From: Promethearchaeati archaeon
GTDB taxonomy: Archaea > Asgardarchaeota > Heimdallarchaeia > JABLTI01
Length of the DNA: 38,398 nt
Assembly (NCBI GenBank): GCA_013166835.1
Contig: JABLTI010000047.1
Span: 1 to 38,398, forward strand
Direction: 5' to 3'
Part shown: piece by piece, positions 1-38,398 of the stretch
How positions within the stretch are numbered: the stretch's first letter is position 1
Layout: every line of letters starts with the position of its first letter
Translations under genes and position numbers: made by a program
The notes under the pieces: model-generated
Told to the model about the DNA's origin: nothing
Database searches by the model: none
The model's input: only the letters and a program-made list of their open reading frames with translations

Positions 1-87
1 GAAGTTGAGGAAGAATTGATTAAAATCATTAAAAGTATGAGAGGAGTTAAAGGTAAGAAACCCAAAATTACGATAATAACAGAATGA
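1..87 (+). CDS. C-terminal end of an unidentified protein (partial)
   Basis: An open frame enters from the left edge and gives 28 codons before TGA. The tail is lysine-rich and ends in KPKITIITE. No domain can be recognised from so little sequence. The next gene, a GPN-loop GTPase, starts 24 bases downstream on the same strand with its own ribosome-binding site, so the two are probably co-transcribed. The continuous frame and close coupling are the only support for this being coding. Confidence 0.55.
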   Translation, partial: EVEEELIKIIKSMRGVKGKKPKITIITE

Positions 88-111
88 AATCGTATGTGAG
101 GTAAAATAATT

Positions 112-822
112 ATGTACACAGCTTTTATTGTAGGAACAGCAGGATCAGGAAAAAGCTTTCTGACATCAACCTTAGTTGATTATTTGAGATTAAACGAGAT
201 AAACGTTAATACATTGAATATGGATCCAGGAGTTCTGAGACTGCCTTATGCACCCGATATTGATGTGAGAGCTTACATTGATATTAATGAACTTATGAAT
301 GAATTTGAACTCGGACCGAATGGAGGATTAGTTGCTGCTGTTGATTTAATTACTTCACAATCTGAAGGCATTCTTGAGGAAATTAGTGATGGATCGCCGG
401 ACGTTCTTTTGGTTGACACTCCTGGTCAAATGGAATTATTTGCTTTTCGATCGACAGGTATAATTTTTGCCAATCAAATAGGTGGGAATAGACGTGTTCT
501 TGTAAATTTGATGGATGCAAATCTTTCTCAATTAAATATAATATCTAAAAGTGATTTAATAGAAAATGAACAGCTAGAAGAAGTACAAGATTGGATTGAA
601 GATTCTTTTAAATTTGAGGATGCAATAAACAGTTATGTAACTGGTGAGAGAAGAGAAATGTCAACAAAAATGTTGCAATTAGTTAATGAAATGCAAATGC
701 TCCCAGAAACTTTTCCAGTAAGTGCAAAAACAAACATGAATATCGACACTCTTTATGGTAAAATGCAATTTATTTGGCAGGGTGGAGAAGACTTCCAGGT
801 AGATGATCGTGTTATTCGTTAA
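112..822 (+). CDS. GPN-loop GTPase with a shortened G domain
   Basis: Cytosolic GTPase of the GPN family; archaeal members are homodimeric, and eukaryotic relatives take part in RNA polymerase II assembly. Visible motifs: Walker A GTAGSGKS (residues 8-15), the defining Gly-Pro-Asn insert (69-71, GPNGG), G3 DTPGQ (102-106) and G4 SKSD (145-148). The start is supported by GTGAGGT at 96-102. Length is 236 aa against about 250 for archaeal relatives. The shortfall sits in one place: only about 8 residues separate the LMDAN strand (133-137) from G4, where relatives such as Pyrococcus PAB0955 have about 30. That helical segment appears deleted in frame. The family is secure; whether this copy is a normal GTPase is not. 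Confidence 0.9.
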   Translation: MYTAFIVGTAGSGKSFLTSTLVDYLRLNEINVNTLNMDPGVLRLPYAPDIDVRAYIDINELMNEFELGPNGGLVAAVDLITSQSEGILEEISDGSPDVLLVDTPGQMELFAFRSTGIIFANQIGGNRRVLVNLMDANLSQLNIISKSDLIENEQLEEVQDWIEDSFKFEDAINSYVTGERREMSTKMLQLVNEMQMLPETFPVSAKTNMNIDTLYGKMQFIWQGGEDFQVDDRVIR

Positions 823-837
823 ATGCTTGTTAAGAAC

Positions 838-1704
838 TTAGTTCATAACCTCAACAGAAAGATTATCATTAGTTTCTTTCAAGATTTTACTAATTTCTTG
901 TACATGACCATAACCTAAAACTACGACAACATTGTTGTATTTCGTAATTACTTTGAGTATTTGTTTTGACATGAAGATATTTCGATCTTCTAATAGGATA
1001 GAATATAATTGAGGAAAGTTTTGATTAAAAACAGATAATATTGACTCGAGTGATTCTTGATCTTTAAAAATCTCTATCACTTCATTTAGATTAATTTCTT
1101 CCTCATCTTCAAGCTCATTAAAATTCTTTAGTGGTTCGCTTAGTGGCAAATCATCTTGATTTAATGGTTTAGCGACTATTTTTTTGTCGTACATGAGTTC
1201 GTCAATAAGTTGTTGGAATTTTGCAGCTTCCTCTCCAGACACTTCTTCCTCGAGAACTTTACTTATGTCTTGAATGGATCGATCAATGAGAAATATTGCA
1301 GCACCTATTTTTTTTGCTAATTTATAGGCAATTAGCATTTCCCTACCAGGTTGATCAGTATGTGTCAGACGTGCTAGTTCACTCTCAAAAAAACCAATAT
1401 CCTCTAAAACTGTTGCGAAATCTTGTTCATAATTGAATGTTGTTTTTTCTTCTTCATCTTCTTCTTTTGCTACAGACACATCATTAGTATCCTTAGTAGT
1501 TTCGTGTTTAGCAGATAATTCAGTAGTTTCATTTTCCAGTAGCGCTTTTAATCGATATTCATCTAATTCCAAACAAACTGCATCAGGTTTAACTTTTTCA
1601 AGAATTCTGGATACTTTTTCTTGACTTTCAGAATCAATATGTGTTATGCCAATTATAGTTACTTTTGCCAAGATATGAACACTTTCCAGAATAATTCTAA
1701 TCAT
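838..1704 (-). CDS. TraB/PrgY family protein
   Basis: TraB-domain protein. The family includes the enterococcal pheromone-shutdown protein PrgY and uncharacterised archaeal members, and shares a fold with Tiki/GumN-type proteins. The N-terminal motif VTIIGITHIDSES and the LELDEYR strand-turn carry the conserved His and Glu, and GYGHV near the C-terminus carries the second conserved glycine/histidine site. An acidic, low-complexity insert (about residues 60-90) interrupts the domain. The first ATG overlaps the stop of the upstream minus-strand gene by 8 bases, so the pair is translationally coupled; a TTG 11 codons in (LAKVTIIG) is an alternative start. No membrane segment is evident, unlike many TraB proteins. 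The substrate is unknown. Confidence 0.8.
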   Translation of the reverse strand: MIRIILESVHILAKVTIIGITHIDSESQEKVSRILEKVKPDAVCLELDEYRLKALLENETTELSAKHETTKDTNDVSVAKEEDEEEKTTFNYEQDFATVLEDIGFFESELARLTHTDQPGREMLIAYKLAKKIGAAIFLIDRSIQDISKVLEEEVSGEEAAKFQQLIDELMYDKKIVAKPLNQDDLPLSEPLKNFNELEDEEEINLNEVIEIFKDQESLESILSVFNQNFPQLYSILLEDRNIFMSKQILKVITKYNNVVVVLGYGHVQEISKILKETNDNLSVEVMN

Positions 1705-2908
1705 AACTAATTGATGCGGGGAGGTTTTTTAATTGATGTGTCCATTTCAAGACTGATTTCAATATATGTTTTATGTTAATTTTACTTTCATTTGATTTTA
1801 TTCTTTCAACAAAGGATATGAATAGTAACAGAGAGATTTGTCTTGGAACTGTAGAGGAATAATTAAGAACAAATTCATCTTTGCCCAACCTATTCACAAT
1901 AATTGTGGTAACCCATTGAGAGATATTACCAAGTAATCTTAATCCATCTTCTGTAAAAATAATGCTAACACCGTTTTCTTCGATAATCATTGGACTTAAG
2001 CTACCAAAAATCATTTTCTCGAAATCTTCAAGAATGTAATTTAAATCATCGGAATTAATTTTTGAGATATCATTTTTAGCTCCATAAATCTCACTAAAAC
2101 CTAAGATCGCAGATATGAATGGTCTAGAGCTACAATTGAGATGTTTCTTTAAAGCTTCAAATGAATCAGGAAGTTCATTTTCCCATTGTGCATATGCAGT
2201 TTCACTAAGATGATCATGGGTAGACTGGTCAAATATCATTTTAGGGATTTTACGCCAAATTTTCTCATCATCTACTGAGTAGAGTTCCTTTAGGATTTTA
2301 ATCTTGATAGTTTCGAGCTTGAATATAAGAAATCGTATAATGTCATAACTCCGATCAATATCATCAGGATTTACCCTTATGTATTGATGAGCACGACCAA
2401 TTGCGATTAGACGAGAAATCAATAATATTGCAGCTCTCATCTCAATCTCAATTCTATTTATGTGTTTATTTGATAGTTTTTGATCAGAAAGAAATGTTGT
2501 TAGTCTAGTAATTTTATTATCTAAATTATTCTTTGTTTTCATATCGCTTGAAATTCTTAGAAGTTCAGATAGTTTCCCAGAAATTTTTTCACTTTGTGGT
2601 AAACCCAAGTTTATTGACTCAAATTTAATGAAATCTTGAACCAAATCTCTTGATATAAGATATTTCAATAGTGAATATGCTTCTTGAACGTCTAGCTCCT
2701 CAATTATTTCATGCTTATTGCCTTTAGCTACAGATGCTGAGAACAGCATTAATACTTGAGGAAGACCAAGTTTCTTCACAACGTCATTAGTACTCACTTT
2801 TGAAAATTCATTGAGTAGTTTTTCCAATTCCTTTCTTGCGTCTTTTGAGTATTGTTTTGTTGCCACTTCAGCAATATCATCAAAAGTGCTATCAATCATT
2901 TTAATCAC
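1697..2908 (-). CDS. Unidentified helical protein with a lid-like segment
   Basis: Not recognised. It is almost entirely helical and soluble, 403 aa. Residues about 155-200 (RAAILLISRLIAIGRAHQYI followed by VNPDDIDRSYDIIRFL) resemble the C-terminal lid of MCM/AAA+ ATPases, where an Arg-Ala-His-Ala helix is followed by 'the D-region helix'. No Walker A or B motif is present, so it is not an ATPase itself. It overlaps the TraB-family gene by 8 bases, implying a two-gene operon transcribed away from the DUF47 gene. The 117-base divergent intergenic region is the likely promoter. The lid resemblance is pattern recognition only; it could equally be a histone-like helical bundle. Confidence 0.7.
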   Translation of the reverse strand: MIKMIDSTFDDIAEVATKQYSKDARKELEKLLNEFSKVSTNDVVKKLGLPQVLMLFSASVAKGNKHEIIEELDVQEAYSLLKYLISRDLVQDFIKFESINLGLPQSEKISGKLSELLRISSDMKTKNNLDNKITRLTTFLSDQKLSNKHINRIEIEMRAAILLISRLIAIGRAHQYIRVNPDDIDRSYDIIRFLIFKLETIKIKILKELYSVDDEKIWRKIPKMIFDQSTHDHLSETAYAQWENELPDSFEALKKHLNCSSRPFISAILGFSEIYGAKNDISKINSDDLNYILEDFEKMIFGSLSPMIIEENGVSIIFTEDGLRLLGNISQWVTTIIVNRLGKDEFVLNYSSTVPRQISLLLFISFVERIKSNESKINIKHILKSVLKWTHQLKNLPASISYD

Positions 2909-3109
2909 AACTCAACTTGCATAACTTAATTTGCTTCTAGTTCTTTCAAATTCTCTAGTCTTTGTAATACCTACTCTTTTTAATAAACTATTTTATTATC
3001 TAGACTATAGGATTTTGAAAATCCTATGTTACCTAAAAGGTTAAAAAGTAGAACCCATCGCTTGCTCTTAGAAATCAAAAACAACAATAACTATACAGGA
3101 AGCAAAAAA

Positions 3110-3763
3110 ATGGTTTATCATACAAATGGTAACAACGTAGAGAAAAAAGTTTTAGACATAATTCTAGATCACACAAGAGTTGTGCTTAATGGAACAGAAA
3201 CATTAACAAAAATAGTTGATTGTTGGAAAACAACTGGTCGAGATAAATTTAACAAATATATTAAGGATCTAGATTCTTTGGAATCAAAAGCAAATTCCCT
3301 AAAAAACAGTGCGATGAAGGAAATTACTGATGCAGGACCAGCATTATTATTCAGACAAGAATTAATACAAATAATTAGATCTACAGATCAGATTATTGAT
3401 CTTGGTCAAGGGGCTGCTTTTTTCTTACAACAACTAGATAATGAATGGGTTCCTCCAACAAATTTCGTTAAGAATTTATTAGCACTAATCGAGAAAACCC
3501 GTATTGTATCAAAATCATTGACTGATTTACTAAGAGCACTTTTCCAAAGCTTGGATAAAGTGATTGAAATCTCTGAATCTATTGAAATTATGGAAAACAA
3601 AGCAGATGCAAATTACCGTGCGTTAATCATTGAACTTGCTAATATGGATGCACAAAAAGGAGTTAATTTGTTCATAAGAGAAGCTGTTGATAGAATTGAA
3701 GATATGGTAGATTCAGCTAGAGATGTTGCATCATATATTCGTATTTATGCTATGTCTCGATGA
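3110..3763 (+). CDS. DUF47/PhoU-like helical protein
   Basis: All-helical protein of the DUF47 (TIGR00153) family, related to the phosphate-signalling protein PhoU. Members usually sit beside Pit-type phosphate transporters, but none is present here. Typical features are the repeated amphipathic helices, the E-x-x-A-D motif (MENKADANYR) and the C-terminal DRIEDMVDSARDVASYIRI helix, which carries the acidic metal-binding pattern of PhoU proteins. I start it at ATG 3110 (MVYHTNG) because AGGAAG lies just upstream; the frame continues to 3026 but those 28 residues look unlike the family. Length from this start is 217 aa, normal for DUF47. Confidence 0.8.
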   Translation: MVYHTNGNNVEKKVLDIILDHTRVVLNGTETLTKIVDCWKTTGRDKFNKYIKDLDSLESKANSLKNSAMKEITDAGPALLFRQELIQIIRSTDQIIDLGQGAAFFLQQLDNEWVPPTNFVKNLLALIEKTRIVSKSLTDLLRALFQSLDKVIEISESIEIMENKADANYRALIIELANMDAQKGVNLFIREAVDRIEDMVDSARDVASYIRIYAMSR

Positions 3764-3889
3764 AGCGAAAATTTCAATTCTTTTTTCCTTTATTTTATCA
3801 TTCTGTAAAAGAAATTATATTAATCTAGGAGGTATAATTTCTTCAAGAATAAATGTAAATGAATATCATAGAAGTCTCAGGTTTGAAAT

Positions 3890-4483
3890 TTGATGATCCC
3901 AAAAAAGAAAAAGCAAAACAAATCTAAAAAGAAAGCTGCTGTTTCTGCTGAATTAATTAAAAGTAGAGTTATGATTTGGGATCATGAACAAGGCTCTAAA
4001 ATCTATAATTCTGGTTTTTTTGGCAAACCACTTGGTATCAGAAAACCAAAGGGTGATAATTTCGATCGTCCTTTAGAATTGACATTAATAGAAGCTTGCT
4101 TTTTACTTGAGCATGAAAGAATTATAGTCTATTATCAAGGTAGCAAGGAAGAAGTCCCACTCAGTAAATTACAGAAAAAAGGCAAAGATAACATAAAGCT
4201 GTTCGATGAAAAAATGTTAATCTACAAGGATATTAGAAAAAGAGGTATGATTCCTCGACCAGGACTAAAATTTGGAGCAGACTTTGCAGTTTACCAGAAG
4301 GGACCGGGTTTGGATCATTCACCTTATGTTATTACTTCAATACCTCGAGGTGTTGAACTTAGTGCTATGGAATTAGTTCGTGCTGGAAGATTAGCTACTT
4401 CGGTTCGCAAAAAATTCGTTATTGCTTCTATTCAGAAATCAAATCAGATTCGATATTATGGTTTTGTATGGTTTAAACCTTAG
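3890..4483 (+). CDS. endA: tRNA-splicing endonuclease EndA
   Basis: Cleaves introns from pre-tRNA at the bulge-helix-bulge motif, leaving 2',3'-cyclic phosphate ends. The catalytic triad is visible in the C-terminal nuclease fold: Tyr135 (DFAVYQKG), His143 (GLDHSPY) and Lys174 or Lys175 (VRKKFVIAS). A single catalytic unit of 197 aa fits the homotetrameric (alpha-4) class. The N-terminus is a short lysine-rich extension (PKKKKQNKSKKK), absent from most relatives. AGGT at 3879-3882 sits 7 bases before TTG 3890; the next codon is ATG, so the start is ambiguous by one residue. It is followed 32 bases later by taw1, another tRNA gene. Confidence 0.92.
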   Translation: MMIPKKKKQNKSKKKAAVSAELIKSRVMIWDHEQGSKIYNSGFFGKPLGIRKPKGDNFDRPLELTLIEACFLLEHERIIVYYQGSKEEVPLSKLQKKGKDNIKLFDEKMLIYKDIRKRGMIPRPGLKFGADFAVYQKGPGLDHSPYVITSIPRGVELSAMELVRAGRLATSVRKKFVIASIQKSNQIRYYGFVWFKP

Positions 4484-4515
4484 AAAATTTAACAGATGTT
4501 TGAGAAGTTTTTGTA

Positions 4516-5502
4516 ATGTCTAAAACTGATAATAATGCGTCCTCGGTTATTTCACCACAAATAAAAGAACGCTTATTGAAACAAGGGTATCAGTTATATG
4601 GAAAACAAATCGCTGTAAAAAAATGCTTGTGGACTCATAATTATCTTAAGGAAGACAGATTCTGTTACAAATCAGCCTATGGTATACAAAGTCATAGATG
4701 TATTCAAGCAACTCCAACTCTGTTGTGCAATCACCAATGTTTGTTTTGTTGGCGATTACAAGAAAAAGACATAGGATTGAAACCGATTTGGGATGTCGAT
4801 GAATCTGAATTCGATTCACCGGAAGAAGTCTATAAGGGATTGAAATGGGGTTGGAAAAGATGCATCTCAGGTTACAAACCAGTTGTTTCAAAAGAGAAAT
4901 TCGACAAAGCATCAAATCCTAAACATGTAGCATTAAGTCTTGCAGGAGAGCCTACATTATATCCATTTCTTACAGATTTACTAAAATTACTTGAGAGTAA
5001 AGGATTATCTACTTTTCTTGTTTCTAATGGAACAAATCCTGAAGCTTTTCAAAAGATGATTGATACAAAAATATCTCCTACCCAATTATACATCACAATT
5101 CCTGCACCAAATAAGGTAGAATACATTAAGACTTGTAAACCGTTAATAAGTGATGGATGGCAACGCATCAATAAAAGTCTAGAAGTTATGGCTAAAATGA
5201 ATAGTAGAACAGTTGCAAGATTAACTATGGCAAAGAAAATCAACATGATTAATCCTAAAGAATATGTTCCTTTGATTAAGAAAGCAAACCCATCTTTTGT
5301 TGAAGTCAAAGGTTTTGTTCCGGTAGGATTTTCTCAATATCGGGTAACTCGAGCAAATATGCCTTTTATTGAAGATATTCAAGCGTTCACAAATCAGATT
5401 ATTGAGGAGCTCCCTGACTATCAGCAAGTCTTTGCAATGGAAGAGAGCAAAGTAGTTATCTTGTCTAATAACAAGCATCCTCTAAAAATACCAAATCTGT
5501 AA
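4516..5502 (+). CDS. taw1: 4-demethylwyosine synthase (Taw1/TYW1)
   Basis: Radical-SAM enzyme that condenses pyruvate carbons onto N1-methylguanosine-37 of tRNA(Phe) to form the tricyclic base 4-demethylwyosine. The radical-SAM cluster motif is Cys71-x3-Cys75-x2-Cys78 (CNHQCLFC). The second [4Fe-4S] cluster ligands typical of archaeal Taw1 are Cys37, Cys50 and Cys62. SLAGEPTLYP is the SAM-binding glycine-rich/GEPT motif. At 328 aa it is a normal length, lacking the flavodoxin domain of eukaryotic TYW1. It lies directly after endA on the same strand and ends 1 base before the convergent lysS stop. Confidence 0.95.
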   Translation: MSKTDNNASSVISPQIKERLLKQGYQLYGKQIAVKKCLWTHNYLKEDRFCYKSAYGIQSHRCIQATPTLLCNHQCLFCWRLQEKDIGLKPIWDVDESEFDSPEEVYKGLKWGWKRCISGYKPVVSKEKFDKASNPKHVALSLAGEPTLYPFLTDLLKLLESKGLSTFLVSNGTNPEAFQKMIDTKISPTQLYITIPAPNKVEYIKTCKPLISDGWQRINKSLEVMAKMNSRTVARLTMAKKINMINPKEYVPLIKKANPSFVEVKGFVPVGFSQYRVTRANMPFIEDIQAFTNQIIEELPDYQQVFAMEESKVVILSNNKHPLKIPNL

Positions 5503-5503
5503 T

Positions 5504-7129
5504 TCATTTTAGATTTTTCTTTATAGTTTTGATTGCTTGTTCTGTTCCGATAGTCTGAATATATGGGCCTAATTTGGGACCTCGATCTGTGTTCAAAAGA
5601 ATTTGATACAACAACTTGAAGAATTCTCCAGGTTTGATTTTAAATTCCCTTGCTATCTCGAAAATTTTACTTTGGATATCATCTGCTTCTACTAAATCTT
5701 TTATTTCTTTTATCAAGCTCTTGAGAGATGCTTTTTGTTTTTCATCTAATTCTATAGTGATATCTTCTAGCTGGGCAAAATCCTTCACCCAATTAGCTGC
5801 ATATCGAACTCTATCTTCAACATCCTTGAATGTGGCACCATCTCTGAGATAACCATATTCTATTAATCTGGTTTCAATGAATTCTTCAAATGCACTTTCT
5901 GGAGCAACAGATATCAGGTTTACAAGCAATGAATAAGGAATCTGTATTGATCTTTTTTCGGGTTGCTTAAGATGCCAACAATACTCATAGAGTCCATTCA
6001 TCTTTCGCTTTCGAGCAGCATTACCCTCTTTTATTCGACCAAAGTAGATATTTTCTAAATAATCCAGTTCTTTCATATAAACTGGGATATCATCAACTGC
6101 TAAGGTTCTACTCCCAGCCATTCGTTTGTAAGTAAGAAGAGCTAAAGATTGAGGTGAACCATAATTAAACCAAGTTTGTGGAGTAAACACATTTCCAGTA
6201 GATTTTGATATCTTAGATCCTCCTTTATCCAAGAACATTTCATAGCGAGCATGAGTAGGAGGTTCATAATCAAAGATTTCTTTGCAAACCTGATCATTGC
6301 AAGTAACAGATTCAAAGATATCCTTTCCAAATGCTTCAAAGTCTATTTGGAGTAAATCCCATCTCGCAGCAAATTCTACTTTCCAGGTAAGTTTGCCTTC
6401 TCCTTTGACAATATTAGCCCATCCATGATAACCACATCCATCGTGCATCTTACCACGGATTTCATCTCCTTCACAAACATATTCTACTTTACCTTTCTTG
6501 TCATCATAGCTAATTGCTTTAGTTGTGTATATTTTCCCGCATTGTTTGCAAATCGCATTATAAGGAAGTACTTTAGTGTACTTCTCTTGTCCAGTTGTTT
6601 CTTCTATGATTTCCCCTGCACGTTTTGCCTGAGCTAATAGCTTCTTGACTTGTGGAGCCATTTTACCTGATGTATATAATTCGTTTGCAGATGTAGGCGT
6701 ACATATTATTCCTGCTTGTTTAATTGATTCAATAAGTAAAGAAGACATATGTTGACCATAGCTGTCATGACAACCCCAAGGATCAGGAATCATAGATACA
6801 GGTTTGCCAAGATGCTCTTTTAATTCTGGAGGAATTCCAGCTGGAACTTTACGAAGACCATCCATATCATCTGCAAAAGCTATATACTCTGATTTTCTAT
6901 CTAAGTCTTCAATTGCTAATTTGAATCCAAAAGCTCGTGAAGCGTCAGCAAAAGAACCAATATGAGGGAATCCTGATGCACCGAGTCCACTTTCAGTTCT
7001 AATTACTTCTGGATGCTTTCCTTTTAGATTATCTTTACGTTCTAGCACACTGAGAGCTAATTTATCAATCCAGGTTCCACGACCGATAATTTCCTCTGAG
7101 TCATCACCAAGGTCAAATTCTTGTGTCAA
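5504..7129 (-). CDS. lysS: Class I lysyl-tRNA synthetase
   Basis: Attaches lysine to tRNA(Lys); the class I form is found in most archaea and a few bacteria. The ATP-binding signatures are HIGS (residues 56-59, the HIGH motif) and KISKS (306-310, the KMSKS motif). Two zinc-binding cysteine pairs are visible around CKQCG (194-198) and the CEGDE...HDGCGYH stretch. The C-terminal helical anticodon-binding domain is complete; 541 aa matches the family. The start is TTG at 7129 with AGGCGAAG upstream; no ATG lies nearby. It faces endA/taw1 convergently with a 1-base gap. Confidence 0.96.
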   Translation of the reverse strand: MTQEFDLGDDSEEIIGRGTWIDKLALSVLERKDNLKGKHPEVIRTESGLGASGFPHIGSFADASRAFGFKLAIEDLDRKSEYIAFADDMDGLRKVPAGIPPELKEHLGKPVSMIPDPWGCHDSYGQHMSSLLIESIKQAGIICTPTSANELYTSGKMAPQVKKLLAQAKRAGEIIEETTGQEKYTKVLPYNAICKQCGKIYTTKAISYDDKKGKVEYVCEGDEIRGKMHDGCGYHGWANIVKGEGKLTWKVEFAARWDLLQIDFEAFGKDIFESVTCNDQVCKEIFDYEPPTHARYEMFLDKGGSKISKSTGNVFTPQTWFNYGSPQSLALLTYKRMAGSRTLAVDDIPVYMKELDYLENIYFGRIKEGNAARKRKMNGLYEYCWHLKQPEKRSIQIPYSLLVNLISVAPESAFEEFIETRLIEYGYLRDGATFKDVEDRVRYAANWVKDFAQLEDITIELDEKQKASLKSLIKEIKDLVEADDIQSKIFEIAREFKIKPGEFFKLLYQILLNTDRGPKLGPYIQTIGTEQAIKTIKKNLK

Positions 7130-7223
7130 ATTCTTCGCCTACAAACATCATTATGCATTATATTAATCCAAAAACCAGTTATTTATATTAATTGCCCTAC
7201 AAATCGATTAATAGAAAAATTTA

Positions 7224-7247
7224 CTGAATAGCTATTAAGCTATTCAG
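7224..7247 (-). terminator. Hairpin terminator after the ABC permease operon
   Basis: A perfect 10-bp inverted repeat, CTGAATAGCT (7224-7233) and AGCTATTCAG (7238-7247), with a 4-base loop. Reading the minus strand, it follows the dppC-like stop by about 11 bases and is followed by TAAATTTTTC. It also separates the operon from the lysS start. A CTTTTTT run lies on the plus-strand side too, so it may work in either direction. Confidence 0.65.
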
Positions 7248-7257
7248 CTTTTTTAGA

Positions 7258-8301
7258 TTATCCAGCTGCTTGCTTCGGATCTATAGCGTCTAATAATGCA
7301 TCTCCCATGAGATTGAATCCCAGTATTGTTATGAAAATCATAAGTGCGGGCCATGTAGGCATCCACCAATAAGTCAGAAGATTGTCTCGGTGGTATGCTA
7401 AATCATCACCCCAAGTAACTGCAGTAGCATCTCCTAAACCGAAGAATGCTAAAGCAGCTATTTGGATTATTGTGTTAGCTATTCCAAGAGTTGTAATAAC
7501 TATCACCGGTGAAAGTGAATTTGGGATTATGTGTCTAAATATAATTCGTGCATCTTTCGCCCCGAGAGCTCGTTCTGCTTCGATAAATTCAGTTTGCTTG
7601 AGAGATAAGATTTTAGCTCTTACTATAAGACTCGTGCCTCCCCAGCCTATCAAAGCAAAGATAACAATGACAACCATATACAATCCACCAGGAATACTAC
7701 TTGCGATGTCTCGAAAGATAGCAACAACGAAAATGAATAATATGAAACCAGGCATTGCACTGATAACTTCATTTAATCTTTGAACTATGTCGTCGAAGAA
7801 TCCACCAAAATACCCAGATACAGCACCAATAATCATTCCTAAAACACTTGTAGTTATTTGTCCTACAATTCCTAAAATTAAAGACAATGATGAACCGAAA
7901 AAGGTTCGAGAAAGTATATCAAACCCTCGAGTATCAGTACCAAATGGATAATTAGCACTTGGCGCTAATGTTTGATCACCTGGAATGATATATCTTGGGT
8001 GGGCTATTAAGCGAATGTATTTTTCTGTTCCTGGAATCCAAATCTCGACATAATAATTGAGAATGTCGTAGGGATCATTTGTGGGATTATTCAAACCAAA
8101 TAATGCATCATATTGAAGAATTATGAAAGCAATCAGAGCCGTGACAATTAATGCCACTACTATATAGAAACCTATCATGCCCATTTGTGATTTCTTCATT
8201 CTTCTCATTACAATTGCCCAAAGATTAGATCCTTCGACAAGTTTGATTTCATCTAGTATTCTTGCTTCTCTTTCTGTTATTGCTTCACTAAGTATTGTCA
8301 A
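7258..8301 (-). CDS. Oligopeptide-type ABC transporter permease (DppC-like)
   Basis: Inner-membrane permease of the peptide/nickel/opine ABC family. It has an N-terminal signal-anchor segment (about residues 40-65), an extracytoplasmic loop, and five further membrane helices. The ABC-coupling EAA-type loop is visible as EAERALGAKDARIIFRHIIP. FGTDTRGFDILSRTFFGSSLSLILG is the standard DppC entry motif. Starts at TTG 8301 with GAGGTGG 6-7 bases upstream. It lies 13 bases after the DppB-like gene, forming a heterodimer pair. No ATPase or solute-binding protein lies in the window, so the substrate cannot be assigned. Confidence 0.93.
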   Translation of the reverse strand: MTILSEAITEREARILDEIKLVEGSNLWAIVMRRMKKSQMGMIGFYIVVALIVTALIAFIILQYDALFGLNNPTNDPYDILNYYVEIWIPGTEKYIRLIAHPRYIIPGDQTLAPSANYPFGTDTRGFDILSRTFFGSSLSLILGIVGQITTSVLGMIIGAVSGYFGGFFDDIVQRLNEVISAMPGFILFIFVVAIFRDIASSIPGGLYMVVIVIFALIGWGGTSLIVRAKILSLKQTEFIEAERALGAKDARIIFRHIIPNSLSPVIVITTLGIANTIIQIAALAFFGLGDATAVTWGDDLAYHRDNLLTYWWMPTWPALMIFITILGFNLMGDALLDAIDPKQAAG

Positions 8302-8314
8302 ATTTTTCCACCTC

Positions 8315-9361
8315 TTAGTATCTTATCCTTGGATCAACTAGAGCATAGCTCAAATCAATTAGTAACCTGAATGCAAGAAACATTCCACCAAAAACAAAGT
8401 TCGTAGCCATCATCATAGGCTGATCTCTTTGTAATGCACTCGTTAGAAATACTGTTCCAAGTCCAGGCCAGCCAAAAACACCCTCAACCATTACGGATCC
8501 ACCTAACAATCCGGGTAAAGCTAAACCTACGACTGTAATAATTGGCAGCATGGCATTCCTAAATGCATGTTTATAGATTACTCTTCGCTCTGACAATCCT
8601 TTAGCTCTTGCTGTTGTGATGTAGTCTTGTCGCAGTATATCTAGTAATTGAGACCTTGTTAATCGTGAGAGAAATACAAGAGCTGTTAATACTAAGGTTA
8701 CCGTTGGCAATATTAGAAACAAATAAAATCTTGGATTCATAATAAATGGTTCTGTAAAAGCATCACCTGTGGTTGCTCCAGTAAAATCGAATAAATAGAA
8801 AGCAGTCAACATGACCAGTTTTGCTAACCAAAAGACTGGCATTGAAAAACCAATTAACGATGCAAGGGTTACTCCTTTATCCCAAAGGGAATATTGTCTC
8901 GTTGCTTGAACAACACCAATTATAGTTGCTAGAATTGTACTAATGACAAAAGCAGGGGTTGTAAGAAATAGAGTATACCACAATCTTCCAACAATTATAT
9001 CCGATATTGGTTTTCCAACATTACCTGACATGGTGTAAAACCAAGAACTCCCAAGATTGCCTTGTAATATACCACTTCGAACTCCATATTGATCTTTTAG
9101 CAATCCTAACCATCGAAAGTATCTAACAAACATACTAACTGGTTCACCATTCTCATCAAGAACTCCAATTTCAAAACCAACTTGATTATAGACTTCTTCG
9201 TATTCCGGTTGTTCTCCAATCCATAGACCTAGTCGTATCTGTACTGGATCGCCTGGAGAAGCAGCAATAAGTGCGAAACTAATTATCGAAATCCCAAGAA
9301 GTGTTGGGAAAATGTATAATAACCGTCTTAATGCATAGCTCCTTAATGATATTTTGATCAC
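8315..9361 (-). CDS. Oligopeptide-type ABC transporter permease (DppB-like)
   Basis: Partner permease of the dipeptide/oligopeptide ABC family. The N-terminal RRLLYIFPTLLGISIISF and the ASPGDP motif are diagnostic of DppB. The coupling loop reads DYITTARAKGLSERRVIYKHAFRNAMLP, and the C-terminal VEGVFGWPGLG motif is intact. A long extracytoplasmic loop lies at about residues 45-105. The in-frame GTG at 9361 overlaps a GGTGA ribosome-binding motif; at the normal 5-base spacing after that motif stands ATA (codon 4), so initiation may be at GTG or unusually at ATA. It is the first gene of the operon, downstream of an AT-rich promoter with nested inverted repeats. Confidence 0.94.
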   Translation of the reverse strand: MIKISLRSYALRRLLYIFPTLLGISIISFALIAASPGDPVQIRLGLWIGEQPEYEEVYNQVGFEIGVLDENGEPVSMFVRYFRWLGLLKDQYGVRSGILQGNLGSSWFYTMSGNVGKPISDIIVGRLWYTLFLTTPAFVISTILATIIGVVQATRQYSLWDKGVTLASLIGFSMPVFWLAKLVMLTAFYLFDFTGATTGDAFTEPFIMNPRFYLFLILPTVTLVLTALVFLSRLTRSQLLDILRQDYITTARAKGLSERRVIYKHAFRNAMLPIITVVGLALPGLLGGSVMVEGVFGWPGLGTVFLTSALQRDQPMMMATNFVFGGMFLAFRLLIDLSYALVDPRIRY

Positions 9362-9402
9362 CTTACTGATTTTTTATTTTTTCTTTTCGTTAACCAACAA
9401 TG

Positions 9403-9456
9403 ATATATCGTTCAGATAGTATATTGTATGTACTATATATAGTTTAAACGATATAT
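9403..9456 (-). promoter_or_regulatory. Candidate operator/promoter of the ABC permease operon
   Basis: Three nested symmetric elements. Outer: a perfect 10-bp inverted repeat, ATATATCGTT (9403-9412) and AACGATATAT (9447-9456). Middle: ATAGTA (9416-9421) with TACTAT (9431-9436). Inner: the 12-bp palindrome ACTATATATAGT (9432-9443). They lie 40-95 bases upstream of the DppB-like start and contain several TATA-like boxes on both strands. A symmetric repressor would fit. The inner palindrome also matches the core of the bacterial NrdR box (CTATATATAG), but in DNA this AT-rich that could be chance. Confidence 0.45.
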
Positions 9457-9611
9457 AATCTTTTGTAAATGTACAATAATACAAAAAAATCAAAGAAAAA
9501 CATGAAAAAGAGATTGGAAGTGAAATCAAAAATAAGGTTTAGAGGGAAAATTTACACACTACGTTTATATTCAAAAAAACATTAAAGATTTTACAAATAG
9601 GTGACACTAAA

Positions 9612-9959
9612 TTGACGAATATAATTCTAAGATTTTTGTGGGCAATATTTATTGGTTCATGGTTAACACCCATATGGTATTTCTTTGGCTTCATTTTCAC
9701 TGCTTTGATTATTACTGCACCAATAGGTATTTGGTTCTTTGATCGTATTGGCTATGTTTTCTCACTTTATGAAGATCCACATAAGGGAAAACTGACCTTG
9801 TCACGAACTGTTGGAGGATTACTTTGGTTCTACTTTTTTGGTTGGTGGTTAGGTTTCTTAGTTGTAGCATTAGCTGAAGTTTGTTTAGGCACAATAATCG
9901 GATTTCCATTAGGTTGGTGGTTAATCAATCGTTTAGATAAAATCGTAGTTCTTGCCTAA
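9612..9959 (+). CDS. Small YccF-like membrane protein
   Basis: A 115-aa membrane protein with two similar halves, each a tryptophan-rich helix followed by a Pro-Ile-Gly/Pro-Leu-Gly turn: ITAPIGIWFFDRIG (about 34-47) and IGFPLGWWLINRLDK (about 95-109). This is the pattern of the YccF (DUF307) inner-membrane domain, whose function is unknown. A short charged linker (YEDPHKGKLTLSR) joins the halves. Translation starts at TTG 9612; AGGTGAC at 9599-9605 supports it. It stands alone between the divergent ABC operon promoter and the longin-domain gene. Confidence 0.7.
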   Translation: MTNIILRFLWAIFIGSWLTPIWYFFGFIFTALIITAPIGIWFFDRIGYVFSLYEDPHKGKLTLSRTVGGLLWFYFFGWWLGFLVVALAEVCLGTIIGFPLGWWLINRLDKIVVLA

Positions 9960-10095
9960 ATTTCATCTAATATATTCCTTCTTTTTTTCTTCAAATAATA
10001 TTATCAGATTATGTAGATACTACATGTCTTAATATCTCAAAAATTCCTTTTGTAGCCAGTAGTTGAGGTAATTCGAGTAATAAGGTGAAGAGCAA

Positions 10096-10746
10096 TTGAA
10101 TTTGCAACAAATATGGATTCTACAAGAATCAGGAACTTGTCTGTTTCATCAAAAATTTGATAATAGTAGCAACGATGAGAATTTAATTAGTGGTTTTTTA
10201 AGTGCAGTAAATTCCTTTGTTGGTTCATTTGGTGCAGAAATAAAATGGATTGAGACAGACAGATATAGATTCGTTTTCAAAATGACTAATCAATTAATCT
10301 TTGTCGCATGTACAGATCCGAATGAGCATGCTCCGGTGACCTATAAGCGATTAAACCGTGTAGCAGATCATTTTGATCTAATGTTTGGTAAGGAGTTCTT
10401 AGTATCAGGAGAGCCCATTCCTATTGATAGGTTCAAAAAAATTGCTCCTACAGTAAGCAGGTTATTTGGCATCAAAGAAGAAACTAGAAGAGAATTAGGA
10501 ACTCAATCTAAAGAACTAATCAAACAAGAATTACGATTTGATTCGAAAGAAGCTCGTCTAATGTCCTTTATTCGTTACAAAAGACGAGTATCAGTAACTG
10601 AGATTGTACGTTTTCTTAGAATATCTGACAAAGATGCTGAATCAACACTAACAAAATTAGAATCTAATAGATTTGTTCAAAAAATGGAACGACCTGATGG
10701 AACAGAACATTATGGTTTGCATCCAGTCGTACGTGGAGCATTTTAA
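10096..10746 (+). CDS. Longin-like domain fused to a winged helix
   Basis: Residues about 1-125 read like a longin fold: an opening strand (QQIWILQESGTCLFHQKF), a long helix (ENLISGFLSAVNSFVGSFG), the core strands with DRYRFVFKMTNQLIFVACTD, and a helix (KRLNRVADHFDLMFG). The same order occurs in adaptor sigma subunits and SNARE/roadblock longin domains. Residues about 145-210 form a winged helix-turn-helix (VSVTEIVRFLRISDKDAESTLTKLE, then the wing). Longin proteins are abundant in Asgard archaea, where they often partner small GTPases. Start TTG 10096 has AGGTGA 7 bases upstream. Joining a trafficking-type fold to a DNA- or protein-binding winged helix suggests a regulator or adaptor. The longin call is by pattern, not by search. 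Confidence 0.65.
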   Translation: MNLQQIWILQESGTCLFHQKFDNSSNDENLISGFLSAVNSFVGSFGAEIKWIETDRYRFVFKMTNQLIFVACTDPNEHAPVTYKRLNRVADHFDLMFGKEFLVSGEPIPIDRFKKIAPTVSRLFGIKEETRRELGTQSKELIKQELRFDSKEARLMSFIRYKRRVSVTEIVRFLRISDKDAESTLTKLESNRFVQKMERPDGTEHYGLHPVVRGAF

Positions 10747-10814
10747 AGTACCAGTTGAAGATAGCTCTCATTTTAGAGGATTCTAAAAAAGTTATGTCCT
10801 CCTTTTTCTTACCA

Positions 10815-10946
10815 TCACCAGAAAAGGAAAATTGACAGACCAATTATCGCTGCTATCCTTATACAGACAGAAATCCAGCTCAGAGTAAACGCAATTGAAC
10901 CTTTGGAACTTCCATTTGCATTATTTCCTGCAACAATAGATATCAT
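10815..10946 (-). CDS. Possible 43-residue single-pass membrane peptide
   Basis: A short reading frame from ATG 10946 to TGA 10815. The N-terminal half is polar (GNNANGSSKGS) and is followed by one hydrophobic helix (SWISVCIRIAAIIGLSIFLF). The ribosome-binding site is weak (GAGCAAGAGA). It lies in a 310-base gap between the longin gene and the zinc-ribbon paralogues, in the same orientation as the latter. The clean polar-then-hydrophobic layout is the only support; a chance frame is possible. Confidence 0.35.
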   Translation of the reverse strand: MISIVAGNNANGSSKGSIAFTLSWISVCIRIAAIIGLSIFLFW

Positions 10947-11056
10947 TTCTCTTGCTCAAATTTATCTCACCTTTATATTGTCACTTATTAGCAAATTATT
11001 AGCTATTCTTGAAAATATATAATGCCTAAATCTCTGATGAAAGAAATTACTTAATT

Positions 11057-11500
11057 CTAAGCATAAAGAGGTATGAAAATCACCATTAATATTATTCCAA
11101 CTATTATAAAGAATGAATAGCCTAGAATTAACCCAATCAATCCTGTGATACTTTTAGATCTACTTCTAGCTATGTGACCCATTATTATAGCAATGATATG
11201 CCCAATAACTGGTAAAATACCGATCCATCCAATTATTCCCATAATAAGTGAAAATATACCCATTGCGTCGTCTTCTTTCTTTTGTGGAACATAAACAGTT
11301 GTTGTCTGTTGATAGTATTGTTCTTGTTGAGTAGCTGGTTGCTGATAGTAACCAGTACTTGCTGATTGTGGTGTTTGAATTATTTGTACTGTGCTTGTTT
11401 TTTCAACATCCGATAGAGCAACTCCACAGTTCTGACAGAATTGTGAACCACTTTCTATTGCGGAACCACAAAAGAGACAGTAATCCTCGTTTCTATTCAT
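11057..11500 (-). CDS. Zinc-ribbon membrane protein, DUF4190-like (copy 1)
   Basis: An N-terminal zinc ribbon (CLFCG at 8-12 and CQNCG about 15 residues on) is followed by a Gln/Tyr/Thr-rich linker and two hydrophobic segments. These hold the DUF4190-type motif GIFSLIMGIIGWIGILPVIG and the IIMGHIARS turn. Function unknown; such proteins are small membrane proteins with a cytosolic ribbon. I start it at ATG 11500, with GGAG 8 bases upstream, rather than at GTG 11515; this puts the first Cys at residue 8, exactly as in the neighbouring paralogue at 11644-12090. The pair is a tandem duplication. Confidence 0.75.
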   Translation of the reverse strand: MNRNEDYCLFCGSAIESGSQFCQNCGVALSDVEKTSTVQIIQTPQSASTGYYQQPATQQEQYYQQTTTVYVPQKKEDDAMGIFSLIMGIIGWIGILPVIGHIIAIIMGHIARSRSKSITGLIGLILGYSFFIIVGIILMVIFIPLYA

Positions 11501-11643
11501 TTCTTTGTTCTCCACATTGTATAAGTTTTCATACTAAAAAAAGATTATGAGATGAGTACAAAACTTATTTGTACTATCTCTTTTTCGATATGTCCTTTTA
11601 CGGATATTCTCATAAATCATTGATGGAATTGTTCCAAGTTAGG

Positions 11644-12090
11644 TTAAAAAAGCGAATACCAATCCAAAGCAAATAGAAGTATAAGGTAGACAGCAACACC
11701 AACGACATACAATCCAATACCAATATAACCTAAGACCAGACCTATTGAACCATATTGGCTTTCACCTTTACTTTTTGCACTGTGACCCAAAACAATAGCT
11801 ACAATGGATCCTATACAGGGCAAAAATCCAACACAACTTAAGATTCCAAAGATCAAAGATATTAAACCTGTATTATCATCTTTTTTCTGTGGTGCATAAA
11901 CTGTTGTCGACGGTTGCTCATAGGCAGGGGTTGTGCCATAAGACTCTTGAGGTGGGGGCGTATAAGCTGGTTGAGCAGATTTACTTGGTCCTGCATCTCC
12001 TGTGATAGAAGCTCCGCAATTTGGACAAAACTGAGAACCACCTTCTATAGCAGACCCACAATATGGACAATGATTAACATTTTGACTCAT
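11644..12090 (-). CDS. Zinc-ribbon membrane protein, DUF4190-like (copy 2)
   Basis: Paralogue of the next gene downstream, with the same order: ribbon (CPYCG at 8-12, CPNCG at 23-27), Pro/Tyr-rich linker, the VYAPQKKDD motif, then two hydrophobic segments with GLISLIFGILSCVGFLPCIGS and the VLGHSAKSK turn. AGGAGATAT lies 7 bases before ATG. The two copies share the VY-x-PQKK boundary motif and the GH turn, while the linkers have diverged. The linker's proline and tyrosine content suggests a disordered cytosolic or surface-exposed region. Function is unknown. Confidence 0.75.
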   Translation of the reverse strand: MSQNVNHCPYCGSAIEGGSQFCPNCGASITGDAGPSKSAQPAYTPPPQESYGTTPAYEQPSTTVYAPQKKDDNTGLISLIFGILSCVGFLPCIGSIVAIVLGHSAKSKGESQYGSIGLVLGYIGIGLYVVGVAVYLILLFALDWYSLF

Positions 12091-12295
12091 TTAGTAATAT
12101 CTCCTACTTTTCAGAGGTAATTTATATCTATGATTAATTAATATTTTAGCTATTAAAATCTTTACAGTTGAATATTGGTCTGATAGAGCATTCCAAGAAC
12201 TACATTACTTCTTTCTTGAACATCCCAAATGATAATACAAAAGTAAAGACATTAACAACTTGACATTAAGATTGAACAAGAATACTCACAGCGGA

Positions 12296-13225
12296 TTATG
12301 TTAGTAAGATAATATTTAGTTCCGTGTATAATTCACCCATTTGATACAAGCCATCAAATTCTTTTCTGGTTATTTTCTTGTAAGCTAATCCTAGAATTCT
12401 TTCCAATTCATCCTCATCGAATGATGTGTCAGGTCGGATATAAGGGATCCAGACATTGTACATCTTTTCATAGATAATGGATCGAAAATTAGGTCTTTTG
12501 CCTGTAATGGCGTTTATGAGTTTCAAAGTTTGTAACTCAGTGAATAACTCATAAGCTAAAGCTCTAACTCCTCGTCTATCTTGCCTAACCCAAGAACCAA
12601 TTGGTTTGGAATAATTCAATAATTTTACAACTTCATGAAGAAACATATCATCTCTTTCGATCATAACTTTTGAAGTTTCAATGTAAGCAATATCAGAATA
12701 AGTGAGTTTATGGGATAATCGACCATCAATAGGATATAGAAGACAGATAATCGGGTATTTTCTCTTCCATGATATTCCTGGAAGCTTGAGTGATTCTTCT
12801 TGCAATTTAGACCAATATTTAGAATATTTCTTCTTAATTTCTTCTCTGGTATTTTCTAACTCTTTTTCACTTTCTTTCGTTAAGACATTTTTCTTGTAAT
12901 AATTTAGGATTTCAGACACGATATCTATTAATTTCTGAATTTCCTCAAGCCACTTTTCTCCAAACTTTCCTCTCGGAGGATTTTGCTCTATATATCTTGC
13001 TAATTTTCTTGGTGACTCAATATCGTGGAGAACCACTATATTTCTAGCCCAAGGTAAGAAATGTTTGAATCGAGTAAACTTTATTTCTCTGATAACTTTG
13101 TATAACGCTCTTGCTTCTTTGTCCCGTTCTATCCAACTTATTTTTTTCTTTAAAGGTCCATGGTACTCAAAATAATATAGGGCATCAGCTAAATCCGAAT
13201 GATAGAATTTTATTAGTTCACTCAA
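12296..13225 (-). CDS. Unidentified protein with a degenerate HExxH-like site
   Basis: Not recognised. A soluble, mostly helical protein with a lysine-rich coiled-coil stretch (about residues 110-145: SEKELENTREEIKKKYSKYW). Residues about 185-235 carry FLHEVVKLLN followed some 25 residues on by AYELFTELQTLKLI. That is the layout of a zinc-metallopeptidase helix pair (HExxH plus a downstream Glu), except that the second histidine is a lysine. If related, it has lost zinc binding. I prefer TTG 13225 as start because GGTGA stands 5 bases upstream; ATG 13237 is possible. It is divergent from the gene at 13363. Confidence 0.65.
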   Translation of the reverse strand: MSELIKFYHSDLADALYYFEYHGPLKKKISWIERDKEARALYKVIREIKFTRFKHFLPWARNIVVLHDIESPRKLARYIEQNPPRGKFGEKWLEEIQKLIDIVSEILNYYKKNVLTKESEKELENTREEIKKKYSKYWSKLQEESLKLPGISWKRKYPIICLLYPIDGRLSHKLTYSDIAYIETSKVMIERDDMFLHEVVKLLNYSKPIGSWVRQDRRGVRALAYELFTELQTLKLINAITGKRPNFRSIIYEKMYNVWIPYIRPDTSFDEDELERILGLAYKKITRKEFDGLYQMGELYTELNIILLT

Positions 13226-13362
13226 TTGTCTCACCATTGAATGAAAGAGTTATTCCTAACATTATTTTTAACTTTTGTCTAATCGAAGGAAATGTTATAT
13301 TAGTATCAGCGTAGGAATCGGAAGAAAGAAATAACCTTGTTTTTCAAGAATAGCTGAGAACA

Positions 13363-13857
13363 ATGGTTGTGTTAACAAAAGCGAATACATTCTTAATTCA
13401 AGTTGATAGTACTCGCAAAAACTACGTCCCAAGCAGCTATGCCAATATTCCTGGTGAACCTATTTTCGCTGAGGATGTTCTTTTGCACAATCGCTTCAAA
13501 TTAGATGAAGAATCCATAGCTCTTAATCCAGATTTTCATAAAGTAGGTTCAAATGATTATTTACTTGTCTTTTGTAATCCCCTTGTTCCTCATTCACCTA
13601 ATCAGATCAAATTTATCTTCAAAGTTGTAAATAAACTTGGAAATCAAATTGTCCTAAAATCTTTTACAAAACTAAAACGTGGTTATACTCTCAAACACAT
13701 CAAATCTCTAGTAGAGGAGGGGAAACTAGCAAAAGAAATGCTGAAGTGTGGGACAAAAGGTTTCAAAATTTGTCAAGTTAACTTCTCTGACTTAGAATTA
13801 TTAGTGAATTTCGATCCTTTAGTTCGAACTTATCATTCTACAAGCTGGAAAACATAA
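13363..13857 (+). CDS. Unidentified 164-residue protein
   Basis: Not recognised. A soluble alpha/beta protein with strand-like stretches (NTFLIQVDS, DYLLVFCNP, IKFIFKVVNKLG, CQVNFSDLELLVNF) and one helix (TLKHIKSLVEEGKLAKEMLK). No metal or nucleotide motif stands out. ATG 13363 follows a weak GAGAAC. It is single, flanked by a divergent and a convergent gene, and ends 6 bases from the 7TM gene stop. Codon usage matches its neighbours, which supports it being coding. Confidence 0.65.
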   Translation: MVVLTKANTFLIQVDSTRKNYVPSSYANIPGEPIFAEDVLLHNRFKLDEESIALNPDFHKVGSNDYLLVFCNPLVPHSPNQIKFIFKVVNKLGNQIVLKSFTKLKRGYTLKHIKSLVEEGKLAKEMLKCGTKGFKICQVNFSDLELLVNFDPLVRTYHSTSWKT

Positions 13858-13863
13858 GATGAA

Positions 13864-15030
13864 TTAAGCTACTCCAAAAAACTCGTCAGCTCCTATTCCC
13901 AGGAAAAGCATCTTGATTTCAGCATTTGTTTTATCTTTATGCTCTTTTCTATAAGCAATAATTTTATGTAAACATTCAGAACATAGCTTCTTTCCATCCA
14001 TGATCTCCATTGCTCTCGCTAACTCCATTTCATCTCGAGAAACTTCTTCATTCAAAACTTTAATTGGATTATGTGTAGTTAAACAGCAAACAATATTATC
14101 AGAATTTGAGAAAATAGAATTAGCACAATTATCAGCCCCTGTTTTCAAAATATCTGTATCAATTTGTATTCGTTCAATAATTTCTCCTAAATCTAAAACC
14201 TTTACAGTTTTCGCATCCCCTTCTTCTGAATTCATGCAAAACGTGTCTCCACCATTTTCAATTAGTAACTTGGGACAACCATGATACAGCTTCGTTTTAC
14301 CATGACTTAAAGCAGCGGTAAACGCTAGAGAGAAGATGATAGCAGCAATTATAATGAACAAAGACGATGGTTGTAAGGCATCTTGAAAACCGGGAATGAA
14401 TTGAAACAAATAAATGGATATTAATGCTCCACCAAACCCAAAAGCAAAGACATATGTGAATAGATTCATTCTTCTTCGTAAATCTGGAAATGATGTTGCT
14501 CGTTTAGCCATCATACGCATTTCGATTACAAGTAAAAGGAAAATCAGAAACATGATCAAAACACTGATGATTGCAAAGGCTAGTTTAAATTGAGTATTCA
14601 CACCATAATTTGATTTTGTTGGAACCAATTCAAGGATGTCTTTATCCAAAAATAACCATAATGATAAACTAAATGCTGGTATGAAAACAAAAACGTGTAA
14701 ATATCTTGGAATGGATTTATATTTTGCTCTCCAGAAAAATATCGAGAAACTTAAAGCTGGTATGGTCATAAGAAATAATGAAAACATCATTAATTTATCG
14801 AACCAAATTGCAACGTTATTATTCCCTAATAGGTAATAAGACTCTTTCAATAAACTAAAAATCACAGCCAAAACTCCCCCAAAAAAGGTAATTAAACCAA
14901 ATAAAATATTCGCTAGATTGCGTTTGTTCTTGGAAATTATTACAATCGTAGCAATTGTACCTAAGGGAATTGCAATCGCGTCGATTATTAGTTTACTACT
15001 AACCAAATTTTGTACTATCCACTTTGCCAA
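13864..15030 (-). CDS. 7TM sensor-like membrane protein with a Cys-rich tail
   Basis: The N-terminal ~255 residues contain about seven to eight hydrophobic helices in the style of the 7TM regions of archaeal histidine kinases (IDAIAIPLGTIATIVI, then SLFLMTIPALSFSIFFW and so on). No kinase, PAS or GGDEF domain follows. Instead there is a ~130-residue cytosolic tail with eight cysteines: GCPKL, DTFCM, DNCAN, IVCCL, and a CSEC pair near the end. That pattern could bind metal or an iron-sulfur cluster. Starts at TTG 15030. A divergent promoter region separates it from the zinc-ribbon gene at 15209. Function is inferred only as a possible redox or metal sensor. Confidence 0.65.
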   Translation of the reverse strand: MAKWIVQNLVSSKLIIDAIAIPLGTIATIVIISKNKRNLANILFGLITFFGGVLAVIFSLLKESYYLLGNNNVAIWFDKLMMFSLFLMTIPALSFSIFFWRAKYKSIPRYLHVFVFIPAFSLSLWLFLDKDILELVPTKSNYGVNTQFKLAFAIISVLIMFLIFLLLVIEMRMMAKRATSFPDLRRRMNLFTYVFAFGFGGALISIYLFQFIPGFQDALQPSSLFIIIAAIIFSLAFTAALSHGKTKLYHGCPKLLIENGGDTFCMNSEEGDAKTVKVLDLGEIIERIQIDTDILKTGADNCANSIFSNSDNIVCCLTTHNPIKVLNEEVSRDEMELARAMEIMDGKKLCSECLHKIIAYRKEHKDKTNAEIKMLFLGIGADEFFGVA

Positions 15031-15208
15031 TAATTGTCCCTTAATCCCGCTTTGTATTCACTGTTTGAAGTTTTTAAATCATATATACCATAAGGATATT
15101 ACTTAAAAAATCATTCTAGATAGAACAGACTGCAAAACTAGATAAACATAAATTAAAAAAGATAAAAATCCTAATAGTAACAACTGTAGATAAAACTGTG
15201 ATTGAACT

Positions 15209-15934
15209 ATGAATATCAAATGCTTTAATTGTTCCAGCGAAATAAATGAAGCCCAACCTATTTGCCCAAATTGTTTTGTTGTACAAAAAAAGCGATTTAC
15301 TCGAGAAAAAGTCATTGATTTTCTAGAAGCAACTTATCCAACGAAACTAATACATAAACCAAAATTCGAATCCATTCAAAAACCACTGAAACAAAGATCT
15401 CATGGTGATTGGCTCGTTTTTGGTATTGCAACATTCGGAATAGGTTACTATTACTATTTGTTAATGACATTGAAGGATCTTTCAGATCATTGGTTTTATC
15501 CGCATGGACCGTATGAAAATACAACAAAAGTTGATATGTTTATTTCTACATTACTTGTTATTGTAACTTATTTCATAGGAGCTCCATTTATTCAATATAT
15601 GAGATATGAGAAACTACGCAGGCATTTACAAAAATCACCAGATCGAGAAGAGAGAAAGTTTCCACTGAAAGGAAAAAATATTGCTTTGTGGTATTTATTC
15701 CTAAATGTTCTATTCGTAGGTGCATTTTCATTGCTAATTATAGGATTATTATCTGCATTGCTGGGTTTTGTATTTGAAAATCCTTCAACACTCATAATGT
15801 CTATTTTCTTTGCAGGGGCAGGAATTGTGTTTATTCTTATGATATTTGTTGGAGTTTTGGTTTTAATGTTTGAGAGAAGATGGCAATCAACATACAACTC
15901 TCACATTCAGTGGCATCAAAAAAATCTTGGATGA
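15209..15934 (+). CDS. Zinc-ribbon membrane protein
   Basis: An N-terminal zinc ribbon (CFNC at 5-8, CPNC at 19-22) precedes a short helix and four or so membrane segments: FGIATFGIGYYYYLLMTL, MFISTLLVIVTYFIGAPFI, YLFLNVLFVGAFSLLIIGLL and a long hydrophobic pair near the C-terminus ending before ERRWQ. The first two segments resemble the DUF4234 layout. It is the third ribbon-plus-membrane protein within 5 kb, but does not share the DUF4190 motif of the other two. ATG start, weak ribosome-binding site. Function unknown. Confidence 0.7.
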   Translation: MNIKCFNCSSEINEAQPICPNCFVVQKKRFTREKVIDFLEATYPTKLIHKPKFESIQKPLKQRSHGDWLVFGIATFGIGYYYYLLMTLKDLSDHWFYPHGPYENTTKVDMFISTLLVIVTYFIGAPFIQYMRYEKLRRHLQKSPDREERKFPLKGKNIALWYLFLNVLFVGAFSLLIIGLLSALLGFVFENPSTLIMSIFFAGAGIVFILMIFVGVLVLMFERRWQSTYNSHIQWHQKNLG

Positions 15935-16033
15935 TTATTGAAAGAGAATTATCTTACTGAATTTTATTACTCAGAAAGTTAATAATTCTAGTTTTAAATT
16001 ATTTCTACATAAAATTGAATAGGTGTTTGTATC

Positions 16034-17119
16034 GTGAGAAAAAGGTCATCTTTGAATGCAATGGTTTTTCTCTTAATTATCTGTATCAGTTCAATATTTG
16101 TGATTAAGAGTCAAAATTCAAATCAAGTCGCAAATATGAATGAATTATATAGTGAAAAAATTCTAGGGGAGGATCTTTTTGGACAATACTTTAGCGATCA
16201 AATCAAACCTAGACCAATGATTGAAGCAGATGATGAACCTATCTTCTGGGATGTATTCAATGGCAGCGAGATCATCTATAATCCTGTTGTTTTATATGTG
16301 AATTATTTTTACTGGGATGCTTTACCTTTCTATGATGATAATGAAGAGTATGTTTTTGAGATGTTTGCGAATGAAAGTACTATTTTTAATTCGAGTTATC
16401 TTTACTCTCAATACAATGCTTATTATTGGTGGTTGGGTTACGACTGGAATGTGAGTATTTATGAACCAGGTACTTTAATCAACATCACAGCGTTTTTCTA
16501 TCAAGAAAATAATCATAACTTAAATCATACAGCATCTATTCTTGTTACCATTAGTGAATTAAGTGAAACTCCAACAATAGACATGGAAGATTTTACTATC
16601 GATCTTCAGCATTTTGCAGGATCCTATGTTACAGGAGGAGCTTATTGGTACTATGAACCAACAGGACTGAATCCTTACTATCACTTTGCTATCTTCCCTG
16701 ATGGCTATGTTGAATTCAAATTTGGAGATCGAGAGTTATACCAAAGTAGTGATTTAACTTCAATTGATGTTAAAGGTTTAATGCAAGATCTAATCGACCT
16801 TGGTTTCTTTCAACTAAAAACACTGTATCAATCTCCCAACTATATAGTTGATTTAGGTTGGTTGTCTTGGTATTATATTAAAGTAGAATCAAAAAGTGTA
16901 CAAGAAGATAGAAGTGCAGAAGAAGCTGATGATTATGTGATTCGTCCTGTTGCTTACTCGAATTGCTTACAAGCAATAAAAGATCGCGTAGACAATATTT
17001 ATTTTGAACCCTTGAAATGGAAATGGCGTCTTTTCTTCATTATTTCTGGTTCATCTCTTGGTGGTCTTGGTGTACTTTTGTATGGAGTCTATGTATTCAC
17101 TTATCGAAGAAGACGATAG
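16034..17119 (+). CDS. Surface protein anchored by a C-terminal helix
   Basis: Architecture: short N-terminal signal segment (NAMVFLLIICISSIFVI, residues 8-24), a ~300-residue extracellular region rich in Tyr, Trp, Asp and Asn with N-glycosylation sequons (NESTIFNSS, NVS, NIT, NHT), and one C-terminal membrane helix (FFIISGSSLGGLGVLLYGVYVF) followed by a TYRRRR stop-transfer. That predicts an extracellular protein with a tiny basic cytosolic tail. Start GTG 16034 has AGGTGT 7 bases upstream. No enzymatic motif was seen. The layout is common among archaeal cell-surface proteins; the specific role is unknown. Confidence 0.7.
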   Translation: MRKRSSLNAMVFLLIICISSIFVIKSQNSNQVANMNELYSEKILGEDLFGQYFSDQIKPRPMIEADDEPIFWDVFNGSEIIYNPVVLYVNYFYWDALPFYDDNEEYVFEMFANESTIFNSSYLYSQYNAYYWWLGYDWNVSIYEPGTLINITAFFYQENNHNLNHTASILVTISELSETPTIDMEDFTIDLQHFAGSYVTGGAYWYYEPTGLNPYYHFAIFPDGYVEFKFGDRELYQSSDLTSIDVKGLMQDLIDLGFFQLKTLYQSPNYIVDLGWLSWYYIKVESKSVQEDRSAEEADDYVIRPVAYSNCLQAIKDRVDNIYFEPLKWKWRLFFIISGSSLGGLGVLLYGVYVFTYRRRR

Positions 17120-17129
17120 AATTCCAAGA

Positions 17130-18137
17130 TCATTTCTGATTTTTTTCTTTCCAAAAAGTTGATGAGATAAATTGAACAAGAAAATTCGCAGCATTAATTG
17201 CAGTTGTATCTGCAGTATCATATAAAGGATTTAGCTCAACAATATCCATACCAATAAGGTTTGTTTTTTCAGCGATTGATTGGATTATTTTCATTATTTG
17301 ATTTGGAGTCAAGCCATCTGGTGTCGGAGCACTAACGCCTGGAGCATAAATTTGATCAAGACTATCCATATCAACTGAAATATAGGTTAAATCAGTTCCT
17401 TTAGTAATTCTTTGTATTGTTTTTTCTATTACGGAAGCTAATCCCTTTTCACGAATATCTTCTATTGTGAAAATTAATCCGTTTTTATCTTCAACATACC
17501 TACGATAAGTTCTAGCATTTGTGAAATTACGAATACCAATTTCCACAAAATTTTCTCCGGAAACGAGACTATTATCTAAAATGCGTCGAAAAGGTGTTCC
17601 GCTTGTTATCCTCCCCTTAATAACTTCTCTAACGTCAAGATGAGCATCAATATTAATTAATCCTATTTTTTTTGGATTATTAGCTTCTTTTAATCCCTTA
17701 ATAATGGGATAGCTTATTGAATGATCGCCCCCTAAAATAATAGTTTTAAAACCTCGTGAAGCTATTTTGTTTATTACCTCACTTATTAAATCATGAGCTT
17801 CTACAACCGAATCAGCTTCAAGTATTATATCTCCAAAATCAATGACTTTTTCATCACCAAACCAAAAATCCTTAGACCAGTCATAAGCTTTGAAATATCG
17901 AATTGAATCCCTGATTTTCTTAGGACCACCTTTTGCTCCTTTTCGGCCCAGCACTGCGGAATCAAAAGGAATTCCTACAAGCCCTATACCAGGACCCTTT
18001 TCTCCTGTCCAGCACTCGAAGATATCCAGCATTCTTGTCTCATTTGGATCAAATCCCTTTTTTTGATGTGGTTCCCATTCTCTTAAACACTCTGAAATTG
18101 TGATTTTATCTTCTAAGTGATCTATCTTTCTTTCCAT
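17130..18137 (-). CDS. Arginase/agmatinase/formimidoylglutamase family hydrolase
   Basis: Ureohydrolase fold with a binuclear manganese site. Ligand motifs: GGDHS (first His/Asp), INIDAHLDVR (DAHxD) and SVDMDSLD (DxD). The segment after DAHLD (ITSGTPFRRIL) and the VSAPTPDGL motif are closer to formimidoylglutamase (HutG) than to classic arginase, where the site reads differently; agmatinase cannot be excluded. At 335 aa it is near the family norm, with an N-terminal extension of about 45 residues. It converges on the surface-protein gene with a 10-base gap. The reaction (urea or formamide release from a guanidino or formimino group) is assigned at family level only. Confidence 0.88.
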   Translation of the reverse strand: MERKIDHLEDKITISECLREWEPHQKKGFDPNETRMLDIFECWTGEKGPGIGLVGIPFDSAVLGRKGAKGGPKKIRDSIRYFKAYDWSKDFWFGDEKVIDFGDIILEADSVVEAHDLISEVINKIASRGFKTIILGGDHSISYPIIKGLKEANNPKKIGLINIDAHLDVREVIKGRITSGTPFRRILDNSLVSGENFVEIGIRNFTNARTYRRYVEDKNGLIFTIEDIREKGLASVIEKTIQRITKGTDLTYISVDMDSLDQIYAPGVSAPTPDGLTPNQIMKIIQSIAEKTNLIGMDIVELNPLYDTADTTAINAANFLVQFISSTFWKEKNQK

Positions 18138-18248
18138 GAAATCATCTCTTATTAATACTCTAATCTCACATATTGCTAAGAGATAATTGCTTTTTTCATT
18201 TATTTTCTGTTAAAATTAATTTAGAAAACAGTATAAAATAATAAAAAA

Positions 18249-18281
18249 AATAGAAACAGAAATCAGATCTGTTTGATCTGA
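18249..18281 (-). terminator. Terminator after the uS15-eS1 cluster
   Basis: On the minus strand, 15 bases after the eS1 stop, a 7-bp hairpin (TCAGATC / GATCTGA, 18263-18281, 5-base loop) is followed by a long T-rich tract (TTTCTGTTTCTATTTTTTTT, continuing to about 18236). Archaeal termination relies mainly on T-tracts; the hairpin adds support. Confidence 0.6.
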
Positions 18282-18296
18282 CTTTCAAAATATTAA

Positions 18297-19007
18297 TTAT
18301 GTTTTGACTTCTGCTGGTTTTTCCACTGGAGCTTCTTCTTTTGGAGCTTCCTTAGCAGGTGCTGGTTTTGGAGCTTCTGGTTCTAAGACCATAGTTGGAA
18401 GGTTAAGAACTCTTGATTTCCAAACATCAACATTCTGAATCGGGTGAACTTTCTTAGCTCTTTTGTAGATTTCAGTAGCCATTTTTCCTGTTACCAAATC
18501 CATAATATGCTTATCAAAAGGCATTCTTTCTGCACGTTTAGTAATTACGTCATACATTACTTCTCTTATACCTCTTTCATGACTTGATTTGCATCTGAAA
18601 GGAGTTAATGCTATAATACTACAGCGCAAACGAGCACCATCTTTTGTGGTAACATTGAAAATACCATCAATTCGAGTTCGTCGTCGACGAATCATTGAAC
18701 GTAAATAATCGCGAGTATATTCATGACCATTAAAATCTGTAACTGCATTATCACCTTTTACTTTCTGCACTTTGAAGGTGATTTTTACATGCATTTTCTT
18801 ATAATCACCAGTTAAATCCATTAAAGTGGATTTTAGAGTTCTGCCTACTACATACTCTGGATCAGAAGATGGAGTTTCTGCGATTTGTTCCCCACCAAAC
18901 ATTTCAGGGGCCATCACTTTATACCAAGTCTTTAATGTGAATTTATCAATAACTCTTCTGCTTTCTTTATCTTTTCTTTTTCTACCTCGGGCTGCTCTAC
19001 TACTCAA
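18297..19007 (-). CDS. rps3ae: 30S ribosomal protein eS1 (S3ae)
   Basis: Archaeal/eukaryotic small-subunit protein eS1. Typical motifs: KTWYKVMAPEMFG near the start, GRTLKSTLMDLTGDYKK, and RRRRTRIDGIFNVTTKDG. The last ~25 residues form a Pro/Ala/Lys/Glu-rich tail (EAPKPAPAKEAPKEE and on) beyond the usual end of the fold. Start is TTG 19007, with AGGAG 9 bases upstream; an Arg/Lys-rich N-terminus follows. It is the last gene of the conserved archaeal cluster uS15, DHH nuclease, Pcc1, eS1. Confidence 0.95.
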   Translation of the reverse strand: MSSRAARGRKRKDKESRRVIDKFTLKTWYKVMAPEMFGGEQIAETPSSDPEYVVGRTLKSTLMDLTGDYKKMHVKITFKVQKVKGDNAVTDFNGHEYTRDYLRSMIRRRRTRIDGIFNVTTKDGARLRCSIIALTPFRCKSSHERGIREVMYDVITKRAERMPFDKHIMDLVTGKMATEIYKRAKKVHPIQNVDVWKSRVLNLPTMVLEPEAPKPAPAKEAPKEEAPVEKPAEVKT

Positions 19008-19171
19008 TTTTTTTTTCTCCTACTTGTTATCAAACAAACATTCTATTCATAAGTTCTTGTGTATTTTGTTATCTAATATAGATACCAAGATATATTCGAG
19101 ACAAAATCGTCTCTATTAAAACATTTTCCTTTTATTGAGAATATAAAATGTCCCACACTTTTGGTTAAGAA

Positions 19172-19414
19172 CTACATTTGTACATTTTTTATAGTCTTAT
19201 ATGACAAATCTATCTTTTCAAAATAATCTTCAAGTGTTCTCAATAAATCCAAAATAGATTTCTCAGATTTTATGTAAAGTACTATTTTGTTTCCTTCAAT
19301 TTTAGATGAAGAAATAACTCCTTCTGGGGTCTCTTGATTTTCCGGATAAGTTGAGTTATTAATAGTTTCAGCAATGTGATTATTCTCGAAGACCAGTGTA
19401 ACTTGGATTTCCGA
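19172..19414 (-). CDS. pcc1: KEOPS complex subunit Pcc1 (start codon unclear)
   Basis: A small frame ending at TAG 19172 encodes a Pcc1-type protein, the dimerising subunit of KEOPS, which makes N6-threonylcarbamoyladenosine at tRNA position 37. Recognisable: VTLVFENNHIAETINNS, then PEGVISSSKIEGNKIVLYI and KSILDLLRTLEDYFEKIDLS, the alternating strand-helix pattern of the family, with about 80 residues as expected. Position also fits: archaea often carry it between the DHH nuclease and eS1. No ATG, GTG or TTG lies in frame near the expected N-terminus; the frame runs upstream into the end of the DHH gene. Candidate starts are ATC at 19406-19408 or a CTG further upstream. The boundary given is approximate. 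Confidence 0.8.
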   Translation of the reverse strand, partial: SEIQVTLVFENNHIAETINNSTYPENQETPEGVISSSKIEGNKIVLYIKSEKSILDLLRTLEDYFEKIDLSYKTIKNVQM

Positions 19415-19421
19415 ATAGAAC

Positions 19422-21008
19422 CTATTTAGATGATTTCTTGGTTGTAGATTTTGTTGATTTTTGTTTTTTCTCAGCTGTAGTTTTACTCTTTTGTGTTGGT
19501 GTTTTGGGTTTAGGCTTCGGTGCTTTCTTTTTAGGTTCCGATGGTTTTTCTTCTTTGGGGTGCAATTGCTTTTCTAAAGCAGCATTTAGATTTTCAATCA
19601 ATAACATTTCTGTACCTTGTGGAACTCTTGCTCCGGCAGCAATATTATGACCCCCGCCTTCTGCTTCAGAACCTATAGACTCAACTGCTTCTCTTAATGC
19701 CAAACCTAGATCTAGTCCTTGTTTGATAAGCTGAGTAGTTCCTCTACTGCTAATCTTTACTGTTCCATCTTCTGAAATGGCGATGCCTACAAGTGGTTTA
19801 TTCTTATCAATAAACCTCTTACTTGAAATAGCAATGGAAGTTACTGTCCCAATCATTGTATCATCTATGATATTCCTGCCATCAAAAAGTATCAAGTTAG
19901 AGTACTCTTTCAAATGCTCACTATCTTGGTTTATAATTTCAAGGGATTTAGAGATTTTAATACGATAAGCATGCATTATTTCTTCTGCTTCTTGTAAGAG
20001 GAATTTTCTTTCACCCATACAGATTCCAATAGCAATTCCTGTTGCTTTTAATCTTCCACAAGAATTTAGGAGTGAACCAAACTCTCTTGCATCTCTCAGA
20101 AGAGTTCCAGTTTGCTCATTTGGCAAGTTGTAAACCCAACCTAAGATGCTTTGTGATTCTTGAGCTGTCATGCCCATTTTTAATCCATAAGTTATTAATC
20201 CTTCAACTAACATTCTTCGTTCATCATTATTAAGATCCTGGATGGTTCTCCAAGTATCTCCTCTCTGTTGAGGTATGCCAGTATCACGCATAAACCGAAT
20301 ACACATATCTCCATCACCTGTAAGACCCGGGAGAAATGGATCAGTAGTATACTCAAGTGCTTGATAAATCGGTCGTGTTTCTCTTCCAAATAATCTGATA
20401 TCTAATTTTACTTCAAGAACACCTGCTTTAAGGCCATCTTCAACAATCTTCTGATTTAATGAAATAAGAGAATTCTTCTCGCCTTTATCCTGACGATCGG
20501 CTAATGCACCAACAACTGCAATGCTTGCTGAATCAATATTCTTGGAACCCAGCTTTTTCGCAAAGAAATAGGATAGACCAGCACCACTAATTTGATTCGC
20601 ACCATCATAATTAAACTCGAACGGATTCACATGAACTAATGATTCAAATTCAGGTTTTGCTAAAACCGGATGGTGGTCTAGAATTATAATTTCCTTTTCA
20701 GACAAGTACTTGTTAATGCCTTCTAATTGTCCTCCCCCTAAATCAGTAAATAAGAGCGTTTTTACATCCTTCAGCATTGATAATTCACTTATGATCTGTA
20801 ATTCGAGTTGTCTAACGCATCTAATATGATAGGGAATATTCGCTCGATGAAGGGCTTTACCAATTATACCAGCAGAAGTAAGTCCATCTGCATCTATATG
20901 ACTCACACATAAGATAGTATCTTTTGAGTCTTTTATAGTATCAACTGCTGCATTGATTCTATTGGTGAATTCTTTGAAGTTTCCTTTAGTACTTTTTGCA
21001 GAGGACAT
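19422..21008 (-). CDS. DHH-family RecJ-like nuclease (GAN/Cdc45 relative)
   Basis: Archaeal single-strand DNA exonuclease-like protein of the DHH superfamily, related to bacterial RecJ, the GINS-associated nuclease GAN and eukaryotic Cdc45. DHH motifs: HIDADGLTSAGI (motif I), LLFTDLGGGQ, and ILDHHPV (motif III, Asp-His-His). The C-terminal DHHA1 domain ends in EGGGHNIAAGARVP. Key metal ligands look intact, so nuclease activity is plausible. I start it at ATG 21008, 5 bases after GGTGGAGAT. The last ~45 residues are a Lys/Pro/Ser/Thr low-complexity tail. It lies between uS15 and pcc1 on the minus strand. Which archaeal RecJ subgroup it belongs to cannot be settled by eye. Confidence 0.92.
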   Translation of the reverse strand: MSSAKSTKGNFKEFTNRINAAVDTIKDSKDTILCVSHIDADGLTSAGIIGKALHRANIPYHIRCVRQLELQIISELSMLKDVKTLLFTDLGGGQLEGINKYLSEKEIIILDHHPVLAKPEFESLVHVNPFEFNYDGANQISGAGLSYFFAKKLGSKNIDSASIAVVGALADRQDKGEKNSLISLNQKIVEDGLKAGVLEVKLDIRLFGRETRPIYQALEYTTDPFLPGLTGDGDMCIRFMRDTGIPQQRGDTWRTIQDLNNDERRMLVEGLITYGLKMGMTAQESQSILGWVYNLPNEQTGTLLRDAREFGSLLNSCGRLKATGIAIGICMGERKFLLQEAEEIMHAYRIKISKSLEIINQDSEHLKEYSNLILFDGRNIIDDTMIGTVTSIAISSKRFIDKNKPLVGIAISEDGTVKISSRGTTQLIKQGLDLGLALREAVESIGSEAEGGGHNIAAGARVPQGTEMLLIENLNAALEKQLHPKEEKPSEPKKKAPKPKPKTPTQKSKTTAEKKQKSTKSTTKKSSK

Positions 21009-21153
21009 ATCTCCACCACACAAGTCATTACATTGTGCTACTTAATATCATTTTGTGTATTTTTACTTAAAAAGCTACTAAAATCTAAAAATTAAATAAA
21101 AAGAAAGAAAAAAAGATATCGTGCTCAATAATGTAGATAATTCTGTATTTAGC

Positions 21154-21609
21154 TTACCTAATTATTGTAGCAGCAGTATCTGGTCTGTATCTGAAAGTTT
21201 TTGGAATAATACCTTTCTTTTGATAATATCTCATTAGTCGTCTGATTTTTGATTCTATTTTCTCTAAACCATATCTTGAATGGAGATCTTTTGGATGACC
21301 ATCTAGATGTCTTCTTAGAGCCATAGCTCTTCTAACCAAATTCCTAAAGTCTTCTGGATAATCAGGATAAATGCCTTCTCTTTTCATAATTTCTGAAATC
21401 CTTTGCTTGATAACAAGCTTAGATGAAGGTATTCCATGAGTATCTCTTAGAACAGTACCAATCATTGCTGAAGTTAAGCCTTGTTTTGCAAGGTCAACAA
21501 TTTTTGTTTCGATTTCTTCAGGTGTCTGTGTTATCCACTCAGGAATAGATGCATGAGGGGGTCTTTTAGAACCTGATTTACCTTTACGTCTTGTATGCAT
21601 TCTTGCCAT
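21154..21609 (-). CDS. rps15: 30S ribosomal protein uS15
   Basis: Archaeal/eukaryotic-type uS15 with the N-terminal extension (MARMHTRRKGKSGSKRP) that bacterial S15 lacks. Signature stretches: PEWITQTPEEIETKIVDLAKQGLT, IGTVLRDTHGIP, and the helical LDGHPKDLHSRYGLEKIESKIRRLMRYYQKKG. GGTGA stands 5 bases before ATG 21609, so the frame's three extra upstream codons are not used. It is the first gene of the minus-strand cluster with the DHH nuclease, pcc1 and eS1. Confidence 0.96.
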   Translation of the reverse strand: MARMHTRRKGKSGSKRPPHASIPEWITQTPEEIETKIVDLAKQGLTSAMIGTVLRDTHGIPSSKLVIKQRISEIMKREGIYPDYPEDFRNLVRRAMALRRHLDGHPKDLHSRYGLEKIESKIRRLMRYYQKKGIIPKTFRYRPDTAATIIR

Positions 21610-21831
21610 ATGTTTCACCAGTTGTCCTGATGTTTCGTATCAGAGCTCCATACCTTACCCCCTAAACGGATGGCGAATCCTTGGGAAAAAGTGACCCGAT
21701 TACGAACAGACAGCATTTCAGCTATCTTACCATTATTCATCAGAATATGGAAGTAATTGAAGTTTTCAGACTTCCATTATTAAATATTGCTATGGAGTGT
21801 CTAAATTCCTCGTGAATCTGAGGGAAAAGAA

Positions 21832-22737
21832 TTACTTCTTGAAAAGATCCTTTCTTGGTTCGAATTTAAAAATAACTTTTGCTTTACCACCGATTTTAAC
21901 TGATTTGATCTCATCTTCTGTTCCTTTAATTATCACTTCAATTATGCTTGGTCGTTCCAAGGATTCTCCTTGTTCAATTATTATAGTACCTGGTTTAGCA
22001 AAACCTCTTTTGACAAGGTAAGCTCCTAATGCACCATTCGCTAGACCTGATACAACAGTTTCCGGGGAACCTCTTATCGGTTCAAATTGTCGAGTATAAC
22101 AAGTGGACCCATCTAAATATGTGTCGAAAGTATAAAGATGAATACCAGAAACTTTCATTCTTCTACAAAGACGTTCAACTTCATCATATTTGGGTACTAA
22201 TGCATCAGTCATTTCTTTACTAGAAATCAAAATCAGTAATTTTGGACTCCCAGTGTCAGCTATAACAAGAGGGAGTTTCTCATCGGATTCTATTTTATCA
22301 ATTCGTATTCCTAAAATATCTGCCAGTGCTTGTATGTTAAATTCAACATCTCTAAATTGAGGTTTTCTCTGAGTCATGTAAACTTTATCTAGAATATCAT
22401 TTTTCCATTGGATTTCCGTTTTAAATATACCTTCCTTTGTTTCCACTTTAATAGATGCTTTTGAATTCTCAGGTACAATATCTCCAACATCTGCAAGAAG
22501 CCATAATGCTGCAATTGTAGCATGACCACTAAGAGGTATTTCTTTTTTAGGAGTAAAGTAATCAATCTTAAAATCCGCTTTTTCACTATTTGATACAAAT
22601 GCAGTAACTGAAAGATTCATCTCTCTGGCAATAGATTCTCTTATCTTTTTTGAGAATTCATCTTTCATATCTAGGACAATTGCAGTGGGATTCCCTAAGA
22701 ATGGTTCGCTACTAAAGGCATCTACTTGATAAAACAA
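21832..22737 (-). CDS. PhzF-family protein lacking the catalytic glutamate
   Basis: Diaminopimelate-epimerase-like fold of the PhzF family. N-terminal YQVDAFSSEPFLGNPTAIV, DYFTPKKEIPLSGHATIAAL and the C-terminal LANGALGAYLVKRG are clear family motifs. PhzF's catalytic glutamate (Glu45, normally SETAF) is replaced: the sequence reads NLSVTAFV, with Val44. The second site, normally EDPxTGSAN, reads ETVVSGLAN and so lacks its Asp. Known PhzF is an isomerase, so this copy probably has altered or no isomerase activity. Start TTG 22737 follows GGAGAT. It is a single gene, divergent from 22974, with no phenazine or related pathway in the window. Confidence 0.85.
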   Translation of the reverse strand: MFYQVDAFSSEPFLGNPTAIVLDMKDEFSKKIRESIAREMNLSVTAFVSNSEKADFKIDYFTPKKEIPLSGHATIAALWLLADVGDIVPENSKASIKVETKEGIFKTEIQWKNDILDKVYMTQRKPQFRDVEFNIQALADILGIRIDKIESDEKLPLVIADTGSPKLLILISSKEMTDALVPKYDEVERLCRRMKVSGIHLYTFDTYLDGSTCYTRQFEPIRGSPETVVSGLANGALGAYLVKRGFAKPGTIIIEQGESLERPSIIEVIIKGTEDEIKSVKIGGKAKVIFKFEPRKDLFKK

Positions 22738-22973
22738 TCCAATAGTATCTCCTGTTTATTTGTTTGCTATTAGATTAAGTTGAACTAAAATTGCTTCTTT
22801 TTTGAACATATAAAACTTTTCTTGCTGATAAATCAATGCTTATTTTTGAGAAAACTCCGGATAATTTAAGAAAAGGAATTGAAGAAGAGTTAATAATCCT
22901 TATTTAAAGAAAACCATTAACAATAAATATTCGAAAAATATATTCAAATCTATGATATCTCGAGGTTAAATCC

Positions 22974-23861
22974 TTGCCAAAGAGAGAAAAAGAAAAGAAA
23001 GCAAAGAAAGATGATACTTCTGAAGTAGTTGAGAAGGAGAAAGGTAAAGACATTAAGAAAGAAGAGAAGATTGAACCGAAAAAAGAAAAGAAGAGAAAAA
23101 GTCGGAGAAAAGTAAGGAGAGAAAAAGTAGATTCGGAAAAAATTGCTGAAATCGAAAACAATGCTTACAATTTATTATTTGATGATGTTAATCTGTTCCT
23201 TCATGAGCTTCCGCATATGAGTCTGAATGCTTTACGACAAAGATTAGTTCTTATTGATGGAAAGATGCTCTGGTTAGAGAAAATTAGCGAAATTGATCTT
23301 CTAGATGAGGAAGGTTCTGATGATATCATTGATATGGAAATGGAAATGTTGGAGATGGGGTTAGATTTGGAGACAGCTGATGAAATGAAATCAGCTTATG
23401 AACCAGATGTAAAGGACTTCAATCTTTCAACCTTCAAAGCTCAAATTGAAGAAGAGAAAACTTTGGGTGAAAGCATAAAGGACATTGTCAAAGAAATCGA
23501 AATGGGTGATTTAGAGAAACCCATTGATGAACTTATGACTAAATTCATTCTTTATGATCTAAGGGCTCAAATGGAACGAGCAATAAATGAAGTCTTCAAA
23601 ATTGAAGGAAAAATAAAGAAACTCAAGAAACAGGAAGGAAAAGATAAGGAAATTAAAGCTCTAGAAGCAGATCAGAAACATGCTGCGAATTCGCACCTAA
23701 AAGAGGTACTAAACAAGATCAAGAAAGAAAAACCGAAAATGATTCTATCAAAAGAGTTCATCACAGAATTCAAACAATTAACAAACAAGAAGATTGCAGC
23801 TTTAAAAGCTAGAGAAGAGAAGGAATTTGAACAAATGGTAGATGACCTATTAAAAGAATGA
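22974..23861 (+). CDS. Highly charged coiled-coil protein, unidentified
   Basis: Not recognised. The first ~58 residues are almost all Lys, Glu, Arg and Asp (PKREKEKKAKKDD and on). A predicted helical core follows (ENNAYNLLFDDVNLFLHELP, then ALRQRLVLIDGKMLWLEKISEID), a very acidic segment (about 105-135) and a long Lys/Glu coiled coil to the end. Start TTG 22974 has GAGGT 7 bases upstream. The small beta protein at 23883 starts 21 bases after its stop, so the two form an operon. The charge pattern suggests binding to nucleic acid or protein, but no more can be said. Confidence 0.65.
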   Translation: MPKREKEKKAKKDDTSEVVEKEKGKDIKKEEKIEPKKEKKRKSRRKVRREKVDSEKIAEIENNAYNLLFDDVNLFLHELPHMSLNALRQRLVLIDGKMLWLEKISEIDLLDEEGSDDIIDMEMEMLEMGLDLETADEMKSAYEPDVKDFNLSTFKAQIEEEKTLGESIKDIVKEIEMGDLEKPIDELMTKFILYDLRAQMERAINEVFKIEGKIKKLKKQEGKDKEIKALEADQKHAANSHLKEVLNKIKKEKPKMILSKEFITEFKQLTNKKIAALKAREEKEFEQMVDDLLKE

Positions 23862-23882
23862 AGAATTAAAAAGGTGAATTTA

Positions 23883-24170
23883 ATGGAAGAAATAGAATTA
23901 ACTGGTGTTGTTTCAAAAAAATTTAATGAATATATTTTGACCACAGATGAAGGCAAAGAATACAAACTCTTTGCTATTAATCCATGGGAGTCTGTACCAA
24001 TTGATTTTGATACTGCTAAATTCGAGGAATTCATTGGTGAATCAGTCAAAGTATATGGAAGACTCTCAGGAAGCGAAATATGGAATGCCTTAGTTCATTG
24101 CCCAGATGAAGCGGATACAAAAGCACCAAAATTAGATGATCTGTTAATCGATAATATTGAAAAAGAATGA
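23883..24170 (+). CDS. Small beta-rich protein, possibly OB-like
   Basis: A 95-residue acidic protein. Alternating strands (IELTGVVSKKFNEYILTTDE, KEYKLFAINP, ESVKVYGRLSGSEIWNALVH) resemble a small OB-type barrel: a Gly-Val opening strand, a 'G-E-V-V/V-K-V-Y-G' strand and a closing strand. Start is ATG 23883, with GGTGA 5 bases upstream; the GTG nine bases earlier lies inside that motif. It is cotranscribed with the charged coiled-coil gene and ends just before a hairpin shared with the convergent gcvT. Function unknown. Confidence 0.65.
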   Translation: MEEIELTGVVSKKFNEYILTTDEGKEYKLFAINPWESVPIDFDTAKFEEFIGESVKVYGRLSGSEIWNALVHCPDEADTKAPKLDDLLIDNIEKE

Positions 24171-24173
24171 ATA

Positions 24174-24192
24174 AGCGATGAATTTCATCGCT
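24174..24192. terminator. Hairpin between convergent genes
   Basis: A perfect inverted repeat, AGCGATGAA / TTCATCGCT, with a one-base centre, lies 3 bases past the stop of the small beta protein and 6 bases from the gcvT stop. On the plus strand it is followed by AAAATTTATTG. Being symmetric, it could serve both genes. Confidence 0.5.
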
Positions 24193-24197
24193 AAAAT

Positions 24198-25382
24198 TTA
24201 TTGTTCTCTTCTACGACCGTATTTGGTTGTATCAAAGAAAGGATATTCTACTACTTTTGCTGGATATGGTTTATCTCTAATAATTATAGTGAATTCAGTA
24301 TCAAGTGCGGTATATGCTAAAGGAAGAATTGCCATAGCAATACCCTTTCCTGTTAGGGGGGAAATACTTCCACTTGCAACTTCACCAATTTCTTTTCCTT
24401 CGGAATGAATTTTGTAGCCATGTCTTGGTATTCCTTTCTTCAAAAGCTCTATACCAACTCTTTTTCTAGTTATTTCCTTTAAGGTTAACTTGTTTTCTTC
24501 ATTCAATGTAGGATACTTAGCTTTGAGTGCCTCTTGTCCAATGAAGAATTCCTTATTCATATCAATGAATATTCCTTGAATACCTAAATCCATTTCAAAA
24601 GGATCATACTCAGGAGTGAAATCTTGACCAGACAAAGGTAAGCCACCTCCAAGTCGCAAAGTATCTCGAGCACCTAATCCACAAGGCAATAAACCAAATG
24701 ATTCTCCTGCTTTCAAAATAGCTTTCCAGAGTTTGGTTGCTTTCTCAGCAATGGTATCTTTGGTTCCAACGGTTGTAATTTCAAACCCGTCCTCACCAGT
24801 ATATCCTGTTCGAGAAGCCATAATATCAATACCTGCTAGTTGAGTTTCAAAGTATCCCCAACTTCTTGGGATTTCAATATCAGTCATAGTTTCCAAAATT
24901 TTCACACCTTTTGGACCTTGAAGGGCGAACATAGCGGAATCTAAAGTGAAATCATAATAGCTAATATCTAAATTTGGATTCTTTTGTTTCTCACCATCAA
25001 TGAAATTAATCATCCAGTTCCAGTCATTGACTCGTGGACCAGCATTGCAAACAAAAATCGCATAATCTTCACTTTTTCTCATTGTGACACAATCATCTAG
25101 CATTCCTCCGTTCTCATCGAGGAGATAACTGTACCCGCAGCGACCATCTGCTAGCTTCATAAGATTTCGTGGCAAAATTTTGTTTAAAATTAGAAAAGCA
25201 TCTTTCCCTGTAAAACGGAAACGCCCCATGTGACTTACATCGAAAATTCCTGCGTTCTCTCTTACAGCCATATGCTCCTCTCTTATAGATGAAAATTGCA
25301 TTGGTAGTTCCCAACCACCAAAAGAAGCCATATCACCATTTTCTTTATGCCATTCATAAATTGGGGTTCTCATATCTGTCAT
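24198..25382 (-). CDS. gcvT: Glycine cleavage system T protein (aminomethyltransferase)
   Basis: Transfers the aminomethyl group's one-carbon unit from H protein to tetrahydrofolate (or an archaeal pterin), releasing ammonia. Motifs: FGGWELPMQFSSIREEH, GIFDVSHMGRFRFTG, RCGYSYLLDENGGMLDD, and GYTGEDGFEI, covering the folate-binding site with the conserved Asp. Length 394 aa, normal. Start ATG 25382 (MTDMRTP) has AGAGGAT 6 bases upstream; the frame's nine codons further upstream have no such site. No gcvP or gcvH lies in the window, so it is either a dispersed subunit or a related aminomethyltransferase. Confidence 0.93.
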   Translation of the reverse strand: MTDMRTPIYEWHKENGDMASFGGWELPMQFSSIREEHMAVRENAGIFDVSHMGRFRFTGKDAFLILNKILPRNLMKLADGRCGYSYLLDENGGMLDDCVTMRKSEDYAIFVCNAGPRVNDWNWMINFIDGEKQKNPNLDISYYDFTLDSAMFALQGPKGVKILETMTDIEIPRSWGYFETQLAGIDIMASRTGYTGEDGFEITTVGTKDTIAEKATKLWKAILKAGESFGLLPCGLGARDTLRLGGGLPLSGQDFTPEYDPFEMDLGIQGIFIDMNKEFFIGQEALKAKYPTLNEENKLTLKEITRKRVGIELLKKGIPRHGYKIHSEGKEIGEVASGSISPLTGKGIAMAILPLAYTALDTEFTIIIRDKPYPAKVVEYPFFDTTKYGRRREQ

Positions 25383-25542
25383 CAAACTATCCTCTAAGAT
25401 TTTTAGCAAGTTATATTATCTTTATTTCTGGAAACACAATTAGCTAGTCCTTTAAAAATTTTAAGGGAAAACCTAGATTAGTAGCTACATACAAAAACCT
25501 ACTCTCAGCTAACACAATAGTAAGATTATTGAGGTCAAAACT

Positions 25543-27006
25543 TTGGCTAAAAGAAAATCTTTCACAATTATATTTTATTTTATTTTTTCATTGCAATTAA
25601 TTTTCACTTTATCACTTAGCAATACTAATTCAGCAACAACAACTGGTCTGTATCAAACTCTCAACAAACCATTTATTGGTTCATTTTCGGAGAATGTTTT
25701 GTTATCAACAGAAGATTTTCTATATCCTCATCATGTTGAACCAACAATCGCTATAGGACCAAACGATCAGATTTTTGCTGGTTGGAAAAATGCAGATGGA
25801 CACAATACTGGTGGTCTCAGGGTCTCATTTTCAAAATCTGTTGATTATGGGGAAACATGGACAGCTCCAGAAGATATGCCATATTACGGTGGGCTTCTTA
25901 CCGGGCAATCAGATCCCTGGTTGGTTTATGCTGATGGTTATTTGTATTATGCCTATCTAGAATATAGTAGAACGGCAACTCCACTTTCCCATATTACAGT
26001 AGCAACAAGTATTGATAATGGTGAATCGTGGAACAGAGTAAATGCAACCGGTGGGGTGGACTTCGCTGATAAAGAAACTATGACAGTAGATTCTGCCGGA
26101 AACATCTACGTTGCTTACGATGACATAGTTATGGATAACGGCACAACATATATGCGATTAACTAAATCCACAGATCATGGACAATCATTTGATGAGATAT
26201 GCCTTATTGCTGACAGTGTTTCCGATCCAATTGATCACTTAGGTCCTTATGTTACAACGGATAGTCAGAACGATGTGTATGTGGCTTGGTTATGGTGGAC
26301 ATTAGATGCTACCTGGGGTGATGTTTATGTAACACGATCGATAAATCAAGGACTAACATTTTCTACTCCTGTAGATATTAATGCTGATTCAGAGAATGGA
26401 ACTTTCACAGCATCCTTAGATGGACAACCTATGAAAGGAACTCTACCTGTTATCAGATTTGATGATAATGATCGATTATATTGCCTTTGGGCTGAATTAA
26501 TTGATGCTGATCAGTCGTGGGGTACTTTTCTAAGATATTCCGATGACTATGGACTTACCTGGAGTGATCGTTATACAATAAATCAAGTTGTTAATGGAAA
26601 TCAATGGCAACCAGATATGGATATAGATTCACAGAATAGATTGCATTTTGTCTATTATGATCAACAAGGAGACTTTTTCAAACCATATTATCGTATGGGT
26701 TATTTTAATGATTCACTAACTACAACTCTTACAATAACAGATGCTTTACCCATAAGCGATGAATCAACAAACGCTATCTTTACTAGGCCCGGAGATTACT
26801 TCATGGTTCGAGTAGATTCAAAAGACATTCCACATGTTGTTTGGTCTGATGGAAGAAATAATGAAATGGACATCTATTATAGTCATGGTATTGTTCAAGC
26901 TACATCCAGTGGATCAATAGCTAATACAAATACTGGAATACCTATAGGAACTATTGTAATGGTTGCAGTTATTGTCTTTATAATTCGTAAACGCAGAGCA
27001 AATTAG
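25543..27006 (+). CDS. Secreted BNR-repeat (sialidase-like) beta-propeller protein
   Basis: Signal sequence (SFTIIFYFIFSLQLIFTLSL, residues 6-25), then a large extracellular domain with repeated Asp-box motifs: SVDYGETW, SIDNGESW, STDHGQSF, SINQGLTF and SDDYGLTW. Five or six repeats imply a six-bladed propeller like sialidases and related sugar-binding or hydrolysing proteins. The catalytic Arg triad of sialidases cannot be confirmed by eye, so the activity is open. A C-terminal membrane helix (IPIGTIVMVAVIVFII) ends in RKRRAN. Start TTG 25543 has GAGGT 7 bases upstream. It converges on degV. Confidence 0.85.
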   Translation: MAKRKSFTIIFYFIFSLQLIFTLSLSNTNSATTTGLYQTLNKPFIGSFSENVLLSTEDFLYPHHVEPTIAIGPNDQIFAGWKNADGHNTGGLRVSFSKSVDYGETWTAPEDMPYYGGLLTGQSDPWLVYADGYLYYAYLEYSRTATPLSHITVATSIDNGESWNRVNATGGVDFADKETMTVDSAGNIYVAYDDIVMDNGTTYMRLTKSTDHGQSFDEICLIADSVSDPIDHLGPYVTTDSQNDVYVAWLWWTLDATWGDVYVTRSINQGLTFSTPVDINADSENGTFTASLDGQPMKGTLPVIRFDDNDRLYCLWAELIDADQSWGTFLRYSDDYGLTWSDRYTINQVVNGNQWQPDMDIDSQNRLHFVYYDQQGDFFKPYYRMGYFNDSLTTTLTITDALPISDESTNAIFTRPGDYFMVRVDSKDIPHVVWSDGRNNEMDIYYSHGIVQATSSGSIANTNTGIPIGTIVMVAVIVFIIRKRRAN

Positions 27007-27055
27007 CTCTCAATTATCTTTTTTTATATATTAGAAAAAGAAAGTGGATAAAGGA

Positions 27056-27946
27056 TCATTTGAGAATCCAATCTTTATCCCAGTCACCAATATAGCTAAA
27101 AGCAAAGGAGTTCGCACCTGTATGATAACCAACAAGTGGATTAGCTTCAAAATAATGAATTTTCATTCCATTCTTGTTGGATGCTTCTAAATGCTCATAG
27201 ATTTCTTCTGCAACTTTAGGATTTCTTGTATGCCAAAAAAAGATCTCATTAAATTCTGCTTTCTCAAGAATCATTTCTCCATATTTCTTTAGCTGATTTT
27301 TAACTTTGTTTTTGCTTAAAACACCTGCACCTTGGATAATCCCATCACCCATATATAATACAGGATTGAGACCAAAAGTTGATGCCATGAATTTCTTTGC
27401 GCGACCAATGTGTCCTGATAAATAGAGATACTCTAGATTCTGGAAGACAAAAGTAGTTCTTATTTTCTTATAAACTAACTCTAGGGCGTTCAAGATTTCA
27501 TCTTTAGTTTTGTTTTCAGCAGCTAATTTCGCAGCATAAAGAGCAAGGATACCAACACCAGTAGTAGCTTGTTTTGAATCAAAAACTGAGATATCTTTAT
27601 CTGGTAATAAATTTATAGCAAATTGTCTGGCATTGTCATTTATACTAGACATATCACCTGAGAGAAAAATAGCGATGACGAACTTACCTTTTGTAAGTGC
27701 TTCTTCATAAGCAGTTACTATTTCATGTGGTGTGGGAATCGAAGTTCTTGGAAGATTATCTTTATTACAACAAGACAATCGTTCGAAAAACTCATCTCGA
27801 GAAATTTCGTTTTTATCCACTCCCCAACATCGAAAAACCTCATCTTCGAATGTTATACGATAGGGTAAAATCGTGATGTTGTACTTTTCAATTACATCAT
27901 CAGTTAGGTTACTAACCCCATCTGTCACTATAGCGACTTCTTGCAT
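27056..27946 (-). CDS. DegV family fatty-acid-binding protein
   Basis: DegV proteins bind fatty acids between two domains; the bacterial relative FakB presents fatty acid to a kinase. The N-terminus MQEVAIVTDGVSNLT and ILPYRITFEDEVFRCW are typical, as are TSIPTPHEI, LSGDMSSINDNA (the conserved Ser-Gly/Ser-Ser lipid-head contacts) and LEYLYLSGHIGRAKKF. At 296 aa it is full length. A 13-base palindrome (AGTTGTTACAACT) sits immediately before the ATG, and no ribosome-binding motif is visible, so translation may be leaderless or controlled there. No FakA-type kinase is adjacent. Confidence 0.9.
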   Translation of the reverse strand: MQEVAIVTDGVSNLTDDVIEKYNITILPYRITFEDEVFRCWGVDKNEISRDEFFERLSCCNKDNLPRTSIPTPHEIVTAYEEALTKGKFVIAIFLSGDMSSINDNARQFAINLLPDKDISVFDSKQATTGVGILALYAAKLAAENKTKDEILNALELVYKKIRTTFVFQNLEYLYLSGHIGRAKKFMASTFGLNPVLYMGDGIIQGAGVLSKNKVKNQLKKYGEMILEKAEFNEIFFWHTRNPKVAEEIYEHLEASNKNGMKIHYFEANPLVGYHTGANSFAFSYIGDWDKDWILK

Positions 27947-28302
27947 AGTTGTAACAACTTCTATAGATTCAATAGTTAGGAATTAAGTACTAATTCTAGG
28001 AAGAAGTATAAAAAGTTTAATCGAATACTCTATAATTTAGAGCAATATCAAGAGTTGGCGTGAGAGAAAAAGTGGAATGAAGAAGCACTGGATAGTTAAA
28101 AGAAGAACACCTAGCCGGGTTTTCAACAAGCAATATTCTTAGACTATTATTTGAAAATAAATTCAGAGTGCATCCGAAATACTTTCCCAGATTATTTTTT
28201 ACCATTTTTATGAGTACAATGCTTATGCCTTTAAGAATGATTGAACGAATCTTTTTCTTTTTAAAAGCATTTGATTTTGCTTGTTTTTGGAGAAGTAGAA
28301 AA
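27947..28302. other. Gene-free stretch between degV and the tRNA
   Basis: About 355 bases with no frame I can support; a 62-codon minus-strand frame (28017-28205) has no family resemblance or ribosome-binding site. It should hold the degV promoter (a TATA-like TTTTTATACT at about 28000-28010, minus strand) and the downstream end of the tRNA transcript. No repeat or other element was seen beyond the palindrome at 27947-27959. Confidence 0.5.
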
Positions 28303-28381
28303 TGGTAGCGCGGGGTGGATTCGAACCACCGATCCCAGGGTTATGAGCCCTGTGGGCACAACCTAGCTACCCCACCGCGCT
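28303..28381 (-). tRNA. Initiator tRNA-Met (CAT)
   Basis: A complete cloverleaf on the minus strand: acceptor AGCGCGG paired with CCGCGCT, D stem GGGT/GCCC, anticodon stem CAGGG/CCCTG around loop CTCATAA (anticodon CAT), variable loop, T stem GGTGG/CCACC with TTCGAAT, discriminator A, and an encoded CCA. Two features mark it as the initiator: an A1:U72 pair and three consecutive G:C pairs at the base of the anticodon stem. No intron is present. Confidence 0.96.
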
Positions 28382-28416
28382 CTTGTTAGGGGTTTCTTAT
28401 CAATTTCTTTGAGACG

Positions 28417-28428
28417 TTATTTATAAGG
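28417..28428 (-). promoter_or_regulatory. TATA box of the initiator tRNA
   Basis: On the minus strand CCTTATAAATAA is centred about 41 bases before the first tRNA nucleotide. That predicts transcription starting some 15 bases upstream of the mature 5' end, a usual archaeal spacing. Confidence 0.55.
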
Positions 28429-28529
28429 TTTAGCTTTAATTTATTTCAACATGATTTTTCTTTTTTTTGTGAAAAAACTTCTAACTCATTATTGTGATTT
28501 GAAGTCTTATTCATACAAAAACAAAAGCT

Positions 28530-29405
28530 CTATTTGTCGTTTCCCTCTGGGAATAATTCTACTTCTTCATCAGAAACGAATATTGTTACTAATTCTCTTG
28601 GTATTAACTCGAAATAGATGTTTTTCACTGTGAGTTTCTCTATGGTCGATTCATAGATCTCTTCTTTGGGTTTATCTGTAATTAATTCCTTGAGGTTTTC
28701 CGAAGCTGTTGTTGCGAATTTATTTGTGGATGCTGCTACAACGAATGGTTTCTGATAGTATTTGGCTATTAAGGCTAATTGGAATGATCCAATTTTATTG
28801 AGAATTGATCCATCTGGTAAAATTGTATCAGCACCAATAACAATCATATCTGCATCTTTTGCATAGTATCCTGCTGCTGCGTCAGCGATTAGTCTTACTT
28901 TAAATCCAAGTTCAGCTAATCTTTTTGCTAAGACTATTCCCTCTCTCTTTGGCCTTGATTCTAAGACATATACTCGTTTATCTATTGTATTCGCTGCTAA
29001 TTGCTTAAATGCATCTAGAATAGTTGTACTATAAGAAATCGTCATTATTGATTGGGCATTCGTCAAGATTTTCATGAGATTCGTACTTGTGATTTTTTCT
29101 TTAAACATAATTCTCTCATATATTACATCTATTAAATCCAAGTAATCGATTTTCTTTTTTATCCTGTGAGATTTCCCATCCTTGAGTAATTTAATTGCTA
29201 TTCTTATTGAAGCCATTTCTGGATGTATGGTTTCTAATTCTTCAATTAAGGCATTGAAATTTTTTACACCAGTCTCTTCTGTTCTCTCGACTTCTTTTCT
29301 GATTGCCTTTAGTATTTCAATTGTAAGATAGACAGCTCCATGGATAGTGTCTATTTTTATTTTCTCAATATCCCTTTGGAATTCCTTTGAAAGCATAATA
29401 CTCAC
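28530..29405 (-). CDS. eIF2B/ribose-1,5-bisphosphate isomerase-like protein
   Basis: Belongs to the eIF2B-alpha/beta/delta and R15P-isomerase superfamily. Signature stretches: YVLESRPKREGIVLAKRLAELG, VRLIADAAAGYY, and MIVIGADTILPDGSILNKIGS, the last carrying the conserved Asp. The catalytic cysteine of archaeal R15P isomerase (in an ILTHCNS-type motif) is missing; the equivalent stretch reads ILTNAQSIMTISYS. That argues for an eIF2B-like or other phospho-ligand-binding role rather than isomerase activity. An N-terminal helical bundle (~110 residues) is typical. The upstream flavoprotein gene ends 11 bases away on the same strand, so the two are likely cotranscribed. Confidence 0.85.
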   Translation of the reverse strand: MSIMLSKEFQRDIEKIKIDTIHGAVYLTIEILKAIRKEVERTEETGVKNFNALIEELETIHPEMASIRIAIKLLKDGKSHRIKKKIDYLDLIDVIYERIMFKEKITSTNLMKILTNAQSIMTISYSTTILDAFKQLAANTIDKRVYVLESRPKREGIVLAKRLAELGFKVRLIADAAAGYYAKDADMIVIGADTILPDGSILNKIGSFQLALIAKYYQKPFVVAASTNKFATTASENLKELITDKPKEEIYESTIEKLTVKNIYFELIPRELVTIFVSDEEVELFPEGNDK

Positions 29406-29416
29406 AAATCACTTCT

Positions 29417-29995
29417 TTAGTTTATACTTTTCCCTATGACGTATATTTCTTCTAACCATTTTATTCTTTGCTCTTGACTCACATAATTGACTCTGAACAT
29501 TGTTTTATGCTGCCAATCCTCTATCCCACAATACTTCCAGGTATAAAAAATGCTTTTAGAAGTTACTTCATTAAATAGTTCTTTCTCCATTTCTTCAGTT
29601 GCATCAAAAGTTTGTATCAATATACCCTTCTTATTAAGTAGTTTCGGATCTGGCTTGTCATCTTCATAAGTAAATGCAAATCCTTCGGCTAAAACGCGAT
29701 CAAAGTATCCCTTCATGATTGCTGGAGCGCCGTACCACCAGGCAGGATTAATTAGTACTATAGTGTTTGCCCAGTCAATATCATGTTGAAAATTTAGTAT
29801 CGTTTCGTAATCAGTAAGTGTTTTTGGATCACCAATTAATTCGATTTTTGATAATATAGGATTGAAATTGCTAGAATATAGATCATGAATTCTAACGGTA
29901 TTTTTGTTTTCTTTTAATCCTTCTACTAACTTCTTTTTAATTGCTGAACAAAAACTCTCTTCGTTGGGATGAGCATAGATAATGAGAATATTCAT
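29417..29995 (-). CDS. NAD(P)H quinone oxidoreductase-like flavoprotein
   Basis: Flavodoxin_2 fold (MdaB/KefF/NQO1 type), using NAD(P)H and FMN or FAD for two-electron reduction of quinones or other acceptors. The motifs are ILIIYAHPNEESFCSAI (flavin phosphate loop), INPAWWYGAPAIMKGYFDRVL (isoalloxazine contact and dimer helix) and FAFTYED. At 192 aa it is a complete single domain. It precedes the eIF2B-like gene with an 11-base gap. The start ATG 29995 is preceded by TACATGT rather than a Shine-Dalgarno motif. The physiological acceptor is unknown. Confidence 0.9.
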   Translation of the reverse strand: MNILIIYAHPNEESFCSAIKKKLVEGLKENKNTVRIHDLYSSNFNPILSKIELIGDPKTLTDYETILNFQHDIDWANTIVLINPAWWYGAPAIMKGYFDRVLAEGFAFTYEDDKPDPKLLNKKGILIQTFDATEEMEKELFNEVTSKSIFYTWKYCGIEDWQHKTMFRVNYVSQEQRIKWLEEIYVIGKSIN

Positions 29996-30122
29996 ACATG
30001 TATTTATGAATCACTTACATTAAAATCATACTATCTCAATAATGGCATTCTTTATTATTATAGATAGAAATAGGAAACATTATATAAGAGACCTAGAAAA
30101 ACGATTAGTGAGGAAAAAAATC

Positions 30123-30269
30123 ATGACAAAGTATGTTTGTCACCGTTGTGGTAAAGTCGTAACTCCTGAAGAGCTAAACTTAATGCCTGGATCCAAATGT
30201 CCGGACTGTGGTCACAGAATTCTATTGAAAACTAGACCACCCATCATTAAGAAATTAAAAGCTAAATAA
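30123..30269 (+). CDS. rpo12: RNA polymerase subunit Rpo12 (RpoP)
   Basis: A 48-residue zinc-ribbon subunit of archaeal RNA polymerase, equivalent to eukaryotic Rpb12. CHRCG (residues 6-10) and CPDCG (26-30) bind zinc, and the C-terminal ILLKTRPPIIKKLKAK matches the Arg/Lys-rich end of the family. ATG 30123 has GAGG about 10 bases upstream; the frame remains open to 30042 but those residues are not family-like. It is divergent from the flavoprotein and convergent with glyS. Confidence 0.94.
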   Translation: MTKYVCHRCGKVVTPEELNLMPGSKCPDCGHRILLKTRPPIIKKLKAK

Positions 30270-30303
30270 TTTTTCATTTTTATAAAGAATTGAAAGAACA
30301 GAT

Positions 30304-31860
30304 TTACTCTGTACTTTCTTTTAATAGGTCTTCTAATTCTTTGAGTTCATATTCTCCTGTAAGCAGTAATACAATTGCATCTGAGAGTTCTTCTTGAGGT
30401 ACTCTTATTTGTTCCATTGTGTCTCTGTCTCTAATTGTTACTGTATCGTCTTGTAAGGTATCATAATCAATTGTTACGCAAAAAGGTGTTCCGATTTCAT
30501 CTGATCGAGCGTATCTCTTTCCGATTTTCCCGGTGCTATCAAATATGGTTTCAAATCCTTCAGATTTTAGTTCTTCAAATATCTCAAGAGCTTTCTCTTC
30601 TAACCCATCTTTTTTCATTAATGGACATACTTGAACATCATAAGGGGCAATTGTTGATGGAAATTGGAACCAAGTCCAGTCCCTATCATCAGTTTCTCGA
30701 TAGCAACTTTCAAGAACACAGTACAATGTCCTCCCAACACCGATGGATGGCTCTACAACAAAAGGAATAACATTTCCAGCTGTATGTTGAATGCCCATCT
30801 TGGTTTTACTAGCTTTCTCATGACTTGTCAAGTCGTGTTGTTGTCTGAACGCATTTCCTACAACTTCTGTCCACCCAATAGAGAGTTTTACCTCGAGATC
30901 GAAGTTCCCTCCGCTATAATGGGGAGTTTCTTTAGGCAACATATGTCTGAAACGGATTAATTCAGGGTTCACACCGACTTCTTCAAAGAGAATTTTTTCT
31001 TTTACTAAATAATAGGCCATAGCAGCATTAGGTAATATTTTCTTTTTCACTGCATCCACTGCTGAAATCAAAATTGGTTCTTCAATTCCTTTTGCTTGTT
31101 GGTCTCGAGTGAGTATTGGTAAAAGCTCATCGGCTAATTCTTCAAATCTTGGAGGATCATCTAGTTGGTCTTCCGCAAAAAAGACCTCTAGTTCCATCTG
31201 CTTGAATTCTCTAACTCGTATTATGAACTGTCTTGGAGAAATCTCATTACGATACACTTTGCCAACTTGAGCAATTCCAAAAGGTAGTTTTGCTCTCATG
31301 GCATGAGATATTCTTTTGAAACTCGTGAAGATATTCTGAGCAGTTTCTGGTCGAAGATATGCCACATTTCCAGACACAGAACCCACCTCTGTTTTCAACA
31401 TTAAATTAAACTCTCGAGCATTCATGAAATCTCCCTTACAATTTGGACACTTGAGCTTGTTCTTACTAATGATTTTATCAAGTTCTTCTGGAGGTAAACC
31501 ATCCGCATTCTGTTCGAGTTTATCCTCGATTATCTTATCAGCTCTAAACATAGACTTACAAGACTTGCATTGAACAAGTGGGTCATTGAATTTTGCCAAG
31601 TGACCTGAGGCTTCAAAGACTTTTTCCGGAATGATCAGAGATCCTTCCACCTCGAAATGGTTCTCATCTTTTACGAAATACTCGCGCCAGAAATTGATTA
31701 GTTTGAGTCTCATCAAAGTTCCTAGAGGACCATAATCAAATGCACCTGATAATCCGCCATAGATTTCCCCAGTGGGATAGGCTATTCCTCTGCGATATGA
31801 GACATCTTGAATCTTATCTAGTAAGGGTTGTTTTTTTTCAGAAATACTCGTTTCCTCCAA
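30304..31860 (-). CDS. glyS: Glycyl-tRNA synthetase (class II, alpha2 type)
   Basis: Charges tRNA(Gly). Class II motifs are visible: motif 1 region GGLSGAFDYGPLG, motif 2 RNEISPRQFIIRVREF, motif 3 EPSIGVGRTLYCVLE. A Cys-rich insert (CKSCKSMF and CPNCKG) is typical of the archaeal/eukaryotic form. The C-terminal anticodon-binding domain (YDVQVCPLMKKDG and on) is complete at 518 aa. The first in-frame start is TTG 31860, which overlaps a strong GGAGG. Eight bases after GGAGG stands ATT (codon 6), so initiation may be leaderless at TTG or unusual at ATT. It converges on rpo12. Confidence 0.95.
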   Translation of the reverse strand: MEETSISEKKQPLLDKIQDVSYRRGIAYPTGEIYGGLSGAFDYGPLGTLMRLKLINFWREYFVKDENHFEVEGSLIIPEKVFEASGHLAKFNDPLVQCKSCKSMFRADKIIEDKLEQNADGLPPEELDKIISKNKLKCPNCKGDFMNAREFNLMLKTEVGSVSGNVAYLRPETAQNIFTSFKRISHAMRAKLPFGIAQVGKVYRNEISPRQFIIRVREFKQMELEVFFAEDQLDDPPRFEELADELLPILTRDQQAKGIEEPILISAVDAVKKKILPNAAMAYYLVKEKILFEEVGVNPELIRFRHMLPKETPHYSGGNFDLEVKLSIGWTEVVGNAFRQQHDLTSHEKASKTKMGIQHTAGNVIPFVVEPSIGVGRTLYCVLESCYRETDDRDWTWFQFPSTIAPYDVQVCPLMKKDGLEEKALEIFEELKSEGFETIFDSTGKIGKRYARSDEIGTPFCVTIDYDTLQDDTVTIRDRDTMEQIRVPQEELSDAIVLLLTGEYELKELEDLLKESTE

Positions 31861-32032
31861 TTATCGATGGGCTTCTTTGTTTTCTTTCTTGTTTTTTGCC
31901 AAAATATTAAGTTAAAAGCATTTTCTTTTTAACGGTTTTTTTATTACTAGTAACATTGTTTTTCAACAGTATAGTAAATCTTTTGATATGATTTTTCTGG
32001 ATTGAATACAGAATACTAAGGAATCAATTGAA

Positions 32033-32719
32033 ATGACAGAAAAGAAAGCAAAAACAAAAGCAGAAAAGAAAACTAAGAAAGAGAAGGTCGAAAAAGCTGA
32101 AGAAAAAGAAAAACCAGCGAAATTCAAGTTTGAGTGTCAAAAGTGTGGTGCGTGTTGTCAAAATCGCGATCCAATTCCAGTAACGTTTTCTGATCTAACA
32201 AGATGGACAAAACAAGGAAGCTTTATGTCAATTATTCTTCCTCATTTGGAACTCCGAGGTGTGAGTGAAGAAGATTCACTTGGTCAGCTTGCATTAATTC
32301 CTTATGTTAAAATGAAAGATGAAGATGAAAACAGCAAAGGTATTTGTCCATTTTATGATGAGGAAAATAAAATTTGTAACATCTATTTCACACTTCCGCT
32401 CTTCTGTAAAACCTTTCCACTTTACTTTAGTGGAGAAAAATACTATGTCTCTGATCCAACCTGTCCAGGTATAGGACAAGGGGATATGACAAAAGAAAAA
32501 TTACAAGATATGAGAAATACATCAGTTCAAGATTTCAATGAAAGAGCAGATACAACCATAGCATTGATACCATTGCAGGGATTATTTATTCGTCACTTCA
32601 TGAAACAATCACAAGATCAAATTGATAAAATGTCTGCTGAGGACAAAGACAAACTAGACGAGTTGCTCAAGAAATCTCAGAACGAAACCCCTCAAGATCC
32701 AGATGCAAAAGACAATTGA
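32033..32719 (+). CDS. YkgJ-type CxxCxxCC-cluster protein
   Basis: YkgJ (PF03692) family; conserved cysteines are thought to bind zinc or an iron-sulfur cluster. Here they read FECQKCGACCQNR (about residues 36-48), then ICPFYDEENKICNIY and LFCKTFPLYF, the canonical order. The first ~30 residues are a Lys/Glu-rich tail not seen in the family core. Function is unknown; relatives are proposed to act on Fe-S or metal handling. ATG 32033. It is followed by a convincing hairpin and T-tract terminator. Confidence 0.85.
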   Translation: MTEKKAKTKAEKKTKKEKVEKAEEKEKPAKFKFECQKCGACCQNRDPIPVTFSDLTRWTKQGSFMSIILPHLELRGVSEEDSLGQLALIPYVKMKDEDENSKGICPFYDEENKICNIYFTLPLFCKTFPLYFSGEKYYVSDPTCPGIGQGDMTKEKLQDMRNTSVQDFNERADTTIALIPLQGLFIRHFMKQSQDQIDKMSAEDKDKLDELLKKSQNETPQDPDAKDN

Positions 32720-32729
32720 TTCTTTTAAT

Positions 32730-32754
32730 TGGAACATTTTTGTTCCATTTTTTT
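32730..32754 (+). terminator. Intrinsic-type terminator
   Basis: TGGAACA (32730-32736) and TGTTCCA (32741-32747) form a 7-bp stem with a TTTT loop and are followed directly by seven T residues (32748-32754). It lies 10 bases after the YkgJ-type stop. Confidence 0.7.
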
Positions 32755-33791
32755 CATTCTAAAACTTCTATTGAATCAATAGTTCCAACGCCATCCAAAT
32801 CATATCCTTCAACAACAGTCCTAAATTGCCCTTTTTTGTAACCTTTCAAGATTGTTTGCCAGTTTTTAGTTAATGCAATTATTGCTGCTTTTGTTCCTCG
32901 TCTTCCTTGTCCTGCAAAAGCTATGACTGTTTTAGAGGGATTGTATGGATTTGGAGTCTTGAAAATAATTCCCACATTATTTTGGGAATAGAAGGTTTTG
33001 GGGTCCTTAGATGTTATTCCTCTACCGAATCTTGCGTCGGGAGCAATACCTTGCATATGATTGTCGAAAGCAGGAATATCCAATTTTGTATTAATATCAT
33101 GAGTAACAAGATTTACAGCTGGACCTCCTACTAATATTAGGTTTTGATCTAAAGCCTTCTCAGCTCTGACCTCAACGTCTAGTTTTACGAATAGATCATC
33201 TGGGGTTACGAAAAGTTGCCCCATAAACATTGCCAAATAAATTGCATAATGACCATCTCGTGCCCAAGTTTTATGTGGACCATGAGTGTCAGGAGCACCA
33301 ACTACGATTAGACCATCAAATTTAGAATCTTTATAAAATTCTTTGAAGAATTTTTGCAGAGTATCATCAATTCTTGACTGACTGTTAAAGTGTAATCCCA
33401 TATCTTGAGAACTTAATTCGATCCCATACGCTTTCTCTGTAGTTTTATAGTAACGAGCTTTTGCTCCTCTGATTTCTTTTTCAAAAGCAATGGTTACTAA
33501 ACCTGCTTCTATTAATTGACGAATATGATAGTAGACTTTTTGCTCGTGTAAGCCCATCTCTCGAGCTATATCTGCTGGGAATTTAGGTTCCTTTGCTAAT
33601 TTTTGGAGAATGGTCCATCGAATATCATGTAGTATTGCTTTCATTTCATTTGGGTTTTTGAACATTAGTATGTCTTTAGCAGCATAACCATCTTTGGTTT
33701 TTGATACTATTTTTTTCTTCATTTTATTCGCAACCAATTTCATTGTTTCTTGAGAGTTGTTTCTTTTTGGTTTTCGGTAGATTATTTCCAA
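32754..33791 (-). CDS. HTH (ArsR-like) regulator with a C-terminal ligand-type domain
   Basis: Residues about 50-125 form a winged helix of the ArsR type: MKAILHDIRWTILQKLAKEP, then the recognition helix LHEQKVYYHIRQLIEAGLV and the wing with RGAKARYYKTT. Residues about 150-345 form an alpha/beta domain (FDGLIVVGAPDTHGPH, NLILVGGPAVNLVTHDIN, VIAFAGQGRRGTKAAIIAL). The VGGPxVN motif is shared with archaeal S-layer-type domains, so the regulator may sense or descend from an envelope-type module; that link is inference. Start TTG 33791, weak ribosome-binding site. A 9-bp inverted repeat spanning its TATA box suggests autoregulation. Confidence 0.8.
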   Translation of the reverse strand: MEIIYRKPKRNNSQETMKLVANKMKKKIVSKTKDGYAAKDILMFKNPNEMKAILHDIRWTILQKLAKEPKFPADIAREMGLHEQKVYYHIRQLIEAGLVTIAFEKEIRGAKARYYKTTEKAYGIELSSQDMGLHFNSQSRIDDTLQKFFKEFYKDSKFDGLIVVGAPDTHGPHKTWARDGHYAIYLAMFMGQLFVTPDDLFVKLDVEVRAEKALDQNLILVGGPAVNLVTHDINTKLDIPAFDNHMQGIAPDARFGRGITSKDPKTFYSQNNVGIIFKTPNPYNPSKTVIAFAGQGRRGTKAAIIALTKNWQTILKGYKKGQFRTVVEGYDLDGVGTIDSIEVLE

Positions 33792-33816
33792 TTATCTTCA
33801 TTTGATAAAATTAACT

Positions 33817-33844
33817 AACCATTATTAATTTTTTTATAATGGTT
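33817..33844 (-). promoter_or_regulatory. Candidate autoregulatory operator of the HTH gene
   Basis: A perfect inverted repeat, AACCATTAT (33817-33825) and ATAATGGTT (33836-33844), with a 10-base centre. On the minus strand the TATA box (TTATAAAA) overlaps the first arm and the centre, and the HTH start is 26 bases downstream. A dimer bound here would block TBP. Confidence 0.5.
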
Positions 33845-34008
33845 TATAATTGTAAAATATCATATTCATATGTATGAAAGAACAACCACTAATAATCTTT
33901 TCTCAGTGGTTCGAGCACAATTTTAGAATTGTTTTTAATGAAAAACAGCAGTGTAATTACTTACGCTTTGAAAAAACGGAATAAAGAAGATAATTAGAGG
34001 ATAATGCT

Positions 34009-35781
34009 ATGTGTGGTATAATAGGTTACATTGGTAAAAAAAGAGCTGCACCCATTTTATTTGATTCATTAAAGAAATTGGAATATCGGGGTTATGACAG
34101 TGTTGGTATAGCATCAATAAATGGTGATGCTGAGATTGAAATAAAAAAAGGAGCCGGGAGAATAGAGGCTGTTAATGAACGAATGAACTTCCTATCTGTA
34201 AATGGTTCTATTGGTATTGGTCATACTCGCTGGGCCACTCATGGAGGAGTGGAGGACAAAAATGCGCATCCATTTTTATCTTGTAATGGTCGATTTGCGC
34301 TTGTTCATAATGGAATACTAGAAAACTACCTCGAGTTAAAAGAGGATCTAGTAAAGAAAGGGCATACATTTACATCTGATACAGACACTGAAATTTTGGT
34401 TCATCTAGTTGAGGAAGAGGTGAAGAATAATGGGGAAAAAGATTTAGTAAAAATAATTTCAGATTTAACAAAAATTGCTAAAGGGGCATACACTTTCTTA
34501 TTATTAGATGCTAAAGATCACATTATCTATGCTTTTAGAAAAGACTCACCAATTATTATTGGAATTGGAGAAGATGAACTGTTTGCGTCCTCTGATATTA
34601 CTTCTTTCCTGGAACATACAAACAAAGTAATTATTTTAGAAAATAATCAACTTGCTGTTCTCAAAGAAAAGTATACAATTTATGATACTCAAACAGGAAA
34701 AGAAGTAAAACAGAAAATTACAACCATTGACTGGACTACTGAACAAGCAAGTAAAACTGGTTTTCCACATTTTATGTTGAAAGAGATTTTCGAAGAAGTT
34801 GAAATATCTAAACATTCTTTGGAACAAGATTCCCTAAAGCTAAATGGTATGATAGAGGTTTTATCTAAAGCGAAGAAGGTCTTCTTCCTCGGATCAGGAA
34901 CCTCCTTTCGGGCATGTTTACTTGCTTCAATATACTTTGCTAAGATTGCAAAGAAGCATTTTATGCCAATTCTTGGGTCTGAATACAAGACATATCAGAA
35001 TCTTGTGGACAAGGACACAGTAATATTTGCGATAAGTCAAAGTGGAGAAACTGCAGACGTTCTTCAAGGTATAACTCTTGCTAAAGCAAAAGGAGCTAGA
35101 GTCGTTTCATTGATTAATGTTATTGGTAGCACAATTATGAGAGAATCAGACCAATATCTCACGTTAAATTCTGGACCCGAAATCGCAGTAGCTTCTACCA
35201 AGGCATTTATTTCACAAGTATTAATCTTGACTTTACTGGCTTTCGGAGTAGCTGATAGATTGAAAGAAGGACGAGAACACTTGTATGAAGTTGTCAGAAA
35301 ACTCGAGAGTATAATGAACCAATCGGATTCTATTGCCATGCTATCTAAAGATGTTCTCAATAAGAATGATCTCTACCTTATTGGAAGAGGAGTTTCTTTT
35401 CCGATTGCAATGGAAGGTGAACTAAAAATAAAAGAAATCGCATACATTCATGCAGATGCTCTTGCTGGTGGGGAATTAAAGCATCACACTTTAGCATTAA
35501 TAGAACCGGGTGTTACTTGCATTGCGTTAGTTCCAAATGATGATACTAAAGATGACATGATTAACAACATTATGCAGATAAAAGCTCGAGGTGGGGAGAT
35601 AATCGGAATTTCATCAGAACACTTGGAGTTATTTGACCACTATATTCCCATTCCAAAAGTTCACCTCGAACCCCTTCTAATGATTCCAGTACTACAACTT
35701 ATCTCCTACTATCTCTCTGTCATCCGCGGAAATGATCCTGACTTCCCTAGAAACCTTGCTAAATCAGTTACTGTACTCTAA
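34009..35781 (+). CDS. glmS: Glutamine-fructose-6-phosphate aminotransferase
   Basis: Makes glucosamine-6-phosphate from fructose-6-phosphate and glutamine, the entry to amino-sugar and surface-glycan synthesis. The N-terminal glutaminase has its catalytic Cys2 (MCGIIGYIG) and the GHTRWATHG motif. Two SIS sugar-phosphate domains follow (FLGSGTSFRACLLASIYFA, ISQSGETADVLQGI, and KEIAYIHADALAGGELKH). The C-terminus PRNLAKSVTVL is canonical. Length 590 aa, normal. GAGG stands 8 bases before ATG 34009. The ~125-base stretch upstream holds two small inverted repeats (AACCACT 33884-33890 with AGTGGTT 33905-33911; ACAATT 33917-33922 with AATTGT 33927-33932) that may structure the leader. No glmS ribozyme was recognised. 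Confidence 0.97.
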   Translation: MCGIIGYIGKKRAAPILFDSLKKLEYRGYDSVGIASINGDAEIEIKKGAGRIEAVNERMNFLSVNGSIGIGHTRWATHGGVEDKNAHPFLSCNGRFALVHNGILENYLELKEDLVKKGHTFTSDTDTEILVHLVEEEVKNNGEKDLVKIISDLTKIAKGAYTFLLLDAKDHIIYAFRKDSPIIIGIGEDELFASSDITSFLEHTNKVIILENNQLAVLKEKYTIYDTQTGKEVKQKITTIDWTTEQASKTGFPHFMLKEIFEEVEISKHSLEQDSLKLNGMIEVLSKAKKVFFLGSGTSFRACLLASIYFAKIAKKHFMPILGSEYKTYQNLVDKDTVIFAISQSGETADVLQGITLAKAKGARVVSLINVIGSTIMRESDQYLTLNSGPEIAVASTKAFISQVLILTLLAFGVADRLKEGREHLYEVVRKLESIMNQSDSIAMLSKDVLNKNDLYLIGRGVSFPIAMEGELKIKEIAYIHADALAGGELKHHTLALIEPGVTCIALVPNDDTKDDMINNIMQIKARGGEIIGISSEHLELFDHYIPIPKVHLEPLLMIPVLQLISYYLSVIRGNDPDFPRNLAKSVTVL

Positions 35782-35913
35782 ATCATTTCTTTTTTTATCT
35801 TCTATTTTACCTATAGTCAACATATAAAATAATAAAACAAAAAAATAATATTAAACAATCAAATATTTAATTAAATGATTGTTTATTGTTTTAAATCACT
35901 GCATTCACGATAA

Positions 35914-35951
35914 GTTTATATATAAAATGTTCTGAACTTTATATCGATATA
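35914..35951 (+). promoter_or_regulatory. Promoter and palindrome of the nrdR-nrdD gene
   Basis: A strong TATA box (TTTATATATAAA, 35915-35926) predicts transcription starting around 35943-35948. Exactly there lies the 12-bp palindrome TATATCGATATA (35940-35951). A dimeric DNA-binding protein on it would block initiation. It does not match the bacterial NrdR-box consensus (CwATATATwG core), so which factor binds is open. Confidence 0.5.
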
Positions 35952-35967
35952 CAAGATGTTGTGTTTA

Positions 35968-36072
35968 GGGGAAAAAATACCACTAGGAATGGTATGCTCT
36001 GGTTAGTACCAGAACCACTTTAAATAGCCTAGAATGGGTGCCAATCCCCGAAAAAATGACCAAAAGAGGTCA
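35968..36072 (+). ncRNA. Structured 5' leader, riboswitch-like
   Basis: The leader before nrdR-nrdD can form: P1 GGGGA (35968-35972) with TCCCC (36045-36049); P2 ATACCA (35977-35982) with TGGTAT (35990-35995), loop CTAGGAA; P3 TCTGGT (35998-36003) with ACCAGA (36008-36013), loop TAGT; a pseudoknot from the P2 loop CTAGG (35983-35987) to CCTAG (36028-36032); and a last hairpin TGACC (36057-36061) with GGTCA (36068-36072). All pairs are Watson-Crick. It is GC-richer than flanking DNA. It matches no riboswitch class I can recall (cobalamin, purine, SAM, THF and fluoride considered). A nucleotide or cofactor sensor is a guess from context. Confidence 0.5.
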
Positions 36073-36100
36073 AAACAGAAATTTAGCCGGAAGAAAAACG

Positions 36101-38398
36101 ATGAAGTGCCCGTATTGTCAGTCACCAAACACTCGAGTTGTTGACAAACGATTATCTGACGACATGAAAGTAAATCGCAGAAGAAGAGAATGTCTCCAAT
36201 GTAATAAGCGATTTACCACCTACGAACGAGTAGATGATGTCAAACTTTCTGTTATCAAAAAGGATAAGAGAAGAGAACCTTTCAGTCGAGACAAAATGAA
36301 ATCCGGCATTGTTAGAGCTTGCGAGAAACGACCCATTAGCATGGAAGAAATCGATGAAATAGTAGATGAAATCGAGAGCGAACTAAGAAAATTAGAGGAA
36401 ACAGAGATTGATGCTCAAATCATCGGCGAGAAAGTAATGGAGAAACTTCGCGAACTTGATGAGGTCGCTTATATTAGATTTGCTTCTGTTTATAGACGGT
36501 TCACTGACTTAGCTTCTTTTGAAAGAGAATTAGAGAAATTGAAGGTAGTTAAAGAGATCCAAGTGAAAGGACAAGATTCCACTGAACTTCTATTATTAGT
36601 TTCAGGTGACACCAAAGAAGAAATCTCAGGGTGGAATCGAGCTAAAATCACAGCAGCATTAATCAAAGAAGCTGGATTAGAAAAAATGGATGCAGAATCA
36701 ATTGCAGCAGAAGTAGAACGCAAAATATTCGCATCTGGGATCGATGTTATTTCTGTTGATTTAATTAGAAGCTTAGTAGACAATGAACTCTTTGTAAGAG
36801 GATTTGCTACAAAACTCTTACAACAAAGAAGCATTGGTATACCAACTTATGATTTGAATCAATTAATTCATTCAAAGAGTAAAGAAAATAGCAATGTTGT
36901 AGCAAATAATCCCGAAGCAGTTAATCTAGCTATTGCTGAAACAATCTTGAAGAAATACGCTTTACAAGAAATGTTTTCTCCAGAAGTGGCAAATGCTCAT
37001 CGAAAAGGTAAGATATATTTACACGATCTTGGCTTTCCAGTCAGGGTGTATTGTTCTGCACACAGTTTGGAGTACATCAAGAAATATGGGTTAAATTTGT
37101 TGAATCTTTCAACTGTTTCAAGCCCAGCCAAACATGCAGACACACTAACAGGTCATCTCAATACGTTCCTTGCGTCAATGCAAGCCTATTATGCAGGTGC
37201 ACTAGGTCTCGCTTACCTTAACATCTTCTATGCCCCATTCTTTGTAGGGGTTCCATATGAGCAAATAAAACAAGAAGCTGTTCCAAATTATCTAAAGGAT
37301 ATTCCAGCAATCGGCCCAGGTGGAAAATACACTGGCAAAACCTATGGTGAATATGAAAAAGAAACACAACTTTTTGCTAAAGCACTCATGGATGTTTGGT
37401 TGGAAGGAGACGCTCAAGGAAAAGTCTTTCCATTTCCTAAATTTGATCTTCATATTGATCAGAGTTCCTTTGATGACAAAGAGCAATTAAAATTACTCAA
37501 GCATGCTTGTAAAATTGCCTCTGAGAATGGATCGACCTACTTCATATTTGATAGAGATGAAGTGAATCTCTCCATGTGTTGTCGATTAAAGACTACAATC
37601 AAAGACATGTATATGATCGAGCATCCTGAAAGTATGAGATATTGTGGGTTCCAAAATGTAAGCATAAATCTACCACAAGCAGCCTATCGAGCTGGCAAAG
37701 GAAAAATCAAAGACTGTATTGAAGAAATTAAAGCAGCCATGGATATAGCTATGCAAGGCCATTTAGAAAAGAAAGAATTTATCCATCAGCTCATGACTCA
37801 AGAACGAGGTACTCTCTGGCAAATAGGAAAAATTGCAGAAGATGGTAGACCTTATGTTGACTTAGAAAAGGCAACCTATATTATCGGGGTAATTGGACTC
37901 AATGAATGCGTCCAATATTTAATTGGAGAACAAATGCATGAAAGTGAGAAAGCATACAAGCTTGGATTAAGAATCATTGCAGGTATGAATCTCAAAGCAA
38001 AAGACTTACAGGAAAAGAACGGTATAACTGTAACCTTAGAAGAAACTCCAGGAGAAAGTGCCCCATACAAATTCGCAAGAACAGATATTCAAGAATACCC
38101 TGATAGCATCCATTATGTGAAAGGAGATATTGAAGAAGGAGCGATATACTATACCAATAGTGCCCACTTTGCAGCAGATGCTCAAATAGACATTATTGAT
38201 CGAATCTCCAAACAGGGTAAATTTAACACCTTAATTGAAAGTGGATCTATCACTCACATTTTCATAGGTGAACAGAAGATATCTTCTGAATCAATATTAA
38301 ATCTAGTGAAGAAAACTTGGGAAAATACCCAGAGCGCACAAATTGTTTTCTCACCAGAATTCACAGTCTGTCAAGATTGTGGAAAATTAAGTAGGGGT
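36101..38398 (+). CDS. NrdR-NrdD fusion: repressor domain plus anaerobic RNR (partial)
   Basis: One frame of 766 codons runs from ATG 36101 off the window with no stop. Residues 1-44 are the NrdR zinc ribbon (Cys3, Cys6, Cys31, Cys34; RRRRECLQC, RFTTYERV). Residues ~48-140 are the NrdR ATP cone (VIKKDKRREPFSRDKM, then ELDEVAYIRFASVYRRF). A complete NrdR normally stops near residue 150; here it continues through a second, NrdD-type cone (~160-235, GWNRAKITAALIKEAGL) into the class III ribonucleoside-triphosphate reductase: HRKGKIYLHDLG (~302-313), HLNTFLASMQAYYAGALG, YCGFQNVSINLPQ (~514-526), and CQDC (757-760), the first pair of the C-terminal zinc site. The glycyl-radical loop lies beyond the edge. 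GGAAG stands 8 bases before ATG. Confidence 0.92.
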   Translation, partial: MKCPYCQSPNTRVVDKRLSDDMKVNRRRRECLQCNKRFTTYERVDDVKLSVIKKDKRREPFSRDKMKSGIVRACEKRPISMEEIDEIVDEIESELRKLEETEIDAQIIGEKVMEKLRELDEVAYIRFASVYRRFTDLASFERELEKLKVVKEIQVKGQDSTELLLLVSGDTKEEISGWNRAKITAALIKEAGLEKMDAESIAAEVERKIFASGIDVISVDLIRSLVDNELFVRGFATKLLQQRSIGIPTYDLNQLIHSKSKENSNVVANNPEAVNLAIAETILKKYALQEMFSPEVANAHRKGKIYLHDLGFPVRVYCSAHSLEYIKKYGLNLLNLSTVSSPAKHADTLTGHLNTFLASMQAYYAGALGLAYLNIFYAPFFVGVPYEQIKQEAVPNYLKDIPAIGPGGKYTGKTYGEYEKETQLFAKALMDVWLEGDAQGKVFPFPKFDLHIDQSSFDDKEQLKLLKHACKIASENGSTYFIFDRDEVNLSMCCRLKTTIKDMYMIEHPESMRYCGFQNVSINLPQAAYRAGKGKIKDCIEEIKAAMDIAMQGHLEKKEFIHQLMTQERGTLWQIGKIAEDGRPYVDLEKATYIIGVIGLNECVQYLIGEQMHESEKAYKLGLRIIAGMNLKAKDLQEKNGITVTLEETPGESAPYKFARTDIQEYPDSIHYVKGDIEEGAIYYTNSAHFAADAQIDIIDRISKQGKFNTLIESGSITHIFIGEQKISSESILNLVKKTWENTQSAQIVFSPEFTVCQDCGKLSRG

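Follow-up and report, generated by a model that had tools for sequence, protein, structure and literature searches.

A gene of Heimdallarchaeota that joins NrdR in frame to an anaerobic ribonucleotide reductase, with a conserved double NrdR box and a separate glycyl-radical domain

RESULTS

NrdR and NrdD in a single reading frame

The stretch of DNA analysed here (the window) is the entire contig C115, 38,398 bases long, from a genome of 3.56 Mb in 260 contigs that is 84.75% complete; in named records the same gene belongs to Candidatus Heimdallarchaeota. A single forward-strand frame runs without a stop from an ATG at 36101 to the contig end at 38398, which cuts the gene. We also considered a GTG at 36038 as the start and rejected it, as the siblings L028 and L033 have a stop three codons before the conserved ATG. 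An earlier note on this DNA had proposed that the frame encodes a full NrdR with its four ribbon cysteines, fused without an intervening stop to a second ATP-cone and NrdD, and had suggested a domain search on the whole protein. That search matched the NrdR, ATP-cone and NRDD profiles in one protein, i.e. PF22811 at residues 1–42, PF03477 at residues 50–136, a second, weak cone and PF13597 at residues 262–762, with TIGR00244 (NrdR) at 193.8 bits (cut-off 124.65) and TIGR02487 (NrdD) at 330.3 bits (cut-off 326.35). The N-terminal NrdR with cysteines C3, C6, C31 and C34 and the uninterrupted frame were both borne out. The second cone and NrdD are likewise present, but the cone is degenerate and NrdD is incomplete, owing to the contig end, a 28-residue gap and the absence of a glycyl-radical domain even in complete siblings. 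Since it shares one frame with NrdD, the NrdR part does not meet the membership criterion of a separate small protein. Within the 84.75% of the genome that is available, the fusion is the sole NrdR and the sole NrdD, besides two short pieces that match only the NrdD end.

Among 228 genomes screened from the phylum, a full NrdR above the family cut-off was found solely in this Heimdallarchaeota genus, in seven of its nine genomes and always in one frame with the following part; the two genomes without it are 64% and 69% complete, and one of these has an NrdD end cut by a contig edge. Six aligned copies have a common in-frame junction, and neither a lost stop nor a false join in the assembly can explain the junction of the window, which recurs in six further genomes of the genus. 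The earlier note had advised looking for the fusion in relatives and would have been refuted had the two parts always been separate there; the fusion does recur, although most relatives outside its clade have adjacent separate genes.

The glmS gene lies immediately upstream of the fusion wherever the contig reaches far enough for the 5′ neighbour to be read, and downstream follow a radical-domain gene, a redoxin with a CPNC-like motif, nrdG and a topoisomerase IB-like gene. NrdG (TIGR02495) is above the cut-off in eight of the nine genomes and stands directly downstream in the operon where this is visible. In the genome of the window, the end of the redoxin gene, nrdG and the topoisomerase-like gene lie at the edge of another contig, C126, and we infer that the operon copy of the radical-domain gene probably falls in the gap between the two contigs. 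From a reading of its sequence, the topoisomerase IB-like gene after nrdG is of eukaryote type (L028–L031 and L033). No match to PF02867, the large-chain domain of class I/II enzymes, was found in the nine genomes, and the fusion enzyme may therefore be their only reductase.

Contact residues and selection in the NrdR module

The zinc ribbon (residues 1–42; 36101–36226, forward strand, as for all coding features below) contains the zinc cysteines C3, C6, C31 and C34 and is followed by the ATP-cone (residues 50–136; 36248–36508); the contact residues of both were mapped by alignment to the Streptomyces coelicolor structure 7p37. In the S. coelicolor protein, arginines 12, 26–29 and 37 hold the DNA backbone, whereas D15 and R17 read bases (PMC9110341). 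All of these residues (R12, D15, R17, R26–R29 and R37) are present in the window at S. coelicolor numbering and are invariant in the six aligned fusions. The nucleotide contacts described for S. coelicolor, V48, K50, R51, E56, F58, K62, F124, V127 and Y128 (PMC9110341), map with an offset of +3 to V51, K53, K54, E59, F61, K65, F127, V130 and Y131. Two conservative swaps occur in the window cone (S. coelicolor R51 to K54 and K69 to R72), and F127 is a tyrosine in L028 and L033. Between these two siblings the dN/dS values of ribbon and cone are 0.038 and 0.060 respectively, indicating strong purifying selection, and the ribbons of the window and L030 differ by no amino acid at a dS of 0.57. The linker and second cone are looser, with dN/dS values of about 0.08–0.16 in the computable pairs and a few lower.

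The NrdD part and the second cone

The catalytic domain (residues 262–762; 36884–38386), delimited by PF13597, TIGR02487 and motif positions, has an NSN flap at residues 263–265 and the motif MCCRL at 492–496, so that the criterion of an NxN flap and active-site cysteines is fulfilled. Between it and the NrdR cone lies the degenerate second cone (residues 178–231; 36632–36793), which matches PF03477 with 25.4 bits over profile positions 13–68 of 88 and has no nucleotide-binding hairpin part. A Woesearchaeota contig, L110, which is 55–58% identical, has a separate nrdR; the NrdD encoded after it carries both a full cone (72.6 bits) and the same weak second one (26.8 bits). The fusion lacks the full NrdD cone, and its only full cone is that of NrdR. 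It occupies the place of the enzyme's own full cone and so probably takes part in the control of activity by dATP, an allosteric role that we infer. In NrdD, dATP is known to pair the cones and to keep the NxN flap out of the active site, which inhibits the enzyme (PMC12662201).

An AlphaFold2 model of the sibling L106 (mean pLDDT 72, pTM 0.61) places NrdR first, then a linker at residues 148–177 predicted to be disordered (pLDDT <50; 36542–36631 in the window), a second cone of helices only and the NrdD barrel. Foldseek matched the body of the model to NrdD structures in the PDB and its first 148 residues to E. coli NrdR. Because the model was built with 31 sequences, we take it to support the domain boundaries only.

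All complete siblings have 28 conserved residues, CSQNAFSRGGQTLF among them, that are missing from the window copy. This in-frame loss falls at 37279/37280, where the alignment of the fusions shows QRLIYSCSQNAFSRGGQTLFVDFNIHLG in the siblings and where the DNA junction was compared with L030. Either a deletion in the strain or an error of assembly could account for it, and as assembled the window copy may be inactive.

The glycyl-radical domain is encoded separately

The window ends at 38398, shortly after the first CxxC (CQDC; 38369–38380) of a C-terminal zinc knuckle; the stop is seen only in siblings, and the five complete sibling fusions end directly after this CxxC. They match TIGR02487 only to about position 537 of 581, and the membership criterion for a class III NrdD of a glycyl-radical loop in the same chain is not met. 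Instead, separate ORFs of roughly 70–100 residues encode the second CxxC together with the glycyl-radical loop (CPxCGS...SRVVGYF); most genomes of the genus have three such ORFs, and in that of the window two are visible. One copy directly follows the fusion, before nrdG. Readthrough or a frameshift joining it to the fusion was rejected for the genus, as this ORF has its own ATG and lies in a different frame in the siblings checked (L028, L029 and L030). Only PF13597, at positions 520–561, exceeded the cut-off for the small ORF, and the criterion for a pyruvate formate-lyase-type Gly_radical domain was unmet. The two copies in the genome of the window, G000, are off the operon, at L251 (contig C59, 5396–5647) and L252 (contig C94, 3067–3309), and an exact-pattern scan found no double NrdR box near either. 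One of the two stands beside two small genes that resemble roadblock-domain proteins.

The same split is seen in related and unrelated NrdDs next to NrdR (L110, L235, L237, L131, L133 and rumen Spirochaetia). At the rumen Spirochaetia loci L116–L120 (e.g. L116, 7607–8113), an NrdD without a glycyl-radical domain is followed by a separate ORF that combines the radical domain with a thioredoxin-like domain.

A conserved double NrdR box at the promoter

A TATA-box-like element, TTTATATATAAAA, is located at 35915–35927 on the forward strand, and TTTATATATA or a similar sequence has the same place in most siblings; its promoter role is inferred. Just downstream are two imperfect palindromes, box 1, ATACAAGATGTTGTGT (35949–35964), and box 2, CCACTAGGAATGGTAT (35980–35995), neither assigned to a strand, which are 31 bp apart from start to start with a 15-bp spacer. 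Such a pair is kept upstream of the ATG with the same spacing in all seven fusion genes. The flanking upstream sequence has largely diverged, yet the boxes with their exact spacing are retained in seven species. Each window box has a C at position 4 and a G at position 13, corresponding to the critical pairs at 9/18 and 40/49 in the S. coelicolor boxes (PMC9110341), and the spacer is within the range of 14–17 bp bound by NrdRs of several phyla (PMC12051234).

When the window was scanned for box pairs, this one scored 22.6 of 28, the best in the 38 kb, with a maximum of 20.9 in 30 shuffled windows; in each sibling locus the promoter pair was again the best-scoring one. The scan used what we take to be the published bacterial NrdR consensus, with weights set by hand. 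Searched genome-wide in the fusion-carrying genomes, an exact double-box pattern was found at the fusion promoters only, plus one copy in G057. Because this pattern was drawn from the genus itself, it is the bacterial-consensus scan that provides the independent test. The extra copy in G057 (L029, 3559–3605) lies between the radical-domain gene and the redoxin/nrdG genes and was seen in no other genome. Pairs scoring about 22–25 by the same consensus precede most of the archaeal nrdR genes scanned (L112, L113, L124, L126, L129, L131, L132, L133, L167, L235 and L238), which belong to Woesearchaeota, Nanoarchaeota, Aenigmatarchaeota and Thermoplasmata. There are exceptions to this rule, as Bathyarchaeota, L116 and L236 have lower scores. 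An Rfam search for a leader RNA element gave nothing credible.

Origin and distribution of the fusion

A maximum-likelihood tree of 52 NrdDs united the Heimdall fusions with three fusions from DPANN archaea (G269, G354 and G382) and L110 in one clade (support 100/100), which sat on a long branch and away from every other Asgard NrdD included; the placement of L110 within it had support of 84/56. The DPANN fusions related to the Heimdall ones share their junction, and transfer between DPANN and Heimdall archaea is likely, in a direction that remains open. A second kind of fusion, in which the NrdD cone is retained, was found in L113 and G436. The idea that the fusion is widespread was rejected, most such loci consisting of adjacent separate genes. 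A viral origin was rejected as well: a search of viral contigs with close patterns gave no match, and the NrdDs of phages lack the NrdR part and extend over about 69% of the query at most.

In the DPANN phylum, NrdR exceeded the cut-off in 263 of 371 genomes, mostly alone, and long NrdR frames occurred in five genomes among the matches listed. The 263 genomes contrast with papers that call NrdR rare in archaea. In one of the DPANN fusions, L236 (contig C67 of G354, 1361–3697), the NrdD joined to NrdR is degenerate, with the NxN flap, CC pair, SRGGQ region and CxxC all lost. No other NrdD match was found in that genome, and an enzyme part may here have become a regulator. In a different family belonging to the class of the window, the C-terminal part of an NrdR with an internal stop was found (L008, contig C499 of G038, 1501–1662), perhaps decaying or misassembled.

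DISCUSSION

Given these data, we read the gene product as an anaerobic ribonucleotide reductase large subunit that has a functional NrdR at its N-terminus, represses its own operon, uses the NrdR cone in control by dATP and depends on a separate glycyl-radical protein for catalysis; we put the probability of this reading at about 0.65. The NrdR of other organisms forms a DNA-binding tetramer with dATP plus ATP and larger, non-binding assemblies with ATP alone (PMC9110341). By analogy, a high ratio of dATP to ATP would make the NrdR cones pair, and the zinc ribbons would bind the two boxes that overlap the operon start, shutting off the enzyme's own transcription. Catalysis would require the separate radical protein of about 80 residues, activated by NrdG and replaceable after oxygen damage, an idea that we offer on the model of YfiD; its assembly with the fusion is inferred.

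The earlier note had considered the NrdR part as an allosteric module, as a DNA-binding autorepressor or as both, and the sequence is compatible with either role. Autorepression has specific support, in that all DNA-contact residues are kept and a correctly spaced double box is present in seven of seven promoters, and it is the best reading because the window boxes are the best pair in 38 kb. The enzyme probably switches off its own gene, DNA binding and repression both being inferences. Repression of its own operon is better supported than direct allosteric coupling, which is less certain because of the disordered linker and the degenerate cone. Against our reading stand the lack of any binding, expression or activity data for the fusion and the different oligomeric states of the two parts, a tetramer for active NrdR and, as described, a dimer for NrdD, so that a DNA-binding tetramer formed by the fused chain is unproven. 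A chain with both NrdR and NrdD could let one dATP signal act on gene and enzyme. More tentatively, and with rather less than even confidence, we suggest that a single dATP-binding event closes both levels, the pairing of the cones setting the ribbons on the operator and holding the catalytic domain inactive. Spare enzyme would then become repressor, with the radical domain as a separate, multi-copy, exchangeable subunit.

It is also conceivable that the NrdR part now serves only as an allosteric or oligomerizing domain and that the boxes either survive from an earlier, separate repressor or belong to another regulator. The NrdR cone is indeed the protein's sole full cone, and dATP-driven cone pairing does inhibit other NrdDs (PMC12662201). 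We nevertheless consider this unlikely: allostery has no need of the DNA-contact residues, which do not vary within the genus, purifying selection on the ribbon is strong, the boxes persist with exact spacing in seven species despite much diverged surroundings, and no other NrdR was found in the genome. Somewhat less plausible again is a single translated chain from which free NrdR, acting as the repressor, is released by proteolysis of the linker or by partial translation. The linker, predicted to be disordered, does lie at the natural C-terminus of NrdR, but no stop or frameshift signal was seen, and purifying selection, albeit weaker, extends over the linker and second cone. Hardly any weight can be given to an artefact by lost stop, chimaeric assembly or contamination. 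In the window, the gene is truncated by the contig end and shows the 28-residue gap, for which an artefact is still possible; for the fusion itself this explanation is refuted by an identical junction in six more genomes, in one case on a 383-kb contig, by glmS immediately upstream where the 5′ neighbour is readable and by the related DPANN fusions with the same junction.

If the fused chain does repress its own gene, close relatives of eukaryotes would possess a metabolic enzyme that doubles as its own transcriptional repressor. That NrdR and the reductase both sense dATP through an ATP-cone is known, but from separate proteins; here sensor, repressor and enzyme form one chain with a conserved operator. 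The same protein is a glycyl-radical enzyme whose radical domain is obligatorily separate. For YfiD, roles with other radical enzymes have been suggested and not shown (PMC8683613), and the present case bears on this open suggestion of spare-part radical proteins for enzymes besides pyruvate formate-lyase, which is now directly testable. We found no description of the fusion or of the split NrdD in the open-access papers searched, which does not prove its absence from the literature.

When compared with known systems, the module shares with NrdR (TIGR00244; S. coelicolor 7p37, 7p3f and 7p3q, E. coli 9fvr and 9fxk) the zinc ribbon and ATP-cone, the DNA- and nucleotide-contact residues and a double box with a 15-bp spacer, but those NrdRs are separate proteins of about 150–200 residues, whereas this one is covalently joined to the reductase. 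With the NrdDs of Prevotella copri and Streptococcus thermophilus, which have an N-terminal ATP-cone, it has in common the NrdD fold (by Foldseek), the NxN flap, the CC pair and nrdG in the operon; here, in contrast, the full cone comes from NrdR, together with a zinc ribbon, the second cone is degenerate and the glycyl-radical domain is off the chain. GrcA/YfiD of pyruvate formate-lyase is likewise a small, separate glycyl-radical protein that could be swapped in after oxygen damage (PMC8683613), but the small ORF found here matches the NrdD C-terminus (PF13597) and not pyruvate formate-lyase, and the fusion itself lacks a radical domain, which would make the small protein indispensable. Finally, the nrdR-nrdD-nrdG operons of Bathyarchaeota, Woesearchaeota, Thermoplasmata and others consist of the same genes, arranged alike, and often have similar double boxes, but in those operons nrdR and nrdD are separate genes.
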